Shown here piece after piece: positions 1-64,000 of a stretch of DNA of 64,000 bases (positions within the stretch are counted from its first letter, which is position 1; every line of letters starts with the position of its first letter). A model generated the notes under the pieces. That model saw only the letters and a program-made list of their open reading frames with translations. It ran no database searches and was not told the origin of the DNA. Both the position numbers and the translations under genes were made by a program. Origin of the DNA: Verrucomicrobiota bacterium (lineage in GTDB: Bacteria; Verrucomicrobiota; Verrucomicrobiia; Limisphaerales; JAFGQR01); assembly GCA_016935555.1 (NCBI GenBank), contig JAFGQR010000066.1, forward strand, positions 1 through 64,000, read 5' to 3'.

Positions 1-114
1 ATGCTGCCAGCTCCCAAAGGCGTCGACAAACTTGATGTCGAACATCTTCGCGCCCGCTTTCCGGGCCATCTCAATCGCGCTCTTCGGGGTGTTGGGTTTG
101 TCGTTTTGTGCCAT
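1..114 (-). CDS. glnA: glutamine synthetase type I, N-terminal fragment (cut by window edge)
   Basis: Only the first 38 codons are in the window; the gene runs off the left edge. The ATG is at 114-112. The visible peptide contains the segment AGAKMFDIKFVDAFGSWQH, which matches the conserved start of GlnA, where a helix is followed by a beta strand of the type VKFVDLRFTDxxGxxQH. Glutamine synthetase makes glutamine from glutamate, ammonium and ATP in the cytoplasm. The gene follows amt by about 100 bases on the same strand, and PII lies upstream of amt, so a glnK-amt-glnA nitrogen-assimilation operon is likely. The identification rests on a short N-terminus plus context. Confidence 0.8.
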   Translation of the reverse strand, partial: MAQNDKPNTPKSAIEMARKAGAKMFDIKFVDAFGSWQH

Positions 115-212
115 AACCAGTAGGGGTTGTTGCTGTGTGTGCGTTGCGGATGTGTTTGGGTTTTGGCAGCGGCGCAACCGGCATGGGGCCGGCGGCGCCG
201 CGCCGGGAGAAT

Positions 213-1640
213 TCAGGCGCCGTGGTAACCTTCCTCGCCGTGCTCGGTGAGGTCGAGGCCGACGGTTTCGGTTTCCTCGCTGACGCGCAGGCCGAGGGTG
301 GCCTTGACGGCCAGCGCGAGGATGAGCGTGGCGGTTACGGAAAGGGTGAAGGTGAGGAGGATGGCTTGGATCTGGGACATCAGGAGGCCGTCGGCGACGG
401 TGGCGACCAGCGGGTTGGCGTCGGGACTGGCCAGCAGCCCGGTGAGCAGGGCGCCCAGGGTGCCGCCCACGCCGTGAACGCCAAAGGTGTCGAGCGCGTC
501 GTCATAGCCGAACCAGGCTTTGAGCTTCCAACAGGCGAGGAAGGGAACGAATCCGGCCAGCAACCCGATGAGCATCGCGCCGTTGGGGGTCACGAATCCG
601 CACGCGGGGGTGACCACGACGAGTCCGGCCACGATGCCGGAGCAGAAGCCCAGGATGCTGGGTTTGCCTTTGAAGGCGTATTCGGACATGGCCCAGACGA
701 AGCCGGCGGTGGCGGCGGACAGGGTGGTGGTGGTGAAGGCCTGCGCCGCGATCCCGTCGGCGGCCAGGGCGCTGCCGGCATTGAACCCGTACCACCCCAC
801 CCAAAGCATGCCGGTGCCGATCATGCACAGCACCATGCTGTGGGGCGGCATCGGCTCGCGTCCGAAGCCCAGGCGTTTGCCCAGCACCAGGCAGAGCACC
901 AGGGCGGACCAGCCCGAGGACATGTGAACCACCGTGCCGCCGGCAAAGTCGAGCGCCTTGATCCTGGCGCGGGCGTTGAGGGCCCCGCCCATGAAACCGT
1001 CGGAGCCCCAAACCATGTGGGCGAGCGGGAAATACACCGCGAACATCCACAGCAGGATGAACAGCATGATCGCCGGGAACCTCATGCGCTCGGCGATCGC
1101 GCCCACGATCAACGCCGGAGTGATGATCGCAAACGTGAGCTGGAAAATCGCCCACACGTTGTTGGAAATCCAATGGCTGCCCTGGCCCACCGCCCCCCCG
1201 TCCACCCCCTTGAAAAAGGCAAAGTCAAGTCCGCCCAGAAAGGGACTGCCGGGGGCAAACGACAGGCTGTAACCGCACACCCACCACAGGATCGTCACCA
1301 TGCCGGCGATGCCCAGGCATTGCGCCATCACGGAAAGCACGTTCTTGCGCCGCACCAGCCCGCCGTAAAACAGCGCCAGCCCCGGCAGCGTCATGAACAA
1401 CACCAGAGCCGTGGACGTCATCTGCCACGCGTTGTGACCCGGCCCCGGCCCGGCAATCTTGCTCGGCGCCTCGGAGCGCGCGCTGCGCGCGGTGTTGTTC
1501 ATGTAGGCCTCCAGGTCCTCCAGCCGTTCCACCACGGATCGCTCCGGCCCGGGAGCGCCCTCGGCAGCGGCGGCGGCGCACCTGCCGCCCAAAGGAGTCA
1601 GACACGCGATCACACCGAGCAGAATAGCGAGGATTCTCAT
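213..1640 (-). CDS. amt: ammonium transporter (Amt/MEP/Rh family)
   Basis: The protein is 475 residues from the ATG at 1640. The frame is open up to a TTG at 1691, but that extension adds a non-hydrophobic leader and abuts the PII stop, whereas the ATG at 1640 gives a clean signal sequence (MRILAILLGVIACL). After a charged periplasmic stretch come about 11 membrane segments. Family hallmarks are the ALFYGGLVRRKNVLS segment in the first core helices and the pore histidine pair, H239 in GGTVVHMSSGW and H389 in FGVHGVGGTLGA. Amt conducts ammonium across the inner membrane and is gated by PII, whose gene lies 51 bases upstream. The pairing with glnK and glnA is the classical arrangement. Confidence 0.96.
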   Translation of the reverse strand: MRILAILLGVIACLTPLGGRCAAAAAEGAPGPERSVVERLEDLEAYMNNTARSARSEAPSKIAGPGPGHNAWQMTSTALVLFMTLPGLALFYGGLVRRKNVLSVMAQCLGIAGMVTILWWVCGYSLSFAPGSPFLGGLDFAFFKGVDGGAVGQGSHWISNNVWAIFQLTFAIITPALIVGAIAERMRFPAIMLFILLWMFAVYFPLAHMVWGSDGFMGGALNARARIKALDFAGGTVVHMSSGWSALVLCLVLGKRLGFGREPMPPHSMVLCMIGTGMLWVGWYGFNAGSALAADGIAAQAFTTTTLSAATAGFVWAMSEYAFKGKPSILGFCSGIVAGLVVVTPACGFVTPNGAMLIGLLAGFVPFLACWKLKAWFGYDDALDTFGVHGVGGTLGALLTGLLASPDANPLVATVADGLLMSQIQAILLTFTLSVTATLILALAVKATLGLRVSEETETVGLDLTEHGEEGYHGA

Positions 1641-1691
1641 GCGAGGTTCAACAAGGGCGGACGAAGGGCGACATCGCGGGTGCCATGGCAA

Positions 1692-2475
<784 letters not shown>

Positions 2476-4908
2476 TCAGGGTGTCGCGGGTTCGTCGGTG
2501 ATTTCGTAGATGGTGCCGTTCAGCAGGATGTGAAGATTGCTGCCGACGGCCAGCCAGGGAAGGGCTTCGGGGTGTTTTCGCAGCAACTCGAAATACGGTT
2601 CGGAACCGAAGGTCAGGCGCACCCGTCTGGATGGCGACGCCTTCTGCACCTCCGCATCGATCCAGCAGGTCCCGTTGAAATAGAAGGCGCGTCCTTGGAT
2701 GTACCTGCTCGGTTGCGCATAAGGCTGGGCGGCCGGATCGGTTCCCACGCCGGCGCCGAAGGCGGCGTTGGGCAGAGTGTTTTGGCCTGACATCGAGGCG
2801 GGCCCCGGGGCGTACGGCTCGCCGGCTTGCATCCGGAGCGGCGTGGCGCCGGAGGCGCGCGCGAGGCTCTGCAGTGCTTCCGCGGCTCCGGAGTCGATCG
2901 CACCGGCGGTCGCCTCGGCCGACTTCAGCTCGTATAGGAACCGGGCGCCGCCGACGGCCAACTGACCTGAGCGGTGGCGGGTGAAGCCGTCGTAGCCGGC
3001 TGCCAATTCGCGGTGCCATTCCGGCGTCGCGGGTCTGAACGTTCGCGAGTGGTCGGCCAGGCCGCGCCGGCCTTCGTCCTCCACAATCAAGTAGGCCGTG
3101 TACGGCGTGACGATGTTATATTGGCGGGCCAGTTGGGAGACTTCATCCTTTAATTCCTGGCTTTCGCCGCGCAGCCGGATTTCGTCGAGCAGGTAGCCGA
3201 CGCGCCGCGTCGCCCACAGGCGGGGGATGAACTCGTGGCCGCGGGCGGTGTCGGGGAACGTCACATCTTCGGCGAAGCGCCGCGATTGGCCGCCGACCTT
3301 GCCTTCGAGGACGATGGCGCCGGCGCCGCTGCCGGTGTAGCGGCCCACCAGGACGAGTTGGCCGCCGTTGAACAGGTCGGGCAGCGGCGAGGGATAAAGC
3401 CGGGTGAGGCGCACGGCGGCGGGGAACGTGAGGGTGGGGCTGGCGAGGACGGGCTCCTTGATTTTGGTGAAGAAGCTGGAGAGTTTCACTTCGAGGTCCT
3501 CTTCCGGCAGCACATACTGGCTGAACGCGCGCGACTCCTCCGTGATCCGATCGAGCAGGTGCGTGTTCACATCCGTCCCGATGCCGAAGCAGAAGATGCG
3601 CGTCAGCGCCTCCATGCGGCGCGTGGCGTTCTTCACGAGGGCGTTCTCGTCGGTCTCGCCCACGGTGGGCCGGCCATCGGTGAGGAAGATGACCACAAAC
3701 GGCCGCGGGCTGTCGCCCGGGCGCAGCGCGAGCGCGTGGCGCAGGGCGTCGTCGATGGCCGTGCCGCCCATCGGTTTGAGGTCCCGGATGAACGCCTGGG
3801 CCTTGGCCCGGGAATCCGGCGACGCCTCGGTCAGTTCCCGGAAGAGCGGTTCGACCTCGGTGGAGAAGCGGACGATCTCGAATCGGTCCTGGCGATTGAG
3901 GTTTTCGACGCAAAAGGCCAGCGCCTTCCTGGCCTGGTCGAGTTTGGCGCCAGCCATCGAACCGGACGTGTCCAGCACAAACGCGACGTCCTTGGGCAGG
4001 ATCTGGTCCTCACGGGCCTGGATTCCCGGCGAGGCCAGCAACATGAAATAGCCGTCCTCAACCCCGGTCTTGTGGGTCAGCAGCGTCAAATCCAGACCGC
4101 CCGCCTCCCGGGTGAAGAACAACTGGAAATCAGTGTCGGGTTTCACGTTGGCCGCCTCGAAACCCACCACCGCCCGGTGCGCACCCTCGCGCCGGAGGTC
4201 GACCGGGTGGCTGGGTGAGTAGAGGGCTTTCAAGGGCCGCTTCGAATCGAGGGTCACGTGGACACTGAGGTTCCTGAGCGGTTTGGCCGAGTATTTCTCC
4301 GTGTTCAAAGGGAACGTGAACTCGACCAGCCCCGCATCGGCCCGCAGCCACTGCGCATACGCCAGCGTGATCCGCTGCCGACTGTGCGGTTCGATCGGGA
4401 AAATACGCACCTTGAACAGGTCCCGTCCGGCGTATTCGAGCAGGGCCGGGTCGCGCAATTTGCGGACGATGTCGTCGTAGAGCCCGCGCGCCTTGTCGGC
4501 GGCGAGCAGTTCGGCCTCGACCGGCTTGCCGTTGATCTCCATGCTGAACTTCTCGAGCTGCGCCCCTCGGGGAACCGGGAACAGGAACGTGCCTTCGAGC
4601 TGCCGCGCGTTGGGATTGTAGAACTCCTGCTCGACGCGTGTCCGGGCAAACTGGTCGTCGATGACGGCGGTGACCCGGGTGAACGCCACCTCCAGCGGCG
4701 CCCACACCGGCGAGGGCGGCGGCCGGAATTGCGGCGGGCGCGGCGGGGGGATGGGCGGCCTGGGGTATGGCGGCGGGTATGGCAGAGGCGGGATGATGCC
4801 CGGCGGCCGCCGCCAGAAGTCCTCGTCGTGGATGAGGATCAGGCCGGCGCCGGGCGCCTGGGGCGCGAGCATCGCCAGGAGCGCTGCGGCCATGAGTGCG
4901 CGTTTCAT
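2476..4908 (-). CDS. VIT and von Willebrand factor A domain protein, exported
   Basis: The protein is 810 residues from the ATG at 4908, which opens a signal peptide (MKRALMAAALLAMLAPQAPG); an upstream TTG at 4938 is less likely. After the signal comes a proline- and arginine-rich linker (about residues 25-70), then a VIT domain (about 75-210) with the typical VEQEFYNP and GTFLFPVP motifs. A vWA domain follows, with an intact metal-ion-dependent adhesion site (D313-T-S315-G-S317 in VLDTSGSMAG). A further beta-rich region ends the protein. VIT/vWA proteins are relatives of the inter-alpha-trypsin inhibitor heavy chains and probably bind ligands outside the inner membrane. No partner gene is adjacent, and the role is unknown. 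Confidence 0.9.
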   Translation of the reverse strand: MKRALMAAALLAMLAPQAPGAGLILIHDEDFWRRPPGIIPPLPYPPPYPRPPIPPPRPPQFRPPPSPVWAPLEVAFTRVTAVIDDQFARTRVEQEFYNPNARQLEGTFLFPVPRGAQLEKFSMEINGKPVEAELLAADKARGLYDDIVRKLRDPALLEYAGRDLFKVRIFPIEPHSRQRITLAYAQWLRADAGLVEFTFPLNTEKYSAKPLRNLSVHVTLDSKRPLKALYSPSHPVDLRREGAHRAVVGFEAANVKPDTDFQLFFTREAGGLDLTLLTHKTGVEDGYFMLLASPGIQAREDQILPKDVAFVLDTSGSMAGAKLDQARKALAFCVENLNRQDRFEIVRFSTEVEPLFRELTEASPDSRAKAQAFIRDLKPMGGTAIDDALRHALALRPGDSPRPFVVIFLTDGRPTVGETDENALVKNATRRMEALTRIFCFGIGTDVNTHLLDRITEESRAFSQYVLPEEDLEVKLSSFFTKIKEPVLASPTLTFPAAVRLTRLYPSPLPDLFNGGQLVLVGRYTGSGAGAIVLEGKVGGQSRRFAEDVTFPDTARGHEFIPRLWATRRVGYLLDEIRLRGESQELKDEVSQLARQYNIVTPYTAYLIVEDEGRRGLADHSRTFRPATPEWHRELAAGYDGFTRHRSGQLAVGGARFLYELKSAEATAGAIDSGAAEALQSLARASGATPLRMQAGEPYAPGPASMSGQNTLPNAAFGAGVGTDPAAQPYAQPSRYIQGRAFYFNGTCWIDAEVQKASPSRRVRLTFGSEPYFELLRKHPEALPWLAVGSNLHILLNGTIYEITDEPATP

Positions 4909-5077
4909 ACGTGGGATTGGACGGAACGTGGGCGCCAATGCTCCCGTGGCGCTGCGTGCGTCGCGGCCGGCGGGTCAAGTCGGTGCGTTGCGACACATCC
5001 TCTGCCGCCGATCATCCCGGGGGCGATCCTACTGTGTTCTCCGTGCCCTCTTGCCCCATAGCCGGTGTTTTTCCGGC

Positions 5078-6436
5078 TCATGGCCTCACGCCGGATGTCA
5101 TCCGGTCGCGGGCTTGCATTGCCGAACTCTTCGGCGGAGGCACTCCGGGATTCCCCGATGCGGGATTGCCGGAGCGGAGCCGGGAGGTTCCGGGGCTTGA
5201 GGGCAACAGGGAGGCCGCGCCCGAGCGGGCGGCTCGCGGGACGAGGGCGCCGGGGACGTGGGTGAAGTCGAAGTCGGTCACGGCTTGGGCGGCAAGTGTT
5301 CCCAGGGTGGACTGGAGGGGCAGCACGTTGCCCTTGCCGTCCGGATGGACGCGATTGGACAGGAACATCCAGAAGGTTTTCGAGAACGGATCAATCCACA
5401 AACACGTGCCGGTGAATCCCGTGTGGCCGTAGGATCCGAGGGCAAACAGGCGGCCCCGAGGCCGGCTGTAACCGGAATCGATGTCCCAGCCAAACCCCCG
5501 GCGCGCGTCCAGGTGAGGAGGGGTTTGCACTCCGGTCATGTGTTGCACGGTCGCCGGCTGGAAGATGCGCCGGCCGTCCAGGGTGCCGCTGTGGAGCAGC
5601 ATTCGGGCATAGCGGGCGAGGTCGGGCGCGGTGCTGAAGAGGCCGGCGTGTCCGGCCACGCCTCCCATGTAGCGGGAGGTGGGATCGTGCACGGTGCCCC
5701 GCAGCCAGTTCGTCCCCACGCGCTGCGTGGGGGCAATCCGCGCGCGCTTCGAGGCGGGGGGTAGGAAGCCGGTGTCGTGCATCTTGAGCGGCCGGCAGAT
5801 CTCGCGTTCGACAAACTGTTCGAGGCCCATGCCGCTGACGCGCCTCACGATGTCGCCGAGCAGGAAGAAATTGATGTCGCTGTAGCGGAACGCGGCGCCG
5901 GGGGCGGTGCGGAGCTGCTCGGCGCACGCCAGGCGGATCGCCGTGTCGTATCCCTCCCATGCCGGCCGCGTGCTGACGTCCGGGCGCAGCCCCGAGGTGT
6001 GGTTCAACAGCTGGCGGACGGTCACCTGCTCTTTGGCGCCGCCGGTGAATTCGGGGATGAACCGGGCCACCGGGTCGTCCAGGCGCAACTGTCCGCGTTC
6101 GACCAGCAGCATGACCGCGGGGGTGCATGCGACGACCTTGGTCAGCGACGCCAGGTCGAAGATGGTGTCGGGGGTCATCGGCTCGGGCTGCGGCTCCAGC
6201 GCGCGGTGTCCATAGGGCCTGGTGTAGATCCGCCCCCGGTGCTCGAGCCACAACACGCCTCCCGGACAGTTGCTGGCCGCGATCGCGTGGTGAATCGCCG
6301 CGTCCATTTCGCTCAACTTGGCGGCGTTGAAAGCCGGTGGCTTGTGCGCACAGCCGCACACGCCAGCCAATGCGGCGAGCACGGCGCCGGCCGGCATCCA
6401 CCGCGCCCCGGCGCACCACGAACGCTGCGTCCTCAT
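5078..6436 (-). CDS. serine hydrolase of the beta-lactamase (class C/esterase) family, probable lipoprotein
   Basis: From the ATG at 6436 the protein is 452 residues. It has a signal peptide ending in a possible lipobox (VCGC, Cys29), then a class C beta-lactamase-type fold: the S97-L-T-K100 catalytic motif in FDLASLTK, HTSGL near residue 146, and Y185-S-D in place of the second YxN motif. Such enzymes are usually esterases or D-amino peptidases rather than true beta-lactamases. The start is decided by GATGCT lying 7 bases upstream, a -10-like hexamer seen before several genes here; the alternative ATG at 6448 falls inside that hexamer. The substrate cannot be inferred. The gene is divergent from the SDR gene. 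Confidence 0.88.
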   Translation of the reverse strand: MRTQRSWCAGARWMPAGAVLAALAGVCGCAHKPPAFNAAKLSEMDAAIHHAIAASNCPGGVLWLEHRGRIYTRPYGHRALEPQPEPMTPDTIFDLASLTKVVACTPAVMLLVERGQLRLDDPVARFIPEFTGGAKEQVTVRQLLNHTSGLRPDVSTRPAWEGYDTAIRLACAEQLRTAPGAAFRYSDINFFLLGDIVRRVSGMGLEQFVEREICRPLKMHDTGFLPPASKRARIAPTQRVGTNWLRGTVHDPTSRYMGGVAGHAGLFSTAPDLARYARMLLHSGTLDGRRIFQPATVQHMTGVQTPPHLDARRGFGWDIDSGYSRPRGRLFALGSYGHTGFTGTCLWIDPFSKTFWMFLSNRVHPDGKGNVLPLQSTLGTLAAQAVTDFDFTHVPGALVPRAARSGAASLLPSSPGTSRLRSGNPASGNPGVPPPKSSAMQARDRMTSGVRP

Positions 6437-6514
6437 GCCTCCCAGCATCGCGCCGCCTGTCGGAAATTGCACCCTAAAACTCCCGCCCTCGCGCGTCCCG
6501 GGGTGGGCTTTCGC

Positions 6515-6542
6515 TTGACCGCTTGCAGTGCGGCGCCATGCT
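6515..6542 (+). promoter_or_regulatory. possible promoter for the SDR gene
   Basis: TTGACC (6515-6520) is followed after 16 bases by CATGCT (6537-6542) and then 9 bases later by the ATG. The -35 element is good and the -10 element poor. The string ATGCTGGGG recurs just before other starts in this window, which is the main reason for listing it. Confidence 0.35.
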
Positions 6543-6551
6543 GGGGGCGCT

Positions 6552-7367
6552 ATGCCATCACGACTGACCGATTCCTGGGTGTTGATCACGGGGGCCTCGA
6601 GCGGGATTGGCGCGGCGGCAGCCCGCGCCTTTGCGGCCGAGGGCGCCAATGTGCTGCTGGGCGCCCGCCGGTTGGACCGCCTGCAGGCGGTTGCGGCGTC
6701 TGCGCGTCACGCCGGCGCGCCGAACGCAATGTTCCATGAGTTGGACGTGAGCCGGACGTCCAGCGTGGATGCATTTGTGGAGTGGGCGAAGGACCAAATC
6801 GAGCGTTGCGGGCCGCACGGCAGGTCGCCGGCGGCGTTGGACGTGCTGATCAACAACGCCGGGGGCGCCAAGGGGCTCGATCCGGTGGCGGACGGCAAGG
6901 ACGACGACTGGGAATTCATGATGCAGACCAACGTGCTCGGGTTGCTGCGCGTCACGCGCGCCTGTCTGCCGCTGCTGGTGGACCAGCCGGGCAGTTGCCT
7001 GCTCAACATCGGCTCCATTGCCGGGCGGCAGGGCTATCAAAACGGCGCCGCCTATTGCGCCGCCAAACACGGCGAACGCGCCATCACCCAGGCCCTGCGC
7101 CTCGAACTGTGCGGCAAACCCGTCCGCGTCTGCACCGTGGACCCGGGCTTTGTCGAAACCGAATTCTCCCTGGTCCGATTCCACGGGGACGCCGGGCGCG
7201 CCCGGAAGGTTTACGAGGGCATGGTGCCGCTGAGGGCCGAGGACATTGCGGAGGCGCTGGTTTGGGTGGCTGCGCGTCCGCCGCATGTGTGCATTGACGA
7301 GCTGGTCATCAAGCCCACCGACCAGGCTGCCATTGACAAGGTCCACCGCCGAACCGCCAGCGCCTAG
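6552..7367 (+). CDS. short-chain dehydrogenase, YdfG-like (NADP-dependent 3-hydroxy acid/serine dehydrogenase type)
   Basis: A 271-residue cytosolic oxidoreductase with the classical SDR layout: cofactor motif TGASSGIG (13-20), NNAG (101-104), active-site Ser155, Tyr168 and Lys172 in YCAAK. The C-terminal third (TEFSLVRFHGDAGRARKVY and PHVCIDELVIKPTDQ) resembles the E. coli YdfG group, which oxidises L-allo-threonine, serine and 3-hydroxy acids with NADP. The ATG at 6552 is preferred over a GTG 24 bases upstream because homologues begin close to the cofactor strand. The gene stands alone, divergent from the serine hydrolase and convergent with the beta-barrel gene. The substrate is inferred only from family resemblance. 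Confidence 0.9.
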   Translation: MPSRLTDSWVLITGASSGIGAAAARAFAAEGANVLLGARRLDRLQAVAASARHAGAPNAMFHELDVSRTSSVDAFVEWAKDQIERCGPHGRSPAALDVLINNAGGAKGLDPVADGKDDDWEFMMQTNVLGLLRVTRACLPLLVDQPGSCLLNIGSIAGRQGYQNGAAYCAAKHGERAITQALRLELCGKPVRVCTVDPGFVETEFSLVRFHGDAGRARKVYEGMVPLRAEDIAEALVWVAARPPHVCIDELVIKPTDQAAIDKVHRRTASA

Positions 7368-7563
7368 CCCGAGCCGGCGCGCGCTGCCGCAGTCAAGGGA
7401 CTGGCGCGCCGACGTGTCCGCCGGTCCGGTTGATGGCCCCGATGCGCGTCCACATGTTGGAGATTCGCCCTTCCCATGAACCGCACTTCCCCACCCCGAG
7501 GGCAGGGCGAGACTCCGTCGAGCCCAAACTCCCCTGCATCCCGCATCGAACGGCGCATCCGCC

Positions 7564-8901
7564 TCAGAAGGTGTATTTGAGTCCCAGGGAGACGAGGTGG
7601 CGGGTGTATTCGCGGCCGTCGGCAAACGCGGTCGGCCCCGGTTCGACGTCGGCCCGGTTGTCCACCCAGTCATAGGAGTAACTGGCTTCGGCTGCCAACT
7701 GGTCGGTCAGGGCGAACGCGACGAAAGCGCTCGGCGTGTAAATCCAGTCCTCGCGCCCGACAGGCGCCTGCCAGTCGCCGATGTAGAGGGTGAACCCGGC
7801 GCCGGCCGTCCATTTGGGGGAGAAGGCGTGGCGATAGGTGATGTCGCAAGTGATATCTTCATAGACGCTGAAGCTCGAGAAGGCGGGCTGCTGGTAGCGC
7901 CGGTGCGTCAGGGTGATGGTATCCCGTTTGGTGGGCAGGAAGCTGACCGAGGCGTCGACGTAGTAGAGCAGTTCATTCTCGTCGAAGCCCGAGTAGGCCG
8001 GGTGGGTGCTCAGCCGCCGGGCGCTGTAGTGCCGGATATCCGGCCCGAGCGACACATTGAGTTTGAGCCAGTCGGCCGGGGCGCCCTCGACGCCGACGAG
8101 GATGCGGTGATAGGCGCAGTCGTAGGGGCTGTTGGCGTTCATGAGTTTGTATTGATCCTGCCGGCCGTAGCGGTATCCCAGGAGCAAGGTGGTCTTGTCT
8201 GTCACCCTGTAGCCGCCGTCGATCCCGCCGCTGATATCCTGGCGGTCCACGTAGTTTTCATAGACGTAACCCGGGGCGGCCGTCCGCTGGCGGGTCTTGA
8301 AGTCGTGGACGTAGACCGAGGCCGTGGGCCGCACGATGAATTTTTCGCCCAGCGGCTGCGTGGCGCGGAAGCTGTTCCGGAACACAAACGCGGCGCGCCG
8401 GTTGCGCAGCGGAATGCCGCCCACCGCCGGGACATCGCCGGGCCGCGCAAACGTGGGACCCTCGCGGCTGCCGTCGATGTAGAGGAAACTGTTCTTCAAT
8501 TCCCACAAGGCCTTGCCCGCGCTGCCGCTGAAGTTGACTCCCACAGCGTGCGCGACGTAATCCTCCGAGTGCGCGCTGTGATAGAACGCGATGTCCGGGG
8601 TGTAGCTCAGGCCGGCGTGGAAGGCCGTGCAGGGTTTGTAGTCGAGGCCCAGGCGCGGCTGGACCGAAGTGACGAACGAGTCCGTGTCGGGTTCGGCGGG
8701 ACGGTCGCCTTCGTCCTGCAAGTAGACGTTGCTGTCGTAGGTTTCCTTGACCGTCACCCCCGCCTTCCAGGTCAGATTGGTGGAGAAGGTTCCAGCCGGA
8801 ACGCCGGCGGGTGCCGTCAGGGCCACGCCGAGCAGGAGCAGCCAGCAGGACGTCGAACGTGGTCGCAGGTGGAACGGGCCAGATGTCGGGATGGATTGCA
8901 T
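7564..8901 (-). CDS. outer-membrane beta-barrel protein
   Basis: A 445-residue protein from the ATG at 8901, with a signal peptide (hydrophobic core CWLLLLGVALTA) and then alternating amphipathic strands rich in Tyr, Trp and Gly to the end. It finishes with SLGLKYTF, and a terminal Phe is the usual outer-membrane insertion signal. It looks like the outer-membrane beta-barrel (putative porin/BBP2-like) proteins common in Verrucomicrobiota. The start overlaps the final codons of the upstream MFS gene region closely (that gene ends at 8907), so the two are probably co-transcribed. A role in passing the substrate of the MFS carrier through the outer membrane is inference from context. Confidence 0.8.
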   Translation of the reverse strand: MQSIPTSGPFHLRPRSTSCWLLLLGVALTAPAGVPAGTFSTNLTWKAGVTVKETYDSNVYLQDEGDRPAEPDTDSFVTSVQPRLGLDYKPCTAFHAGLSYTPDIAFYHSAHSEDYVAHAVGVNFSGSAGKALWELKNSFLYIDGSREGPTFARPGDVPAVGGIPLRNRRAAFVFRNSFRATQPLGEKFIVRPTASVYVHDFKTRQRTAAPGYVYENYVDRQDISGGIDGGYRVTDKTTLLLGYRYGRQDQYKLMNANSPYDCAYHRILVGVEGAPADWLKLNVSLGPDIRHYSARRLSTHPAYSGFDENELLYYVDASVSFLPTKRDTITLTHRRYQQPAFSSFSVYEDITCDITYRHAFSPKWTAGAGFTLYIGDWQAPVGREDWIYTPSAFVAFALTDQLAAEASYSYDWVDNRADVEPGPTAFADGREYTRHLVSLGLKYTF

Positions 8902-8906
8902 GGCAT

Positions 8907-10205
8907 TCAAGCCGGTTGGGATTCTTTGAAATGCGGGGGTTTGACGAGGAAGGTGACGGTGGCTGCGGCGGCGAGCAGGACGGCGGAGCAGTAATAGGCG
9001 AAGGTGAACACGTGGGTCTGGTCATAGACTTTGCCCGCCAGGAGCGAGAGCATGAACCCGCCCAGACCCCAGGCGGTGAACACGAGGCCGTAATTGACCC
9101 CGAAATTCTTCAGGCCGTAATAATCCTTGGTCAGGGAGGGGAACAACGCCAGGTTGGCGCCGTAATTCGCGCCGATGAGCGCGGACAGGAGGGCCATGAC
9201 GACGGGGTTGGCGAGAAAGCTGCCCTGGCGGGTCACTGCGAGCAGCAGGATGGCGGCGGCCTGAATCACAAAACAAAGGAACAACGTCAGCTTGCGCCCG
9301 ATCCGGTCCGACAACGTCCCCGCCACGATCCGGCCGGCGCCGTTCCCCAGCGCCAACACCGCCACCAGCACAAACCCCAAGGCCAGCCCCGCCTGGTCCA
9401 GCGCGATCTTCGCCAGCTTGGAAATGATCATCAGACCCGCCCCGGCACCGCAGGCATACATGAACCACAACACGTAAAACTGCCACGTCTTCAGCATCTC
9501 GCCGGGGCTGAAGTCCTGCTTCCGCACCGGGCCGGCCGACGCGGCGGCCGGCGGCGTGCCTGCAGGAACATAGCCCTTGGGTGGGGGCGCCAGGAGTTGC
9601 GCCAGTCCCACCACCAGGATCAAAAAACCAATCCCGAACGACATGACCATCGTCGGCAGCCCGTAGGCGGACGTCAGCCACTTGGCCAGCGGCGCGGCGT
9701 AGACGCTGGCCAGACCGAACCCCGAAACCACCAGGCCGGCGATCAACCCCGTCTTGGACGCCGGGAACCATTTCACCGCCGGCGGCGTGGCGGCGGCGTA
9801 ACCGCAACCGATGCCGGCGCCGGCCAGAATGCCGAATCCCAAGATGTAGCCCATCGGCGACGTCGTCTGGCTGGCCAGGATCAAGCCAAGCCCCACCAGC
9901 ACGCCTCCGACCGTGGCCACAATGCGCGGCCCAATCCTGTCCTGCATCCGGCCCGCCGGCACCATGATCAGACAAAACACCAGGCACGCGATCGAATAGG
10001 GCAGCGATTTGTTCGTCTCGGTCCAACCCCATTCGCCGGGCACGCCCTGGCTGATGACGCTCCAGGTGTATAACACGCCCAGGGCGAGATTGATGCCGGT
10101 GCCGGCAAACGTGACCGTCCAGCCGCGGTTTCGCGCGGGCGTGGCAGGCGGGCTGCCAGAGGGTGGGGGAGTGGCGTTGGGTGAGTTCGAGGACGTTGGG
10201 TTCAT
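8907..10205 (-). CDS. MFS transporter, oxalate/formate antiporter (OFA) family
   Basis: A 432-residue inner-membrane carrier with about 12 membrane segments after a hydrophilic, proline-rich N-terminus of some 28 residues. The segment LGVLYTWSVIS in the first helix is characteristic of the OFA family (TC 2.A.1.11), and PAGRMQDRIGPR and SDRIGRK are the loop 2-3 and loop 8-9 MFS signatures. OFA members carry small carboxylates such as oxalate, formate, lactate or pyruvate. Here the gene follows acetyl-CoA synthetase by 193 bases on the same strand, so acetate or another short monocarboxylate is a plausible substrate. That assignment is inference. Confidence 0.88.
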   Translation of the reverse strand: MNPTSSNSPNATPPPSGSPPATPARNRGWTVTFAGTGINLALGVLYTWSVISQGVPGEWGWTETNKSLPYSIACLVFCLIMVPAGRMQDRIGPRIVATVGGVLVGLGLILASQTTSPMGYILGFGILAGAGIGCGYAAATPPAVKWFPASKTGLIAGLVVSGFGLASVYAAPLAKWLTSAYGLPTMVMSFGIGFLILVVGLAQLLAPPPKGYVPAGTPPAAASAGPVRKQDFSPGEMLKTWQFYVLWFMYACGAGAGLMIISKLAKIALDQAGLALGFVLVAVLALGNGAGRIVAGTLSDRIGRKLTLFLCFVIQAAAILLLAVTRQGSFLANPVVMALLSALIGANYGANLALFPSLTKDYYGLKNFGVNYGLVFTAWGLGGFMLSLLAGKVYDQTHVFTFAYYCSAVLLAAAATVTFLVKPPHFKESQPA

Positions 10206-10398
10206 AATGTTGGCTTAGGATCCACAATAGATTCAAACGGGACCGCCTTCCGCAGCCGCCGGCATGGCCGTGCCCCGCTCGGACAAATCCCCCAAACCCG
10301 CGCCGCCGCGCTCACGCGCGCGCCGCCGCGGGCCCGGGCAGAGCAAGGGGGCCAAGACAGAAGGGACGACCGCCGGGGCACTCCCGGCCGCGGCGTGA

Positions 10399-12381
<1,983 letters not shown>

Positions 12382-12462
12382 ACGTTGTGTCTGGTTGGTT
12401 TCGTGTCTCGGTCCGTGCGTTTGTTCAAGATCCGTGCATTTGCGCAGAACCGGGGGCGTCTG

Positions 12463-13665
12463 TCAACCTTTCGGCGCGGCGCCGCCCGGCCCGGCGCCCC
12501 CGGGCGCCTTCCCCGCCTGCCCCGCTTCCCCCAACCCGTGGTGCGGGAACACGAGGCGGACGAGGGTCTCCAGGGATGTCTCCAGTTCGGCGTCGACCGC
12601 CCGGCGTTGCTCCGGGGTGACCGGGCGCACGGGATCGCGCAGCCCGCCCGCCCACTCCGTGCTCCCCAGCATCACCCCGCCCAGGCCCAGGCTCAAATCG
12701 TGGTCCTCCTCCTCGCCGCAGCATGTGCGCCAGGCCAGCGCCCACCCGCGCACGGTGTTCTCCACATGATATCCCCCGCCGCCGGCAACCAGCATCGGCC
12801 TGGACAACCCCAGCAGCCGCGTCATCAGGTCCACATGCGCGTTGTTGCTCAACATCAGATGCGTCAGCGGGTCCCCCGCCAGGGTGTCCATCCCCAATTC
12901 CACCACCAGCAGGTCCGGTCCATACGCCCTGAGCAGCGGCATCACCACGCGGTCGAACGCCCTCAAAAACGCGTCGTCGTAGGTCCCCGCCGGCAACGGC
13001 ACGTTCACGTTGTGCCCAAGCCCCCGACCCTCGCCGATCTCCGTCTCGGCGCCTCCCCAGGGGTAAAGCGTCTTGCCGCTCTCGTGCATCGAAAGGGTCA
13101 GCACCTCGCTCCGATCGTAAAACGCCGCCTGCACCCCGTCCCCGTGGTGCGCGTCGACGTCCAGATACGCCACGCGCCTGCCCGCCGCCACGCAGCGCTG
13201 GCACGCCAGCACCACGTCGTTCACATAACAAAATCCCCCCGCGTGCTCCGGAAACGCGTGGTGAAACCCGCCCCAGAGATCAAACACCACGTCCGCCTCC
13301 CCGCCCAGCAGCACGTCCGACGCCCTCAGCGCCCCCCCCGCCGCCCACCTGCCATAGGCCAAGAGGTCTTTGAACACCGGCGTGTCCTCCCCTCCCAGCC
13401 CCATGTGCAGCCCCTCCACCGTCAAATCCCCGCGGCTCGCCCGATCCAGTGCCTCCAGATAACGGTCCGTATGAAATGCCCGCAACTCCTCGAGCGCCGC
13501 CTCCCGCGCCGCCACTTCCCGGCGCCCCTCGCAGCCCAACAGCCCAAACGACCTCAGCCGCTGACGCGTCAGCCCCGTTCGCTGCGTCTTGAAAGGACAG
13601 TCCGGCGGGTAGCTCAGCACCTCCATCTCCGGCGAGTAGATGAATGCCAGCCTCCGGTCGCTCAT
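12463..13665 (-). CDS. acuC: histone deacetylase-family lysine deacetylase (AcuC-like)
   Basis: A 400-residue zinc hydrolase of the arginase/deacetylase fold. All class I HDAC active-site positions are present: the His dyad H135-H136 (GGFHHAFPEHAGGFCYVND), zinc ligands D171, H173 (LDVDAHHGDG) and D260 (GMDTLAGDP), and the transition-state Tyr299 (GGGGYHVEN). It should remove acyl groups from lysines; its place directly upstream of acs points to Lys623 of Acs as the substrate. The start at 13665 fits the family N-terminus; the upstream extension is unlike family members. The C-terminal tail of about 25 residues is Gly/Ala/Pro-rich and probably disordered. The acuC name is by analogy with Bacillus. 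Confidence 0.92.
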   Translation of the reverse strand: MSDRRLAFIYSPEMEVLSYPPDCPFKTQRTGLTRQRLRSFGLLGCEGRREVAAREAALEELRAFHTDRYLEALDRASRGDLTVEGLHMGLGGEDTPVFKDLLAYGRWAAGGALRASDVLLGGEADVVFDLWGGFHHAFPEHAGGFCYVNDVVLACQRCVAAGRRVAYLDVDAHHGDGVQAAFYDRSEVLTLSMHESGKTLYPWGGAETEIGEGRGLGHNVNVPLPAGTYDDAFLRAFDRVVMPLLRAYGPDLLVVELGMDTLAGDPLTHLMLSNNAHVDLMTRLLGLSRPMLVAGGGGYHVENTVRGWALAWRTCCGEEEDHDLSLGLGGVMLGSTEWAGGLRDPVRPVTPEQRRAVDAELETSLETLVRLVFPHHGLGEAGQAGKAPGGAGPGGAAPKG

Positions 13666-13905
13666 GGCAACATCACAACGGCTCTCGCGGGTTCCAGGGC
13701 AGACATGCGTCGCCACCCACGCTAAAAATCCCGCGCCCGGCCAGCTTCACGGAAATTGGCGAATCTTTGCTGTTTTTTGTGCGCGCACCTCGCGGCGACG
13801 CCAACGCCCCGGCCGCGCCTCCCTCCACCGCAGCGCGCCCGGTGTCCGGGCAGCTGTCCCGGACGTTCGTTTCCGTTTTTTTGTCGCACCGGGGGCGATG
13901 CGTTC

Positions 13906-13911
13906 TACAAT
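13906..13911 (+). promoter_or_regulatory. -10-like element giving a leaderless start
   Basis: TACAAT lies 8 bases before the ATG at 13920, so transcription would begin at or within a couple of bases of the start codon. The -35 region is weak (TTGTCG at 13881-13886 with a 19-base spacer). No Shine-Dalgarno is present in the intervening bases. Confidence 0.45.
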
Positions 13912-13919
13912 GGGCGCCG

Positions 13920-14549
13920 ATGAACTCGCAGCGGCGAACGATTGGCCTGGCGCTATTGGCGCTCGTGGCCGTCTGGCTGGTCGCCTGGGCCGGGCATGGG
14001 TGGGCGCGCAAATCCCGCATGACGGTCGCCAAGGTGCACCAGTTCGTCGAGTCCGTCGACTTCGCCACGCTGCAAGGCAGCGACCGCCAACGCGCCCTCC
14101 GGCAGCTCGCCGACAAGCTCAATGCCCTGCCGTTCGAGGAACGGCGCGAGGTCCGCCTCCGGCGCCACTGGGAATCGTGGTTTGCCCACATGACCGAAAC
14201 CGAGAAGGAGGAATTCATCGAGGCCACCTTCCCCACCGGCCTGAAGCAGATGATTGCCGCCTTCGAACGCCTGCCTGAAGAACGCCGCCGGCGGATGCTC
14301 GACGAATCCCTGCGGCGCCTGCGCGACGCCGGCCCCGAGGATTCGCCGCCCGGTTCACCCTCCGCATTCCCCGCCGACCACGGTTCCCCACCACGCATCA
14401 GCCCTGAGCTCGAAGCCAGAATCCGCTCGCTCGGCCTTCAGACCTTCATCGCCGAAAGTTCCGCCCAGACGAAGGCCGAAGTGGCGCCGCTGCTCGAGGA
14501 AATCCAGCGGATTCTCGAATCGGGCGGGCGCGTCTACCGGAGAAGGTAG
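13920..14549 (+). CDS. membrane-anchored hypothetical protein
   Basis: I do not recognise this 209-residue protein. It has an N-terminal signal anchor (about residues 8-28, [19 protein letters not shown]), then a charged, mostly helical region rich in Arg, Glu and Leu (about 40-140), a Pro/Ser-rich linker and a final helical stretch. This layout suggests a bitopic inner-membrane protein with a helical periplasmic part. It is followed 22 bases later by a pseudopilin and then an ABC exporter, all co-directional, so membership in that transcription unit is likely. The frame is open further upstream to 13644, but the ATG at 13920 opens the anchor and is preceded by a -10-like TACAAT. Confidence 0.7.
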
Positions 14550-14571
14550 AGAAGGGGAGGCGGACGGTCCC

Positions 14572-15186
14572 ATGCGGAAGGCCGAACAGAGAAGGCGAAA
14601 GGCGCAACGCGCGGGCCGGCGCGCCGCGGCCTCCGGCGCGAGGGTCGCGTGGCGTCGGCGCTCCCTGGGCTTCACGCTGGTGGAACTTCTCGTGGTGATC
14701 GCCATCATCGCGCTGCTGGCGGCGCTGCTGCTGCCCGTGCTCGGCCAGATGAAGGCCCGCGCCCGCGGGATCGAATGTCTCAGCAACCTGCGCCAGATCG
14801 GCCTGGCCCTGCAGCTTTACACGCAGGATAATCATCACCGGCTTCCGAACGTGAGGGACCCGGTCCTCAGCACGAACAGCCCTTCGACAGCCCACGCCAC
14901 GATCGACCAGGTCTTACGGCCCTACCTCGGTTCGACCGAAGTCCTGCGATGCCCGGCGGACGACAGGCGGATCTTCGAACAAACCGGCTCCAGCTACTCG
15001 TGGAACATCCTGGCCAACGGACAGGTGGCAGACCAGTTGCGCATCATGGGCCGAAACCGCGATCCGCACGAGGTTGTCCTGATGTTCGACAAGGAGGATT
15101 TCCATCGCGCCCGGGGCGAGGACAGAAAAGTCAACGGCCTCTATGCCGACTGGCGGGTTCAGGACACGGTGGTTTGGGAGCCTTGA
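14572..15186 (+). CDS. type II secretion/pilin-like protein with prepilin N-methylation motif
   Basis: A 204-residue pseudopilin. After a basic leader of about 33 residues comes the prepilin cleavage and methylation site [18 protein letters not shown], with Glu at +5, then a C-terminal domain with the motifs [19 protein letters not shown] and RCPADD seen in the large Verrucomicrobia/Planctomycetes family of short pseudopilins. The end ([17 protein letters not shown]) is the usual position of the ADGHV-type motif. These proteins are cut by PilD and inserted into the inner membrane; most have no assigned function. A GGGGAGG stretch about 11 bases upstream can serve as ribosome binding site. The ABC ATPase starts 25 bases downstream. 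Confidence 0.9.
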
Positions 15187-15211
15187 GCAAACCGCCGCCG
15201 ACCCCAGACTC

Positions 15212-16198
15212 ATGATCGAGCTGCAACATGTCACCAAACGGTTCGGAGGCCGCCTCGCGGTCGACGACGTGTCGCTCCGTGTGCCTGCGGGCGAGATTTA
15301 CGGGCTGCTGGGCCACAACGGCGCCGGCAAAAGCACCGTCATCGGCATGATGCTCGGCCAAGTGTGGCCCACCCGCGGCCACGTGCGCGTCAGCGGGTTC
15401 GACATCGCAACCCAGCGCCGCCAGGCCCTTCGCAACGTGGGCGCCATTTTTGAGACGCCGGCCTTCTACGATTACCTTAGCGGCTGGCGGAACCTGCAAA
15501 TTCTCAGCGCCTATACGGCTCCCACCCCGCCCGAGAGGCTTCGCGAGGTCACGGATTGGGTCGGCCTGTCGGCTCGGATCCGGTCCAAGGTGCGGACCTA
15601 TTCCCACGGGATGCGGGCCCGCCTGGCGATCGCCCAAGCTTTGCTCCCCGCACCGCGGCTGCTGATCCTGGATGAGCCCGGCGAAGGTCTCGATCCCGAA
15701 GGCATCCACGAGATGCGCCAGACCATTCTGCGCCTGCACCGCGAGCTGGGGCTGACCTTGCTCCTCTCGTCCCATTTGCTGGGCGAAGTCGAACAGCTCT
15801 GCACCCGCATATCCGTCCTCAACCAGGGCCGACTCCTTTTCGAGGGCCCCCTCCCCCAAGCCCGGGCCGCCGGCAACTGGGTCCGGTTGCGAACCGCCAG
15901 TTTTCCCGACACCACCCGCCGGCTGTTCGAGGCCCGCCTGATCATTGCGGCCGGGGACGGCCACCGGGTGCAACTCGCCCCGGGCGTGCCCGCCGACGAG
16001 CTGGTGCGCCGCCTGGTGCAATGGGAGGTGGCCGTGTTCGAAGTCGCCCCCGAAAAACAAACGCTCGAGCAGTTCTATCTCAACCTGATGAAACAGCCGT
16101 CCGCATCCCCGGGCCCGGCCGCTGTTGCGCCAGGGGATCCTGCCGGCTGCCTGCCCCCTGAACCCCCACCCCCTGAAGACGGAACACCTCCTCTATGA
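15212..16198 (+). CDS. ABC-2 type exporter, ATP-binding subunit
   Basis: A 328-residue ATPase with Walker A GHNGAGKST (34-42), a degenerate signature YSHGMRARLAIAQALL instead of LSGGQ, Walker B LLILDEPGEGLDPEG and the H-loop LLLSSHLLGEVEQL. About 100 residues follow the nucleotide-binding domain, ending in a Pro-rich tail. It belongs to the CcmA/NatA-like group that pairs with six-helix permeases. The next gene begins inside the stop codon (ATGA overlap at 16195-16198) and the permease follows at 16763, so the three form one operon. The exported substrate is unknown. The ATG at 15212 is chosen because the family begins IELQHVTKRFG. Confidence 0.94.
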   Translation: MIELQHVTKRFGGRLAVDDVSLRVPAGEIYGLLGHNGAGKSTVIGMMLGQVWPTRGHVRVSGFDIATQRRQALRNVGAIFETPAFYDYLSGWRNLQILSAYTAPTPPERLREVTDWVGLSARIRSKVRTYSHGMRARLAIAQALLPAPRLLILDEPGEGLDPEGIHEMRQTILRLHRELGLTLLLSSHLLGEVEQLCTRISVLNQGRLLFEGPLPQARAAGNWVRLRTASFPDTTRRLFEARLIIAAGDGHRVQLAPGVPADELVRRLVQWEVAVFEVAPEKQTLEQFYLNLMKQPSASPGPAAVAPGDPAGCLPPEPPPPEDGTPPL

Positions 16199-16761
16199 AT
16201 ACCGACGACCGATTTGCCTCGCGCGAGGACAACATCACGCCGGCGCTGCGCGAAGTGGTGCTGCTGCACGGGCTCCGACCCGACAAGCTCAGCGTCGTGC
16301 TGCCCGTGCAGGGCGTTCTCTGGGCGTGCCAGGACCGACACCGGGTGCGGATCAGCGACACCCAGAAATCCGCGGAATGGCATGCCGCCGCGCTGCGGGA
16401 GTTGGGCCGGGGCGACGTCCAGCCGCCGCCTCACCTGGACCGCTTTCCGCCCGCCTATGTGCCGTTGTTCTCGTTTCTCGAGCGGCATGTGCTCAGGTTC
16501 TGCAGTGTCCTGGGGGACAAGACCGACCAGGAATTCGAGGAGGCCTACTCGCATCTGCACCGGCGCCCGGACGGCCGCAGCCTGGGGCCGCTCCACGATT
16601 TCCTGTGGCAGGTCAGCGCCGTGATGCTGGCCACGCGAATCGTCAGCCTGCCGGAGTTCGAAGGTGTGATCGGCGCGCTGCTCGCCTCCGCACGCCGCTG
16701 GGGGCTGCGTCCCATCTCGCGCAATTACATTGGATACTTGCGGAACAACATGCCCCGCTAA
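16195..16761 (+). CDS. hypothetical protein inside an ABC exporter operon
   Basis: I do not recognise this 188-residue protein. It is soluble and mixed alpha/beta in appearance, without signal peptide or membrane segment. Early on it has LREVVLLHGLRPDKLSVVLP and VLWACQDRHRVRISDT, which read as beta strands, and the second half is helical and rich in aromatic residues. It overlaps the ATPase stop by 4 bases and is separated from the permease by one base, so it is translationally coupled to both. This placement suggests a regulatory or accessory subunit of the exporter. No catalytic motif was found. Confidence 0.8.
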   Translation: MNTDDRFASREDNITPALREVVLLHGLRPDKLSVVLPVQGVLWACQDRHRVRISDTQKSAEWHAAALRELGRGDVQPPPHLDRFPPAYVPLFSFLERHVLRFCSVLGDKTDQEFEEAYSHLHRRPDGRSLGPLHDFLWQVSAVMLATRIVSLPEFEGVIGALLASARRWGLRPISRNYIGYLRNNMPR

Positions 16762-16762
16762 A

Positions 16763-17581
16763 ATGTTCCGGCTTCAACTCCGCAACGAACTTTGGAAGCT
16801 CTTCGGGAAGAAGCGCACGTATATTGGGTTCGCCATGTTCCTGGCCGCCGAGCTCGCCATCGTGCTGATCTTCCGTTACAACGACAGCGCCCGGCATCAG
16901 CTCACGGCCCCCGGCGTCGAGTTCGCCTCCAGCCTGACCTGCGCCACCATCATCACCCTGCCCGTGGCGTTCATCCTCCTCCCCCTCTACCTCGCCCTCG
17001 TGGGCGGCGACTTGGTCGCCAAGGAAGCCGAAGACGGCACCCTGCGCATGATTCTCGCGCGGCCCATCTCGCGCGTGCGGCTGTTGGGATTGAAGTGGCT
17101 GGCGGGCGTCCTGTTTGCGGCCACGCAGGTGGTGGCGCTGGGCGGATTCGCCCTTCTGTTCGCGGCGCTGTGGTTTCCATGGCAGGGCATGTTCATCGTC
17201 GTGCCGGGGGAACTCATGGCGGTGTTTGATGCGGCCACGGGATTGCAGCGCTACCTTGGCGCCCATCTCGTCATGATTTCCAAGGCCACCACACTCATTT
17301 CCCTGGCCTTCATGTTCTCCTGTTTCAACATCAAGCCCGCCGCCGCCACCATCCTCGCCCTGTCGGTCATCTTCACCGACCATATCCTGCGGCACATCCC
17401 TTACTTCGCCGACCTCAAACACTGGTTCATCACATACCACATCAATGTGTGGCAATACGTCCTCACTCCGTCCATTCCGTGGTGGCGCCTGGGCGAATCC
17501 CTCAGCATCCTCCTCGCCTTCAACATCACGTTCCTCGTCGTCGGCGTCACCGTGTTCCAGCTGCGCGATATCAAATCCTGA
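16763..17581 (+). CDS. ABC-2 type exporter, permease subunit
   Basis: A 272-residue integral membrane protein with about six transmembrane segments. It starts with a short amphipathic stretch (MFRLQLRNELWKLFGKKRTY), and the sequence AKEAEDGTLRMILARPISR is the typical ABC-2 permease coupling region after the second helix. It should form the transmembrane part of the exporter whose ATPase is encoded at 15212-16198. The ATG at 16763 lies one base after the preceding stop. The frame can be extended 33 bases upstream, but the family N-terminus and tight spacing support the chosen start. Confidence 0.9.
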   Translation: MFRLQLRNELWKLFGKKRTYIGFAMFLAAELAIVLIFRYNDSARHQLTAPGVEFASSLTCATIITLPVAFILLPLYLALVGGDLVAKEAEDGTLRMILARPISRVRLLGLKWLAGVLFAATQVVALGGFALLFAALWFPWQGMFIVVPGELMAVFDAATGLQRYLGAHLVMISKATTLISLAFMFSCFNIKPAAATILALSVIFTDHILRHIPYFADLKHWFITYHINVWQYVLTPSIPWWRLGESLSILLAFNITFLVVGVTVFQLRDIKS

Positions 17582-17597
17582 CCCCCCAAACAATCCG

Positions 17598-17625
17598 TTG
17601 ACATCCCAACCCGTTCCGCTACGGT
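17598..17625 (+). promoter_or_regulatory. promoter of rpsT
   Basis: A perfect -35 TTGACA (17598-17603), a 16-base spacer and a -10 TACGGT (17620-17625) precede rpsT. Transcription should begin near 17632, giving a leader of about 30 bases. The -10 keeps the first T-A and last T of TATAAT, as do several other candidate promoters in this window. Confidence 0.7.
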
Positions 17626-17662
17626 GTGCCCCCTGATTTGGCACCATCATTGAATCGTCATT

Positions 17663-17926
17663 ATGCCCAATAAGAAGTCCGCCGAACGCCGGATGCGCAG
17701 CAGCGCCCGGCGCCAGTCCCGAAACGCCGCCGCCAAAGGCCGGCTCAAGACGTTCGAAAAGCAATTTCTCGCCGCCGTGCTGGCCGGCAACAAGGACGTC
17801 GCCGCCCGGGCCCTGCGCGAGGTCAGTTCCGTCTACGACAAGGCCGCCAAGGGCGGCGTCGTGGCCAAGGCCAAAGCCAATCGCAAGAAGTCGCGCCTGG
17901 CCGTGCGCCTGGCCGCCATGAAATGA
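17663..17926 (+). CDS. rpsT: 30S ribosomal protein S20
   Basis: An 87-residue, strongly basic protein starting MPNKKSAERRMRSSARR and ending in KANRKKSRLAVRLA, the standard S20 pattern of helices rich in Lys, Arg and Ala. S20 binds the 5' and 3' minor domains of 16S rRNA early in 30S assembly. It is a single-gene unit: a consensus-like promoter lies 38-65 bases upstream and a strong hairpin with a T-run follows the stop. No Shine-Dalgarno is visible before the ATG. Confidence 0.97.
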   Translation: MPNKKSAERRMRSSARRQSRNAAAKGRLKTFEKQFLAAVLAGNKDVAARALREVSSVYDKAAKGGVVAKAKANRKKSRLAVRLAAMK

Positions 17927-17949
17927 CGAGCCCCGTCCATCGAACTCTG

Positions 17950-17975
17950 AAGGCGCCTCCAGGGGCGCCTTTTTC
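17950..17975 (+). terminator. intrinsic terminator of rpsT
   Basis: AAGGCGCC pairs with GGCGCCTT around a 6-base loop (arms 17950-17957 and 17964-17971) and is followed by a short T-run (TTTTTC). It sits about 24 bases after the rpsT stop codon and just before the GH106-like gene. Confidence 0.88.
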
Positions 17976-18014
17976 TTGATGGCCACCCGCTCCGGTCGGC
18001 CGTCGCCGAATCCC

Positions 18015-20741
18015 ATGAATCTTCCATGCCCCCGTTCTCCCGGCTTGTGCCTTCCCCTTGTCCTGGCGTGCGTCGCCGCCGCCGCCGCCGCGGAGGCCGG
18101 TCTGCAGGACTGGCCCGCGTCGACCCGGGACACCCGGCCCTGGTCCTACTGGTGGTGGCTGGGGAGCGCGGTCGACACCAATAATCTCGCCCAGGAACTC
18201 CGCCGCTACGCCGCCGCGGGTTGGGGCGGCGTCCATATCATTCCCATCTACGGCGCCAAGGGGTGGGAGGACCGCTACATCGATTACCTCAGCCCCCGCT
18301 GGATGGACATGCTGCAGTTCACAGTCCGCGAGGCCCGGCGCCTGGACCTCGGCGTCGATATGACCCTGGGCTCCGGCTGGTGCTTCGGCGGCCCCACCGT
18401 CACCGACCTCGAAGCCAATGCACGCCTCGCCGTCCAAACCATCGACGTTCCCGCCGGGTCGCGCCTGACGCGGACCTTCGACCCCGCCTCCACGCACGGG
18501 CTTGTGGCGGTTCCTCCCGACGGCCCGCCGGTCGAACTCACCTCGGGCCTCCGCCCCGACGGCACGGTGGACTGGCAGCCCAAGGCCGCCGCCTGGCGCG
18601 TCTATGCCCTGTCCCAAAAACCCTCCGGCCGCACCGTCAAACGCGCCGCACCCGGCGGCCAGGGGCACATGCTGAACCTCATTTACCCCGACGCCGTCCG
18701 CCATTACGTGGAGCGGTTCACCCGGGCCTTTGCCGGATTCGAGGGGCCGCGTCCGCGCGCGTTGTATCACGATTCCTACGAGTATGTGTCGGACTGGGCG
18801 CCGGATTTCCTCGCCCGGTTTGCCCAACGCCGCGGCTATCCCCTCACGGCCGAACTACCCGCCCTGCTCGGCGCTGCGGATGACGACCGGTCGGCCCGGG
18901 TCAAAAGCGACTATCGCGAAACGGTGGCCGACATCATGGCTGAGGACTCGCTGCCCATCTGGGCGGGTTGGGCCCGGGACCACGGCTTTCTCACCCGCAA
19001 CCAGGCCCACGGTTCCCCGGGCAACCTGCTCGACCTCTACGCCGTCGCCGATATCCCCGAAACCGAGATGTTCCACAGGGACCGCAGTCTCCTCGTTTCC
19101 AAGTTCGCCTCGTCGTCCGCGCATGTGCTCGGCAAGCCGCGGGTCGCGGCGGAAACCGGCACCTGGTTGAAGGAACATTGGACCGAGACGCTTGCGGACC
19201 TGAAGGCTCTGCTGGACGACCTGTTTCTCGCGGGCGTCAACCACGTGTTCTTTCATGGGACGTGCTACTCGCCCGACGAAGCCCCCTGGCCCGGGTGGCT
19301 GTTCTATGCGTCCACCCAGATGAACCCCCGCAACCCGATCTGGCGCGATGTCCCCGCCCTCGCCGCCTACATCGCCCGCTGCCAGTCCCTGCTCCAGGCC
19401 GGCCACCCCGACCCCGACCTGCTCGTCTACTGGCCCATCCACGATCTCTGGCATGACCCCAAGGGCCTCGTCCAGCCCCTGACTGTCCACCGCCGCGCCT
19501 GGCTCGAACGCCAACCCCTTGGACGGACCGCAAGCTGGCTGTGGGAACACGGCTTCGGTTTCGATTACATCTCCGATCGCCAGTTGGCCCGGTTAACCGT
19601 CCGGGACCGCCGCCTCGTCGCGCCCGGCGGCGCCTACCGCGCCCTCGTGGTGCCCGAGTGCCATTTGATGCCGCTGCCCACCCTGCAGCGCCTCCGCCAG
19701 GCCGCCCAGGCCGGAGCCACCGTCCTTTTCGAAAACCAACTTCCCTCCGACGTGCCGGGCTGGAACCGCCTCGACTCGCGCCGGCAGCAATTCCGCAGCG
19801 TCCTCGCCTCGCTCCAGTTCGCCACGGTCTCCAACTCTCCCCTCCGGCTCGCCCGGGTCGGCGCCGGCCGGGTCGTCGTCGGCGACCTGGCCGCGGCACT
19901 CTCCTTGGCCGCCGTGCCCAGGGAAACCCTGAATGCCCACCCCGGCGTCCACGGCCTGCGCCGGCGCGTTGACAAGACGTTCCATTATTTCATCGCCCAT
20001 CGCGGCGACCAGCCCCTCGACGGCTGGGTGCCCCTGGCCGTCCACGCCGCAGCCGTGGTCATCATGGACCCCCTCACCGGCCAAACCGGCCTCGGCGCCG
20101 TGCGCGCCGCCGCCGACGGGCGCAGCGAAGTCTATCTTCAGCTGACTCCCGGCGCGTCGCTCATCCTTCGGGTCCTGGACCACGCGGAGCCGCGCGTCAA
20201 GCCATGGGCCTACTGGACGCCGGACGGTGCGCCCGTCGAACTTCGCGGGGATTGGCGCATCGAATTCCTGGGGGGCGGCCCCAGTCTGCCGCCGGCCGTC
20301 ACCACCGCCGACCTTGGTTCCTGGACCGACCTGGGTGGCGACGCGTTCCAAGCTTTCGCCGGAACCGCCCGCTACACGACCACCTTCGAGGCGCCCCCGC
20401 CAGGCGCCGGCGCGTGGGCCCTCGACCTCGGCCGCGTCGCCCAAAGCGCCCGGGTCCGATTGAACGGCCGCGAGCTCGGAAGCCTCATTCTTGCTCCCTA
20501 CCGCCTTCTTCTTCCCGGCCTGGAACCCGGCGCCAACCTCCTTGAAGTCGAAGTCACCAGCGTCGCCGCCAACCGGATTCGCGACCTGGACCGGCGCCGG
20601 GTCGTCTGGCGCAGCTTTCACGACATCAATTTCGTCAACCTGGACTACAAACCCTTCGATGCCTCCGCCTGGCCACTGACCCCCGCCGGCCTGCTCGGCC
20701 CCGTCCACCTCGTCCCCATGCGCGCCAAAACGCCCCCCTGA
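18015..20741 (+). CDS. glycoside hydrolase, GH106-like (alpha-L-rhamnosidase type), exported
   Basis: A 908-residue protein with a signal peptide (LCLPLVLACVAAAAAAEA). The catalytic half opens with TRPWSYWWWLGSAVD and AAAGWGGVHIIPIYG, then shows LGSGWCFGGP, YHDSYEYVSDWAPDF and AHGSPGNLLDLYAVADIPE, all typical of GH106 and related glycosyl hydrolases. The C-terminal 150 residues form a galactose-binding-like beta sandwich (ARVRLNGRELGSLILAPYRL), the usual end of these enzymes. The predicted role is removal of rhamnose from pectin-type or other plant or algal polymers in the periplasm. The ATG at 18015 opens the signal peptide. GH106 assignment is by motif memory; a neighbouring unclassified family is possible. 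Confidence 0.82.
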   Translation: MNLPCPRSPGLCLPLVLACVAAAAAAEAGLQDWPASTRDTRPWSYWWWLGSAVDTNNLAQELRRYAAAGWGGVHIIPIYGAKGWEDRYIDYLSPRWMDMLQFTVREARRLDLGVDMTLGSGWCFGGPTVTDLEANARLAVQTIDVPAGSRLTRTFDPASTHGLVAVPPDGPPVELTSGLRPDGTVDWQPKAAAWRVYALSQKPSGRTVKRAAPGGQGHMLNLIYPDAVRHYVERFTRAFAGFEGPRPRALYHDSYEYVSDWAPDFLARFAQRRGYPLTAELPALLGAADDDRSARVKSDYRETVADIMAEDSLPIWAGWARDHGFLTRNQAHGSPGNLLDLYAVADIPETEMFHRDRSLLVSKFASSSAHVLGKPRVAAETGTWLKEHWTETLADLKALLDDLFLAGVNHVFFHGTCYSPDEAPWPGWLFYASTQMNPRNPIWRDVPALAAYIARCQSLLQAGHPDPDLLVYWPIHDLWHDPKGLVQPLTVHRRAWLERQPLGRTASWLWEHGFGFDYISDRQLARLTVRDRRLVAPGGAYRALVVPECHLMPLPTLQRLRQAAQAGATVLFENQLPSDVPGWNRLDSRRQQFRSVLASLQFATVSNSPLRLARVGAGRVVVGDLAAALSLAAVPRETLNAHPGVHGLRRRVDKTFHYFIAHRGDQPLDGWVPLAVHAAAVVIMDPLTGQTGLGAVRAAADGRSEVYLQLTPGASLILRVLDHAEPRVKPWAYWTPDGAPVELRGDWRIEFLGGGPSLPPAVTTADLGSWTDLGGDAFQAFAGTARYTTTFEAPPPGAGAWALDLGRVAQSARVRLNGRELGSLILAPYRLLLPGLEPGANLLEVEVTSVAANRIRDLDRRRVVWRSFHDINFVNLDYKPFDASAWPLTPAGLLGPVHLVPMRAKTPP

Positions 20742-20749
20742 CCCGCACA

Positions 20750-20768
20750 GTCCCGCTTCGCGCGGGAC
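20750..20768 (+). terminator. GC-rich stem-loop after the GH106-like gene
   Basis: GTCCCGC and GCGGGAC (20750-20756 and 20762-20768) form a 7-bp stem with loop TTCGC, nine bases after the stop codon. There is no T-run, so it may stabilise the transcript end or act with Rho rather than being a classical terminator. Confidence 0.4.
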
Positions 20769-20829
20769 CGCGCGCCCTCCCGGCTGCGGCGCACCATGTC
20801 GGGAGGCACGGGCGTGCCGGTGCTAACCT

Positions 20830-20861
20830 GCATTGCTCACCAGGTTCCTGGTGAGCAATGC
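20830..20861. repeat. 15-bp perfect inverted repeat
   Basis: GCATTGCTCACCAGG (20830-20844) and its exact reverse complement (20847-20861) flank only TT. It is non-coding and lies 46 bases before the next gene. Sixteen bases including the left arm (AACCTGCATTGCTCAC, 20825-20840) recur at 56262-56277. No T-run follows, so it is not an obvious terminator; it reads more like a dispersed palindromic element. Confidence 0.8.
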
Positions 20862-20907
20862 GGCATTCGGGCTTGTGTTCGCTGCAGGCGCCCAACAAGG
20901 TACCGTC

Positions 20908-21243
20908 ATGAAGCACATTGAACACGATGAACTGTTCCAAAACCTCAGCGGCTTCCTCAAAACCAAGGGCATTGCGCTGAAACCCGGCATCTACACCCGG
21001 CGCATCCGCCAAGGCTGCAGCCTGCTCAGCGACACCATCAACCTCGCCGAACAAGGCTTCCAGCGCGCCAGGACCGAAATCGACTCCAAGCTCGACCAGA
21101 TGCGCAAGATCATCACACAAGGCCCCCCGTCGTCCTCCTCGCCACGCCCTCCCAGGCCCAGAACCGCCGCGCGCCGGCCCCGCAAATCGAGATCTGCCGC
21201 ACGCACCCCGAAGCGCGCCTCCCGTGTCGTCCGCGCCGCGTGA
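20908..21243 (+). CDS. small hypothetical protein with basic C-terminal tail
   Basis: A 111-residue protein I cannot assign. The first 70 residues look helical and conserved in style (ELFQNLSGFLKTKGIALKPG, then a heptad-like IDSKLDQMRKII), and the last 40 are rich in Arg, Lys, Pro and Ser (SPRPPRPRTAARRPRKSRS), resembling a disordered nucleic-acid-binding tail. AAGG lies 8 bases before the ATG. The combination of a short helical domain and a histone-H1-like tail suggests a DNA- or RNA-associated protein, but this is inference. It precedes lptF/G by 270 bases. Confidence 0.65.
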   Translation: MKHIEHDELFQNLSGFLKTKGIALKPGIYTRRIRQGCSLLSDTINLAEQGFQRARTEIDSKLDQMRKIITQGPPSSSSPRPPRPRTAARRPRKSRSAARTPKRASRVVRAA

Positions 21244-21513
21244 GGCGGTGCGGAGGTGGGGCCGCCTTGCCGACGGCGTTGGGGGGCGGGGGGGTTGGGC
21301 TGGGGTTGGGGCGTGGAAGCGCGGCTCGTGCGAAGCGCGGATCCTGCCGGCGCACTTTTGCCTTTTGCGTGCCGGCATTTTCGCGCACTGTGCCGCCATG
21401 AGTCTGTTGCCTTTCGGCGAAGTGCCGCCGGATCGGCCGCGCGGGTTTGCGTTCGGCGCGGACACGAGTTGTCCGCGGGTGGGGGGCGGGGGCGAGGAAC
21501 CGGGCACGCTGTG

Positions 21514-22677
21514 GTGAGAACGCTGCACCTGTATTTGACCCGCCAGGTGCTGGCGGGGCTGGTGATGACGGTGGCGGTGTTTGCCTTCGTTCTGCTGCTC
21601 GGCAACGTCCTGCGCGAGGTGCTGACGCTGCTTGTCAACCGCCAGGCCCCGTGGCTGGCCATCCTCCACGCCATCGGCCTCCTGATCCCTTTCGTCCTCG
21701 CCTTCGCCCTGCCCATGGGCCTGCTCACCGCCACCCTGCTCGTCTTTGGCCGCTTCAGCGCCGACCAGGAACTGACCGCCGCCCGCGCCGGCGGCGTCAG
21801 CCTCCTCTCGCTCGTCTCCCCCATCCTCCTGCTCAGCGCCGCCCTGAGCGGCGTGTGCGCCTTCGTCAACCTCCACGTCGCCCCCGCCAGCCGTGTCGCC
21901 TACAAGCGGCTCCTGTTCGAGATGGGGCTCAAACGCAGCGACGCCCTCCTGCCGGAGAAGACCTTCATCAAGGATTTCCCCGGACACGTGGTGTATCTGG
22001 GCAAGGTGAAGGGAAACCACATCGAGGACATCATCATCATCAATCTCAAAGATCAGCAGGTCGAAAGCCATATCCGCGCCGCCCGAGGCGAACTGAATGT
22101 CGATGCCGCCGCCGGCAAAATCCGCGTCAAATTGTGGGATGCCTGGAGTGTGGATTGGGTTCGCGGCAAACGCGAGCCCGGCTACGCCGGGGAGGCGGAG
22201 TTGCCTGAGATTGACATTCGCGCGCCGGTTGAGGACGACATCAAGGTCAGCAATATGACTTTTCGCCAGCTCCAGAACGAATTGCGCGCCATGGAACGTC
22301 TGGTCGGCGCCCCGATCCCCGCCCTCCCGTCCGCCCCGCGCGACCCGGCGCGTCTGGCCGCGCTCCGGCAGCGTCACGCCGCCGACCTCACGGCGCCCGT
22401 CCGGATCCAGATGCACCGCCAGGTCTCGTTCTCGTTCGCATGCATCGGCTTCACCCTCGTTGGCATTCCCCTCGGCATCCGCGCCCATCGCCGGGAAACC
22501 ACGTTCGGCATCGCCGTCGCCCTCCTCCTGGTGGCCGTCTATTACGGCGGCTTCATCTTCGCCCAGGGACTCGAATCCCGTCCGGAGCTCTTGCCCCACC
22601 TTGTCGTCTGGCTGCCGAATTTCGTGTTCCAGATCGTCGGCATAATTCTGCTGTGGCGCGCGAACCGGGGGATCTGA
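21514..22677 (+). CDS. LptF/LptG family lipopolysaccharide export permease
   Basis: A 387-residue protein with the YjgP/YjgQ layout: three membrane segments at the N-terminus (from TLHLYLTRQVLAGLVMTV), a beta-rich periplasmic domain (about residues 125-240) and three at the C-terminus (IGFTLVGIPLGIRAHRRET is characteristic). LptF and LptG form the permease that moves LPS out of the inner membrane, powered by LptB. Only one of the pair is here, so the paralogue cannot be named. The start is taken as the GTG at 21514; it overlaps the TGA of a 39-codon open frame (21398-21517) in a GTGA arrangement. The GTG at 21511 is an alternative. Confidence 0.88.
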   Translation: MRTLHLYLTRQVLAGLVMTVAVFAFVLLLGNVLREVLTLLVNRQAPWLAILHAIGLLIPFVLAFALPMGLLTATLLVFGRFSADQELTAARAGGVSLLSLVSPILLLSAALSGVCAFVNLHVAPASRVAYKRLLFEMGLKRSDALLPEKTFIKDFPGHVVYLGKVKGNHIEDIIIINLKDQQVESHIRAARGELNVDAAAGKIRVKLWDAWSVDWVRGKREPGYAGEAELPEIDIRAPVEDDIKVSNMTFRQLQNELRAMERLVGAPIPALPSAPRDPARLAALRQRHAADLTAPVRIQMHRQVSFSFACIGFTLVGIPLGIRAHRRETTFGIAVALLLVAVYYGGFIFAQGLESRPELLPHLVVWLPNFVFQIVGIILLWRANRGI

Positions 22678-22771
22678 GCGGCCCGCGAGCGGAGGGAACG
22701 CGGCCGGGCCATGTCGCTCCGCGACCGGTCCGGCGACGTGGTCGTGATGTCCAGCCGAATCCCGCAGCGTC

Positions 22772-24208
22772 TCAGCGCCGGGGCGAAGGGTCCGCCTGCG
22801 GCTTGGCCGCTGGGGGCTCGACGGATTCGAGCTGCGACGGCGCGGTCGTCAGCGTGGCGCGGTGCTTTTCGATCTGCTTCAGCACGTCCGCGACCGCCTC
22901 GGGGTGGCGGGCGGACAGGTTGAAGGACTCCCCGGGATCGGCGTTCACGTCGAACAGCAGCGGCGGTTCGTGGGCGTCGGGCTGGGGCTGGCCATAGCCT
23001 TTCTGCGTCCACAGGTGCAGCTTCCAGCGGCCGTGGCGCGCCGCAAACAGCCGCGTCCCGCGGTAAAAAAACATCGTGTCCCGCGGTCCCGGAGCGCCGC
23101 GCAGCAGGGTGTCGCTCAGGTCGAAGCCGTCGAGGGGGCGCTGCGGCGGCGGGGTGCCGCCGGCGAAAGTCAGCGCGGTGGGGAAGAGGTCGAGGAGGGA
23201 GGCGAGGTTGGTGTTGACGGCGCCCCCGGGGATATGTCCGGGCCACCAGGCAATGCCGGGGACGCGCATGCCGCCCTCCCAGGTGCTGCCTTTGCCCTCG
23301 CGCAGCAGCCCGGCCGAACCTCCCTGCTGGTTCATGATCAGCCACGGGCCGTTGTCGCTGCTGAAGAAGACAAACGTGTTCTCCGCCAGCCCCTCGCGCC
23401 GCAGCGTCTCCAGCACCTGGCCCACGCTCCAATCCAGCTCTTCCACCACGTCCCCGTAAAGACCCCGCCGGCTGGTGCCGCGGAACGCGCCGGACGCGAA
23501 CAGCGGCACATGGGGAAAGGTGTGCGCGACATAGAGAAAGAACGGCTGCTGACGATGGTCCCGAATGAACCGCACCGCCTCGTCGGTGTAGCGGCGGGTC
23601 AGTTGGGTCTGATCAGCCGGCCGGGCCACCAAATCCTCGTTGCGATACAGCGGCGCGTTCCACCACGCCGGGTCCTGGTCCGGCCTGCCGGGTGCACCCC
23701 GCGGCGCCGCAGCCGCCGGGTCCATGTCGTTGGAATGCGGCAGCCCCAGGAACGTGTCGAAGCCGTGCCGGCGCGGGTGGCCGGCGGGATTGATGGACCA
23801 CACGCCCAGGTGCCACTTCCCGACCATGCCGGTCGCGTAGCCTCGCGTCTTGAGGGCTTCTGCCAGGGTGAGTTCCCCGGCGGGCAGGTGGCCCGTCGAC
23901 CGGTTGCGCAGCACCCGGAACCGGTCGTGTGCCATGCCGCTGCGCACCGGATACCGCCCCGTCAACAATGCCGCCCGGCTCGGCGTGCAGACCTCGGCCG
24001 CCGAGTAGAAATCCGTGAACCGCATCCCCTCGGCCGCCATCCGGTCCAAGTGCGGCGTCCGGATCGTCGGATGCCCGTAACACCCCAGGTCACCGTAGCC
24101 GAGGTCGTCCGCCAAGATCACCACCACGTTGGGACGCGCCGGCGAAGCCGCATGCCCGTGGAACGCCGCCACGGCCAACGCAGCCGCGAGGAGAAAAAGA
24201 TTGCGCAT
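22772..24208 (-). CDS. sulfatase (formylglycine-dependent), exported
   Basis: A 478-residue type I sulfatase. A signal peptide (MRNLFLLAAALAVAAFHGHA) is followed by the metal-binding ILADDLGYGDLGCYG and the signature C74-T-P-S-R, where the Cys is converted to formylglycine. GKWHLG and FFSSDNGPW are further family motifs. It removes sulfate esters, most likely from algal or other sulfated glycans, outside the cytoplasm. The ATG at 24208 is supported by a TATGCT hexamer 7 bases upstream. The maturation enzyme is not in the window. It lies 185 bases downstream of the FAD oxidoreductase on the same strand. Confidence 0.95.
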   Translation of the reverse strand: MRNLFLLAAALAVAAFHGHAASPARPNVVVILADDLGYGDLGCYGHPTIRTPHLDRMAAEGMRFTDFYSAAEVCTPSRAALLTGRYPVRSGMAHDRFRVLRNRSTGHLPAGELTLAEALKTRGYATGMVGKWHLGVWSINPAGHPRRHGFDTFLGLPHSNDMDPAAAAPRGAPGRPDQDPAWWNAPLYRNEDLVARPADQTQLTRRYTDEAVRFIRDHRQQPFFLYVAHTFPHVPLFASGAFRGTSRRGLYGDVVEELDWSVGQVLETLRREGLAENTFVFFSSDNGPWLIMNQQGGSAGLLREGKGSTWEGGMRVPGIAWWPGHIPGGAVNTNLASLLDLFPTALTFAGGTPPPQRPLDGFDLSDTLLRGAPGPRDTMFFYRGTRLFAARHGRWKLHLWTQKGYGQPQPDAHEPPLLFDVNADPGESFNLSARHPEAVADVLKQIEKHRATLTTAPSQLESVEPPAAKPQADPSPRR

Positions 24209-24215
24209 GCCCCTC

Positions 24216-24221
24216 AGCATA
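24216..24221 (-). promoter_or_regulatory. -10-like element for the sulfatase gene
   Basis: On the minus strand TATGCT is followed by GAGGGGC and then the ATG at 24208, so a transcript would be leaderless or nearly so. The same TATGCT plus G-run composite precedes mqnC. The -35 region is weak. Confidence 0.4.
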
Positions 24222-24393
24222 CCCCGGTCCCCGGAGCACGACCAGCAGAAGTTCCACCCCTGAACCGGATCTCGAATCGAATCGCGGATCCGCGGCAGCC
24301 GGGTCCGTCCGCGCCCGGCTTCGCGTCCCATGGCGTCTGGATTGGGCGCGACCCGCGGTGCGGTCTCCGCCGGAAACGCGTCCCGGAAAGGCC

Positions 24394-26718
24394 TCAGGGG
24401 GCGGGCACGACCTGCACGGCATCCGCATGGACTATGCCGTTGACGCCGCGGGTTTCGATCCGCACGCCGCCCGGTTGTCCGGCTTCGAAGCGGAACGTGC
24501 CCACCGCGACGAAGGCGTCATTGAGCGGGGGTGGCAGTTTCTGGTTGACGGTCACTTGGCGGTCGCCTTCGGCACTGGTGACGGTGACCGGCACATTGGA
24601 GGCGCGATTTGGGTGGTCCTGGTAAGCAAGGCGGACCTCGTAGCGGCCCTCCGCCGGGACGCGAAACACGAAACGCGCGGAGCCGCTTCCGCCCGGGGCG
24701 TGATACCAATAGCGCTCGCCGACAAACCCTCTGAGGTTCTGGCCCGGCTGCCAGCGGCCGGTGAAGGTGGCCTGCGGATCGTCGATGACGATGCCTGGGA
24801 GGCGGCCGGGATCGAGGGCAATCACCTCCGGCGCCGGAAGGGGCGGGACGCCTTCGGGGATGGAAAGGGGATCGTGGACGGTGTTGCGGCGGGCTGCGCC
24901 GGGCTGGCGCATCAGGTCTTTGAGTTCGTCGAGATGGGAATGGTGGATGGCGCGGGGCAAGCGTTGGTATTTGATGCAGAGGGACGCCGCCTTGCCCACG
25001 ACTTCGCCCATCATGCCGCCGGTTTTCATGACGCGGACGGTGCCGAGGGCCTCATGGGTCACGCTGATGCAGCGTCCGGCCATGAACAGGTTGTCGAGGT
25101 TGCGCGAGTAAAAGCAGCGATACGGGACCGGGTAGCCATGGACGCTGTCGACGGCGCGGTCGAACACGGCCCGCGAGATGAACGGGTCCTGCGGGTAGGC
25201 GTTGGTGTAGCGGGCGTCGGGGTAATGGAGGTCGATGGACCACGTGGTGGGCACGCAGCCGTCCGGAAAATCCCGTTTCGCCGCGATGTCGTCGCGGGTC
25301 AGGATCACGTCGCCCAGCAGCTGGCGGGACTCGCGTGTGCCCCCCACGTAGGCCACCCACTCCAGCCGCGCCCGCCGGTGCTCCTCGCGGCCCGCGCCGT
25401 TCTTCATCGCGTCAAACGCGCCAAACACCGCCCGCAGGTTCCAGTCCCGGGTGTGCTCCAGGTCGTCGATCGGGTGCCGGTCGAAGCCGCTCTCCCAAAA
25501 CCATTCGCCGTGTCCTTTCCTCGGGTAGGGGAAATCCTTCATCCCGAGCCGCAGCGCCCAGGGCACCGCGGGGAATGCCACCGGCTCGTCGGCAAGGTTC
25601 CAGCGCCACATGTTGCTCATGCCCATGTGACCCTCGCCCTGCACACGCTGGTCCGCACCCGCCAGCGCCCCCAGCGTGCCGTGGCCGGTGCAGTCCGCAA
25701 ACAGGGCGCCGCCAAAACGGCGGACCTCGCCCGTGCGCGTGTCCAGCGCCAGGACGGCCACGATCCGGCCCTCGTTGGTTTCGGCGCGGAACACGTGGTG
25801 GTTGAGAAACAGCGCCAGGTTCTTCTCGGCGCGCAGCACCGCTTCCCGGCGGGCGTCCTTGAACTCGGCGCTGGACCCCGGCGACTGGCTCGGCCGGTCG
25901 GCGAGTTCCTCCACAATCTCCCCCAGCCGCGGATATCGTCCGCGCCGCGTCAGGCCCTGGGGCCAGACGCGGACTTCGGAGCTGCCGTTGCCGCCCAGCA
26001 CGGGGCGGTCCTGGAGCAGGGCCACGCGACAACCCATCCGCGCGGCCGACACCGCGGCGCACATGCCCGCGTATCCGCCCCCGACCACCACCAGATCAAA
26101 GGCACCCGCCTCCCGCGGCGCTTCCGGCAGTCCCCTCAGGCGCTGACGCCACTCCGGCACCGGCGCGGCATCGTTCGGGGGCTCGAACTGCGGATCATCC
26201 GTCAGCAACACCGCATCGCAACGGCCGTCGAACCCGGTCAAATCGTGCAGGGCGAGGGTGATCCGGGCCTGGTGAACCTCGACGGTGCCTCCCGGCTGCC
26301 AGAACCATTCCGCCCCCACCGTCCCAAACGTCTCCGGCAGCGCCTGCCCGTTGATCCGCACCTCGAAGCGCCCCGGCGCCCCCGGAGCCCGCCACCGCGC
26401 CACCCAGTCCTTCGTCCGCACCCAAACACGATACGCACCCGGCCGCGGCAGCGTCACCGTCGTGGTCGCGTCCGGGACGGGCTGGCCCAGACCGTGCGCG
26501 AGCAGGTAGGGGGAGCCCATCAGCTCGATGAACTGGGTGTCAAGCGACCAGCCGCCGTGGTCCGTAAAATGTTCGGCTTCCACCAGCACGTGCGCCGCCC
26601 GCGCCGCCGGCGCCGGCCCGAACGCCAGCGCCAGCGCCAGCCCCATCCCGAGCAATGCCGCTCCCGGCAGATGGCATCCTCGGACAATGTGAAACGGGCA
26701 GCCCGGCCGATGTTGCAT
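24394..26718 (-). CDS. FAD-dependent oxidoreductase with N-terminal CBM-like and C-terminal golvesin-like domains
   Basis: A 774-residue exported protein. After the signal sequence, residues 40-185 form a carbohydrate-binding-like beta sandwich. The FAD_oxidored core follows, with the dinucleotide motif VVVGGGYAGMCAAVSAARMG and later RPVLGGNGSSEVR and FADCTGHG. The last 140 residues (from about RLPGIVIDDPQATFTG) resemble golvesin/Xly-type domains found at the ends of Verrucomicrobia and Planctomycetes enzymes. This enzyme class is frequent beside sulfatases and glycoside hydrolases in these phyla, but no substrate has been shown that I know of. Oxidation of a sugar residue in a polysaccharide is a reasonable guess. 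Confidence 0.88.
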   Translation of the reverse strand: MQHRPGCPFHIVRGCHLPGAALLGMGLALALAFGPAPAARAAHVLVEAEHFTDHGGWSLDTQFIELMGSPYLLAHGLGQPVPDATTTVTLPRPGAYRVWVRTKDWVARWRAPGAPGRFEVRINGQALPETFGTVGAEWFWQPGGTVEVHQARITLALHDLTGFDGRCDAVLLTDDPQFEPPNDAAPVPEWRQRLRGLPEAPREAGAFDLVVVGGGYAGMCAAVSAARMGCRVALLQDRPVLGGNGSSEVRVWPQGLTRRGRYPRLGEIVEELADRPSQSPGSSAEFKDARREAVLRAEKNLALFLNHHVFRAETNEGRIVAVLALDTRTGEVRRFGGALFADCTGHGTLGALAGADQRVQGEGHMGMSNMWRWNLADEPVAFPAVPWALRLGMKDFPYPRKGHGEWFWESGFDRHPIDDLEHTRDWNLRAVFGAFDAMKNGAGREEHRRARLEWVAYVGGTRESRQLLGDVILTRDDIAAKRDFPDGCVPTTWSIDLHYPDARYTNAYPQDPFISRAVFDRAVDSVHGYPVPYRCFYSRNLDNLFMAGRCISVTHEALGTVRVMKTGGMMGEVVGKAASLCIKYQRLPRAIHHSHLDELKDLMRQPGAARRNTVHDPLSIPEGVPPLPAPEVIALDPGRLPGIVIDDPQATFTGRWQPGQNLRGFVGERYWYHAPGGSGSARFVFRVPAEGRYEVRLAYQDHPNRASNVPVTVTSAEGDRQVTVNQKLPPPLNDAFVAVGTFRFEAGQPGGVRIETRGVNGIVHADAVQVVPAP

Positions 26719-26883
26719 GGGACCGACGTTACCCGGAACCGGGACGGTTCATCAAACGGAAAGTGCGTGCGCGGAAGGCGGGCGGCGGGAACGGATTCAC
26801 GGCACCGGGGTCATGGGCGATGATGGGCACGTGGGGATGGGCTCGAAGGCATTTCGCGAGGCGTCGACTGCACATTGGCATGC

Positions 26884-26889
26884 TATAGG
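26884..26889 (+). promoter_or_regulatory. possible extended -10 promoter for the second ABC operon
   Basis: TGC immediately precedes TATAGG, an extended -10 form. Transcription would start near 26896, leaving about 13 bases before the GTG start. No convincing -35 was found. Confidence 0.3.
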
Positions 26890-26908
26890 CTGAGATCTTT
26901 CCCGCAGA

Positions 26909-27709
26909 GTGTTTGTGGAACCTATCGTGCGCATCGAAAGCCTGCGGGTCGAATTCCCCGGCACCGACCCGGGGCGGACCCCGAACGTGGCCGTGAAGGG
27001 GCTCAGCCTGAGCATCGCCCCCGGGGAGGTCTTTGGTTTTTTGGGACCCAACGGCGCGGGCAAGACCACGACCATGAACGTGTTGCTGGGGTTCAACAAC
27101 GCGACGGCGGGCAACGCGTTCCTGTTCGGAGTGAACGTGCGCGAGCCCATCGCCCGGCAGCGCATCGGGTATCTGCCCGAACAAACCTGTTACTACAAGT
27201 TTCTCACCGCCGAGGAGCTGCTTCGGTTCTACGCCAGGATCTTCCGGATCCCGAAAGCCGACGTCGAATCGCGCATCACGGCGGTGCTGCGGCTGGTGGA
27301 ACTCGAACACGCGCGCGGCCGCCCGATCCGGACCTACTCGAAAGGCATGCAGCAGCGTGTGGGCCTGGCCCAGGCGCTGATCAACAACCCCGAGTTGCTC
27401 ATCCTGGACGAGCCGACCAGCGGCCTGGATCCCCTCGGGCGCATGAAGGTCCGGCAAATCATCCAGCGCCTCAAAGCCGAGGGGAAAACGGTGTTCTTTT
27501 CGTCCCATGAATTGGGCGAGGTCGAAACGGTGTGCGATCGCGTCGCCATTCTGCATGAGGGACAGTTGAAGGTCGAAGGCCGTGTCCGCGATTTGGTGAC
27601 GCGGTATCACGGCGATCTTGAAAACATTTTCCTTCAACTCATCGGTTATTCGCAACCCGCCTATGAGCCCGGCACCCACCTGTCTTCCGGCCGTCAGCAC
27701 GCTGCTTGA
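26909..27709 (+). CDS. ABC-2 type exporter, ATP-binding subunit
   Basis: A 266-residue ATPase beginning at a GTG (MFVEPIVRIESLRVEF). Walker A is GPNGAGKTT (46-54), the signature is YSKGMQQRVGLAQALI, Walker B is LLILDEPTSGLDPLG and the H-loop is FFSSHELGEVETV. It is of the NatA/CcmA type. The permease gene starts 47 bases before this gene stops, so the two are co-transcribed and probably translationally coupled. It is not closely similar to the ATPase at 15212, which has a different signature and tail. The substrate is unknown. Confidence 0.94.
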   Translation: MFVEPIVRIESLRVEFPGTDPGRTPNVAVKGLSLSIAPGEVFGFLGPNGAGKTTTMNVLLGFNNATAGNAFLFGVNVREPIARQRIGYLPEQTCYYKFLTAEELLRFYARIFRIPKADVESRITAVLRLVELEHARGRPIRTYSKGMQQRVGLAQALINNPELLILDEPTSGLDPLGRMKVRQIIQRLKAEGKTVFFSSHELGEVETVCDRVAILHEGQLKVEGRVRDLVTRYHGDLENIFLQLIGYSQPAYEPGTHLSSGRQHAA

Positions 27710-28517
27710 GATCCCGGCCCGGCTGGCGCGCTGGCGCGGCTGGGGCAACACCCAGGCCATCGGGAGCATCGTCCTGCTCGAGATGCGCCGCCGCAAGGAT
27801 TTCTATGTGCTGTTCATTCTCACCGCGCTCATCACCCTGGTGCTGGGCGCCATGAACTTCTTCAACGAGGCCAGGATCGTCCGTTACCTCAAGGAAATCT
27901 GCCTGCTCCTCATCTGGATCTCGTCGCTGGTCATCGCCATCACCACCACCGCCCGGCAAATCCCCGCCGAACGGGAACAGCGAACCGTGTTTCCGCTGCT
28001 GGCCAAGCCGGTCACGCGCACCGAGCTGTTGCTGGGCAAATTCTGGGGCTGCTGGCAGGTGGCCGGCCTGACGCTTCTGACCTTTTATGGCTTTTTCGCG
28101 CTGGTCAGCGGCGCGCGGGAACACCAGTGGCCGCTGGCCGCGTATGGCCAGGCGCTGGTGCTGCACTGGGCCATGCTCGGGATCGTGATCGCCATGACTC
28201 TCCTGGGCTCCGTGGTGTTCGCCGCCCCCTCGTCCACCAACACCATCGCCTTCCTCGTCAGCGCCGGCATCCTCATGTTGGGACGCCACCTCAACCACGT
28301 GGCCCTGCAACTGAACGAACCCCTCCAGACGCTGGTCTATGCCGCCTATTATCTCCTGCCTCACCTCGAATGGTTCGATATCCGCAACCGGGTGATCCAC
28401 GACTGGGGGCTCGTCCCCTGGTGGGCCTGGAGCAGCGCCCTGCTCTATGCCGCCGTCTACACCGCCGTGTTCCTCGTCGGCGCCGCCGCCTGGTTCCGAC
28501 GCAAAACCGTCCTCTGA
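27663..28517 (+). CDS. ABC-2 type exporter, permease subunit
   Basis: A 284-residue membrane protein with about six transmembrane helices. An amphipathic N-terminal stretch precedes IVLLEMRRRKDFYVLFIL, and AEREQRTVFPLLAKPVTRTELLLGK carries the ABC-2 permease coupling pattern. The ATG at 27663 gives an overlap of 47 bases with the ATPase gene; an earlier in-frame ATG at 27618 would lengthen it. It pairs with the upstream ATPase, and a TPR protein gene follows after 55 bases. Confidence 0.88.
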   Translation: MSPAPTCLPAVSTLLEIPARLARWRGWGNTQAIGSIVLLEMRRRKDFYVLFILTALITLVLGAMNFFNEARIVRYLKEICLLLIWISSLVIAITTTARQIPAEREQRTVFPLLAKPVTRTELLLGKFWGCWQVAGLTLLTFYGFFALVSGAREHQWPLAAYGQALVLHWAMLGIVIAMTLLGSVVFAAPSSTNTIAFLVSAGILMLGRHLNHVALQLNEPLQTLVYAAYYLLPHLEWFDIRNRVIHDWGLVPWWAWSSALLYAAVYTAVFLVGAAAWFRRKTVL

Positions 28518-28572
28518 GACGCAAGCCGATGCCAGGAAACCCACACACCGGTGCGCGGCGCCCGTGACGACC

Positions 28573-29487
28573 ATGCCCACCTGCGCCCACCTGCCCCTTT
28601 TGTTGAGCGCCGCATTCGCCCTGGCCGCATGGCTCGAGCCGGAATGGAAGCTGTGGTCGGGCCCCCGCCACGCCTCGGCAAACCTGCTGACCGTCCTCAT
28701 GGGCGACAGCCGGCGGCTGCTGGCGGCGCATTTCTTCGCCAAGGCCGATGCCTACTTCCATAAGGGCTGTTACCCCTCCATCTTCGATGTCAACCGGCCC
28801 ACTCACGCCCTGCACCCGGCCGCCCATCCCGAACCCGAAGGGCACCCGCACCACGCCCATGCTGACTTCTTGGGGGAACCGCGCGACTGGTTGGAGCGTT
28901 TCAGCCGCAACTTCCATCCCTCCGAACACAGGCACCTCGGCGAAAGCCATCCCCCAGCCTCAACCCCCGGCGCCGAACCCCGCCCGGCCAGCCCCGGCCT
29001 CGCCCGCAAGGGCGAGGAGCGCGAGATCCTGCCCTGGCTGCGCGTGGCCGCCGATCTCGATCCCGAACACCCGGAAACCTACGTCGTTGCGTCCTACTGG
29101 CTGCGCTCAAGGCTCAACCGCGTGGACGAGGCCGAGCAGTTTCTGCGGGAAGGCCTCCAGCATAATCCGGGCAACGCCGAACTCCTGTTCGAACTGGGGC
29201 GCATCCAACGCGAACACCGCCGCGCCCCCGACCGCGCCCGCAATCTTTGGGAACTGGCCCTGCAACGGTGGCGGACCACCGAGCAAACCAAGCCGGAACC
29301 GGACCTGCTCCTCTACGCCCAACTGCTGGGCAACCTGGCCAATCTCGAGGAAGAAACGGCGCATTTCGCGCTGGCACTCAACTACGTCGAGGAACTCAAC
29401 AGGATTTCGCCGAACAAGGAGGCCCTTCAACGCTGGGCGGACGACCTGGCCCGGCGCTGCGCCAGATCCCTCCCGCCGCCGCCGTAA
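28573..29487 (+). CDS. TPR-containing protein linked to the ABC exporter
   Basis: A 304-residue protein with one N-terminal hydrophobic segment (LPLLLSAAFALAAWLEP) and a helical repeat region from about residue 145 on. Motifs such as AADLDPEHPETYVVASYWL and AEQFLREGLQHNPGNAELLF are tetratricopeptide repeats. In between is a His/Pro-rich stretch (about 75-140), including HPEPEGHPHHAHA, which could bind metal. It probably sits on the periplasmic side as a scaffold. Its place after ATPase and permease, on the same strand, suggests a third component of the system. The start could be a GTG at 28564. Confidence 0.8.
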   Translation: MPTCAHLPLLLSAAFALAAWLEPEWKLWSGPRHASANLLTVLMGDSRRLLAAHFFAKADAYFHKGCYPSIFDVNRPTHALHPAAHPEPEGHPHHAHADFLGEPRDWLERFSRNFHPSEHRHLGESHPPASTPGAEPRPASPGLARKGEEREILPWLRVAADLDPEHPETYVVASYWLRSRLNRVDEAEQFLREGLQHNPGNAELLFELGRIQREHRRAPDRARNLWELALQRWRTTEQTKPEPDLLLYAQLLGNLANLEEETAHFALALNYVEELNRISPNKEALQRWADDLARRCARSLPPPP

Positions 29488-29679
29488 ATCGCCCCCCCCC
29501 ACAGCCCTCAAAAACGCCGCCCCACACTTCATTCGGACCCGTCCCCCGGTCCGAACGGCAGGCGGACTCCGCCTCGTGGCGCCTGTCCGCCGTGGGCGGC
29601 GCGGGGATTCGCTGTCGGGCAGAGTGGCCGCTGGCTATGCAGACGCAGGCGTGTTAGGGTGGGTGCGGCACGGCCAACG

Positions 29680-30084
29680 ATGCCCACAGAATTCCATAAC
29701 CATGCGCCGCCCAAAGCGGAGACGCCGCCGGTGGTGACGCTGGTGTATGACGGCCAGGAAAGCCCGGCGCCGAAACGTGCGCCGTGGGTCCGGCGTTACC
29801 CCCGCTCGCGGCTGGTCGGGGCGCTCGCGGTGGCGGGAGTGTCGGACCTGCTGTCCCTCGGATTCACCCTCGTGCCGCCAGTGCAATGGGGGGTGGATTT
29901 GGCCACGGCGCTCGTGCTCTTCGCGGTTCTGGGCGGGCGCTGGATGCTCTTGCCGGCGCTCATTCTGGAAGCCATCCCGGGCCTGTCGGCGCTGCCGGTC
30001 TGGACGTTGGTGGTGATTTCAATCGCCAGTTACGGCGCCGTTCGCCCCGACGTGGCAACGCCAGCTGGGCGGCAGCCGTCCTGA
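29680..30084 (+). CDS. small membrane protein, hypothetical
   Basis: A 134-residue protein with a hydrophilic first 50 residues and then two or three membrane segments (VGALAVAGVSDLLSLGF, VDLATALVLFAVLGG, LPALILEAIPGLSALPVW). I do not recognise the family by name; the arrangement resembles small bacterial proteins described only as hypothetical membrane proteins. It stands alone between the TPR gene and kamA. The ATG at 29680 is preferred over the upstream extension because it begins just before the hydrophilic region. Confidence 0.65.
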   Translation: MPTEFHNHAPPKAETPPVVTLVYDGQESPAPKRAPWVRRYPRSRLVGALAVAGVSDLLSLGFTLVPPVQWGVDLATALVLFAVLGGRWMLLPALILEAIPGLSALPVWTLVVISIASYGAVRPDVATPAGRQPS

Positions 30085-30203
30085 CGCCGCCCAAAGGGCA
30101 GGAGACGGGCCGGTGGACAGCGTCGGCAGTCTGGGTCGGTGCGTGGGTGGCGGGCGGCAGTGCAATGAATGCCGCGCTGCGCCCCGTTCGCGGGGCGGCC
30201 TTC

Positions 30204-30231
30204 TTGACAGGCCCATGCCCATTTCTATAGT
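30204..30231 (+). promoter_or_regulatory. promoter of the KamA-family gene, leaderless
   Basis: TTGACA (30204-30209, perfect) and TATAGT (30226-30231, five of six) are 16 bases apart. Transcription should begin at about 30238-30240, two to four bases before the ATG at 30242. This excludes the upstream in-frame ATG at 30215, which lies between the two boxes. Confidence 0.75.
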
Positions 30232-30241
30232 GCGGCCAGTC

Positions 30242-31519
30242 ATGCACACCAGCATTGCAGCGGGCACTCAGGAAACGGCGGCCGAGCGCGAACAATTCGA
30301 ATGCCTCAAACAATTCCAGTCCGCCGGACGCGGCTTGTGGAGCGACGTGCCCGACCGCGATTGGAGCAGTTGGACCTGGCAGCTTCGCCATCGGATCACT
30401 GACCCGGCCGAGTTGAGCGCGCGGATGCCGGCGCTGACCCCCGAGGAACGCGCCGGCGCGCAACTGGCCAACACCAGGCTGGCGATGGCCATCACGCCCT
30501 ACTTCTTCAACCTCGTGGATCCCGCCGATGTGAACTGCCCGATCCGGCGGCAGGTGATTCCGCGGCTGTCCGAGACCGTGACGGCGCACGGGGAAATGAC
30601 CGATCCCTGCGGGGAAGACTCGCATTCGCCGGTGCCGGGCCTGGTGCATCGCTACCCGGATCGCGTGCTGTTCCTGGTGACCGACCGCTGCGCGACCTAC
30701 TGCCGCTACTGCACCCGCTCCCGGCTCGTCAGCAACGCCACCGGCTACGATTTTCATCCGGACCTCGACCGCCAGCTGGATTACATCGCGCGCACCCCGG
30801 CGGTGCGTGACGTGCTGCTCAGCGGGGGCGATCCTCTGCTGCTGCGCGACGAGAAACTCGAAACCCTCCTCAGCCGCCTGCGCGCCATCCCGCATGTCGA
30901 GCTGATCCGGATCGGGACGCGGATTCCGGTGTTTCTGCCGCAGCGGATCACGCCTGAATTGTGCGCGATGCTTCGGCGGTTTCACCCGTTGTTTCTGAGC
31001 ATCCACTCCAACCATCCGCGGGAATTGACCGTCGAGGTGCGCGCCGCGCTGGAGCGCCTGTCCGACGCCGGCATTCCCTTGGGCAACCAGTCCGTGTTGC
31101 TGCGGCAGGTGAACGACGACCCAACGGTGATGAAGGCGCACCTGCACAAGCTGCTGATGTGCCGGGTGCGGCCCTATTACCTCTACCAATGCGACCTCAT
31201 CGCCGGATCCTCCCACCTCCGCGTCCGCGTCGCCAAAGGCATCGAGATCATGAACCGCCTCCGCGGCCACACCACCGGCTACGCCCTGCCGCAATACGTG
31301 ATCGACGCCCCCGGCGGCGGCGGCAAGGTGCCCATCACGTCCGAACATGTCCTCAGCCGCACCGCCGACCGCATCCTGCTCCGCAACTTCGAAGGCCGCA
31401 TCTTCGAATACCCCGAAACGCCAGACCTCGCGCCCGCCGCCGCCGCGCCGCGCGACGCCTTCCCCCCGCGCGGCTTTGCCCGCGAAGCGCTGCGCGGGCC
31501 GGCGCCGGTGCTGCGATAG
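30242..31519 (+). CDS. kamA: KamA-family radical SAM aminomutase (lysine 2,3-aminomutase-like)
   Basis: A 425-residue PLP- and [4Fe-4S]-dependent radical SAM enzyme. The cluster motif is C150-x3-C154-x2-C157 (CATYCRYCTR), and the PLP lysine is K362 in DAPGGGGK. The two aspartates that bind the lysine side-chain amine in the clostridial enzyme are conserved (D318 in YQCD, D355 in VIDAP); from memory, glutamate 2,3-aminomutase replaces them. The C-terminal CxCxxC zinc motif of the clostridial enzyme is absent, and the tail is Pro/Ala-rich. The product would be beta-lysine or a related beta-amino acid; an EF-P-lysine-type role is also possible. nth and a lipoyl-ligase gene follow closely. Confidence 0.87.
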   Translation: MHTSIAAGTQETAAEREQFECLKQFQSAGRGLWSDVPDRDWSSWTWQLRHRITDPAELSARMPALTPEERAGAQLANTRLAMAITPYFFNLVDPADVNCPIRRQVIPRLSETVTAHGEMTDPCGEDSHSPVPGLVHRYPDRVLFLVTDRCATYCRYCTRSRLVSNATGYDFHPDLDRQLDYIARTPAVRDVLLSGGDPLLLRDEKLETLLSRLRAIPHVELIRIGTRIPVFLPQRITPELCAMLRRFHPLFLSIHSNHPRELTVEVRAALERLSDAGIPLGNQSVLLRQVNDDPTVMKAHLHKLLMCRVRPYYLYQCDLIAGSSHLRVRVAKGIEIMNRLRGHTTGYALPQYVIDAPGGGGKVPITSEHVLSRTADRILLRNFEGRIFEYPETPDLAPAAAAPRDAFPPRGFAREALRGPAPVLR

Positions 31520-31543
31520 GCGGAGGGCGCGCGGTCTCCTGCC

Positions 31544-32278
31544 ATGCCCCGCGAATCGTTACCCGCCAAAGCGGCGCGCGCGCATCGGGTTTTCGCGCTC
31601 CTCCGGCGGACGTATCCGGAGGCCCGCTGCGAACTGGGCCACCGGACCCCGCTGGACCTGCTCATCGCCACCATGCTCTCGGCGCAATGCTCGGACCGGC
31701 AGGTGAACCTCGTCACCACCCGGTTGTTCGAACGCTACCGCACCGCCGCCGATTACGCGCAGGCGGATCCCGAGACGCTGGCGCAGGCCATCCGCCGCCT
31801 CGGGCTCTTTCGGATTAAGGCCCGAAACATCCAGGCGTGTTGCCGAAGGCTCCTCGCCCACCACCGGGGCCAAGTCCCGAACACCATGGAGGCGTTGCTC
31901 CAACTCCAGGGCGTCGGCCGCAAAACCGCCAACGTGGTTTTGGGCAACGCCTTCGGAGTCCACGCAGGCATCGTCGTGGACACCCACGTCGCCCGCCTGT
32001 CACGGCGGCTCGGATTCACCCGGGAACGGGACCCGGCGAAGATCGAGCAATCGCTGATGAGACTCGTTCCGGCCGACCAGTGGACGATGGCAAGCCACTG
32101 GCTGATCTGGCACGGGCGCCGCCGCTGCAGCGCCCGAACCCCGGACTGCGCGCATTGCGAGATCGGGGCGGACTGTCCCCGGGTGGGGGTGGGCGCAAGG
32201 ACTCTCCGGGAGCGGCCGTCGCCCCGCCCCAGGGCGGTGCGGGCTGCGCCGGGCGGCGCGCGGCGGACCGCGCGTTGA
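31544..32278 (+). CDS. nth: endonuclease III
   Basis: A 244-residue DNA glycosylase/AP lyase for oxidised pyrimidines. The helix-hairpin-helix LQGVGRKTANVVLGN carries the catalytic K127, D146 lies in VVDTHVARLSRRLG, and the [4Fe-4S] cluster is bound by C195-x6-C202-x2-C205-x5-C211. The core is the normal 210 residues; an Arg/Pro-rich tail of about 30 residues is added at the C-terminus. The gene follows kamA by 24 bases and precedes the lipoyl-ligase gene by 19, so the three may share a transcript although their functions are unrelated. Confidence 0.96.
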   Translation: MPRESLPAKAARAHRVFALLRRTYPEARCELGHRTPLDLLIATMLSAQCSDRQVNLVTTRLFERYRTAADYAQADPETLAQAIRRLGLFRIKARNIQACCRRLLAHHRGQVPNTMEALLQLQGVGRKTANVVLGNAFGVHAGIVVDTHVARLSRRLGFTRERDPAKIEQSLMRLVPADQWTMASHWLIWHGRRRCSARTPDCAHCEIGADCPRVGVGARTLRERPSPRPRAVRAAPGGARRTAR

Positions 32279-32297
32279 GAAGGACTGAGGAGGCTCC

Positions 32298-33011
32298 ATG
32301 AGCGAGGCTGTTTGCGAACGCTGGTATTGTCTTCGGTCCGGGAAAGGCGGCAGTGCCTTCAACATGGCGCTGGACGAGGCGCTGCTGGAACATGGCGCGG
32401 CGCTGGGCCGGCCGGTGCTGCGGCTGTATGGATGGACGGAGCCCGCCGCCACCTTTGGTTATTTCCAGCGTTATGCCGACGTCGAAGTCATGACGACACT
32501 TCGTCCGCTGGTTCGCCGGCCCACGGCCGGCGGGCTGGTGCCCCACGACGCCGATTGGACCTATAGCCTGGTGATTCCGCCGGCGCACCGGTGGTATGCG
32601 CTTCGAGCCGTCGAGAGTTATCGCCGGCTGCACCAGTGGCTGCGACGCGCCTTTGCCGAGCTGGGCGTGCCCACCACGCTCGCCCCGGCCCGGCGCAAGG
32701 ATCGCCCCGGCCAGTGCTTCGCCGGCGCCGAACAGTCCGACCTCCTCATCCAAAACCGCAAAATCGCCGGCGCCGCCCAGCGCCGCAACCGTCAGGGATT
32801 GTTGATCCAGGGATCCGTGCAGCCGCCCCCCGGACTCCCGCGCGGGCGGTGGGAAGACGCCCTGTGCGCCGTGGCGGTCCGCGAGTGGGGGGTGGCGTGG
32901 ACGCGCTGGGATGCGCCGCCGGAGGTGCGCGAACGCGCCGAGGTTTTGGTGCGGCAGCGGTATGGCTGCGCGGCCTACAACCGGCGCCGCTCGACGGGCG
33001 CGCCGGACTGA
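32298..33011 (+). CDS. lipoate-protein ligase / octanoyltransferase family protein (LplA/LipM-like)
   Basis: A 237-residue member of the biotin/lipoyl attachment fold. NMALDEALLEHG, the substrate loop RRPTAGGLVPHDADWTYSL and the lysine region NRKIAGAAQRRNRQGLLIQG (K155) are visible. C140 in GQCFAG is where LipM octanoyltransferases have their nucleophile. It should attach lipoate or octanoate to the E2 or H proteins. The RRxTGG loop is altered to RRPTAGG. An AGGAGG ribosome binding site lies 4 bases before the ATG, one of the few clear Shine-Dalgarno sites in the window. LplA and LipM cannot be told apart with confidence. Confidence 0.85.
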   Translation: MSEAVCERWYCLRSGKGGSAFNMALDEALLEHGAALGRPVLRLYGWTEPAATFGYFQRYADVEVMTTLRPLVRRPTAGGLVPHDADWTYSLVIPPAHRWYALRAVESYRRLHQWLRRAFAELGVPTTLAPARRKDRPGQCFAGAEQSDLLIQNRKIAGAAQRRNRQGLLIQGSVQPPPGLPRGRWEDALCAVAVREWGVAWTRWDAPPEVRERAEVLVRQRYGCAAYNRRRSTGAPD

Positions 33012-33062
33012 CTCGGGCGCTTCGGGCCGAGGCCGGCGGAAGCCGGGTCCGGTCGGAGCGCG

Positions 33063-34157
33063 TCAGTCGTCGAGCAGCCGGTACCAGTTGTCGCGCTGGT
33101 GCGGTTCGTAGCCCAGTTCGCAAATCAGGCGGCGCATGTCGGAGACGGTCATGCGGAAGCGGGCGCCGGCCTGGCGGACGACGTTTTCCTCGATCATGAT
33201 GCTGCCCAGGTCGTTGGCGCCGTACGTGAGCGCCACCTGCCCGATCGCGGGCCCCTGGGTCACCCACGACCCCTGCACGCTGGGGAAATTGTCCAAATAA
33301 ATGCGCGCCAGGGCCTGGGTGCGCAGGTAGTCGTGAGCGCCCGCGGCCGGCGCGTTAAGCCGCGTGTTCTCGGGCTGGAACGTCCAGCCGATGAACGCGG
33401 TGAATCCCCCGGTCTTGTCCTGCTGCGCCCGGAGGCGCTCGAGGTGTTCCAGGCGGTCCTCAAGGGTTTCCACGTGGCCGAACATCATCGTGGCCGTCGT
33501 GCTCAGTCCCATCCGGTGCGCCGTGTCCATCACCTCCAACCACTCGTCCGCCGTCGCCTTCCGCGGCGACACCCGGCGCCGCACCCGGTCCACGAGAATC
33601 TCCGCGCCGCCGCCGGGAATGGAGCCGAGGCCAGCCCGGACGAATTGCCGGAGGATCTCGGCCAGGGGGAGCTGAAACAGGTTGCGGAAATGGATGAACT
33701 CGCTGGGGCTGAACCCGTGGATGTTGATCTGCGGAAAGCGGGCTTTGATGTGCGCCAGCAGGTCGAGATACCACTGCAGCGGGAGCCGCGGATGATGCCC
33801 GCCCTGGAGCAGAATCTGCGTGCCTCCGAGCGCGATCGTTTCCTCGATCTTCCGGTCCATGGCCTCGTGGGAGATGACGCAGGCATCGGGATCGCGCTCG
33901 GTCCGGTAGAAGGCGCAGAAGGCGCACCCGACCGTGCAGACGTTTGTATAGTTCACATTGCGGTCGACGATATACGTCACAATCCGGTCGCCCCGCCCGG
34001 CGTAGGCGTCCGCGCGAGCCAACTGGCGCCGCCGGTCCGCCAGCGCCCCCAGCTCCACCAGCGGCAGGCCATGCAGCCGCAGCGCCTCCGCGGCGGCAAT
34101 CCGCTTGCCGTCCCATACCCGCTGCCGCAACTCGTCCAGCGCCGACTCGGTTCCCAT
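33063..34157 (-). CDS. mqnC: cyclic dehypoxanthinyl futalosine synthase
   Basis: A 364-residue radical SAM enzyme of the futalosine route to menaquinone. It cyclises dehypoxanthine futalosine. The cluster motif C74-x3-C78-x2-C81 (NVCTVGCAFCAFYR) is followed by ALGGTQILLQGGHHPRLPL and GLGSIPGGGAEIL, which together identify the MqnC/MqnE/CofH group; IVTYIVDRNVNYTNVC and the length point to MqnC. Menaquinone would serve membrane respiration. No other mqn gene is in the window. The start ATG is preceded by TATGCT at 6 bases, suggesting a leaderless message. It is divergent from hrpA. Confidence 0.93.
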   Translation of the reverse strand: MGTESALDELRQRVWDGKRIAAAEALRLHGLPLVELGALADRRRQLARADAYAGRGDRIVTYIVDRNVNYTNVCTVGCAFCAFYRTERDPDACVISHEAMDRKIEETIALGGTQILLQGGHHPRLPLQWYLDLLAHIKARFPQINIHGFSPSEFIHFRNLFQLPLAEILRQFVRAGLGSIPGGGAEILVDRVRRRVSPRKATADEWLEVMDTAHRMGLSTTATMMFGHVETLEDRLEHLERLRAQQDKTGGFTAFIGWTFQPENTRLNAPAAGAHDYLRTQALARIYLDNFPSVQGSWVTQGPAIGQVALTYGANDLGSIMIEENVVRQAGARFRMTVSDMRRLICELGYEPHQRDNWYRLLDD

Positions 34158-34163
34158 CGCCCC

Positions 34164-34191
34164 AGCATAGCGCGGCGGCGCAGGGACACAA
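34164..34191 (-). promoter_or_regulatory. promoter of mqnC, leaderless
   Basis: On the minus strand TTGTGT (34191-34186) and TATGCT (34169-34164) are 16 bases apart, and the -10 ends 6 bases before the ATG at 34157. The start of transcription would fall on or next to the start codon. Confidence 0.5.
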
Positions 34192-34265
34192 GCCGTGCCG
34201 CCACGCGGCGCCGCCGCCGATTCTTGTTTTCCTGGCGGGCGGCGCGGGCCCAGAATGGCGCCGCC

Positions 34266-37200
34266 GTGCGCGCGTCGTCATCGGTTGAAGAGCTGAAACG
34301 TCTCCTGCCGCAGTGCCTGCTGCCGGACCAGGTGCGCCTGGGACGGGGGTTGGCGGACGGCCTGGCGCGGCGGCTTCGGGGCGAGCCGGCGCCGATGCCG
34401 CTGGCGCGCTGGCTGGCGCAGGCCAGGGCGTCGATTCGCCTGCGCGAGCAGCGCCGTGCGATCTTGAAGCACCTGGCCTACCCCGGCGCGCTGCCCATCT
34501 CGGCGAGGAAGGACGAGATTGTCGCCGCGATCCGGGCGCACCCGGTGGTGGTGGTCGCGGGCGAGACCGGCTCGGGCAAGACTACCCAGCTTCCCAAGAT
34601 GTGTCTCGAAGCCGGCTTGGGGCTGCGCGCACAGATCGGGTGCACCCAGCCGCGGCGAGTGGCGGCGCTGTCCATCGCCCGGCGCTTGGCCGAGGAGCTG
34701 GGCATGACCCTGGGCCGGCAGGTCGGGAGCAAAATCCGGTTCGCAGACCACACGCGGCCGGAAACGAGTGTGAAGGTGATGACGGACGGGATTCTGCTGG
34801 CGGAGGTGCAGGCGGACCCGCTGCTGGCCGATTATGAGGCGATCCTCATCGACGAGGCGCACGAGCGTTCGCTGAACATCGACATCCTGCTGGGCTTCCT
34901 GAAGCTGCTGCTGGCGCGGCGCGACGACCTCAAACTGATCATCACCTCCGCGACCATCGATACCGAACGCTTCGCACGCGCGTTCAACCATGCCCCCGTC
35001 ATCGAAGTCTCCGGCCGCCTCCACCCCGTCGAGGTCCGCTACGCGCCGCTCGACGAGGGCGCGGAGGCGGCGGGGGACGTCACGTATGTGGACGCCGCCG
35101 TCGACGCCGCGGGCGCCTTGCTGGCGGAACCCCAGGCCGGCGACGTCCTGGTGTTCATGCCGAGCGAACGCGATATCCGCGAAACCTGCGAGCGGCTTGC
35201 AGCGCGGCATCGCGACGCGGTGGAGGTGGTGCCGATGTTCGGGCGGCTGGCGGCTGGCGACCAGCAGCGCGTGTTCAGCCCCGGCCCGCGCCGGCGCGTG
35301 GTGGTGGCCACCAACATCGCCGAGACCTCGCTCACCGTCCCGCGCATCCGCTATGTCGTCGACACGGGGCTGGCGCGCATCAGCCGCTACCACCCCGGCA
35401 CCCGCAGCCGGCGGCTGCCGATCGAACCCATTTCGCAGAGCAGCGCCGACCAGCGCCAAGGCCGCTGCGGGCGCCTGGGGCCCGGCATTTGCCTCCGGCT
35501 CTACGCGGAAGCCGATTACCAGGCCCGCCCCCGCTACACCGAGCCCGAGATCAGGCGCTGCGATCTGGCGGACGTGCTGCTGCGCCTCAAGGCCTTCCGC
35601 CTGGGCGAACTCGAGACCTTCCCCTTCCTCGAGCCGCCCACACCCCAGGCCATCGCCAGTGCCTACCAGCTGCTCCAGGAACTCGGCGCCCTGGACGAGT
35701 CCCGCCACCTCACCCCCCTCGGCCGCGACCTGGCCCGGCTGCCCGTCGACCCCGCCGCCGGCCGCATGATTCTCGAAGCCCAACACCAACACGCCCTCCC
35801 CGAAGTCCTCGTCATCGCCGCCGGCCTCAGCATCCAGGACCCCCGCGAGCGGCCCCTCGAACTCCGCGACGCCGCCGAAACCGCCCACCGCCGCTTCGAG
35901 GAGCCGCGGTCGGATTTTCTGACGCTGCTGAACATCTGGAACGCCTACCACGACACCTGGGAATCGCTGAAAACCCAGAACCAACTCCGCAAGTTCTGCA
36001 AAGCGCACTTCCTCTCCTTTCTCCGCATGCGGGAATGGGTCGACGTCCACGCCCAATTGGAAGAGGCCGTCCAAGACCTGAAGAACGACTGGAGCCGGGA
36101 ACGCCCAATTCCCAACGCCGCAAATCCGCCTCCCGAGGCCTCCACAACCGTGCCCGAGCAGGCCGCAACCCGGCACGGACTGCGCGCCGGGATGCCGCTG
36201 GGGGGCCGCTGGTATGCGGCCATTCACCGTTCGATTCTCACCGGGCTGTTCGGTCATGTCGCCCGCCGCGAAGAGCGCAACCTCTACCGCCTCGGCGGCA
36301 ACAAACAGGCCATGATCTTCCCCGGGTCCGGCCTGTTTGAGAAACCGGGCGGCCGAAGTGCCGGGCCGGGGCGCGGCGCCCCGGCTGTGGGGGGCGGTTC
36401 CGAGGCGGCTCGACGGGCGGGGGTGCGGGGCGGGGGGGGCATGGTCGATCACGGGCCATCGAACGGCCGGCGCGAGGGGGACAGCGCGCCCTGCGCGGAG
36501 CAAGGACAGGGGGGGCGGGCCGGCCAGCCGCCGTGGCTGGTCGCGGGCGAGCTGCTGGAGACGTCGCGGTTGTTTCTCCGCAGGGTGGCGGAGGTGGATC
36601 CGGAGTGGGTGATCGAACTGGGGCCGCACCTGGTCAGGGTGACCCACGAGCATCCGCGGTGGGAGCGCAGGGCGGGGCGGGTGCTGTGCACCGAGCGGGT
36701 GCTGTTGCGGGGGCTGGTGTTGCGCGAACGGCCGGTGGGCTACCTGCAAATCAACCCCGCCGAAGCCACGGAGATCTTCATCCGCGCCGCGCTGGTGGAG
36801 GAGGACGTGGACGGGCGTTACGCGTTCCTCGAGCACAACCGCCGCCTGCGCCGCAAACTCGAGCTGTGGCAGACGCGCATCCGGCATCGGGCGGGAGGCG
36901 ACCTGGGCGAGGCGCTGTTTCGGTTCTACGCCGGCCGGCTGGAGCGCGTGGGGTCCGTGCACGATCTGAACCGGGTGCTGAAGGCGCAGTGCAACCCGCA
37001 GTTTCTGTGCGCGACGGTGGCGGATCTGCTGGGGGATGCGGCGGCGGCGTACGACACGGCGGCGTTTCCGGACGCAGTGCGGGTGGGAAGCGCGGCGGTG
37101 CCGCTGAGCTATGCGTATGCGCCGGGGGAGGAGGAAGACGGCGTGACGTTTCGCCTGACCTATGCGCTGGCGGAGGTGCTCGCGCCCGGGCAGCTGGACT

Positions 37201-38420
37201 GGCTGGTGCCGGCGCTGCGTGAAGAACGCGTCCTCCACCTGCTGGAGGCCCTGCCCAAAAACCTGCGCCGCCCCCTGGTCCCGCTGCCGGCGTGCGCGCA
37301 GGCGATCGCGCAGGCGATCGATCCCCACGCCGGCTCCGTGCTGGGCGCCATCCGCCGGCTTGTGCGGGAGCGCCACGGCGTCGACATTTCCGAGGCCGCC
37401 TGGCCCGTCGCCGCACTGCCCCCCCATCTGCAGCCGCGCTTCGAAATCGTCGGAAGCCACAACCAGACCCTCGCCGCCGGTCGCGACCTGCACGAGGTCT
37501 GCGAACGGGCCCGGCAATCCACATCCCCGTCCGAAACCGGCGCCCTGAAGCGGGCGCTCGAACGCTGGGAACGCCGCGGCCTCACCGCATGGACCGTCGG
37601 CGATCTTCCCGAACGCTGCCTCGTCTCGGAAACCGGCGGGGTGCCGTTTCATCTGTATCCCGGGCTGCACTTCGATCAGGTCGAGGTCGGCCTGCGCCTG
37701 TTTCGCCGCGCGGAGGAGGCGACCGCGGCCAGCCGCATCGGGGTGCCCCGGCTGGCGGAACGCGTGTTGCACGGGGATCTGGCCCGAGTGCAACAGGATC
37801 TTCGCGCCCTGCGGCAGTTCGCTCTGCTCCATGCGCCGCTCGGGCCAGTCGAGGAACTGATCGAGACCGCCTGGGACAACGTGCGCGCGCATTTGCTCGC
37901 CCCGCCCGACGTTCCGCCGCGCACCCGGCAGGCGTTCGACCGCTACGTGGAAAACATCCGGGCACAGGCCGCCGGCCTGGGGCCTGTCTTCCTTGCGCGC
38001 GTGGGCGCCGTTCTCGAAAAACGCCAGGAAACCCTGAACTGCCGGCGCCCGTTTCCGGAACTGCGCGCCGCGGTGGAGAGGCTGGTGCCGCGCCGGTTTC
38101 TGCGGGCCATCCCGTTCCGGCAGCTCGGGCATGTTCCGCGCTACCTGAGGGCGTTGCAGATCCGCGCCGAGCGGGCGGCGCTTAACCCTGCCAAGGACGC
38201 CGCAAAACGTGCGCAGGTGCAACCCTACGCCGCCGCAGTGCAACGGCTTCTCAGCCAGCCCCCTCCAAACCCCGAGGCCCTGCGCGCCCGCGAACATTGC
38301 CGGTGGCTGTTCGAGGAATTCAACGTGTCCGTGTTCGCCCAGGAACTCGGCACCGCCATGCCGGTTTCGGCCAGGCGCCTGGACGACGCCCTGCGCGAAG
38401 CGCGCCGTCTCATGGGGTGA
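34266..38420 (+). CDS. hrpA: ATP-dependent RNA helicase HrpA-like (DEAH box)
   Basis: A 1384-residue DEAH-box helicase (E. coli HrpA has 1300). Walker A is GETGSGKTT, motif II is IDEAHERSLN, then SATID, NIAETSLTVPRIRYVVDTG and QRQGRCGRLGPG. The helicase-associated and OB-fold regions and the long HrpA-specific C-terminal part follow. Between residues about 690 and 755 there is a Gly/Arg/Ser-rich low-complexity insertion (GGGSEAARRAGVRGGGG) not expected in HrpA. The start is a GTG at 34266; an open frame continues far upstream but is antisense to mqnC. HrpA rescues stalled or colliding ribosomes in E. coli; that role here is by analogy. Confidence 0.92.
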   Translation: MRASSSVEELKRLLPQCLLPDQVRLGRGLADGLARRLRGEPAPMPLARWLAQARASIRLREQRRAILKHLAYPGALPISARKDEIVAAIRAHPVVVVAGETGSGKTTQLPKMCLEAGLGLRAQIGCTQPRRVAALSIARRLAEELGMTLGRQVGSKIRFADHTRPETSVKVMTDGILLAEVQADPLLADYEAILIDEAHERSLNIDILLGFLKLLLARRDDLKLIITSATIDTERFARAFNHAPVIEVSGRLHPVEVRYAPLDEGAEAAGDVTYVDAAVDAAGALLAEPQAGDVLVFMPSERDIRETCERLAARHRDAVEVVPMFGRLAAGDQQRVFSPGPRRRVVVATNIAETSLTVPRIRYVVDTGLARISRYHPGTRSRRLPIEPISQSSADQRQGRCGRLGPGICLRLYAEADYQARPRYTEPEIRRCDLADVLLRLKAFRLGELETFPFLEPPTPQAIASAYQLLQELGALDESRHLTPLGRDLARLPVDPAAGRMILEAQHQHALPEVLVIAAGLSIQDPRERPLELRDAAETAHRRFEEPRSDFLTLLNIWNAYHDTWESLKTQNQLRKFCKAHFLSFLRMREWVDVHAQLEEAVQDLKNDWSRERPIPNAANPPPEASTTVPEQAATRHGLRAGMPLGGRWYAAIHRSILTGLFGHVARREERNLYRLGGNKQAMIFPGSGLFEKPGGRSAGPGRGAPAVGGGSEAARRAGVRGGGGMVDHGPSNGRREGDSAPCAEQGQGGRAGQPPWLVAGELLETSRLFLRRVAEVDPEWVIELGPHLVRVTHEHPRWERRAGRVLCTERVLLRGLVLRERPVGYLQINPAEATEIFIRAALVEEDVDGRYAFLEHNRRLRRKLELWQTRIRHRAGGDLGEALFRFYAGRLERVGSVHDLNRVLKAQCNPQFLCATVADLLGDAAAAYDTAAFPDAVRVGSAAVPLSYAYAPGEEEDGVTFRLTYALAEVLAPGQLDWLVPALREERVLHLLEALPKNLRRPLVPLPACAQAIAQAIDPHAGSVLGAIRRLVRERHGVDISEAAWPVAALPPHLQPRFEIVGSHNQTLAAGRDLHEVCERARQSTSPSETGALKRALERWERRGLTAWTVGDLPERCLVSETGGVPFHLYPGLHFDQVEVGLRLFRRAEEATAASRIGVPRLAERVLHGDLARVQQDLRALRQFALLHAPLGPVEELIETAWDNVRAHLLAPPDVPPRTRQAFDRYVENIRAQAAGLGPVFLARVGAVLEKRQETLNCRRPFPELRAAVERLVPRRFLRAIPFRQLGHVPRYLRALQIRAERAALNPAKDAAKRAQVQPYAAAVQRLLSQPPPNPEALRAREHCRWLFEEFNVSVFAQELGTAMPVSARRLDDALREARRLMG

Positions 38421-38545
38421 GCAGTCTCCGTGAATTCGTGGGTGGCCCCTCCGCCCGGAAGACCCCCTCCTGTGACGCTTCAGGGAAAATGCTGAAGTCT
38501 GAAGAACTGTCTTCTCGCGTTGGCTGAGGAGAACGATCCAGTCGA

Positions 38546-38578
38546 TCCCAAATCACAAATCCGGATTCCGAAATCCGA
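38546..38578. repeat. degenerate short tandem repeat (AAATCCG-type)
   Basis: Between the convergent hrpA and HEAT-like genes there is a run of near-repeats, read as AAATCAC, AAATCCGG, ATTCCG and AAATCCGAG. The base composition is clearly more AT-rich than the surroundings. No coding or terminator function is evident. Confidence 0.5.
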
Positions 38579-38593
38579 GCGCGGTGGGGCGGC

Positions 38594-39838
38594 TTACTTC
38601 TGGGCCGGGGCGGGCGTGGGGGTGGCGGGGGCGCCGCGGTTGGCGAGGGAGGCGGAGGCTTGTTGGAGGAGCTGTTTGACGGTGGGGTCGGAGGTGGCCT
38701 GCAGGAGGTTGGAGATGGCGTCCTGGCGCTGTTGGATTTGTTCGTCAGTCCACTGGCTGTAATTGGGGAGGCTGTAGAAGTCTTCCTTGCTGAACTCGAG
38801 GTGCCAGGATTTCATGTTGCCGCCGGCCTGGTCGACGGGCAGCTGGTCGGGGGTCATGGTGCCGATCTCGTATTCATGGCCGCCCAGGACGGAGGCGATG
38901 TTGATCCAGGCGGTGAAGGGGATGGTGTTTTCCTTGGCCTGGTTCTGCAGCACGGCCAGCGCGTCGGGCGAGTTCCACGCGACCTGCGCGAGGGCTTGCA
39001 GCGCCGCGTTGCGACTGCCCTGGGCCGGGTTGTTCTCGTCGCCCACCATGCGGATCAGGGAGGGCACACCCGCGTTGTCCGCAAGATTGGCCAGCGCAAT
39101 GGTCGAGTAATACCTCCACTTCCCCGCCAGGCTCTCAATCTGCGACACCGTCTCCGGCCCGCCGTTTTCCTGCAAGACGCGGAACAAGGGGCCGACGTCT
39201 TCCTTGTTCGCGCTCTGGGCGGCGGCGGTGAGGGCGGCATTGGCGGCGGCGGTGGCGAAGGCGCCGCTCTGGTCGGGAGCCAGCGCGCGCATGTTGTTCG
39301 CCAGCCGCTCAATCTCGGCCGGGGACATCTGGCTGGTGGCGCCGACGAAGGCCTCCTGTCCCTGGGCCATCAGGCTCTGGAGGGACTGCGTGTAGGCGGC
39401 CAGCTGGGTCGGCGACAAGTTGCCGCCGGCCAGGTCGAGCTTGGCCAGTGCCGCCACCTGCTCGCGCATGGTCTCGAGCGGCATGCCCGGCGCCGAAACC
39501 GCTTCAGCCGCCGGCGCCGGACTGACTGCCGGGGCGAGGGCGGCCGGGGGCGGCGGGGCGGCGGGCGACACGGACACCGGCACGGGCGGCGGCCGGGGCG
39601 CGGTCCAATTCCTGCCCGCATCCGCGGGCGGGGTGTCCCCGGACGGAGTGGCGGTCGAGGACGCGGCGGGGGGCTCTTGGTTCCCCGAGGCGGCGGGGGG
39701 CCGCGGCCTGAAGAGGAGGAATGCGCCGATGGCGGCGATGGCCATGAGCACGATGGCCACCTGGATGGTTTTGCGTGAGGGTTCGGGGGGCGATCCCCCG
39801 CCACCCGCCGCCCGGTTGTTGGATGGATGTGGCGCCAT
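38594..39838 (-). CDS. membrane-anchored HEAT-like repeat protein, hypothetical
   Basis: A 414-residue protein: a short cytoplasmic part, one membrane anchor (about residues 25-43, IQVAIVLMAIAAIGAFLLF), a Pro/Ala-rich linker (45-115), then helical repeats (120-330) with HEAT-like units such as YYSTIALANLADNAGVPSLI and ALQALAQVAWNSPDALAVL, and a Gln/Ala/Pro-rich end. HEAT solenoids usually bind other proteins. No enzymatic motif is seen. The gene is convergent with hrpA and divergent from the nucleotide-sugar dehydrogenase, so genomic context gives no function. Confidence 0.75.
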   Translation of the reverse strand: MAPHPSNNRAAGGGGSPPEPSRKTIQVAIVLMAIAAIGAFLLFRPRPPAASGNQEPPAASSTATPSGDTPPADAGRNWTAPRPPPVPVSVSPAAPPPPAALAPAVSPAPAAEAVSAPGMPLETMREQVAALAKLDLAGGNLSPTQLAAYTQSLQSLMAQGQEAFVGATSQMSPAEIERLANNMRALAPDQSGAFATAAANAALTAAAQSANKEDVGPLFRVLQENGGPETVSQIESLAGKWRYYSTIALANLADNAGVPSLIRMVGDENNPAQGSRNAALQALAQVAWNSPDALAVLQNQAKENTIPFTAWINIASVLGGHEYEIGTMTPDQLPVDQAGGNMKSWHLEFSKEDFYSLPNYSQWTDEQIQQRQDAISNLLQATSDPTVKQLLQQASASLANRGAPATPTPAPAQK

Positions 39839-39855
39839 AAGGTTGACGTGCCTCT

Positions 39856-39883
39856 ATTGTATCATCCGCCTTGGGTTACTCAA
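39856..39883 (-). promoter_or_regulatory. promoter of the HEAT-like gene
   Basis: On the minus strand TTGAGT (39883-39878) and TACAAT (39861-39856) are 16 bases apart. Transcription would begin near 39849, about ten bases before the ATG at 39838, leaving no room for a Shine-Dalgarno. Confidence 0.6.
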
Positions 39884-40037
39884 CATTCGAAATGGAATCC
39901 GCTTGATGTGCGGCCCGTGCACGGGTTATTGGACTGAACCTTGTTGCGGGGCATTCAGGGTGCCGGGATGCCGGGGCGTTGATTTATGGACGGGCCGGCG
40001 GATGGGGTGGCAGCTTTGATGCTCGGAAGGGCGCGCT

Positions 40038-41690
40038 ATGACGAAAACCAAGCCAATCTTCTCGATCAGCCCGGAGGGGGAAAAATTTGCCCTGCCTGCG
40101 CCTGCCGATTACGGGAAGGAGTATGCCCGGCTCAAGCGGTTGGCGGACGAACACCGGAAGGCGGGGAGGGAGATTGTGGTGGTGGTGGGATTGGGGTTTG
40201 TGGGGGCGGTGATGGCCGCGGTGGTGGCGGATGCGCGGGACAAGGCGGGGCGTTCGACGAAGTTTGTGATCGGGGTGCAGCGGCCGAGCAGCCGCAGCTA
40301 CTGGAAGATCCCGCTGTTGAACCGGGGGGTGTCGCCGGTGAAGGCCGAGGATCCGGAGGTGGCGGTGTTGATCCGGCGCTGCGTGAGGACCCGCAAGACG
40401 CTGGTGGCGACCTACACCGAGGCGGCGCTGAAGCTCGCGGACGTGGTGGTGGTGGATGTGCAGTGCGATTATCTCAAGGCGTCGCTCGGCAATGTGCGGA
40501 CGGGCACGGCGGACATGGAGGCGCTGGAGGCCTCAATGGCCACCATCGCCGAATACATCCCCCCCAACGCCCTGGTGCTCATCGAAACCACCGTCGCCCC
40601 CGGCACCACCGAACAGGTGGCCTACCCGATCATGAAAAAGATCTTCGAGCGCCGCGGCATCCCCGGCGAGCCGCGGCTGGCCCACAGCTACGAACGGGTC
40701 ATGCCCGGCCGGAATTACGTCGCGTCCATCCGCGATTTCTGGCGCGTCTGCAGCGGCATCAACGAAGACGCCCGAAAACGCGTCGTGCGCTTCCTCCAGG
40801 ACGTGCTCAACACCGAGAAGTTCCCGCTGACCGTGCTGGATCGTCCGATCGAGTCCGAGACGGCCAAGATCGTCGAGAACAGTTTTCGAGCCACGCTCCT
40901 GGCGTTTCTCGACGAGTGGTCGCTGTTCGCCGAGCGCAACGGCGTGGACCTCAAGAAGGTCATCGAAGCCGTCAAAGTCCGGCCCACCCATTCGAACATC
41001 ATCTTCCCCGGGCCGGGCATCGGGGGTTACTGTTTGCCGAAGGACGGCGGACTGGGGATGTGGGCCTACAAACACATCTTCGGGTGGGAAGACGACATTT
41101 TCAAAATCACGCCGGCGGCGGTGGACATCAACGACACCCGGTCGCTGCATCCGCCCCAGCTGGTGCGCGACGCGCTGCGCAACATGGGCAAGCCGCTGGC
41201 CGCCGCCGACATCCTGCTGCTGGGCGCCTCCTACCGGGAGGACGTCGGCGACACCCGTTACAGCGGATCCGAGATCATCGTACGCAAGCTGGCTGAGATG
41301 GGCGCCAACGTGTCCGTGCACGATCCCTACGTGGAACATTGGTGGGAGTTCGAGGCGCAGGACAGCTACCCCTCGACGGGCTACAGCCTGGCCCGGTTCT
41401 TCGCCCGCCAGGAAGGTCTCAAAGACCTCCGCATCCAGCCAGACCTGTGGAAGGCCCTCAAAGGCGTCGACGCCGTCGTCCTCGCCGTCCGCCACAAGGA
41501 ATACCTGGAACTGAATCCGGACCGCGTGTTCCGCGCCGTGGGACGGCCGTTTGCGGTGATCGACTGTTTCTGCGTGTTGAGCGACGACCAGATCCGGCGT
41601 TACTTCGAACTGGGTTGCGAAGTCAAAGGCATGGGCCGCGGCCATATCCGCCGCATCAAGGACAGCGTCGCCTCGCGAAAAACACGCTGA
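40038..41690 (+). CDS. nucleotide-sugar (UDP-glucose/GDP-mannose family) dehydrogenase
   Basis: A 550-residue NAD-dependent dehydrogenase. The N-terminal Rossmann motif is VVVVGLGFVGAVMAAVVAD, the catalytic Cys332 sits in GPGIGGYCLPKD, and the C-terminal nucleotide-binding domain includes LLLGASYREDVGDTR. Family enzymes make UDP-glucuronate or similar acids for capsule, exopolysaccharide or LPS. It is about 100 residues longer than typical UDP-glucose dehydrogenases, with roughly 45 extra residues before the first Rossmann strand. A GGAAGGG ribosome binding site precedes the ATG. No glycosyltransferases flank it, so the sugar cannot be specified. Confidence 0.87.
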   Translation: MTKTKPIFSISPEGEKFALPAPADYGKEYARLKRLADEHRKAGREIVVVVGLGFVGAVMAAVVADARDKAGRSTKFVIGVQRPSSRSYWKIPLLNRGVSPVKAEDPEVAVLIRRCVRTRKTLVATYTEAALKLADVVVVDVQCDYLKASLGNVRTGTADMEALEASMATIAEYIPPNALVLIETTVAPGTTEQVAYPIMKKIFERRGIPGEPRLAHSYERVMPGRNYVASIRDFWRVCSGINEDARKRVVRFLQDVLNTEKFPLTVLDRPIESETAKIVENSFRATLLAFLDEWSLFAERNGVDLKKVIEAVKVRPTHSNIIFPGPGIGGYCLPKDGGLGMWAYKHIFGWEDDIFKITPAAVDINDTRSLHPPQLVRDALRNMGKPLAAADILLLGASYREDVGDTRYSGSEIIVRKLAEMGANVSVHDPYVEHWWEFEAQDSYPSTGYSLARFFARQEGLKDLRIQPDLWKALKGVDAVVLAVRHKEYLELNPDRVFRAVGRPFAVIDCFCVLSDDQIRRYFELGCEVKGMGRGHIRRIKDSVASRKTR

Positions 41691-41756
41691 CGCGCCGCAG
41701 CCCCGCCAGGGCCGACGCCGCACACCACACCCGGAGCCGGCGCGGCCAACACCCGC

Positions 41757-43649
41757 CTACCACGCGTCCAACGGAATGAGCGGCGGCGCGGCCGCGCCAC
41801 GGCCGGGGCCCGCCGGCGCGAACGCCACGGCCAGCCTCAAGTCGGTGACGTCTTTCAACTGGATGGCCAGTTTTCGGCAGCGGTCGTTGCTCCCCTGCCT
41901 GGGGGGGTGGGGGGATTCGGGCAGCGGCTCGGCGTTCATGGCCACAAACCTCGCCCCGGCCGGCGCAAGGATGCGCGCGGAGACGGCCGAGCCGTTTTGG
42001 GTCAACGTGGCCGTGGCGCCGCCGGCATCGATCCCGATGCGCGCGGACGTGTGAAAGAACCACCAGAGGGTTGCGGGCTGCTTCGCGCGCACCTCGTCCT
42101 GAACGAGAACCTGGCGGCGATCGAGCAGCGCGATGCCGCGCCGGACGCGCTGCGCGTGGCGCACATAGGCGGCAGTGAGGTCGGCCACGGCCGCGGCCCG
42201 AGCGGGCGAGGACGCGAACTTGATGATGGGGGCGGCGGCGGCGGGGTCCTGGTCGGGAGCGGTGTCGGGGTTCAACACGAGGGTGTTGTGGCCTTCGGCG
42301 CGGAGCCGGTAATAGGTCCAGCGCCGGTTGCCGAAGTAGGCCGGCAGATTGTAGTTGTCCGCTCCAAGATCCACACCCCACCGCACGCCGTGAGCCTCGA
42401 GGACGAACGACCCGAGATCGAGGTGGCTGTGGTTGGCTTTGTTGTCGCCGGCTTTGAACCCGACAAACCACGCGTTCGCATCGTCCCACGCACCGCGCAT
42501 CACCGCCACTTCCGCGTGCCGATAATACTTGTCCAGGGGCGGCGCCGGCGCGGGTTTCGTGGCGAGGGACGCGTCATACCACGCCAGGTCCAGCGGTTCG
42601 CCGCCGGCCACCCCGCGCTGATGCTGCGCGAACTCCGGCCGCTGGAATTGGCGCGCGAGCCAGAACATCACCGGCGCGCGGATCGTCCCCGCGTGGGCGT
42701 CGGCGTAATTGAACGACAGCCCCGAGGGGCCGCTGGCGTGGATCGGGAACGTGCCGGCTTCGGAAAACCCGGGGAGGGTGCAGAGGCCGAAATCCGTGCC
42801 GAGGGCGGTCTGGAGGGCGGCGAGGAACACGACGTTGTAGGTGGTGGCATAGCTCCAGTAGCCCGGCCCTTCGGCCCAGGCCCCGTCGGGGCCGTATTCG
42901 ACCATGGCCCGCTGGATGGAGCCCACGGCGGCGCTGAGAAACCTGCCGGCCAATTCGGGTTCGACGTCTGCCAGGGCGAGCGCGCCCATGGCGATGCCGC
43001 CGTTGCAGACCTGGTTCCAGTTGTGGCGGGACCTGGACCAGCCGCGGTTGTCCTGGTGGATGCGCACGGCGAGTTTCAGTCCTTTCTCGACCATGGCGGC
43101 GCGAAGCAGTCCCCGCTGCGCCTCCGTCCACTCCCCATGCAGCCAGTCGTAGCCAATCGCAAGCGCGTGCGTCATCTCCGCCGTGTCCAGAAAATGGCGC
43201 GGATTCCAATCCTTGAATCCCGCCGCCGCTTCGAGTTCCCGCCAGGCGCGCTCGCGATAACGCGGGTCGCCGTCGAGGTGATGGAGCAGGGCCAGCGTGT
43301 AGACGCGCTGCAGCACGCGGCGGCTGGTCGCGAGCAGGCGCAACCCGTCCGGGATCTCATAGGTCGACGGCGCCTCCCGCAGCACGCGGGCCGCGCGCTC
43401 GCGCAACCCGGCGTGCCACCGCTGGAACGGCTCCTCGGAGGCCACACGGTCCTTCAACCGCGCCAGGTCCGCCTTCGACACCAGCAGGCGCGGATGGCCC
43501 TTGACCAGCGAGTTGAGAACCGCGTCGGGGGCGGGTGCGGGCAGCGGGACGGCTTGGGGTTGCGCCCCGGGGGCCGCCTGGGCCTGGCAAAGCGCGCAGG
43601 CAACACCGAGCCAAAGGACCGGACGTAAGCCGAGAAGGTAGCGTGTCAT
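41757..43649 (-). CDS. heparinase II/III-like protein, exported
   Basis: A 630-residue protein with a signal peptide, an alpha/alpha toroid region (about 40-330; HPRLLVSKADLARLKDRV, IGYDWLHGEWTEAQR and RSRHNWNQVCNGGI are typical) and a C-terminal beta-sandwich beginning near NHSHLDLGSFVLEAHGVRWG. These features fit heparinase II/III-family polysaccharide lyases, which cleave uronic-acid glycans such as heparin or alginate. The ATG at 43649 is chosen over a GTG one codon earlier, and a -10-like TCTAAC lies 5 bases upstream. It is divergent from the GH2-like giant, and joint action on one polymer is plausible. Confidence 0.87.
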   Translation of the reverse strand: MTRYLLGLRPVLWLGVACALCQAQAAPGAQPQAVPLPAPAPDAVLNSLVKGHPRLLVSKADLARLKDRVASEEPFQRWHAGLRERAARVLREAPSTYEIPDGLRLLATSRRVLQRVYTLALLHHLDGDPRYRERAWRELEAAAGFKDWNPRHFLDTAEMTHALAIGYDWLHGEWTEAQRGLLRAAMVEKGLKLAVRIHQDNRGWSRSRHNWNQVCNGGIAMGALALADVEPELAGRFLSAAVGSIQRAMVEYGPDGAWAEGPGYWSYATTYNVVFLAALQTALGTDFGLCTLPGFSEAGTFPIHASGPSGLSFNYADAHAGTIRAPVMFWLARQFQRPEFAQHQRGVAGGEPLDLAWYDASLATKPAPAPPLDKYYRHAEVAVMRGAWDDANAWFVGFKAGDNKANHSHLDLGSFVLEAHGVRWGVDLGADNYNLPAYFGNRRWTYYRLRAEGHNTLVLNPDTAPDQDPAAAAPIIKFASSPARAAAVADLTAAYVRHAQRVRRGIALLDRRQVLVQDEVRAKQPATLWWFFHTSARIGIDAGGATATLTQNGSAVSARILAPAGARFVAMNAEPLPESPHPPRQGSNDRCRKLAIQLKDVTDLRLAVAFAPAGPGRGAAAPPLIPLDAW

Positions 43650-43654
43650 CACCG

Positions 43655-43684
43655 GTTAGATGGAATTCCGGAGCCGAAATTCAA
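43655..43684 (-). promoter_or_regulatory. promoter of the heparinase-like gene, leaderless
   Basis: On the minus strand TTGAAT (43684-43679) and TCTAAC (43660-43655) are 18 bases apart, and the -10 ends five bases before the ATG at 43649. Both boxes match four of six consensus bases. Confidence 0.4.
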
Positions 43685-43815
43685 GGCAGCCTTGGGCCCA
43701 GGCGCGCCGCGTTCGGACCGGGCTGGTCCGGGGATGGCAGCCGCTTGCTTTCGGGTCCGCCGGGGGACACCCTTCCCGAGGGGGGCGGAGTCATGGGGGA
43801 ATGTCGAGGTGCAAG

Positions 43816-46800
43816 ATGACCATGTGTGATCGAATGGCGCGGATGGCTGCAACGGTGTTGATGGGCGGCATGATCGGGCCGTTTGCCCACGGGCAAACGG
43901 CCGTGGCTTTGCCGGAGGGCGTCCGGGCGGTTTGGGACTTGGATCGGGCGTTGCGGGAGGCGACTCCCACCCGCGAACGGGTGTGCCTCAACGGCCTTTG
44001 GCAGTGGCAGCCTGCGGACTCGGCGCGGGCTGCCGTGCCGCAGAGCGGGTGGGGTTACTTCAAAGTGCCGGGCCCATGGCCGGGGATCGCCGATTATCTG
44101 CAAAAGGACTGCCAGACGGTCCATGCCCATCCTCGCTGGAAAGACGTCGCTCTCGCCGGCATCAAGGCCGCCTGGTATCGGCGTCGAATCACGATTCCGC
44201 AGGAGTGGGCCGGCCGGCGCGTGGCGCTGCAGGCGGAGTATGTGAACTCGTATGCCACCGTGTGGGTGGACGGGAAGCGGGTCGGGGAACTTCGATTCCC
44301 GGGGGGCGAACTGGACGTGACGGGGGGTTGCCGTCCCGGCGCCACGCACGCGTTGAGCATTCTGGTGGACGCCATGCCGCTCAAGGGCGTCCAGCTCTCC
44401 TACACCGACAGCAACGCCGCCCGGCAAGTCCAGGGAGCCGTCGCCCGGCGCGGCTTGTGCGGCGACGTCCACCTCGCCGCCACCCCCGCCGGCGCGCGCA
44501 TTGCCGACGTGAAGGTGCACACCTCGGTGCGCCGGGGCGAGATGGCCGCCGACGTCGCTCTGGACAGCCTCGATTCCGAGGCGACCTACACACTGCGCGC
44601 CCGGGTGAGTGCACGGGGCGGGATCCTCAAGGAATTCACCAGCCCGCCGTTCCGGGCAGGCGCGCTGCGCGAGGGGCGCATGACGTTCGGCGCGGCGTGG
44701 CGCCCGGAGAGACTCTGGGACACGCACACGCCGCAGAACCTCTGCGACCTGGATGTCTCGCTGCTCGATGCGCGCGGCCGCGTCCTGGACATCACCCTGC
44801 CCACGCGATTCGGCTTCCGCGAGTTCTGGATCGACGGCCGCGATTTCTACATGAACGGCACCCGCATTTTCCTTTGCGCGGTGCCGCTGGACAACGCCCA
44901 GGTCGGCGCCGCGTGGGCCACCTACGACGGCGCGAGAGAGAGCCTCAAGCGCCTGGCCAGTTTCGGCATCAACACCGTCTACACCCACCACTACCACTGC
45001 CAGCCCGGATCCCATCTCAACGTTGCAGAGATCCTTCAGGCCGCCGACGACACCGGCATGCTGGTGGCCCTCTCGCAACCCCATTTCGCCGATTACGACT
45101 GGACAACCGCGGCCGCGGAGTGGACGAACGGCTACGCGCGGGATGCGGCCTTTTACGTGCGTGTGGCGCAGCACCATCCTTCGGTGGTGATGTATTCGAT
45201 GAGTCACAACGCAACCGGCTACAATGAGGACATGAACCCGGACCGGATCGATGGCATCCACGACGCCCGGGACGACTGGGCGATGAGCAACAGCCGCCGC
45301 GCGTTGCGGGCGGAAGCCATCGTGCGGCGGCTCGACCCCAGCCGGATCGTTTACCATCACTCGTCGGGCAACCTGGGCTCGATGCACACGAGCAATTTCT
45401 ACCCCAACTTCGTCCCGGTCCAGGAGCTGTGCGACTGGTTCGAACACTGGGCCCGTCACGGCGTCAAACCCTTCTTCACCTGCGAATACGGCGCCCCGTT
45501 CACCTGGGACTGGGCCATGTACCGCGGCTGGTTCAAGGGCCGACGCGAGTTCGGCAGCGCCGCCGTCCCGTGGGATTTCTCGCTCGCAGAATGGAACGCC
45601 CAGTTCCTGGGCGATGCCGCCTTCAGAATCAGCAAGGCCGAACAACGCAACATCCGGTGGGAAGCCGCCCAGTTCCGCAGCGGCCGACTCTGGCATCGCT
45701 GGGATTACCCCCACCCTCTGGGCTCGGCAGACTTCGGGGAACGCGACTCGGTGCTGGCGGCTTATCTTGTGGACAACTGGCGGGCGTTCCGCACCTGGGG
45801 CGTCTCGGCAATTTCCCCTTGGGAGCACCATGTGTTCTGGCGGCTGCGGCCCGGAACGGACCGGAACCGCCGGGTCGATTTGGAGACGGACTGGGATCAT
45901 TTGCAGCGGCCGGGATTCAGCCCGGACTACCTCGGGGAGCGCTGCGAGCGCATGGACCTCGCGTACGCGCCCGACGACTGGGTTCCCACCCCCGCGGCCG
46001 AAGCCATGGTCCGGAACAACCGTCCGTTGCTGGCTTGGCTCGCGGGTCCGGCGGGGCGATTCACGAGCCGCGCTCACAACTATCTTCCGGGCGAAACGGT
46101 GGAGAAGCAGATCGTGGTCATCAATAACGCGCGCGTGCCCGTGACCTGCGAGGGCCAATGGTCGTTCACCCCCGTGCACGGCGCCCGCCCCCCTTCCGCC
46201 AAAGGCGCCCGTTTCGCCCCACTCCGCCTCGAGCCCGGCCGGCACTCCGCCATTCCCGTGCGCGTGTCTCTTCCCGGCGAGCTCCAGGCCGGCGCCTACG
46301 CATTGACCATCACAGCCCGTTTTCGCCCCGCCCAGGGCGCCCCCGGGCAGCCGGTCGAAACACAACAGGACCGGTTCCTGGTTCACGTGCTGCCGCCGGC
46401 CCCGCCGACGGAGCGGCTCTCAGCCGCGGCGCTGTTCGATCCGCGTGGCGAAACCGCCTCCCGACTGGCCGCGCTGGGCGTGCGTTGCCAACCTGTCGGA
46501 GCGGACGCCGACCTGGCCGGATTCGAGCTGCTGCTGATCGGCAAAGGGGCGTTGTCGGCGGAGGGCCCGGCACCCGATGTGCGCCGTGTTCGGGAGGGCC
46601 TCAAAGTGCTGGTGTTCGAACAGACCTCGGAGGCTTTGGAGAGGCGTTTGGGGTTCCGCGTGCAGGAATATGGCCTGCGAACCGTGTTCCCACGGGTGGC
46701 CGGGCACCCGGCTCTGGCCGGGCTCGGCGCCGAACACCTGCGGGACTGGCGCGGGGAAGCGACGCTGGTGCCGCCGCGTCTGGACTGCAAGCCGAGCAGG

Positions 46801-48489
46801 CGCTACAACGGCGCTCCGGCGGTGCAATGGTGCGGCCTCGAAGTCCCCCGGCTGTGGCGCTGCGGCAACCGCGGCAACGTCGCCTCCGTCCTCATCGAAA
46901 AACCCGCCTGCGGCGATTTTCTGCCGATTGCCGATGGCGGGTTCAGCCTGCAGTACAGTCCGCTTCTTGAATACCGGGAGGGCCGGGGGATGATGGTGTT
47001 TTGCCAGATGGACGTGACCGGGCGGACCGCAAACGATCCCGCCGCGGATCGGCTGTTGAGAAACCTCCTGGATTATGCGTCGTCGTGGAAACCCGGCCCG
47101 TGCCGCCGGGTCCTGTATGTCGGCGACCCCCGCGGCCGCGCCCACCTCGAGGCGGCCGGCGTGTCGCTGGACACCCACAAGGGCGGACCGCCGGCCGGGG
47201 AGCGCGTCCTGGTGGTGGGCCGCGGCGCCGGGGCGGCACTGGCGCCGCATGCGCCGGCCGTGGCCGAGTGGCTCAAGGCCGGAGGCCACCTGCTGGCGCT
47301 CGAACTGGAGGCGCAGGAGGCCAACGCGTTTCTCCCGACAGCCGTCCACACTACGAATCGGGAGCATATCGCCGCCTGGTTCGAGCCCCCCGCCGCGGAC
47401 AGCCTCCTGGCAGGTGTGGGACCCGCCGACGTGCACAATCGCGCCCCGCGCAATCTGCCGCTCGTCACCGGCGGCGCGCAGCCCGTGGGCGACGGGGTGT
47501 TGGCAATGCTGGACGGGGCGAACGTCGTCTTTTGCCAAATGGCCCCGTATCATGTCAGCCGCGCCCGGGGGGCCAGCCCCTCCTTGACCATCGACGGTGG
47601 GCCGTCGCTGGGCGCCCCCAACGCCCCCGAGTCGGGCAAGGACGTCATCGCGCCGGACGGCGTGCACAGCGCCCTGGTGACCCTGGGGACCGTTCCCTGG
47701 GCGCAGTTTGGACAGAAGGTGTCGGCGGGGCAGTTCGGCAAGACCTACACCATGGCGGTATGGGTCAGGAGCGTCGGCGATCCCGTCATGGCCCGTGTGG
47801 AAGTCGAGCGCGCCGGCCCTCCCTGGGACCGGGCCGCACGCGGCGGGGACACGTGGATCGGCGCCGACAGGTGGACCGAGTTGCATGTGACGTTCCGCGT
47901 CGACAAACCGTTCCCGGAAGGGTGGCAGGCCTATGTCCATTGCGCGCAGGAAGGCGGCCGTCTGCGCGCCGACCTGTTCCGATTGTGCGAAGGCGGCTAT
48001 GTTCCCGGGCGCTTGGACGCCCCGGCCCCGGCCGCGGCGCATCGCCCCAACCTCTTCGCGAATCCGAGCTTCGAGTCGGGGCGCGATCCGTGGTTCTTCA
48101 ACTGGCCCACCGAGCAACACAACCTCCGCCGGACCTACCGCCGCGCCTCCTTCCTGGTCACGCGGTTGCTGGCCAACATGGGCGTCCGCAGCAGCACACC
48201 CCTGCTGTGCCGGTTCGTCACGCCCGCCGGCAGCGCCGCCCCCGACCCGGGAATCCGCAACGGCGGCGTTCGCCTTCCGGCGGCTTCCGCCGGCATGTCC
48301 GCGCGCCGGCCGTTCAACACCAACGCGGCGCCGGCACCCGGCGCAACCGAAACTGCCGCCCCGGGCGCCGGCCATCCCGGGGTGCGAACGGTTCCGCACG
48401 ATCCGCCCTCGGAGGGCCGATGGCATCGCGGGCTGTATGCGGACGAGCCGCAGGAGTGGGACGACCCCTACCGTTTCTTTCGTTGGTGA
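43816..48489 (+). CDS. very large GH2-like glycoside hydrolase with C-terminal CBM, exported
   Basis: A 1557-residue protein with a signal peptide. Residues about 40-210 form a GH2 sugar-binding sandwich (RVCLNGLWQWQPAD, RRRITIPQEWAGRRVALQ), followed by an Ig-like domain and a TIM barrel (about 310-620). The nucleophile position is E557 in FFTCEYGAPF. At the acid/base site, the usual S-x-G-N-E reads S463-H-N-A, with N470-E471 a few residues on. Two flavodoxin-like (GATase-type) regions follow near 870-1000 and 1090-1190, then a CBM4/9-like module (about 1290-1410). The start at 43816 has GAGG six bases upstream. Substrate unknown; a galactoside or uronide polymer is likely. Confidence 0.8.
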   Translation: MTMCDRMARMAATVLMGGMIGPFAHGQTAVALPEGVRAVWDLDRALREATPTRERVCLNGLWQWQPADSARAAVPQSGWGYFKVPGPWPGIADYLQKDCQTVHAHPRWKDVALAGIKAAWYRRRITIPQEWAGRRVALQAEYVNSYATVWVDGKRVGELRFPGGELDVTGGCRPGATHALSILVDAMPLKGVQLSYTDSNAARQVQGAVARRGLCGDVHLAATPAGARIADVKVHTSVRRGEMAADVALDSLDSEATYTLRARVSARGGILKEFTSPPFRAGALREGRMTFGAAWRPERLWDTHTPQNLCDLDVSLLDARGRVLDITLPTRFGFREFWIDGRDFYMNGTRIFLCAVPLDNAQVGAAWATYDGARESLKRLASFGINTVYTHHYHCQPGSHLNVAEILQAADDTGMLVALSQPHFADYDWTTAAAEWTNGYARDAAFYVRVAQHHPSVVMYSMSHNATGYNEDMNPDRIDGIHDARDDWAMSNSRRALRAEAIVRRLDPSRIVYHHSSGNLGSMHTSNFYPNFVPVQELCDWFEHWARHGVKPFFTCEYGAPFTWDWAMYRGWFKGRREFGSAAVPWDFSLAEWNAQFLGDAAFRISKAEQRNIRWEAAQFRSGRLWHRWDYPHPLGSADFGERDSVLAAYLVDNWRAFRTWGVSAISPWEHHVFWRLRPGTDRNRRVDLETDWDHLQRPGFSPDYLGERCERMDLAYAPDDWVPTPAAEAMVRNNRPLLAWLAGPAGRFTSRAHNYLPGETVEKQIVVINNARVPVTCEGQWSFTPVHGARPPSAKGARFAPLRLEPGRHSAIPVRVSLPGELQAGAYALTITARFRPAQGAPGQPVETQQDRFLVHVLPPAPPTERLSAAALFDPRGETASRLAALGVRCQPVGADADLAGFELLLIGKGALSAEGPAPDVRRVREGLKVLVFEQTSEALERRLGFRVQEYGLRTVFPRVAGHPALAGLGAEHLRDWRGEATLVPPRLDCKPSRRYNGAPAVQWCGLEVPRLWRCGNRGNVASVLIEKPACGDFLPIADGGFSLQYSPLLEYREGRGMMVFCQMDVTGRTANDPAADRLLRNLLDYASSWKPGPCRRVLYVGDPRGRAHLEAAGVSLDTHKGGPPAGERVLVVGRGAGAALAPHAPAVAEWLKAGGHLLALELEAQEANAFLPTAVHTTNREHIAAWFEPPAADSLLAGVGPADVHNRAPRNLPLVTGGAQPVGDGVLAMLDGANVVFCQMAPYHVSRARGASPSLTIDGGPSLGAPNAPESGKDVIAPDGVHSALVTLGTVPWAQFGQKVSAGQFGKTYTMAVWVRSVGDPVMARVEVERAGPPWDRAARGGDTWIGADRWTELHVTFRVDKPFPEGWQAYVHCAQEGGRLRADLFRLCEGGYVPGRLDAPAPAAAHRPNLFANPSFESGRDPWFFNWPTEQHNLRRTYRRASFLVTRLLANMGVRSSTPLLCRFVTPAGSAAPDPGIRNGGVRLPAASAGMSARRPFNTNAAPAPGATETAAPGAGHPGVRTVPHDPPSEGRWHRGLYADEPQEWDDPYRFFRW

Positions 48490-48681
48490 GGGGCGATGGC
48501 GGGTCGGGGAAAGTCCCCTCGCCAGCCTCGGGCCGGATTGGGGCCATGAATTTTCGGCGCCGTCCCGATGGGCGGGACCGCGCGGCGCCACCGACAACCC
48601 CCGGAGGCACCCCCGCGGAAGCGCGTCTTCAGTTCCCGATGGACGCCCCCCCTGCGGCTCCCGTAGCATCCTGCCGCAGAC

Positions 48682-50097
48682 ATGATGAACCCAACCGCGT
48701 GGAACCGTCTTGTGCCCTGGATGCCGCTGCTCACCGGCGCCGCCGCCATTCTTGGCCTCGGCGTGTGGTTCGCGCTGGCGCCGGGCAAGCCCCTCGCCCC
48801 GCGGGTTCCCGGCACGGACCGGACGCCGGGCGCCGCCGGCGGGGGGGCGAGCACCAACGCGGTGCTTGCGGGGCAATGGCTGAAAGGGCCCGGAGAGCCG
48901 GCGGAAGGACCGGGTACGTGGCCGGAGTTTCGCGGGCCCAACCGCGATGGCATCAGCCCCGAGACCCTCCCGCTGGCGAAGTCGTGGGGTGCGAGCGGCC
49001 CGCGGGAGGTTTGGGGGCTGGACGTGGGCGAAGGTTACGCCGGCGCGGCGGTCACCGCGGGGCGGGTTTACCTCATGGACTACGATCGCGAGAAGAAACA
49101 GGATGCGCTGCGATGCCTGTCACGGGGAGACGGGCGGGAGATCTGGCGGTATGCGTATCCGGTGGCGATCAAACGCAACCATGGGATGTCGCGCACCATG
49201 CCGACGGTGGCGGGCAATCATGTTGTGGGGATTGGGCCCAAGTGTCATGTGCTTTGCCTCGACGCCGGTACGGGCGATCGGAAATGGGGTCTGGACATGG
49301 TGCACCAGTATGGCGCCACCGTGCCTCCCTGGTATGCGGGGCAATGCCCGCTGGTGGAGGGCGGCCAGGTGATTCTGGCGCCGGGAGGCCCCGAGGCGCT
49401 TCTGGTCGCGCTGGACCTTGCCACGGGCACGGAGCGCTGGCGCACCCCAAATCCCAAGGGCTGGAAGATGACGCATGCCTCGGTGGTTTCGTGCGAGATG
49501 GAAGGCCAGCGGATGTTCGTTTACTGCGCCAGCCACGGCGTCGTGGCCGTGTCCGCGACCGACGGCACGCTGCTGTGGGAGACGCCGGATTGGAAGATCA
49601 GCATCGCCACGGTGCCCTCGCCGGTGCCGATCGGCGGCGGGCGCCTCTTCTTCTCGGGCGGCTACAACGCCGGCAGCCTGATGCTCCAGGTCACCAAGGA
49701 CGGCAACCGCTTCATTCCCAAGACGCTGTTCCGCCTCGAAGCCGACGTGTTCGGCGCCACCCAGCAGACCCCCGTCTTTTCCGACAACCATGTGTTCGGC
49801 GTGCGGCCCAACGGCGAGTTTGTCTGTCTCGACACGGCCGGCAAGATCGTGTGGACCAGCGGCGGCGATCATAAGTTCGGGCTCGGCCCGTTTCTCAAGG
49901 CTGACGGGGTGTTCTACGTGATGAACGACCACGGGATGCTGAGTATGATCGAAGCCACGCCGGCGCGGTTTGCGATGCTGGGTCGCGCGAAGGTGCTCCA
50001 GGGCCGCGAATCCTGGGGGCCGCTGTCGCTGGCGGGCGGGCGCTTGTGGGCGCGCGATCTGACCCGGCTGGTGTGCCTGGACGTGGCCGCCCGGTGA
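48682..50097 (+). CDS. PQQ-type beta-propeller repeat protein, membrane-anchored
   Basis: A 471-residue protein with an N-terminal anchor (about 12-33), a Gly/Pro-rich linker and an eight-bladed-type propeller. Repeats such as LDAGTGDRKWGLDM, LDLATGTERWRTPNP, VSATDGTLLWETPDW and LDTAGKIVWTSGG show the PQQ/quinoprotein dehydrogenase-like blade. The segment FRGPNRDGIS at the start of the propeller is common in Verrucomicrobia and Planctomycetes members, which lack proof of PQQ binding. It may bind glycans or act as a scaffold. It follows the GH2-like gene by about 190 bases on the same strand. Confidence 0.88.
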   Translation: MMNPTAWNRLVPWMPLLTGAAAILGLGVWFALAPGKPLAPRVPGTDRTPGAAGGGASTNAVLAGQWLKGPGEPAEGPGTWPEFRGPNRDGISPETLPLAKSWGASGPREVWGLDVGEGYAGAAVTAGRVYLMDYDREKKQDALRCLSRGDGREIWRYAYPVAIKRNHGMSRTMPTVAGNHVVGIGPKCHVLCLDAGTGDRKWGLDMVHQYGATVPPWYAGQCPLVEGGQVILAPGGPEALLVALDLATGTERWRTPNPKGWKMTHASVVSCEMEGQRMFVYCASHGVVAVSATDGTLLWETPDWKISIATVPSPVPIGGGRLFFSGGYNAGSLMLQVTKDGNRFIPKTLFRLEADVFGATQQTPVFSDNHVFGVRPNGEFVCLDTAGKIVWTSGGDHKFGLGPFLKADGVFYVMNDHGMLSMIEATPARFAMLGRAKVLQGRESWGPLSLAGGRLWARDLTRLVCLDVAAR

Positions 50098-50142
50098 GGC
50101 CGCGCCGCGCCCCTGCCCCGAGGCAAGTCGCAGCGGCCGGGG

Positions 50143-52962
50143 TCAGCCGCGGGTGAGGCGGTCGAGCGCGTGGCGCGCCTGGTCGCGCTTGGCGGTCCAG
50201 TCGGCGAGGCGGTTCTGGTGTTCCTGGAGCACGTGCGGAGGCACCTTCTGCACAAAGGCGGGGTTGCTCAGCTTCTGCTGTGCCTTGGCCACCTCCGCCT
50301 CCGCCCGGCCCAGTTCCTTGGCCAGCCGCGCCTGTTCGGCCGCCACATCGATCAACCCGTCCAGCGGCAGGTACAACTCCCCCAGCCGGACGCGGGCCGA
50401 GGGCGTGCCTTTGGGAGGCTGGAACGACGGGTCGACGTCGAGCGCCGCGGCGTTGAGCAGCAGCGTCAGCACCGCGCGGTCCTGCGGCGGCACATCCATG
50501 GAGGGTTTGAGGACAAACGTCACCTTCCTGTTGGGCGCCACATGCGTTTCGCGGCGCAAGTTGCGGCCCTGGACGACCAGTTCCTGTTTGGCTTCGGCGA
50601 CCTCGAGGCAGTCCTGGAGCACGCCGAACCGCTCGAGCATCCCGGGGCCAAGCGGCTGGGGCCACGGGGCGAACATGATGGTGGTGTCCCCCTGGCCGGG
50701 CGGCTGGTGCTCGTGATAGCCCATGCCGTGCCACAACTCCTCCGTGATGAACGGCAGAAACGGGTGGAACAGACGCAGCGTGTGGGACAACACGAAATCC
50801 AGCACCGCCAGCGTGTTGGCCCGGCGCGCGGCCGCCGAATCCGGCGCGTCGCCGGCCGCGTCGGGAGGCGCCGCCTCCGGGTTCAGCGACGCCTTGCACG
50901 CCTCCAGGTACCAGTCGCAGCACTCGCTCCAGAAGAACCGGTAGAGGATCTGGACGGCTTCGCTGAAGTTGTAGGCCGCGAGCGCGCCCGTGAGTTCCCG
51001 AATGGCGCGATCCAGGCGCAGCAGGATCCACTGGTCGTCCCGGGTCAGCAGGTCGGGAACGATCCCGCCCAGGCCGCGGCCGCCCTGGATCTGGCGGAAG
51101 CGGCAGGCATTCCAGAGCTTGTTGCAGAAATTGCGGCCCAGCACGACGTCGTTCTCGTCGAACAGCACGTCCTGCCCGAGCGGCGCGCTGCGCATCGTGC
51201 CGAACCGGAGGGCGTCGGCGCCGTAACGGCCGATGAGCTCGAGCGGATCGGGCGAATTGCCGAGGCTCTTGCTCATCTTGCGCCCGAGCTTGTCGCGGAT
51301 GATGCCGGTGAAATACACGTTGCGAAACGGCAGCGCGTCGGCAAGGCCGAACCTGGGATCGCTCATGAACTCGTAACCCGCCATGATCATGCGCGCCACC
51401 CAGAAAAACAGGATGTCCGGGCCCGTCACGAGATCGGTGGTGGGATAGAACTTCCGCAGCATGTCGGTGGCCTCAGGCCAGCCCATCGTGGCAAACGGCC
51501 ACAGCCATGAGCTGAACCAGGTGTCCAGCACGTCCGGGTCCTGCACCCAGTGCTCCGCGTCCTGAGGCGGCGTGACGTCGCACCAAATGTCCGCCGCCGC
51601 GGGCGCGGCATCCCGCGGGCGGAGCGGCTCGCGGCCCGGTGTGCCTTCGGCCGCGCGGCTTTCGCGGCCGGGCGTACGCCGGTACCAGACCGGGATGCGG
51701 TGGCCCCACCAGAGCTGGCGGCTGATGCACCAGTCGCGCAGGTGGTGCATCCAGTGCGAGTAGGTCCTGGCCCAGCGGTCGGGGAAGAACCGCATGTGGG
51801 GCGGGGAATTCTCCACGCAGGCGATGGCGGGCTCGACGCTGGGATATTTGAGGAACCATTGCTCGCTCAGGTAGGGTTCGATGGGCACATGGCTGCGCTG
51901 GCTGTAGCCGACGTTGTGCACGTAGTCTTCGGTCTTGAGCAGCAATCCCTGCCCGGTCAGTTCCTCGACGACGGCCTGGCGCGCCTCCATCCGGTCCATG
52001 CCGTCGAAGTCTTCGCCCGCCTGCGCGGTCATGACCCCGTCCGGCCCGATCACCACGGTCAGCGGCAAACCGTGCCGGATGGCGATCTCGTAGTCGGCAG
52101 GGTCGTGGGCGGGGGTGACCTTGACGGCGCCGGTGCCGAATTTCGGGTCGACGAGGGGGTCGGCGATAATGGGGATGGCCTTGTTTTGGAGCGGCAGCAG
52201 GCAGCGCCGGCCGACGAGCTTCTGGTAACGCGGGTCCTCGGGATTCACCGCGACCGCCTCGTCGCCGAGCATGGTCTCTGGGCGGGTGGTGGCGACGACC
52301 ACCCACTGATCGGGCCGGGGCTGGCCGTGCTCGTCGAGCAGCGGATACTTGAGATGCCACAGGTGCCCCTTCTCTTCGACCATGTCGACTTCCTCGTCGG
52401 AGAGCGCGGTGCGGGCGGCGGGGTCCCAGTGGACCATGCGTTTGCCGCGGTAGATGAGGCCCTTGCGGTAGAGGGCGACGAACACCCGCTGGACGCACGT
52501 CGAGTAGGCCGGGTCCATGGTGAACCGTTCCCGGCTCCAATCGCACGAGCAGCCCAGTTTCTTGAGCTGCTGGATGATGATCCCCCCGTTCTTCTGCTTC
52601 CACGCCCAGACGTGCTCGAGGAACTTGTCCCGGCCCAGCTCGTCCCGGTGCTTGATGACGCCCTGTTTGCGCAGCGCCTTCTCGACCACCGCCTGCGTGG
52701 CGATGCCGGCGTGATCGGTCCCCGGCAGCCACAGAACCTCGCGGCCGTCCATGCGCGCCTTGCGGCACAGGATGTCCTGGATCGTGTTGTTCAGCACGTG
52801 CCCCATGTGAAGCACCCCGGTCACGTTCGGCGGCGGGATGACGATCGCATAGGACGGCTTGGGGGAGTGCGGATCGGCCGTGAAACAGCCCCGCTCGCAC
52901 CAGAACTCATACCAACGGGCTTCCACCGCCTGCGGTTCGTACACCTTCGGGATTTCAGGCAT
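50143..52962 (-). CDS. valS: valyl-tRNA synthetase
   Basis: A 939-residue class I aminoacyl-tRNA synthetase that charges tRNA-Val. The HIGH motif is H52-M-G-H55 in PPPNVTGVLHMGH, followed by LPGTDHAGIATQ; the editing (CP1) domain contains VATTRPETMLGD; KMSKS begins at K562 (KMSKSLGNSPDPL). The C-terminal coiled-coil arm (AEQARLAKELGRAEAEVAKA) is present and reaches the end. A Pro/Ala-rich insert lies near residues 432-455. The gene starts three bases after the citramalate synthase stop (TGACTTATG), so translation is probably coupled. Confidence 0.98.
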   Translation of the reverse strand: MPEIPKVYEPQAVEARWYEFWCERGCFTADPHSPKPSYAIVIPPPNVTGVLHMGHVLNNTIQDILCRKARMDGREVLWLPGTDHAGIATQAVVEKALRKQGVIKHRDELGRDKFLEHVWAWKQKNGGIIIQQLKKLGCSCDWSRERFTMDPAYSTCVQRVFVALYRKGLIYRGKRMVHWDPAARTALSDEEVDMVEEKGHLWHLKYPLLDEHGQPRPDQWVVVATTRPETMLGDEAVAVNPEDPRYQKLVGRRCLLPLQNKAIPIIADPLVDPKFGTGAVKVTPAHDPADYEIAIRHGLPLTVVIGPDGVMTAQAGEDFDGMDRMEARQAVVEELTGQGLLLKTEDYVHNVGYSQRSHVPIEPYLSEQWFLKYPSVEPAIACVENSPPHMRFFPDRWARTYSHWMHHLRDWCISRQLWWGHRIPVWYRRTPGRESRAAEGTPGREPLRPRDAAPAAADIWCDVTPPQDAEHWVQDPDVLDTWFSSWLWPFATMGWPEATDMLRKFYPTTDLVTGPDILFFWVARMIMAGYEFMSDPRFGLADALPFRNVYFTGIIRDKLGRKMSKSLGNSPDPLELIGRYGADALRFGTMRSAPLGQDVLFDENDVVLGRNFCNKLWNACRFRQIQGGRGLGGIVPDLLTRDDQWILLRLDRAIRELTGALAAYNFSEAVQILYRFFWSECCDWYLEACKASLNPEAAPPDAAGDAPDSAAARRANTLAVLDFVLSHTLRLFHPFLPFITEELWHGMGYHEHQPPGQGDTTIMFAPWPQPLGPGMLERFGVLQDCLEVAEAKQELVVQGRNLRRETHVAPNRKVTFVLKPSMDVPPQDRAVLTLLLNAAALDVDPSFQPPKGTPSARVRLGELYLPLDGLIDVAAEQARLAKELGRAEAEVAKAQQKLSNPAFVQKVPPHVLQEHQNRLADWTAKRDQARHALDRLTRG

Positions 52963-52965
52963 AAG

Positions 52966-54528
52966 TCATTTCCGAATCAGCACGTATTCGATGCTGTCCA
53001 CCAGCGCCTGCAGCGACGCCGTGATGATGTTCTCGCTCACCCCCACCGTGCCCCATTCGCGCCTGCCGTCGCTGGACGTGATCAACACCCGGGTCCGGGC
53101 CGCCGTGCCCGCCACGCCGTCCAGAATGCGCACCTTGTAATCGGTCAGCCCAATCCCCTTCAGCTTCGGGAAAAACCCGCTCAACCCCGTCCGCAACGCG
53201 CTGTCCAGCGCGTTCACCGGGCCTTCTCCCTCGGCGACCGTGTGCGCGGTCCGGTTCTTGACGCGGACTTTGACGGTGGCCTCGCAGACGGAGGAGGTGC
53301 CGTTGCTGCGGATGGAGACGTGATAGCCGTCGACGGTGAACCGCAGCTCGGGGTTGTGGTCGAGGATGCCCCGGATCAGCAGCGCGAGCGAAGCCTCGGC
53401 CGCCTCGTATTCGTACCCCAGGCTCTCCCGGCGCTTCACCTCGGCCGTGATCGCCCGCGTTTCCGGCGCGTCCGGCGCCAGGTGGAACCCCATCTCGGCC
53501 GCCTTGAGCAGGATGTTGGTCCGGCCGGACATGTCGCTGACCAGCACGCGCCGGCTGTTGCCGACGGCTTCGGGCGGGATGTGTTCGTAGCTGCGGGTGG
53601 TGCGGCCGATGGCGTGCACATGCATCCCGCCCTTGTGCGCAAACGCGCTCCGCCCCACCCAGGGCTGGCGGGCGTCGTGCCGCACATTGGCGATTTCGTC
53701 CACGAACTCGGACAGGTCCTTGAGCTTGGGAAGCGAGCTGGCGGGGACGCCGCGCCGTTTCAGTTTGAACGCGAGCAACGGGATGATGGTGGTCAGGTTG
53801 CAGTTGCCGGTGCGTTCACCGTAGCCGTTGATGGTGCCCTGGATTTGGGTGGCGCCCGCCTCGATGCCCGCCAGGCCGTTGGCCACCCCCAGGCCGCAGT
53901 CGTTGTGCGTGTGGATGCCGAGCGGAACCGCCAAGCGCCGCCGGGCGGCCTCGACCGTGGCGGCGATCTCCCCCGGCAGACACCCGCCGTTGGTGTCGCA
54001 CAACGCGACGCACATCGCGCCCGCCTTCTCGGCCGCCTGCCACGTCGCCACCGCATATGCCGGATCCTCCCTGTAGCCGTCAAAGGCATGCTCCGCATCG
54101 TAAATCACCGCCTTCCGGTGATCCTTCAAATACCGGATCGTGTCCCCGATCATCGCCAGGTTCTCCTCCGGCTTGACCCGCAACACCTCCACCACGTGCA
54201 GCATCGAGGTCTTCCCCACAATCGTCACCACCGGCGTCTCCGCCTCCAGCACCTGCCGCATCAGCGCGTCGCTCTCCACTGCCACCCCCTTGCGGCGCGT
54301 CATGGTGAACGCCGTGATCCGCGCGCGCCGCCACTTGCGCCGGGCCGCCTGCTTGAAGAATTCGAGGTCCTTCGGATTGGACCCGGGCCAGCCGCCTTCA
54401 ATGTAATGAACCCCGAAAGCATCCAGCCTCTCGGCAATCCGCAGCTTGTCCAGCGCGGAAAAATTCAGCCCCTCCCCCTGGCTGCCGTCGCGCAGGGTGG
54501 TATCGTAAATCTCTATGTCGGGTTTCAT
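52966..54528 (-). CDS. cimA: citramalate synthase
   Basis: A 520-residue DRE-TIM metallolyase-family enzyme. IEIYDTTLRDGSQGEG, IEGGWPGSNPKD and GIHTHNDCGLGVANGLAGIE carry the metal and catalytic motifs, and residues from about 370 form the LeuA-type allosteric dimer domain. The GWPGSNPKD segment and length match the Geobacter-type citramalate synthases, which condense pyruvate and acetyl-CoA as the first step of threonine-independent isoleucine synthesis. The ATG at 54528 fits family starts. A hairpin in the leader covers the G-rich ribosome-binding region. valS follows after three bases, linking branched-chain synthesis with tRNA charging. Confidence 0.93.
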   Translation of the reverse strand: MKPDIEIYDTTLRDGSQGEGLNFSALDKLRIAERLDAFGVHYIEGGWPGSNPKDLEFFKQAARRKWRRARITAFTMTRRKGVAVESDALMRQVLEAETPVVTIVGKTSMLHVVEVLRVKPEENLAMIGDTIRYLKDHRKAVIYDAEHAFDGYREDPAYAVATWQAAEKAGAMCVALCDTNGGCLPGEIAATVEAARRRLAVPLGIHTHNDCGLGVANGLAGIEAGATQIQGTINGYGERTGNCNLTTIIPLLAFKLKRRGVPASSLPKLKDLSEFVDEIANVRHDARQPWVGRSAFAHKGGMHVHAIGRTTRSYEHIPPEAVGNSRRVLVSDMSGRTNILLKAAEMGFHLAPDAPETRAITAEVKRRESLGYEYEAAEASLALLIRGILDHNPELRFTVDGYHVSIRSNGTSSVCEATVKVRVKNRTAHTVAEGEGPVNALDSALRTGLSGFFPKLKGIGLTDYKVRILDGVAGTAARTRVLITSSDGRREWGTVGVSENIITASLQALVDSIEYVLIRK

Positions 54529-54532
54529 CGCG

Positions 54533-54552
54533 TCCCCCGCTCGCACGGGGGA
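54533..54552 (-). promoter_or_regulatory. hairpin masking the cimA ribosome binding site
   Basis: On the minus strand TCCCCCG (54552-54546) and CGGGGGA (54539-54533) form a 7-bp, almost all-GC stem with a 6-base loop. The 3' arm GGGGGA ends four bases before the cimA ATG and is the only purine-rich ribosome-binding candidate there, so folding would hide it. Confidence 0.5.
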
Positions 54553-54694
54553 AGCATGTGTGTACGCCAACCCTGCCACGCATGCAAACCTCAAAAAGGA
54601 ACCTCCAGCCCCCCGCACCCGCCACCCGCCGGGCCGCCGCCGCGCACCACGACGGGCATGGCGGCCGGACCGCAGTTTTTTGCGCAGTCGCGGC

Positions 54695-54723
54695 TCGACA
54701 GCGGCGTGCCGGCTTTCTACGCT
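54695..54723 (+). promoter_or_regulatory. possible promoter ahead of the permease gene
   Basis: TCGACA (54695-54700, five of six) and TACGCT (54718-54723) are 17 bases apart. The -10 resembles that of rpsT (TACGGT). The expected transcription start coincides with the ATG of a 52-codon open frame at 54730. Confidence 0.4.
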
Positions 54724-54729
54724 GCGGTC

Positions 54730-54888
54730 ATGTCAATGCTGGAGTTTGCGCGCGGCGCGGCGCGGGTGGGGCCGATCGGGCATTTGAAACCGCGGATGGT
54801 TTTCGGGAGGGGCATCGCGCCGTTTTCGGCGCCGCGGTTTCCGGGCAACGCGCGTCGGGTGGCCGGGCAACGTTCCGAACCGGTGTGA
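54730..54888 (+). CDS. possible 52-residue leader peptide
   Basis: An open frame beginning MSMLEFARGAARVG and ending 19 bases before the permease ATG. The only support is its position: the ATG lies 6 bases after a promoter-like -10 and would be leaderless. Composition (Arg, Gly, Ala, Pro) is what random GC-rich sequence gives, and no family resemblance is seen, so it may be chance. Confidence 0.2.
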   Translation: MSMLEFARGAARVGPIGHLKPRMVFGRGIAPFSAPRFPGNARRVAGQRSEPV

Positions 54889-54907
54889 GCCGCGCGCCCT
54901 CCCCCGC

Positions 54908-56143
54908 ATGAACGCCTCGGGCCATCCCCATCGGCAGCTCGGACTGTTCAGCGCCGCGTCGCTGGTCATCGCCAGCATGATCGGTGTGGGGGTGTTCACC
55001 ACGAGCGGCTTTGCGCTGGCCGACCTGAAGTCGCCCTGGATGGTCCTGGCCGCCTGGGTGGCCGGCGGCATCATCGCCTCCCTGGGCGCGCTGAGCTACG
55101 GAGCGCTGGCGCGGCGCATCCCGGAGTCCGGCGGCGAGTACCTGTTCCTGTCGCGCACGTTGCATCCGACGGCGGGGCATGTTGCGGGGTGGGTGTCGCT
55201 GTTGGTGGGTTTTTCGGCGCCGCTGGCGGCGGCGGCGTATGGATTGGGGGAATACCTGAAGCCGTGGCTGCTGGGGTTGCACCCGAAGGGGGTCGGCACG
55301 CTGGTGATTCTGGGGTTCACGCTCCTCCACGCCGCCCACATCCAGAGGGGCGCCTGGGTGCAAAACGCGGCGGTGGTGTTGAAGGTGGTGCTGATTGTGG
55401 GCTTTGTGGGGTTGGCGCTGGGCCGGCTCCAACCGCCGCCTTTCGTGGCGGAGGCGCCGTTCCAAGGGACCACGTTTGCGATGTCGCTGGTGTGGATCTC
55501 GTTTAGCTACTCCGGGTGGAACGCCGCCATTTACATCGGGGGCGAAGTGCAAGATCCCGAGCGCACTCTGCCGCGCGCCCTGGCCTTGGGAACGGGGGTG
55601 GTGACGGTGTTATACCTGGCCATCAACGCCGTGTTCGTGTTCTCGGCGCCCGTCGAGCAGTTGGCCGGCAAGTTGGAGATCGGACAGGTGGCGGCGCAGG
55701 CGCTGGGCGGTCCGACCTGGGCTGGCGGCGTGACCGTGCTGGTGGCGTTGGCGCTGGTCACGTCCGTGTCCTCGCTTGTCATGGCCGGCCCGCGCGTGTA
55801 TGCGCAGATGGCGGCGGACGGTTATTTGCCGCGCTGGCTGGCGCCCTCGCACGGCCCGCCGCGCGTTTCGATGGGGTGTCAGTCCGCGCTCGCGCTGGTT
55901 CTCCTGTGGAGTTCCACCTATCAAACGCTGCTGACCTTCATCGGGTTCACGCTCAGTCTGAGCACGGCGGCGACAGTGGTGGGGCTGATCCGATTGCGAA
56001 GGCGGGAGGGCTCGAAGCTGCCGGTGCCGGGCTGGCCCTGGGTGCCGGCGTTGTTCCTCACGGCGATTCTCCTCATGACCGTGCTGGCCCTGATCGAGAT
56101 CACGCTGCCGGCGTGGCGTGCGCTCTGGCACGCGCTCTTTTAG
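54908..56143 (+). CDS. amino-acid permease, APC superfamily
   Basis: A 411-residue inner-membrane transporter with about 12 transmembrane helices. The first helix has IASMIGVGVFTTSGF, the unwound substrate-binding motif of the APC family (GxGxF), and FSYSGWNAAIYIGGEVQDPERTLPRAL is the TM6 and following-loop signature. PESGGEYLFLSRTLHP is also typical. Loss of some terminal length relative to 450-residue members is modest. It imports or exchanges amino acids; which one is not decidable. Its gene is divergent from cimA-valS, so a branched-chain amino acid link is possible but unproven. Confidence 0.9.
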   Translation: MNASGHPHRQLGLFSAASLVIASMIGVGVFTTSGFALADLKSPWMVLAAWVAGGIIASLGALSYGALARRIPESGGEYLFLSRTLHPTAGHVAGWVSLLVGFSAPLAAAAYGLGEYLKPWLLGLHPKGVGTLVILGFTLLHAAHIQRGAWVQNAAVVLKVVLIVGFVGLALGRLQPPPFVAEAPFQGTTFAMSLVWISFSYSGWNAAIYIGGEVQDPERTLPRALALGTGVVTVLYLAINAVFVFSAPVEQLAGKLEIGQVAAQALGGPTWAGGVTVLVALALVTSVSSLVMAGPRVYAQMAADGYLPRWLAPSHGPPRVSMGCQSALALVLLWSSTYQTLLTFIGFTLSLSTAATVVGLIRLRRREGSKLPVPGWPWVPALFLTAILLMTVLALIEITLPAWRALWHALF

Positions 56144-56261
56144 CAGGCCGCAGCCTCCAGTCGCCCAACACGGGGGTGGGCCGGACACGCCCGGCCCTTC
56201 ACCCGCGCGTTCTCGTCACGGCGCGCACCCCGCATCGAAGCGCGCGACGTCTAACAACCTG

Positions 56262-56277
56262 AACCTGCATTGCTCAC
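56262..56277. repeat. second copy of the AACCTGCATTGCTCAC element
   Basis: These 16 bases are identical to 20825-20840. Here the partner arm is degenerate: CTCAC is followed after AGGGCG by GTGAG only, so the palindrome is short. It lies between the convergent permease and DUF3891 genes. Confidence 0.7.
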
Positions 56278-56297
56278 AGGGCGGTGAGAAAAGCGGA

Positions 56298-57086
56298 CTA
56301 ATCCGGTCGCAGCGTGATCCGCAAGGTGGTTGTCGGCGCCCGGCGCATGCCGGCGCGCAACAGCGCTTCGTTGCCAAACGTTCCCGGCAGGCGCCGTCCG
56401 TCGCAGACCAGCGGCACGTCGCCTGTGCGAAAGGGCCAGGGACGGACGGTGATGTGCAGCGGGTTGTGCGCGGCTGGCTGCAGCTGCAGTGTGGTGGGGC
56501 CCTGCACCGCAGGCACTTGCGTCACAGTCATCGCACGCCCCGCCGGCAACCCAAGACATAACTGCAACGACACCCAGTCCCACGTCGCAATAAGCCGCGT
56601 GTTGCGCTCCAGCGCTTCGGGCGTCGTGTGCCCGCCATACGCCGGGTCCTCCGCCAACTCCGACAGCAATTCCGACTGGAGCGCCTGTTGCTGGTCCAGA
56701 AAATCCTCGACCGCCTGGGCATCCCGCGGGTTGTGGCTCGGCTTTTTGTGCCGGCAGAGGTAGGTGACGTGACGGGATCCCATCAGTGCGACATAACGGC
56801 TGAAGGACAGCAAGTGCTGAACCCCTTGCGCCCACAACGCCAGGTGCGGCCGCGTCGGCATGTTCATAAAATGGTGCGGACGCCCCGTGTCCGCGTCGAG
56901 CGTCGGCGCCCTCTCCCACTCCAGGAACCCGATGTCGTGCAGTTCGGCCGCCAGGCACACCTCCTCGCGGGGTGCCACCTCCCCGAAGACCGCGTTGCCC
57001 CAGTGACGCGCCAGCTGTCCCGCCACCCAGGCGTGCGCCGGCTGGCTGATCGCGATCAAACCGCCCGGATCGTCCCGATGTACCAT
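56298..57086 (-). CDS. DUF3891 family protein
   Basis: A 262-residue soluble protein. It starts MVHRDDPGGLIAISQPAHAWVAGQL, followed by HWGN and AAELHDIGFLEWE (H50-D51), a pattern I associate with DUF3891 proteins, which look like distant HD-type helical domains. The conserved His and Asp residues suggest a metal-dependent activity, but none is known to me. The ATG at 57086 is preferred to the open extension up to 57236 because the family begins there and a TACACA hexamer stands 7 bases upstream. It stands alone, convergent with the permease and divergent from sodA. Confidence 0.75.
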   Translation of the reverse strand: MVHRDDPGGLIAISQPAHAWVAGQLARHWGNAVFGEVAPREEVCLAAELHDIGFLEWERAPTLDADTGRPHHFMNMPTRPHLALWAQGVQHLLSFSRYVALMGSRHVTYLCRHKKPSHNPRDAQAVEDFLDQQQALQSELLSELAEDPAYGGHTTPEALERNTRLIATWDWVSLQLCLGLPAGRAMTVTQVPAVQGPTTLQLQPAAHNPLHITVRPWPFRTGDVPLVCDGRRLPGTFGNEALLRAGMRRAPTTTLRITLRPD

Positions 57087-57398
57087 GGCCCCATGTGTAG
57101 CAAATCGCCCGGGGATGAAAACATAATCCGCACCCAAACCATGCCCCGCGGCGGGCGTGCCGTTGCGAAGCGGCGCCTGCGGCAAAGCGCAATAAAACGC
57201 GCCGGGCGCCGGACGACACGCTGCAAGGCGGGACACGGAGGGGAGCGTCCCTCACCCGCGCGCTCCAGGGAACGCGATCGGGAGGCATGCGGCTTGGTCC
57301 TTGCGGCGGAGGCGCGGGTTGCCTACAGTGGGGTCGTTTAATGGACTCAATGTTGAACCTGGTGTTGACAAAGCGAACGACCAATCCCTTGCAAGCCT
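57087..57398. other. 312-base divergent region between the DUF3891 gene and sodA
   Basis: The minus strand carries TTTTCA (57121-57116) and TACACA (57099-57094), 16 bases apart, ending 7 bases before the DUF3891 start. Toward sodA, TTGCGG (57301-57306) and TACAGT (57324-57329) are 17 bases apart, TTTAAT stands at 57337-57342 and a TTGACA at 57365-57370; which is used cannot be decided. No gene or operator palindrome was recognised. Confidence 0.4.
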
Positions 57399-58028
57399 AT
57401 GGCCTTTGAACTCCCTTCCCTCCCCTATCCCAAGGACGCCCTCGAGCCGCACGTGGACGCGCTGACGATGGAAATCCACCACGGCAAACATCACGCTGCC
57501 TACGTGGCCAACCTTAACAAAGCCATTGGTGGCAAAGCCCAGCTCGAACGCCTGACCATCGAACAGCTCATCGCCCAGCTCGACGCCGTCCCCCCGGACA
57601 TCCGCACCGCCGTCCGCAACAACGGTGGCGGACACGCCAACCATGCGCTGTTCTGGAAACTCATGGCCCCCAAAGCCGGCGGCGCCCCGTCCGGCAGGCT
57701 TGCCGACGACCTCAAGGCTGCCTTCGGCAGCTTCGACGAGTTCAAGGCCGGATTCGAAGCGGCCGCCATCGGCCGATTCGGCAGCGGCTGGGCCTGGCTG
57801 CTGGTCAACCAGGGCAAGCTCGAGATCGCTTCGACCGCCAACCAGGACAGCCCCCTCATGGGCAGAGCCCTCGCCGGCTGCGAAGGCAAACCCATTCTCG
57901 GCGTCGACGTCTGGGAACACGCCTACTACCTCAAATACCAAAACCGCCGCCCCGACTATCTCAAAGCCTGGTGGAACGTGGTCCACTGGGATGAAGTCGC
58001 CCGCCTTTACGCCGCCGCCCAAGGCTGA
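57399..58028 (+). CDS. sodA: superoxide dismutase, Mn type
   Basis: A 209-residue SOD of the Fe/Mn family. Metal ligands are H27, H82, D170 and H174 ([27 protein letters not shown]). Manganese use is favoured by the GGGHxNH glycine and by Gln149 in STANQDSPL, the position that in Fe enzymes is usually filled from a different site. It dismutates superoxide in the cytoplasm and shows that the organism meets oxygen. No Shine-Dalgarno precedes the ATG. The truncated PL11 gene begins directly after its stop codon. Confidence 0.97.
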
Positions 58029-58901
58029 ATGAACACGACATTGCGGGGATGGCTTCTTGCCGCTGCCCTCGCCTGGGGGGCCGCCATGACCCTCCACCTG
58101 GACGCAGCCGAGCACCTCGACCGCGGCGCGGTGGCGCTGACCCGCAGCGACGGCCGGGTTTACGTGGGCTGGCGGCTGCTGGCGAGCGATCCCCCGGACA
58201 TCGCGTTCGACGTGCACCGCGCCAGCTCGACCAACGCCGGCGCCGACTGGCGCAAACTCAACCGCCAGCCCATCCGCGACGCGTGCAATTTCATCGACAC
58301 CACAGCCCGGGGCGCACGCTGGTTTTATCGGGTCGACACGGCGCAGACCACGCCACGGGGCAGGACACCATCGGCCGCCGTGCCTTCCGTGGAGGCACCG
58401 GACGGATTTGTCCGCCTCAAGCTCCGAGGCACCGATCGCGCGCAGAAGGCGGGTTTGGCCGATTTCGATGGCGACGGCCGGCTCGATTACCTGGTCAAAC
58501 GCCCCGACTTCAACACGGATCCGTACCAGAAGCCCGGCTATTGGAAGAAGAGCGAGGACACCTACAAGCTGGAGGCCTACCGTCACGACGGCGCGTTCCT
58601 GTGGCGTTACGACATGGGCTGGGCGATCGAGGAGGGCATCTGGTATTCGCCGGTCGTCATCCGCGGGACGGGATGGGCGTCCTTGTCGCGGTCACACTGC
58701 GGGAATCTTCAGGCGGCCGCGCCTCACTGCACCGACGCGTTATGGTCGTGGCCGCCGGGATGGGTTGCCTCATGGCCGTCGGGCAGCACCAGGGCCCGCC
58801 CGACGCGCGAGGCCAGCCCGCGGAGCAGATCGCGCTCGACCACGGGCAACGGGCGCGTGGCGAAGGTGGGAATGGTGAAGGTTCTGAGCAGCGAGCCGTA
58901 G
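58029..58901 (+). pseudogene. truncated rhamnogalacturonan lyase (PL11-like), N-terminal fragment
   Basis: The open frame has 290 codons, but only the first about 211 residues look like a PL11 lyase: a signal peptide, then AVALTRSDGRVYVGWRLLASDPP, GLADFDGDGRLDYLVK (a calcium-binding propeller blade) and EEGIWYSPVV. At about 58665, where family members continue with another aspartate-rich blade, the sequence changes abruptly to a Ser/Arg/Pro-rich string that is antisense to the 3' end of the next gene. PL11 enzymes are about 600 residues, so roughly two thirds are missing. A deletion or inversion joining this gene to the minus-strand cluster is the likely cause; an assembly join is the alternative. 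Confidence 0.75.
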
Positions 58902-60322
58902 TGCGCCGGATCCCGCTGCGGGAGAACGAACGGTTTGCCAAAGACGCCGCGGTCGTCGGCGTGCGCGAGGTAGGGGCGGCTGAACAGCGGGTTGCCGCGC
59001 TTGCTGCCGAAGACCAGCCACCGGCTGTTGCTGGACCAGTTGTGCCAGGACTCGCATGCGCCGGAATTGATCTCCAGCTTCCGGGGCGCCGCCGGGCCCG
59101 GGGCGTGCAAATCGATTGCGTAGAGGTCGCTATCGGGGTGGTAGGTGGGCCAGCACCCGTAGGCGCACAGGCAGAAGGTCAACCACCGCCCGTCGGGACT
59201 GATCCGGGGTTGCACCGCGCTGCGGCCAATCGCCCGGGCCGACCAGACCATCTCCGGAGGTCCCCACTGGTCGCGCGCCGCATCATAGGCCACCCGCATC
59301 AAGTCGTATTGGACCTGGCGATAATCGTCCCGGAACATGCCCGCAAAATCCTTGAACCGGCGGGGCGCGCTGCAGAAATACAAGTGCCGGCCGTCGGGCG
59401 ACCAGGCCGGGCAGGTCCGAAGATGGGTGTCGTCGGCCAGCGTGGGAATGCGCCGGACGACATTCGATTCGACGGCGAGAGAGCCCAGCCAGGCGGCGAA
59501 CTCGACAATGTCGCGCATGTCGTTCTTTTGGGAGTGAAGCAGGAGCCGCGGCTGGTTGAAGGAAGCGGCCAGCAGATGCCCGCCCGGATGCCAGGCGCAG
59601 AATCCGACCGTGCCCTCCAGTTTTGTCGTTTGGCCGTCGCGGACGAGGAGCAGGCTGTTGCCATGCTGGGCGCTGCGGATGTCCACGGAAAACCGGCTGG
59701 CGTCGGGGCTGCCCAATGAATGGCAATGACAACACTCCCGCTCCAGCAGCGGCCGCTCGTCGAAGCGATCCAGGCGCCGCTCGTAGAGTCCCATGGCGCT
59801 CCACGAATTATGGACCGGGTAGATCTTGCGATACACCAGGAACGGATCGATGGGTTCGGAGGCGACGGTCTGGGTCACCGCTCGGAACCGCCGCCAACCG
59901 CCCTTGTCCGCCTCGGCATACACGTCGATCTCCACGATGCCGCCCCGGTTCATTTGCAGCAGCGTCCGCCATGAGGACTCCGGAATGACCACGGAAGCCC
60001 CCCGGGGCCGGATCCGGATGGGCGCACCCTTGGCCCCGCGCAGGACGACCCCGTAGCGGCCAGCCTCCTCGAGAATCGTGAAATTCAACGGCGCGATGTT
60101 CGGGGGAATGACCACCCCGCTGTAATCCGGGTCGAGCCGCGGCGGGCGGTCGACGGGGGTCGCGCGCCCCATCGCCTCGGGAGAATCGCCCGGCCTGCAC
60201 GCCGGGCCGGCGGCCGCCAGGACGGCCAACAGCACGCCGGCCAGTGCGCGCGGCCCATGGCGATTCAAGGCCGGGCCCGCCGGCACGCGGCCGGACACGG
60301 ATTGCGGGGTGAAGGAATTCAT
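58724..60322 (-). CDS. PD40/TolB-like beta-propeller protein with CxxCH motif
   Basis: A 532-residue exported protein; the signal region (ALAGVLLAVLAAAGPAC) ends at Cys42, a weak lipobox. A beta-rich domain (about 65-160) comes first. C197-C-H-C200-H201 (ECCHCHS) then supplies a CxxCH sequence able to take heme c, and a propeller with WD40-like PD repeats follows (TCPAWSPDGRHLYFCSAP, QPRISPDGRWLTFCL). I recall similar proteins beside DUF6057 genes in Bacteroidetes. The start ATG is one base after the DUF6057 stop (TGACATG). Function unknown; a periplasmic, possibly redox-active partner of the DUF6057 membrane protein is inferred. Confidence 0.82.
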   Translation of the reverse strand: MNSFTPQSVSGRVPAGPALNRHGPRALAGVLLAVLAAAGPACRPGDSPEAMGRATPVDRPPRLDPDYSGVVIPPNIAPLNFTILEEAGRYGVVLRGAKGAPIRIRPRGASVVIPESSWRTLLQMNRGGIVEIDVYAEADKGGWRRFRAVTQTVASEPIDPFLVYRKIYPVHNSWSAMGLYERRLDRFDERPLLERECCHCHSLGSPDASRFSVDIRSAQHGNSLLLVRDGQTTKLEGTVGFCAWHPGGHLLAASFNQPRLLLHSQKNDMRDIVEFAAWLGSLAVESNVVRRIPTLADDTHLRTCPAWSPDGRHLYFCSAPRRFKDFAGMFRDDYRQVQYDLMRVAYDAARDQWGPPEMVWSARAIGRSAVQPRISPDGRWLTFCLCAYGCWPTYHPDSDLYAIDLHAPGPAAPRKLEINSGACESWHNWSSNSRWLVFGSKRGNPLFSRPYLAHADDRGVFGKPFVLPQRDPAHYGSLLRTFTIPTFATRPLPVVERDLLRGLASRVGRALVLPDGHEATHPGGHDHNASVQ

Positions 60323-60323
60323 G

Positions 60324-62219
60324 TCAACGCAACGAAAAGAAATAATAATAATAGGTGTGGGCGAATCGTTTGGGCAGCAGATCCAGGGGGGCCTGCGGAT
60401 GCCATCCTGCAGCCAGCGCTGCGGTTTGGAACATCCGATAACGAGCCAGCGCCGCCGCGCTGGGCGGGGGCCTGAACTGCCCGGGGTCGATCCCGGCGCG
60501 CTCGGCAGCCAGCACTGCCGCCTCGTCGTATCGCGGCGGCAGGTTGGTCAGCCCCATGGTGTCCAGCCGGCGGAAGTGCCTGGCCAATCCCTGGAGATCC
60601 CTTGCCAGCATGCGGTGCGCGATCAGATACTCCGCCGCCATCCGGTTGTCCGGCGACGCCTCGAGCAGGCGGAGCAGCAGGGGCTCCGCAGGCATGGGAA
60701 GCAGGTCGTCGGCAACGGGATTCTGTTGCCGCCAGCGCGCGGCTTCTTCATCCCGGACCCAGGCGGGATCACGTTCGAGGCGTCGCAGGCAGTCGGCGGC
60801 CCACGCCGCCTGGAACGGGGTGCGCCTGAGGGCGCGCAGATGGATTCTGGCGGTGCCGATATTCTCCAAGGCCAGGTGGATGAGGACCAGCCGCCTGAGG
60901 AGAAACGGCTGTTCGCCATAGAAGGCGATGGCCTCGGTGGCGTGATGCAACGCGAGGTTCAAACTCCCCAGGTCAAGATACAGGTCAATCCCATGCCAAT
61001 GCGCCGCCGGATCGCCCAGGGGCAAGAGCAGGTGCTCGGGCGTTTGCGTCAGGGGCAACTCATGGCCCAACCGCCCCAGATGATACCACGCCCGGTTGAC
61101 GGCGCATCGCACATAGGAATGGTCCGCATTGTTCCGGGCCGCCGCCAGCACATCCGGCCACTGCCGCCGGCTGGCGTGGTAATCCACCTCAAGCAACGCC
61201 TTCAACCGCTGGTCGGAAAAACCGGCGACCACCGCCCCCATCGCCCCCAGCACCGCCGCCAGTCTCACCATCCCGGGCCACCCACCCCCGCCCGCCGGGG
61301 CGGCCGTTCTGCCGGACACGGTCTGCCCGGGGGGCTTGAGCCGGCGCCGCAGAACGATGGCGACGCCCGCCACCGGCAGGAGAAGATACAGCCCGTAAAG
61401 GAGGACCTTCGCTTGAGACGGGAGCCCGTCGAGATTGCCGGGCACGGACCCTATCGTTCCCCAGATCCCGTCCACGCCCGGCCCGAAGGACATGCGGTCG
61501 GCCGCCAGCGGCACGGCCACCGCCAGCGGCGCCAGCAGGCACGCCAGCTTCCAGCGGCCCCGATGGAGTTCCACCGCCGCCGCCAACGCCACGAAGACCG
61601 TCAGAGCGCTGCCGGCGACGGCGTAAAGCAGGCCCCCCAGCACCAGGATGACGAGAGCCGACCACGCGGGAGGCTGCTGAAAGCCGCGTCTCTTCCTGGC
61701 GACGATGTTGCCGGCGTGCGCATACAGCAGCGCCATGCCCAGGGCGGCCAGCAGCGCGTTTGCCGGCAGCAGGCAACAGGTATAGCTGGCGTGCAACGCG
61801 AGCAGCGCCAGGGGCGGCACCCAGCGGAGCCAGCGCCACCGCACCGCGTCCAAGACGCGCAGGTATGCCTCCGTGCCCGCCGCCAGGAGCCACGCCTGCA
61901 CCGCGAGCACCAGCGCCCCGAGCCAGGCTTGCTGGAATCCCTGCGCCAGGAGCGCCGACACGTACCGTGCGGCGCCGCCCGGCTGCCGCAGCAGTTCCCG
62001 GCAGAAGTCCCCTCCCCATTGGAAGGTGGGGAAGAATTGGATCACACCGCCGCCGTGATGCATCAGCGGAGGGTTGACCTGCCACACCAGCACCCCCAGG
62101 TAACACGCCCATCCTGCGGCGTCTGCCAGCCATGAGCGCCGGGACCAGCCCCCCCTGGCAGGCAACGGCGGCTTTCGCAAGGTTGCGGTTCCGGTCCTGG
62201 CTGGGGAGGGATTGGACAT
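60324..62219 (-). CDS. DUF6057 family membrane protein
   Basis: A 631-residue protein with about ten membrane helices in the first 360 residues, then a helical, TPR-like soluble half (LNLALHHATEAIAFYGEQPF, LIHLALENIGTARIHL) ending in the conserved FAHTYYYYFFSLR. The N-terminal LMHHGGGVIQFFPTFQWGGDF and this ending are what I recognise as DUF6057, known from Bacteroidetes and related phyla. No biochemical role is known to me. It is preceded by the RACo-like gene (25 bases) and coupled to the CxxCH propeller gene (one base). The topology resembles glycosyltransferase-like or PelG-like envelope proteins, but no catalytic motif supports that. Confidence 0.8.
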   Translation of the reverse strand: MSNPSPARTGTATLRKPPLPARGGWSRRSWLADAAGWACYLGVLVWQVNPPLMHHGGGVIQFFPTFQWGGDFCRELLRQPGGAARYVSALLAQGFQQAWLGALVLAVQAWLLAAGTEAYLRVLDAVRWRWLRWVPPLALLALHASYTCCLLPANALLAALGMALLYAHAGNIVARKRRGFQQPPAWSALVILVLGGLLYAVAGSALTVFVALAAAVELHRGRWKLACLLAPLAVAVPLAADRMSFGPGVDGIWGTIGSVPGNLDGLPSQAKVLLYGLYLLLPVAGVAIVLRRRLKPPGQTVSGRTAAPAGGGGWPGMVRLAAVLGAMGAVVAGFSDQRLKALLEVDYHASRRQWPDVLAAARNNADHSYVRCAVNRAWYHLGRLGHELPLTQTPEHLLLPLGDPAAHWHGIDLYLDLGSLNLALHHATEAIAFYGEQPFLLRRLVLIHLALENIGTARIHLRALRRTPFQAAWAADCLRRLERDPAWVRDEEAARWRQQNPVADDLLPMPAEPLLLRLLEASPDNRMAAEYLIAHRMLARDLQGLARHFRRLDTMGLTNLPPRYDEAAVLAAERAGIDPGQFRPPPSAAALARYRMFQTAALAAGWHPQAPLDLLPKRFAHTYYYYFFSLR

Positions 62220-62244
62220 GGCCTGCGGGAGGTCCGCCCGATGC

Positions 62245-63876
62245 TCAGGCGTTGGGGGCGGAGGGCTGGGGGAACGTCAATTCCTCGACGAAGACGTCCT
62301 GGAAGCGGGGGTGTTCTCTGAGCGACACGTGGGTGATGAGGCGCCGGAGATCGTCGTAGGCGCCTTGTGTTTCCGGGAGATTGAAGAGGGCCAGCTTGGC
62401 CCCCAGCAGCGCCGTGTTGCCGGCCGCCACCACCCGCTCGGAGCTGAACGGCAGCAGCCCAATCCGCGCGGCACTCTGGAGGTTGATGTAATTCCCAAAG
62501 GCGCCCGCCAGGTAAATCCGGCGGAGCTCGTCCAGCGGGGCGCCATAGAGTTCCATGAGAATCCGGATGCCGGCCGCGATGGCGCCCTTGGCCAACTGGA
62601 GTTCGCGGATGTCGGCCTGGGTGATCTCGACGGGCGGGCACAACGGCATGCGCTTGCCGTCGGCGAGCCGGCCGGAAGGGTGTATCCGGCGCAGGTCGAG
62701 TCCGCCGGCGACGGCATCCACCAGCCCGCTGCCGCAGATGCCGCGCGGTGCGCTCCGGCCGAGGACGCCGCACTGGAACTGGCCGTCTTTGACGCTGACC
62801 TCGGAGATGGCGCCCGTGGCCGCCCGCATGCCCGAGGCGATCCGGGCGCCCTCGAAGGCCGGGCCTGCGGCGGTCGAACTGCACAGCAGGCGATCGCGGT
62901 TGCCGACGACAATTTCGCCGTTGGTGCCCAGATCGACCAGCGCGACCAGCTCGGGGCTCTCGTGAAGCCGGGTGGCCAGGATGCCCCCCAGAACGTCGCT
63001 CCCCACAAAGCCGCCCAGACAGGGCAGAAAATGGGCGGTCGCCCCGTCCGCCGGTCCGCGCGGCGGGTGAGCCCCGGGAACGGGCGGATCCGGTGGGGAG
63101 GGAATCGCGTCGAACGCCAGAGGGCGCGAGGGCTGAGCCGCGGGCGGCTCGCGCGTCGACGGCGCCGGTGGGAGCACTCGGAAGTGTTTGGGGCCGTCGT
63201 CGGTGGGGGTGAACGGGTGGTGTGCCAGGGGGCTAACGGGAACGCCGCAGAAGAGGTGGTGCATGGCGGTGTTGCCCACCAACACCATGTCGGTGAGATC
63301 GCCGACGGTGTGACCGGTCGTGCGCAGCAGTTCGCCCACCAGCCCGCCGATCTGTTCGCGGATCAGGGTCTGCAATTGCTGCTGGCCGTTGTCGGCAAGC
63401 GCGAAGTCGATGCGGCTCATGAGGTCGGCGCCGTGGCGGGCCTGGGCATTGAGCGCGGTGCGCACTCCCAGCACCCGGCCGGTGCGAAGATCCAGGAGTT
63501 GTGCCACGAGCGTTGTCGTGCCGAGGTCCACCGCCACTCCGTAGCCCGGGCGCGGGTGAAATTCAAACGCCGAGTCGTCCGAGAGAATCGGGGCGTCCCA
63601 CTGGGCGAGTTCGATCTGGAGATCAGTGAGGGCGCGCATCCGGCAGGCCAGGCGCCAGCCCTCGGCCAGCTCGGCGGCGGATAGCAGGCGCTGGTCGTCG
63701 GGGGTCGGCGGCGCGCTGCCGGCAAGCACCTTTACGCGGCAGCCTTTGCATCGGCCGCGGCCGCCGCAGGGGAATTCGACGCCCTGCTCGAACAGGACGT
63801 TTTGGAGGGGCGTGCCCTGTTCGACGGTCAGGGTTGTGCCCAGAGGCAGCAACTCGAGGCGCACGGAGGGGGGCAT
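62245..63876 (-). CDS. ASKHA-domain corrinoid activation protein (RACo-like) with [2Fe-2S] ferredoxin domain
   Basis: A 543-residue protein. An N-terminal ferredoxin domain binds [2Fe-2S] through C37, C43, C46 and C78 (FPCGGRGRCKGCRVKV). An ASKHA (actin-like ATPase) region follows from about residue 115, with GVAVDLGTTTLVAQLLDL, VALVDLGTNGEIVVGN, GAISEVSVKDG and LAGAFGNYINLQSA. This is the layout of RACo/RamA-type proteins, which reduce Co(II) corrinoids back to Co(I) for methyltransferases. A Pro-rich insert lies near residues 230-270. No corrinoid protein or methyltransferase is in the window, so the partner is unknown. The ATG at 63876 is five bases after the upstream stop. Confidence 0.88.
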   Translation of the reverse strand: MPPSVRLELLPLGTTLTVEQGTPLQNVLFEQGVEFPCGGRGRCKGCRVKVLAGSAPPTPDDQRLLSAAELAEGWRLACRMRALTDLQIELAQWDAPILSDDSAFEFHPRPGYGVAVDLGTTTLVAQLLDLRTGRVLGVRTALNAQARHGADLMSRIDFALADNGQQQLQTLIREQIGGLVGELLRTTGHTVGDLTDMVLVGNTAMHHLFCGVPVSPLAHHPFTPTDDGPKHFRVLPPAPSTREPPAAQPSRPLAFDAIPSPPDPPVPGAHPPRGPADGATAHFLPCLGGFVGSDVLGGILATRLHESPELVALVDLGTNGEIVVGNRDRLLCSSTAAGPAFEGARIASGMRAATGAISEVSVKDGQFQCGVLGRSAPRGICGSGLVDAVAGGLDLRRIHPSGRLADGKRMPLCPPVEITQADIRELQLAKGAIAAGIRILMELYGAPLDELRRIYLAGAFGNYINLQSAARIGLLPFSSERVVAAGNTALLGAKLALFNLPETQGAYDDLRRLITHVSLREHPRFQDVFVEELTFPQPSAPNA

Positions 63877-63881
63877 GAGCC

Positions 63882-64000
63882 TCAGAGGAGATTGGCGACC
63901 CGGCGGAAATGGTAGCCGAGGATCGCAAGCTCGATCGCACGGGGGAACTGGCGGGGCCGCCGCAGCAGGGTGCTCCAGAAGAACCGCCAGTAGGCGCATC
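63882..64000 (-). CDS. 3' end of a gene, possibly a B12-binding radical SAM protein (DUF4070 type)
   Basis: Only the last 38 codons and the TGA (63884-63882) are in the window; the gene continues past the right edge. The visible end contains YWRFFWSTLLRRPRQF and ELAILGYHFRRVANLL, which resembles the C-terminus of cobalamin-binding radical SAM proteins with a DUF4070 tail. The stop is five bases before the RACo-like start, so they are co-transcribed. A corrinoid-dependent enzyme next to a corrinoid activator would make sense, but the identification rests on a short tail. Confidence 0.4.
   Translation of the reverse strand, partial: CAYWRFFWSTLLRRPRQFPRAIELAILGYHFRRVANLL

Follow-up and report, generated by a model that had tools for sequence, protein, structure and literature searches.

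A DUF6057 membrane protein and an exported CxxCH beta-propeller form a conserved gene pair and a candidate membrane-anchored heme complex

Among four closely spaced minus-strand genes at the end of the 64,000-nucleotide stretch of verrucomicrobial DNA analyzed here (the window), two were found to belong to a conserved pair: a gene for a DUF6057 membrane protein and a gene for an exported beta-propeller carrying a single CxxCH motif (Table 1). That DUF6057 and the propeller are paired is near certain. For the pair as a whole, the best explanation is an obligate, translationally coupled, membrane-anchored c-type heme propeller complex, a reading whose chances we put at about even. Co-occurrence, adjacency, coupling, motif conservation and predicted topology were computed for the two families and are presented below.

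The first-pass annotation of this DNA had described four genes separated by 5, 25 and 1 bases, and both the genes and their spacings were recovered from the sequence. On the minus strand the radical SAM and RACo genes are joined by TGA-GGCTC-ATG, RACo and DUF6057 by TGA, 25 nt and ATG, and DUF6057 and the propeller by TGA-C-ATG. What had been listed as a possible radical SAM end is part of a complete gene (63882-65354, 490 aa) encoding B12-binding, Radical_SAM and DUF4070 domains; since the contig continues to 70705, this gene was hidden by the window edge and not by a gap in the data. The RACo start was moved from 63999 to 63876, the most likely position. A rhamnogalacturonan lyase is represented on the plus strand, at positions 58029-58901, by its initial part alone (an RGI_lyase domain and 73 of the 490 positions of RGL11_C). 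This piece meets the propeller gene tail to tail, with an overlap, and has the appearance of a remnant left by truncation of the gene.

Table 1. Features of the four-gene locus, in window coordinates.
Feature	Position	Strand	Basis or remark
PD40/TolB-like beta-propeller with one CxxCH, exported, 532 aa	58724..60322	-	PD40 Pfam E 2e-11
CxxCH codons (CCHCH, residues 197-201), candidate covalent heme c site	59720..59734	-	invariant in homologues
DUF6057 inner-membrane protein, 631 aa	60324..62219	-	PF19529 E 3e-70
DUF6057 predicted nine-helix membrane part, residues 27-334	61218..62141	-	model helices and positive-inside profile
DUF6057 predicted periplasmic TPR-type tail, residues 335-631	60327..61217	-	model helical repeats; Foldseek; Pfam TPR
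RACo-like ASKHA activator, N-terminal [2Fe-2S] domain	62245..63876	-	Fer2, Raco_middle, RACo_C_ter
B12-binding radical SAM gene, 3' end in window	63882..64000	-	runs to 65354 on contig

Within 58 genomes of the same order (the relatives), DUF6057 scored above its cut-off in eight, and the propeller was present in the same eight (Fisher p 5e-9); beyond these it was seen only as a single 126-residue fragment, in G051. A set of 21 genomes picked for having DUF6057 was used to count adjacency: a propeller lay within 2 kb of 37 of the 42 DUF6057 matches, and 35 of the 38 propellers had a DUF6057 equally near, with about one DUF6057 per propeller and DUF6057 usually the first gene, the propeller the second. 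Among 77 adjacent pairs, 62 are spaced by 30 nt or less and 40 show an ATGA overlap. The two families also gave correlated mirror trees (r 0.87, with 0 of 999 permutations as high, the species tree not being factored in). Co-occurrence, adjacency and mirror-tree analysis all agree with the partnership that had been proposed from the shared junction. Unlinked pair genes were found in G015, in G119 and twice in G350; as G015 has both genes on different contigs, the link between DUF6057 and the propeller exceeds mere adjacency.

Beyond the order, a single scan with the propeller profile as query covered 84,980 species genomes, and the best 80 matches were kept and 77 loci examined; being propeller-driven and limited to the best 80 matches, it is a biased sample. 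Going by record titles, Planctomycetota (50) and Verrucomicrobiota/Lentisphaerota (8) head the matches listed, with fewer from Sumerlaeota, Armatimonadota, Acidobacteriota, Ignavibacteria, Bacteroidota, Calditrichota, KSB1, Gemmatimonadota and Deltaproteobacteria, so that among these matches the pair is present across about ten bacterial phyla. DUF6057 is patchily distributed: of 289 genomes of the source phylum 8 scored above the cut-off, and of 297 from the phylum of a Bacteroidetes locus (L083) 3 did so. Several pairs may share a genome, a second one lying on contig C152 of the genome studied here and seven being held by the planctomycetotal genome G347. Tandem arrays, with up to three pairs and an extra DUF6057 in a row, were observed at L056 (G347:C1:1972449-1984765), L033, L043 and L059, and array-mates can diverge about as much as pairs taken from separate genomes. 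Four loci of genus g114 (L104-L106, L109) carry a divergent DUF6057 without an adjoining CxxCH propeller. At L104 the DUF6057 is followed by a 303-aa protein with weak matches to PQQ/Mala_s_1-type propellers, and in G119, the sole g114 genome searched, a CxxCH propeller is located on another contig. At three verrucomicrobial loci a large protein is encoded directly upstream of DUF6057 (L004:6766-8916, L020:6490-8850, L026:3780-5858); those of L004 and L020 are TPR-rich, the L026 protein resembles that of L020, and the L004 protein has an SGNH-hydrolase-like N-terminus, as read from its sequence.

An envelope location is predicted for both proteins, in line with the first-pass annotation. The AlphaFold2 model of the propeller (pLDDT 88.6) includes an N-terminal membrane helix, and its homologues have N-terminal hydrophobic stretches, with a loose lipobox match in 18 of 65. 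TolB was the best Foldseek match, at a low TM-score (0.40-0.42), and the TolB model TIGR02800 gave 15.8 bits against a cut-off of 343. The conservation of the CxxCH, on which the first-pass annotation had let its proposal depend, is complete: C197, C200 and H201 are invariant in 65 of 65 homologues, which had not been recruited by that motif, and the CxxCH is therefore not a product of chance. All 65 thus show the signature of a c-type cytochrome, a CxxCH in an exported protein. No distal heme ligand is fixed, the near-invariant histidines H245 (63/65) and H263 (59/65) being no more than candidates. A profile search returned no heme-propeller enzyme, its top PDB matches being of the PD40/TolB type, and PDB sequence searches with the propeller and DUF6057 singly gave spurious matches only (viral capsids, designed repeat proteins). 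Homology to hydrazine synthase was considered and rejected, as this enzyme is absent from the profile search at E 10 and the domain order of the enzyme and its homologues differs; Foldseek listed a hydrazine synthase chain, but only as a weak match at rank 16. At C188 of this genome ResB scores above cut-off and adjoins a CcsA-like gene, which makes covalent attachment of heme to the propeller feasible. That the propeller carries heme is, in our judgment, likely.

For DUF6057, the Pfam family PF19529 was matched at 238 bits (cut-off 29.8) over positions 38-567 of 569. The AlphaFold2 model (pLDDT 88.7) and a positive-inside profile over 56 sequences predict a protein with its N-terminus inside, nine helices and a C-terminal TPR-type domain outside; the loop at residues 295-315 holds 8.6 K+R on average across these 56 sequences. 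Foldseek returned only TPR-type proteins from the PDB, with no match below E 0.001 in PDB or BFVD, and found no solved structure resembling the membrane part; weak Pfam TPR matches occur in family members. No histidine is conserved in the membrane helices, leaving no evident electron path. A sister family joins a CxxCH propeller and C-terminal TPR repeats in one chain and sometimes adjoins the pair (L110:6931-9273, L038:9634-11937, L042:522-2912 and 3254-5542); this genome encodes a member at C114. Five of the six listed members have a complete CxxCH. This fusion suggests that the TPR tail of DUF6057 contacts the propeller, and we regard docking of the propeller by the tail as somewhat more probable than otherwise.

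The commonest same-strand neighbour of the pair, at 23 loci, is an FkbO/Hyg5-RidA-like gene (A4), located directly downstream of it at 12 loci and directly upstream at three. Among the relatives, a full-length copy is present in 6 of the 8 DUF6057 genomes and 11 of the 50 others (p 0.006, kinship ignored); in the genome studied here it lies on contig C157, apart from the pair. Its product aligns with FkbO/Hyg5 chorismatases over the RidA-like region and is a distant relative of them, scoring 44-62 bits against a cut-off of 325. At L097 the gene stands between the pair and ResB/CcsA-type genes, and a CcsA-like gene is near the pair at L035. As a general part of a cytochrome maturation operon the FkbO-like gene was rejected, since ResB/CcsA-type genes are near in these two loci only and the relatives' loci examined around it are without them.

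The RACo gene itself is well supported, with Fer2, Raco_middle and RACo_C_ter (E 2.5e-67) all above cut-off; against AcsV it scores 297 bits, short of the cut-off of 800. The first-pass annotation had proposed a four-gene system that would fall if the pair were widespread without RACo, and this is what was found: the pair occurs widely without it, including on C152 of the same genome, and at no other locus examined, among the relatives or the 77 loci listed, do RACo or the radical SAM gene adjoin the pair. The annotation had further remarked on the lack of a known RACo target in the window. Stand-alone B12-binding proteins are encoded elsewhere in this genome, that at C104 being a candidate target, so the absence from the window means little. 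PF14574 is present in 19 of the 58 relatives, where RACo lies apart from DUF6057. Among the genes next to it in these genomes are one for a corrinoid protein (L183, which matches that of L016 at 310 bits) and methyltransferase-like genes (L180, L185), the latter named by reading of their sequences. The adjacency of RACo and the radical SAM gene recurs once, in G054 (L192), with DUF6057 on another contig. At L187 and L189, in two relatives, the RACo-like gene adjoins what reads as a ferrochelatase gene. One relative has a same-strand gene for a corrinoid protein immediately upstream of DUF6057 (L016:2886-3545); this could be chance or a weak leftover link to cobalamin. As a regular neighbour of the pair the corrinoid protein was rejected, being found only at L016/L034 (one genome) and L058. 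Among the 58 relatives RACo co-occurs with the FkbO-like gene (p 1e-5, counts ignoring kinship), and a common anaerobic lifestyle or clade could lie behind this and its co-occurrence with DUF6057. On gene order and distribution, RACo is judged to be probably a neighbour outside the conserved pair, and the B12 radical SAM gene to be probably the partner of RACo and not of the pair.

Taken as a complex, the pair would work as follows. DUF6057 would be an inner-membrane protein of nine helices with a periplasmic TPR-type tail, and the propeller would be exported and tethered by its N-terminal helix or by a lipid. One heme c would most likely be covalently bound at the propeller CxxCH, attached by ResB/CcsA (System II). 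Through its TPR tail, DUF6057 would dock the heme propeller on the periplasmic side of the inner membrane, and there the complex might perform a single heme-dependent step, either a redox reaction or the binding of a ligand. RACo and the B12 radical SAM protein would belong together in another unit, serving to activate a corrinoid protein whose gene lies elsewhere. Heme attachment, docking and the redox role are what we infer from the computed features. Counting against this reading are the missing fixed distal ligand, the membrane helices of DUF6057 with neither a conserved histidine nor a solved structural relative, the unlinked pairs, and the other propeller-like gene beside DUF6057 in genus g114. 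A bolder and, in our view, unlikely proposal is that of an unrecognized class of heme-propeller redox complex tethered to the membrane, which would occur in about ten phyla with up to seven pairs per genome and work with the chorismatase-like enzyme; given such a partnership, it may consume or produce an aromatic small molecule derived from chorismate.

Other explanations share part of this evidence. DUF6057 could be a dedicated maturation chaperone of the CcmI/NrfG kind, presenting the apo-propeller for heme attachment, with the propeller then acting alone; it differs from the preferred complex in whether DUF6057 stays bound. A membrane anchor with a periplasmic TPR domain is the plan of CcmI, whose TPR domain has been proposed to bind the apocytochrome (PMC3601427). 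The ratio of about one DUF6057 per propeller is what a dedicated chaperone predicts, and ResB and CcsA-like genes adjoin the module at L097, a CcsA-like gene being near at L035. These are, however, the only two loci with cytochrome maturation genes nearby, and the sister family, in which TPR repeats and propeller share one chain, points to a contact that lasts. CcmI also has far fewer membrane helices than the nine of DUF6057, and we consider the chaperone unlikely. A slightly less likely possibility is that the CxxCH holds no heme and serves as a structural metal or disulfide site in a TolB-like scaffold or ligand-binding lipoprotein anchored by DUF6057. TolB propellers are the best structural matches, no canonical cytochrome domain was recognized in the propeller and no distal ligand is clear; however, the motif is complete in every one of the exported proteins and in nearly all listed members of the sister family, and cytochrome maturation genes are present in the genome and, in places, beside the module.

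DUF6057 might instead be a membrane glycosyltransferase of the GT-C type that ends in a TPR tail, on the TMTC/TMEM260 plan, and the propeller its acceptor or accessory. The helix count, the helical first periplasmic loop and the TPR tail together resemble a GT-C plus TPR plan, and glycoside hydrolases are nearby in some loci. No acidic residue is conserved in the first periplasmic loop (residues 49-81) over the 56 sequences, though, and GT-C families were connected to DUF6057 by neither Foldseek nor Pfam, even with matches up to E 10 considered, making this reading very improbable. Joint action of RACo and the B12 radical SAM protein with DUF6057 and the propeller is the least probable of all. 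It draws on the tight spacing in the window, on the co-occurrence of RACo with DUF6057 in the relatives (7/8 versus 12/50, p 0.001, counts ignoring kinship) and on the corrinoid gene preceding DUF6057 at L016. Against it, neither gene adjoins the pair at any other locus examined. Among the other DUF6057 genomes of this order, those with a RACo gene all carry it away from the pair, and RACo is missing from G004, where the pair is present. The preferred reading remains the membrane-anchored heme propeller complex formed by the pair.

With a pair kept in about ten phyla, sometimes as tandem arrays, DUF6057 gains a defined partner, a topology and a heme site that lends itself to testing. Should the pair prove to be a heme complex, Planctomycetota and Verrucomicrobiota, in which little is known of envelope biochemistry, would gain a periplasmic redox module. 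The locus also counsels caution on operons drawn from spacing alone, as two B12-related genes look included and probably are not. The first-pass annotation knew of no function for either protein; none is described for the pair in the literature searched, consisting mostly of papers available without subscription, and DUF6057/PF19529 is not mentioned there. PADLOC matched neither the propeller nor DUF6057 to an anti-phage defence system.

The activator gene of the window shares the full domain set of RACo. Like TolB of the Tol-Pal system and other PD40 propellers, the propeller is an exported PD40 beta-propeller; in contrast to TolB it has a CxxCH and a different N-terminal domain, and its partner is DUF6057 and not Pal or TolA. 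Hydrazine synthase and cytochrome cd1 are periplasmic enzymes that likewise bring together a beta-propeller and c-type heme, the heme being putative in our case. No sequence relation to solved heme-propeller enzymes was found, and a polytopic partner is obligatory here. The heme domain of hydrazine synthase alpha comes after its propeller (PMC12758564), whereas here one CxxCH is located at the start of the propeller. For the proposed contact between DUF6057 and the propeller, the closest analogue is provided by the TPR proteins CcmI and NrfG, which are membrane-linked, periplasmic and proposed to bind a CxxCH protein. The TPR_CcmH_CycH model matched one of 56 DUF6057 members at E 0.069, which is not beyond noise, and DUF6057 differs from CcmI and NrfG in possessing a nine-helix membrane part.
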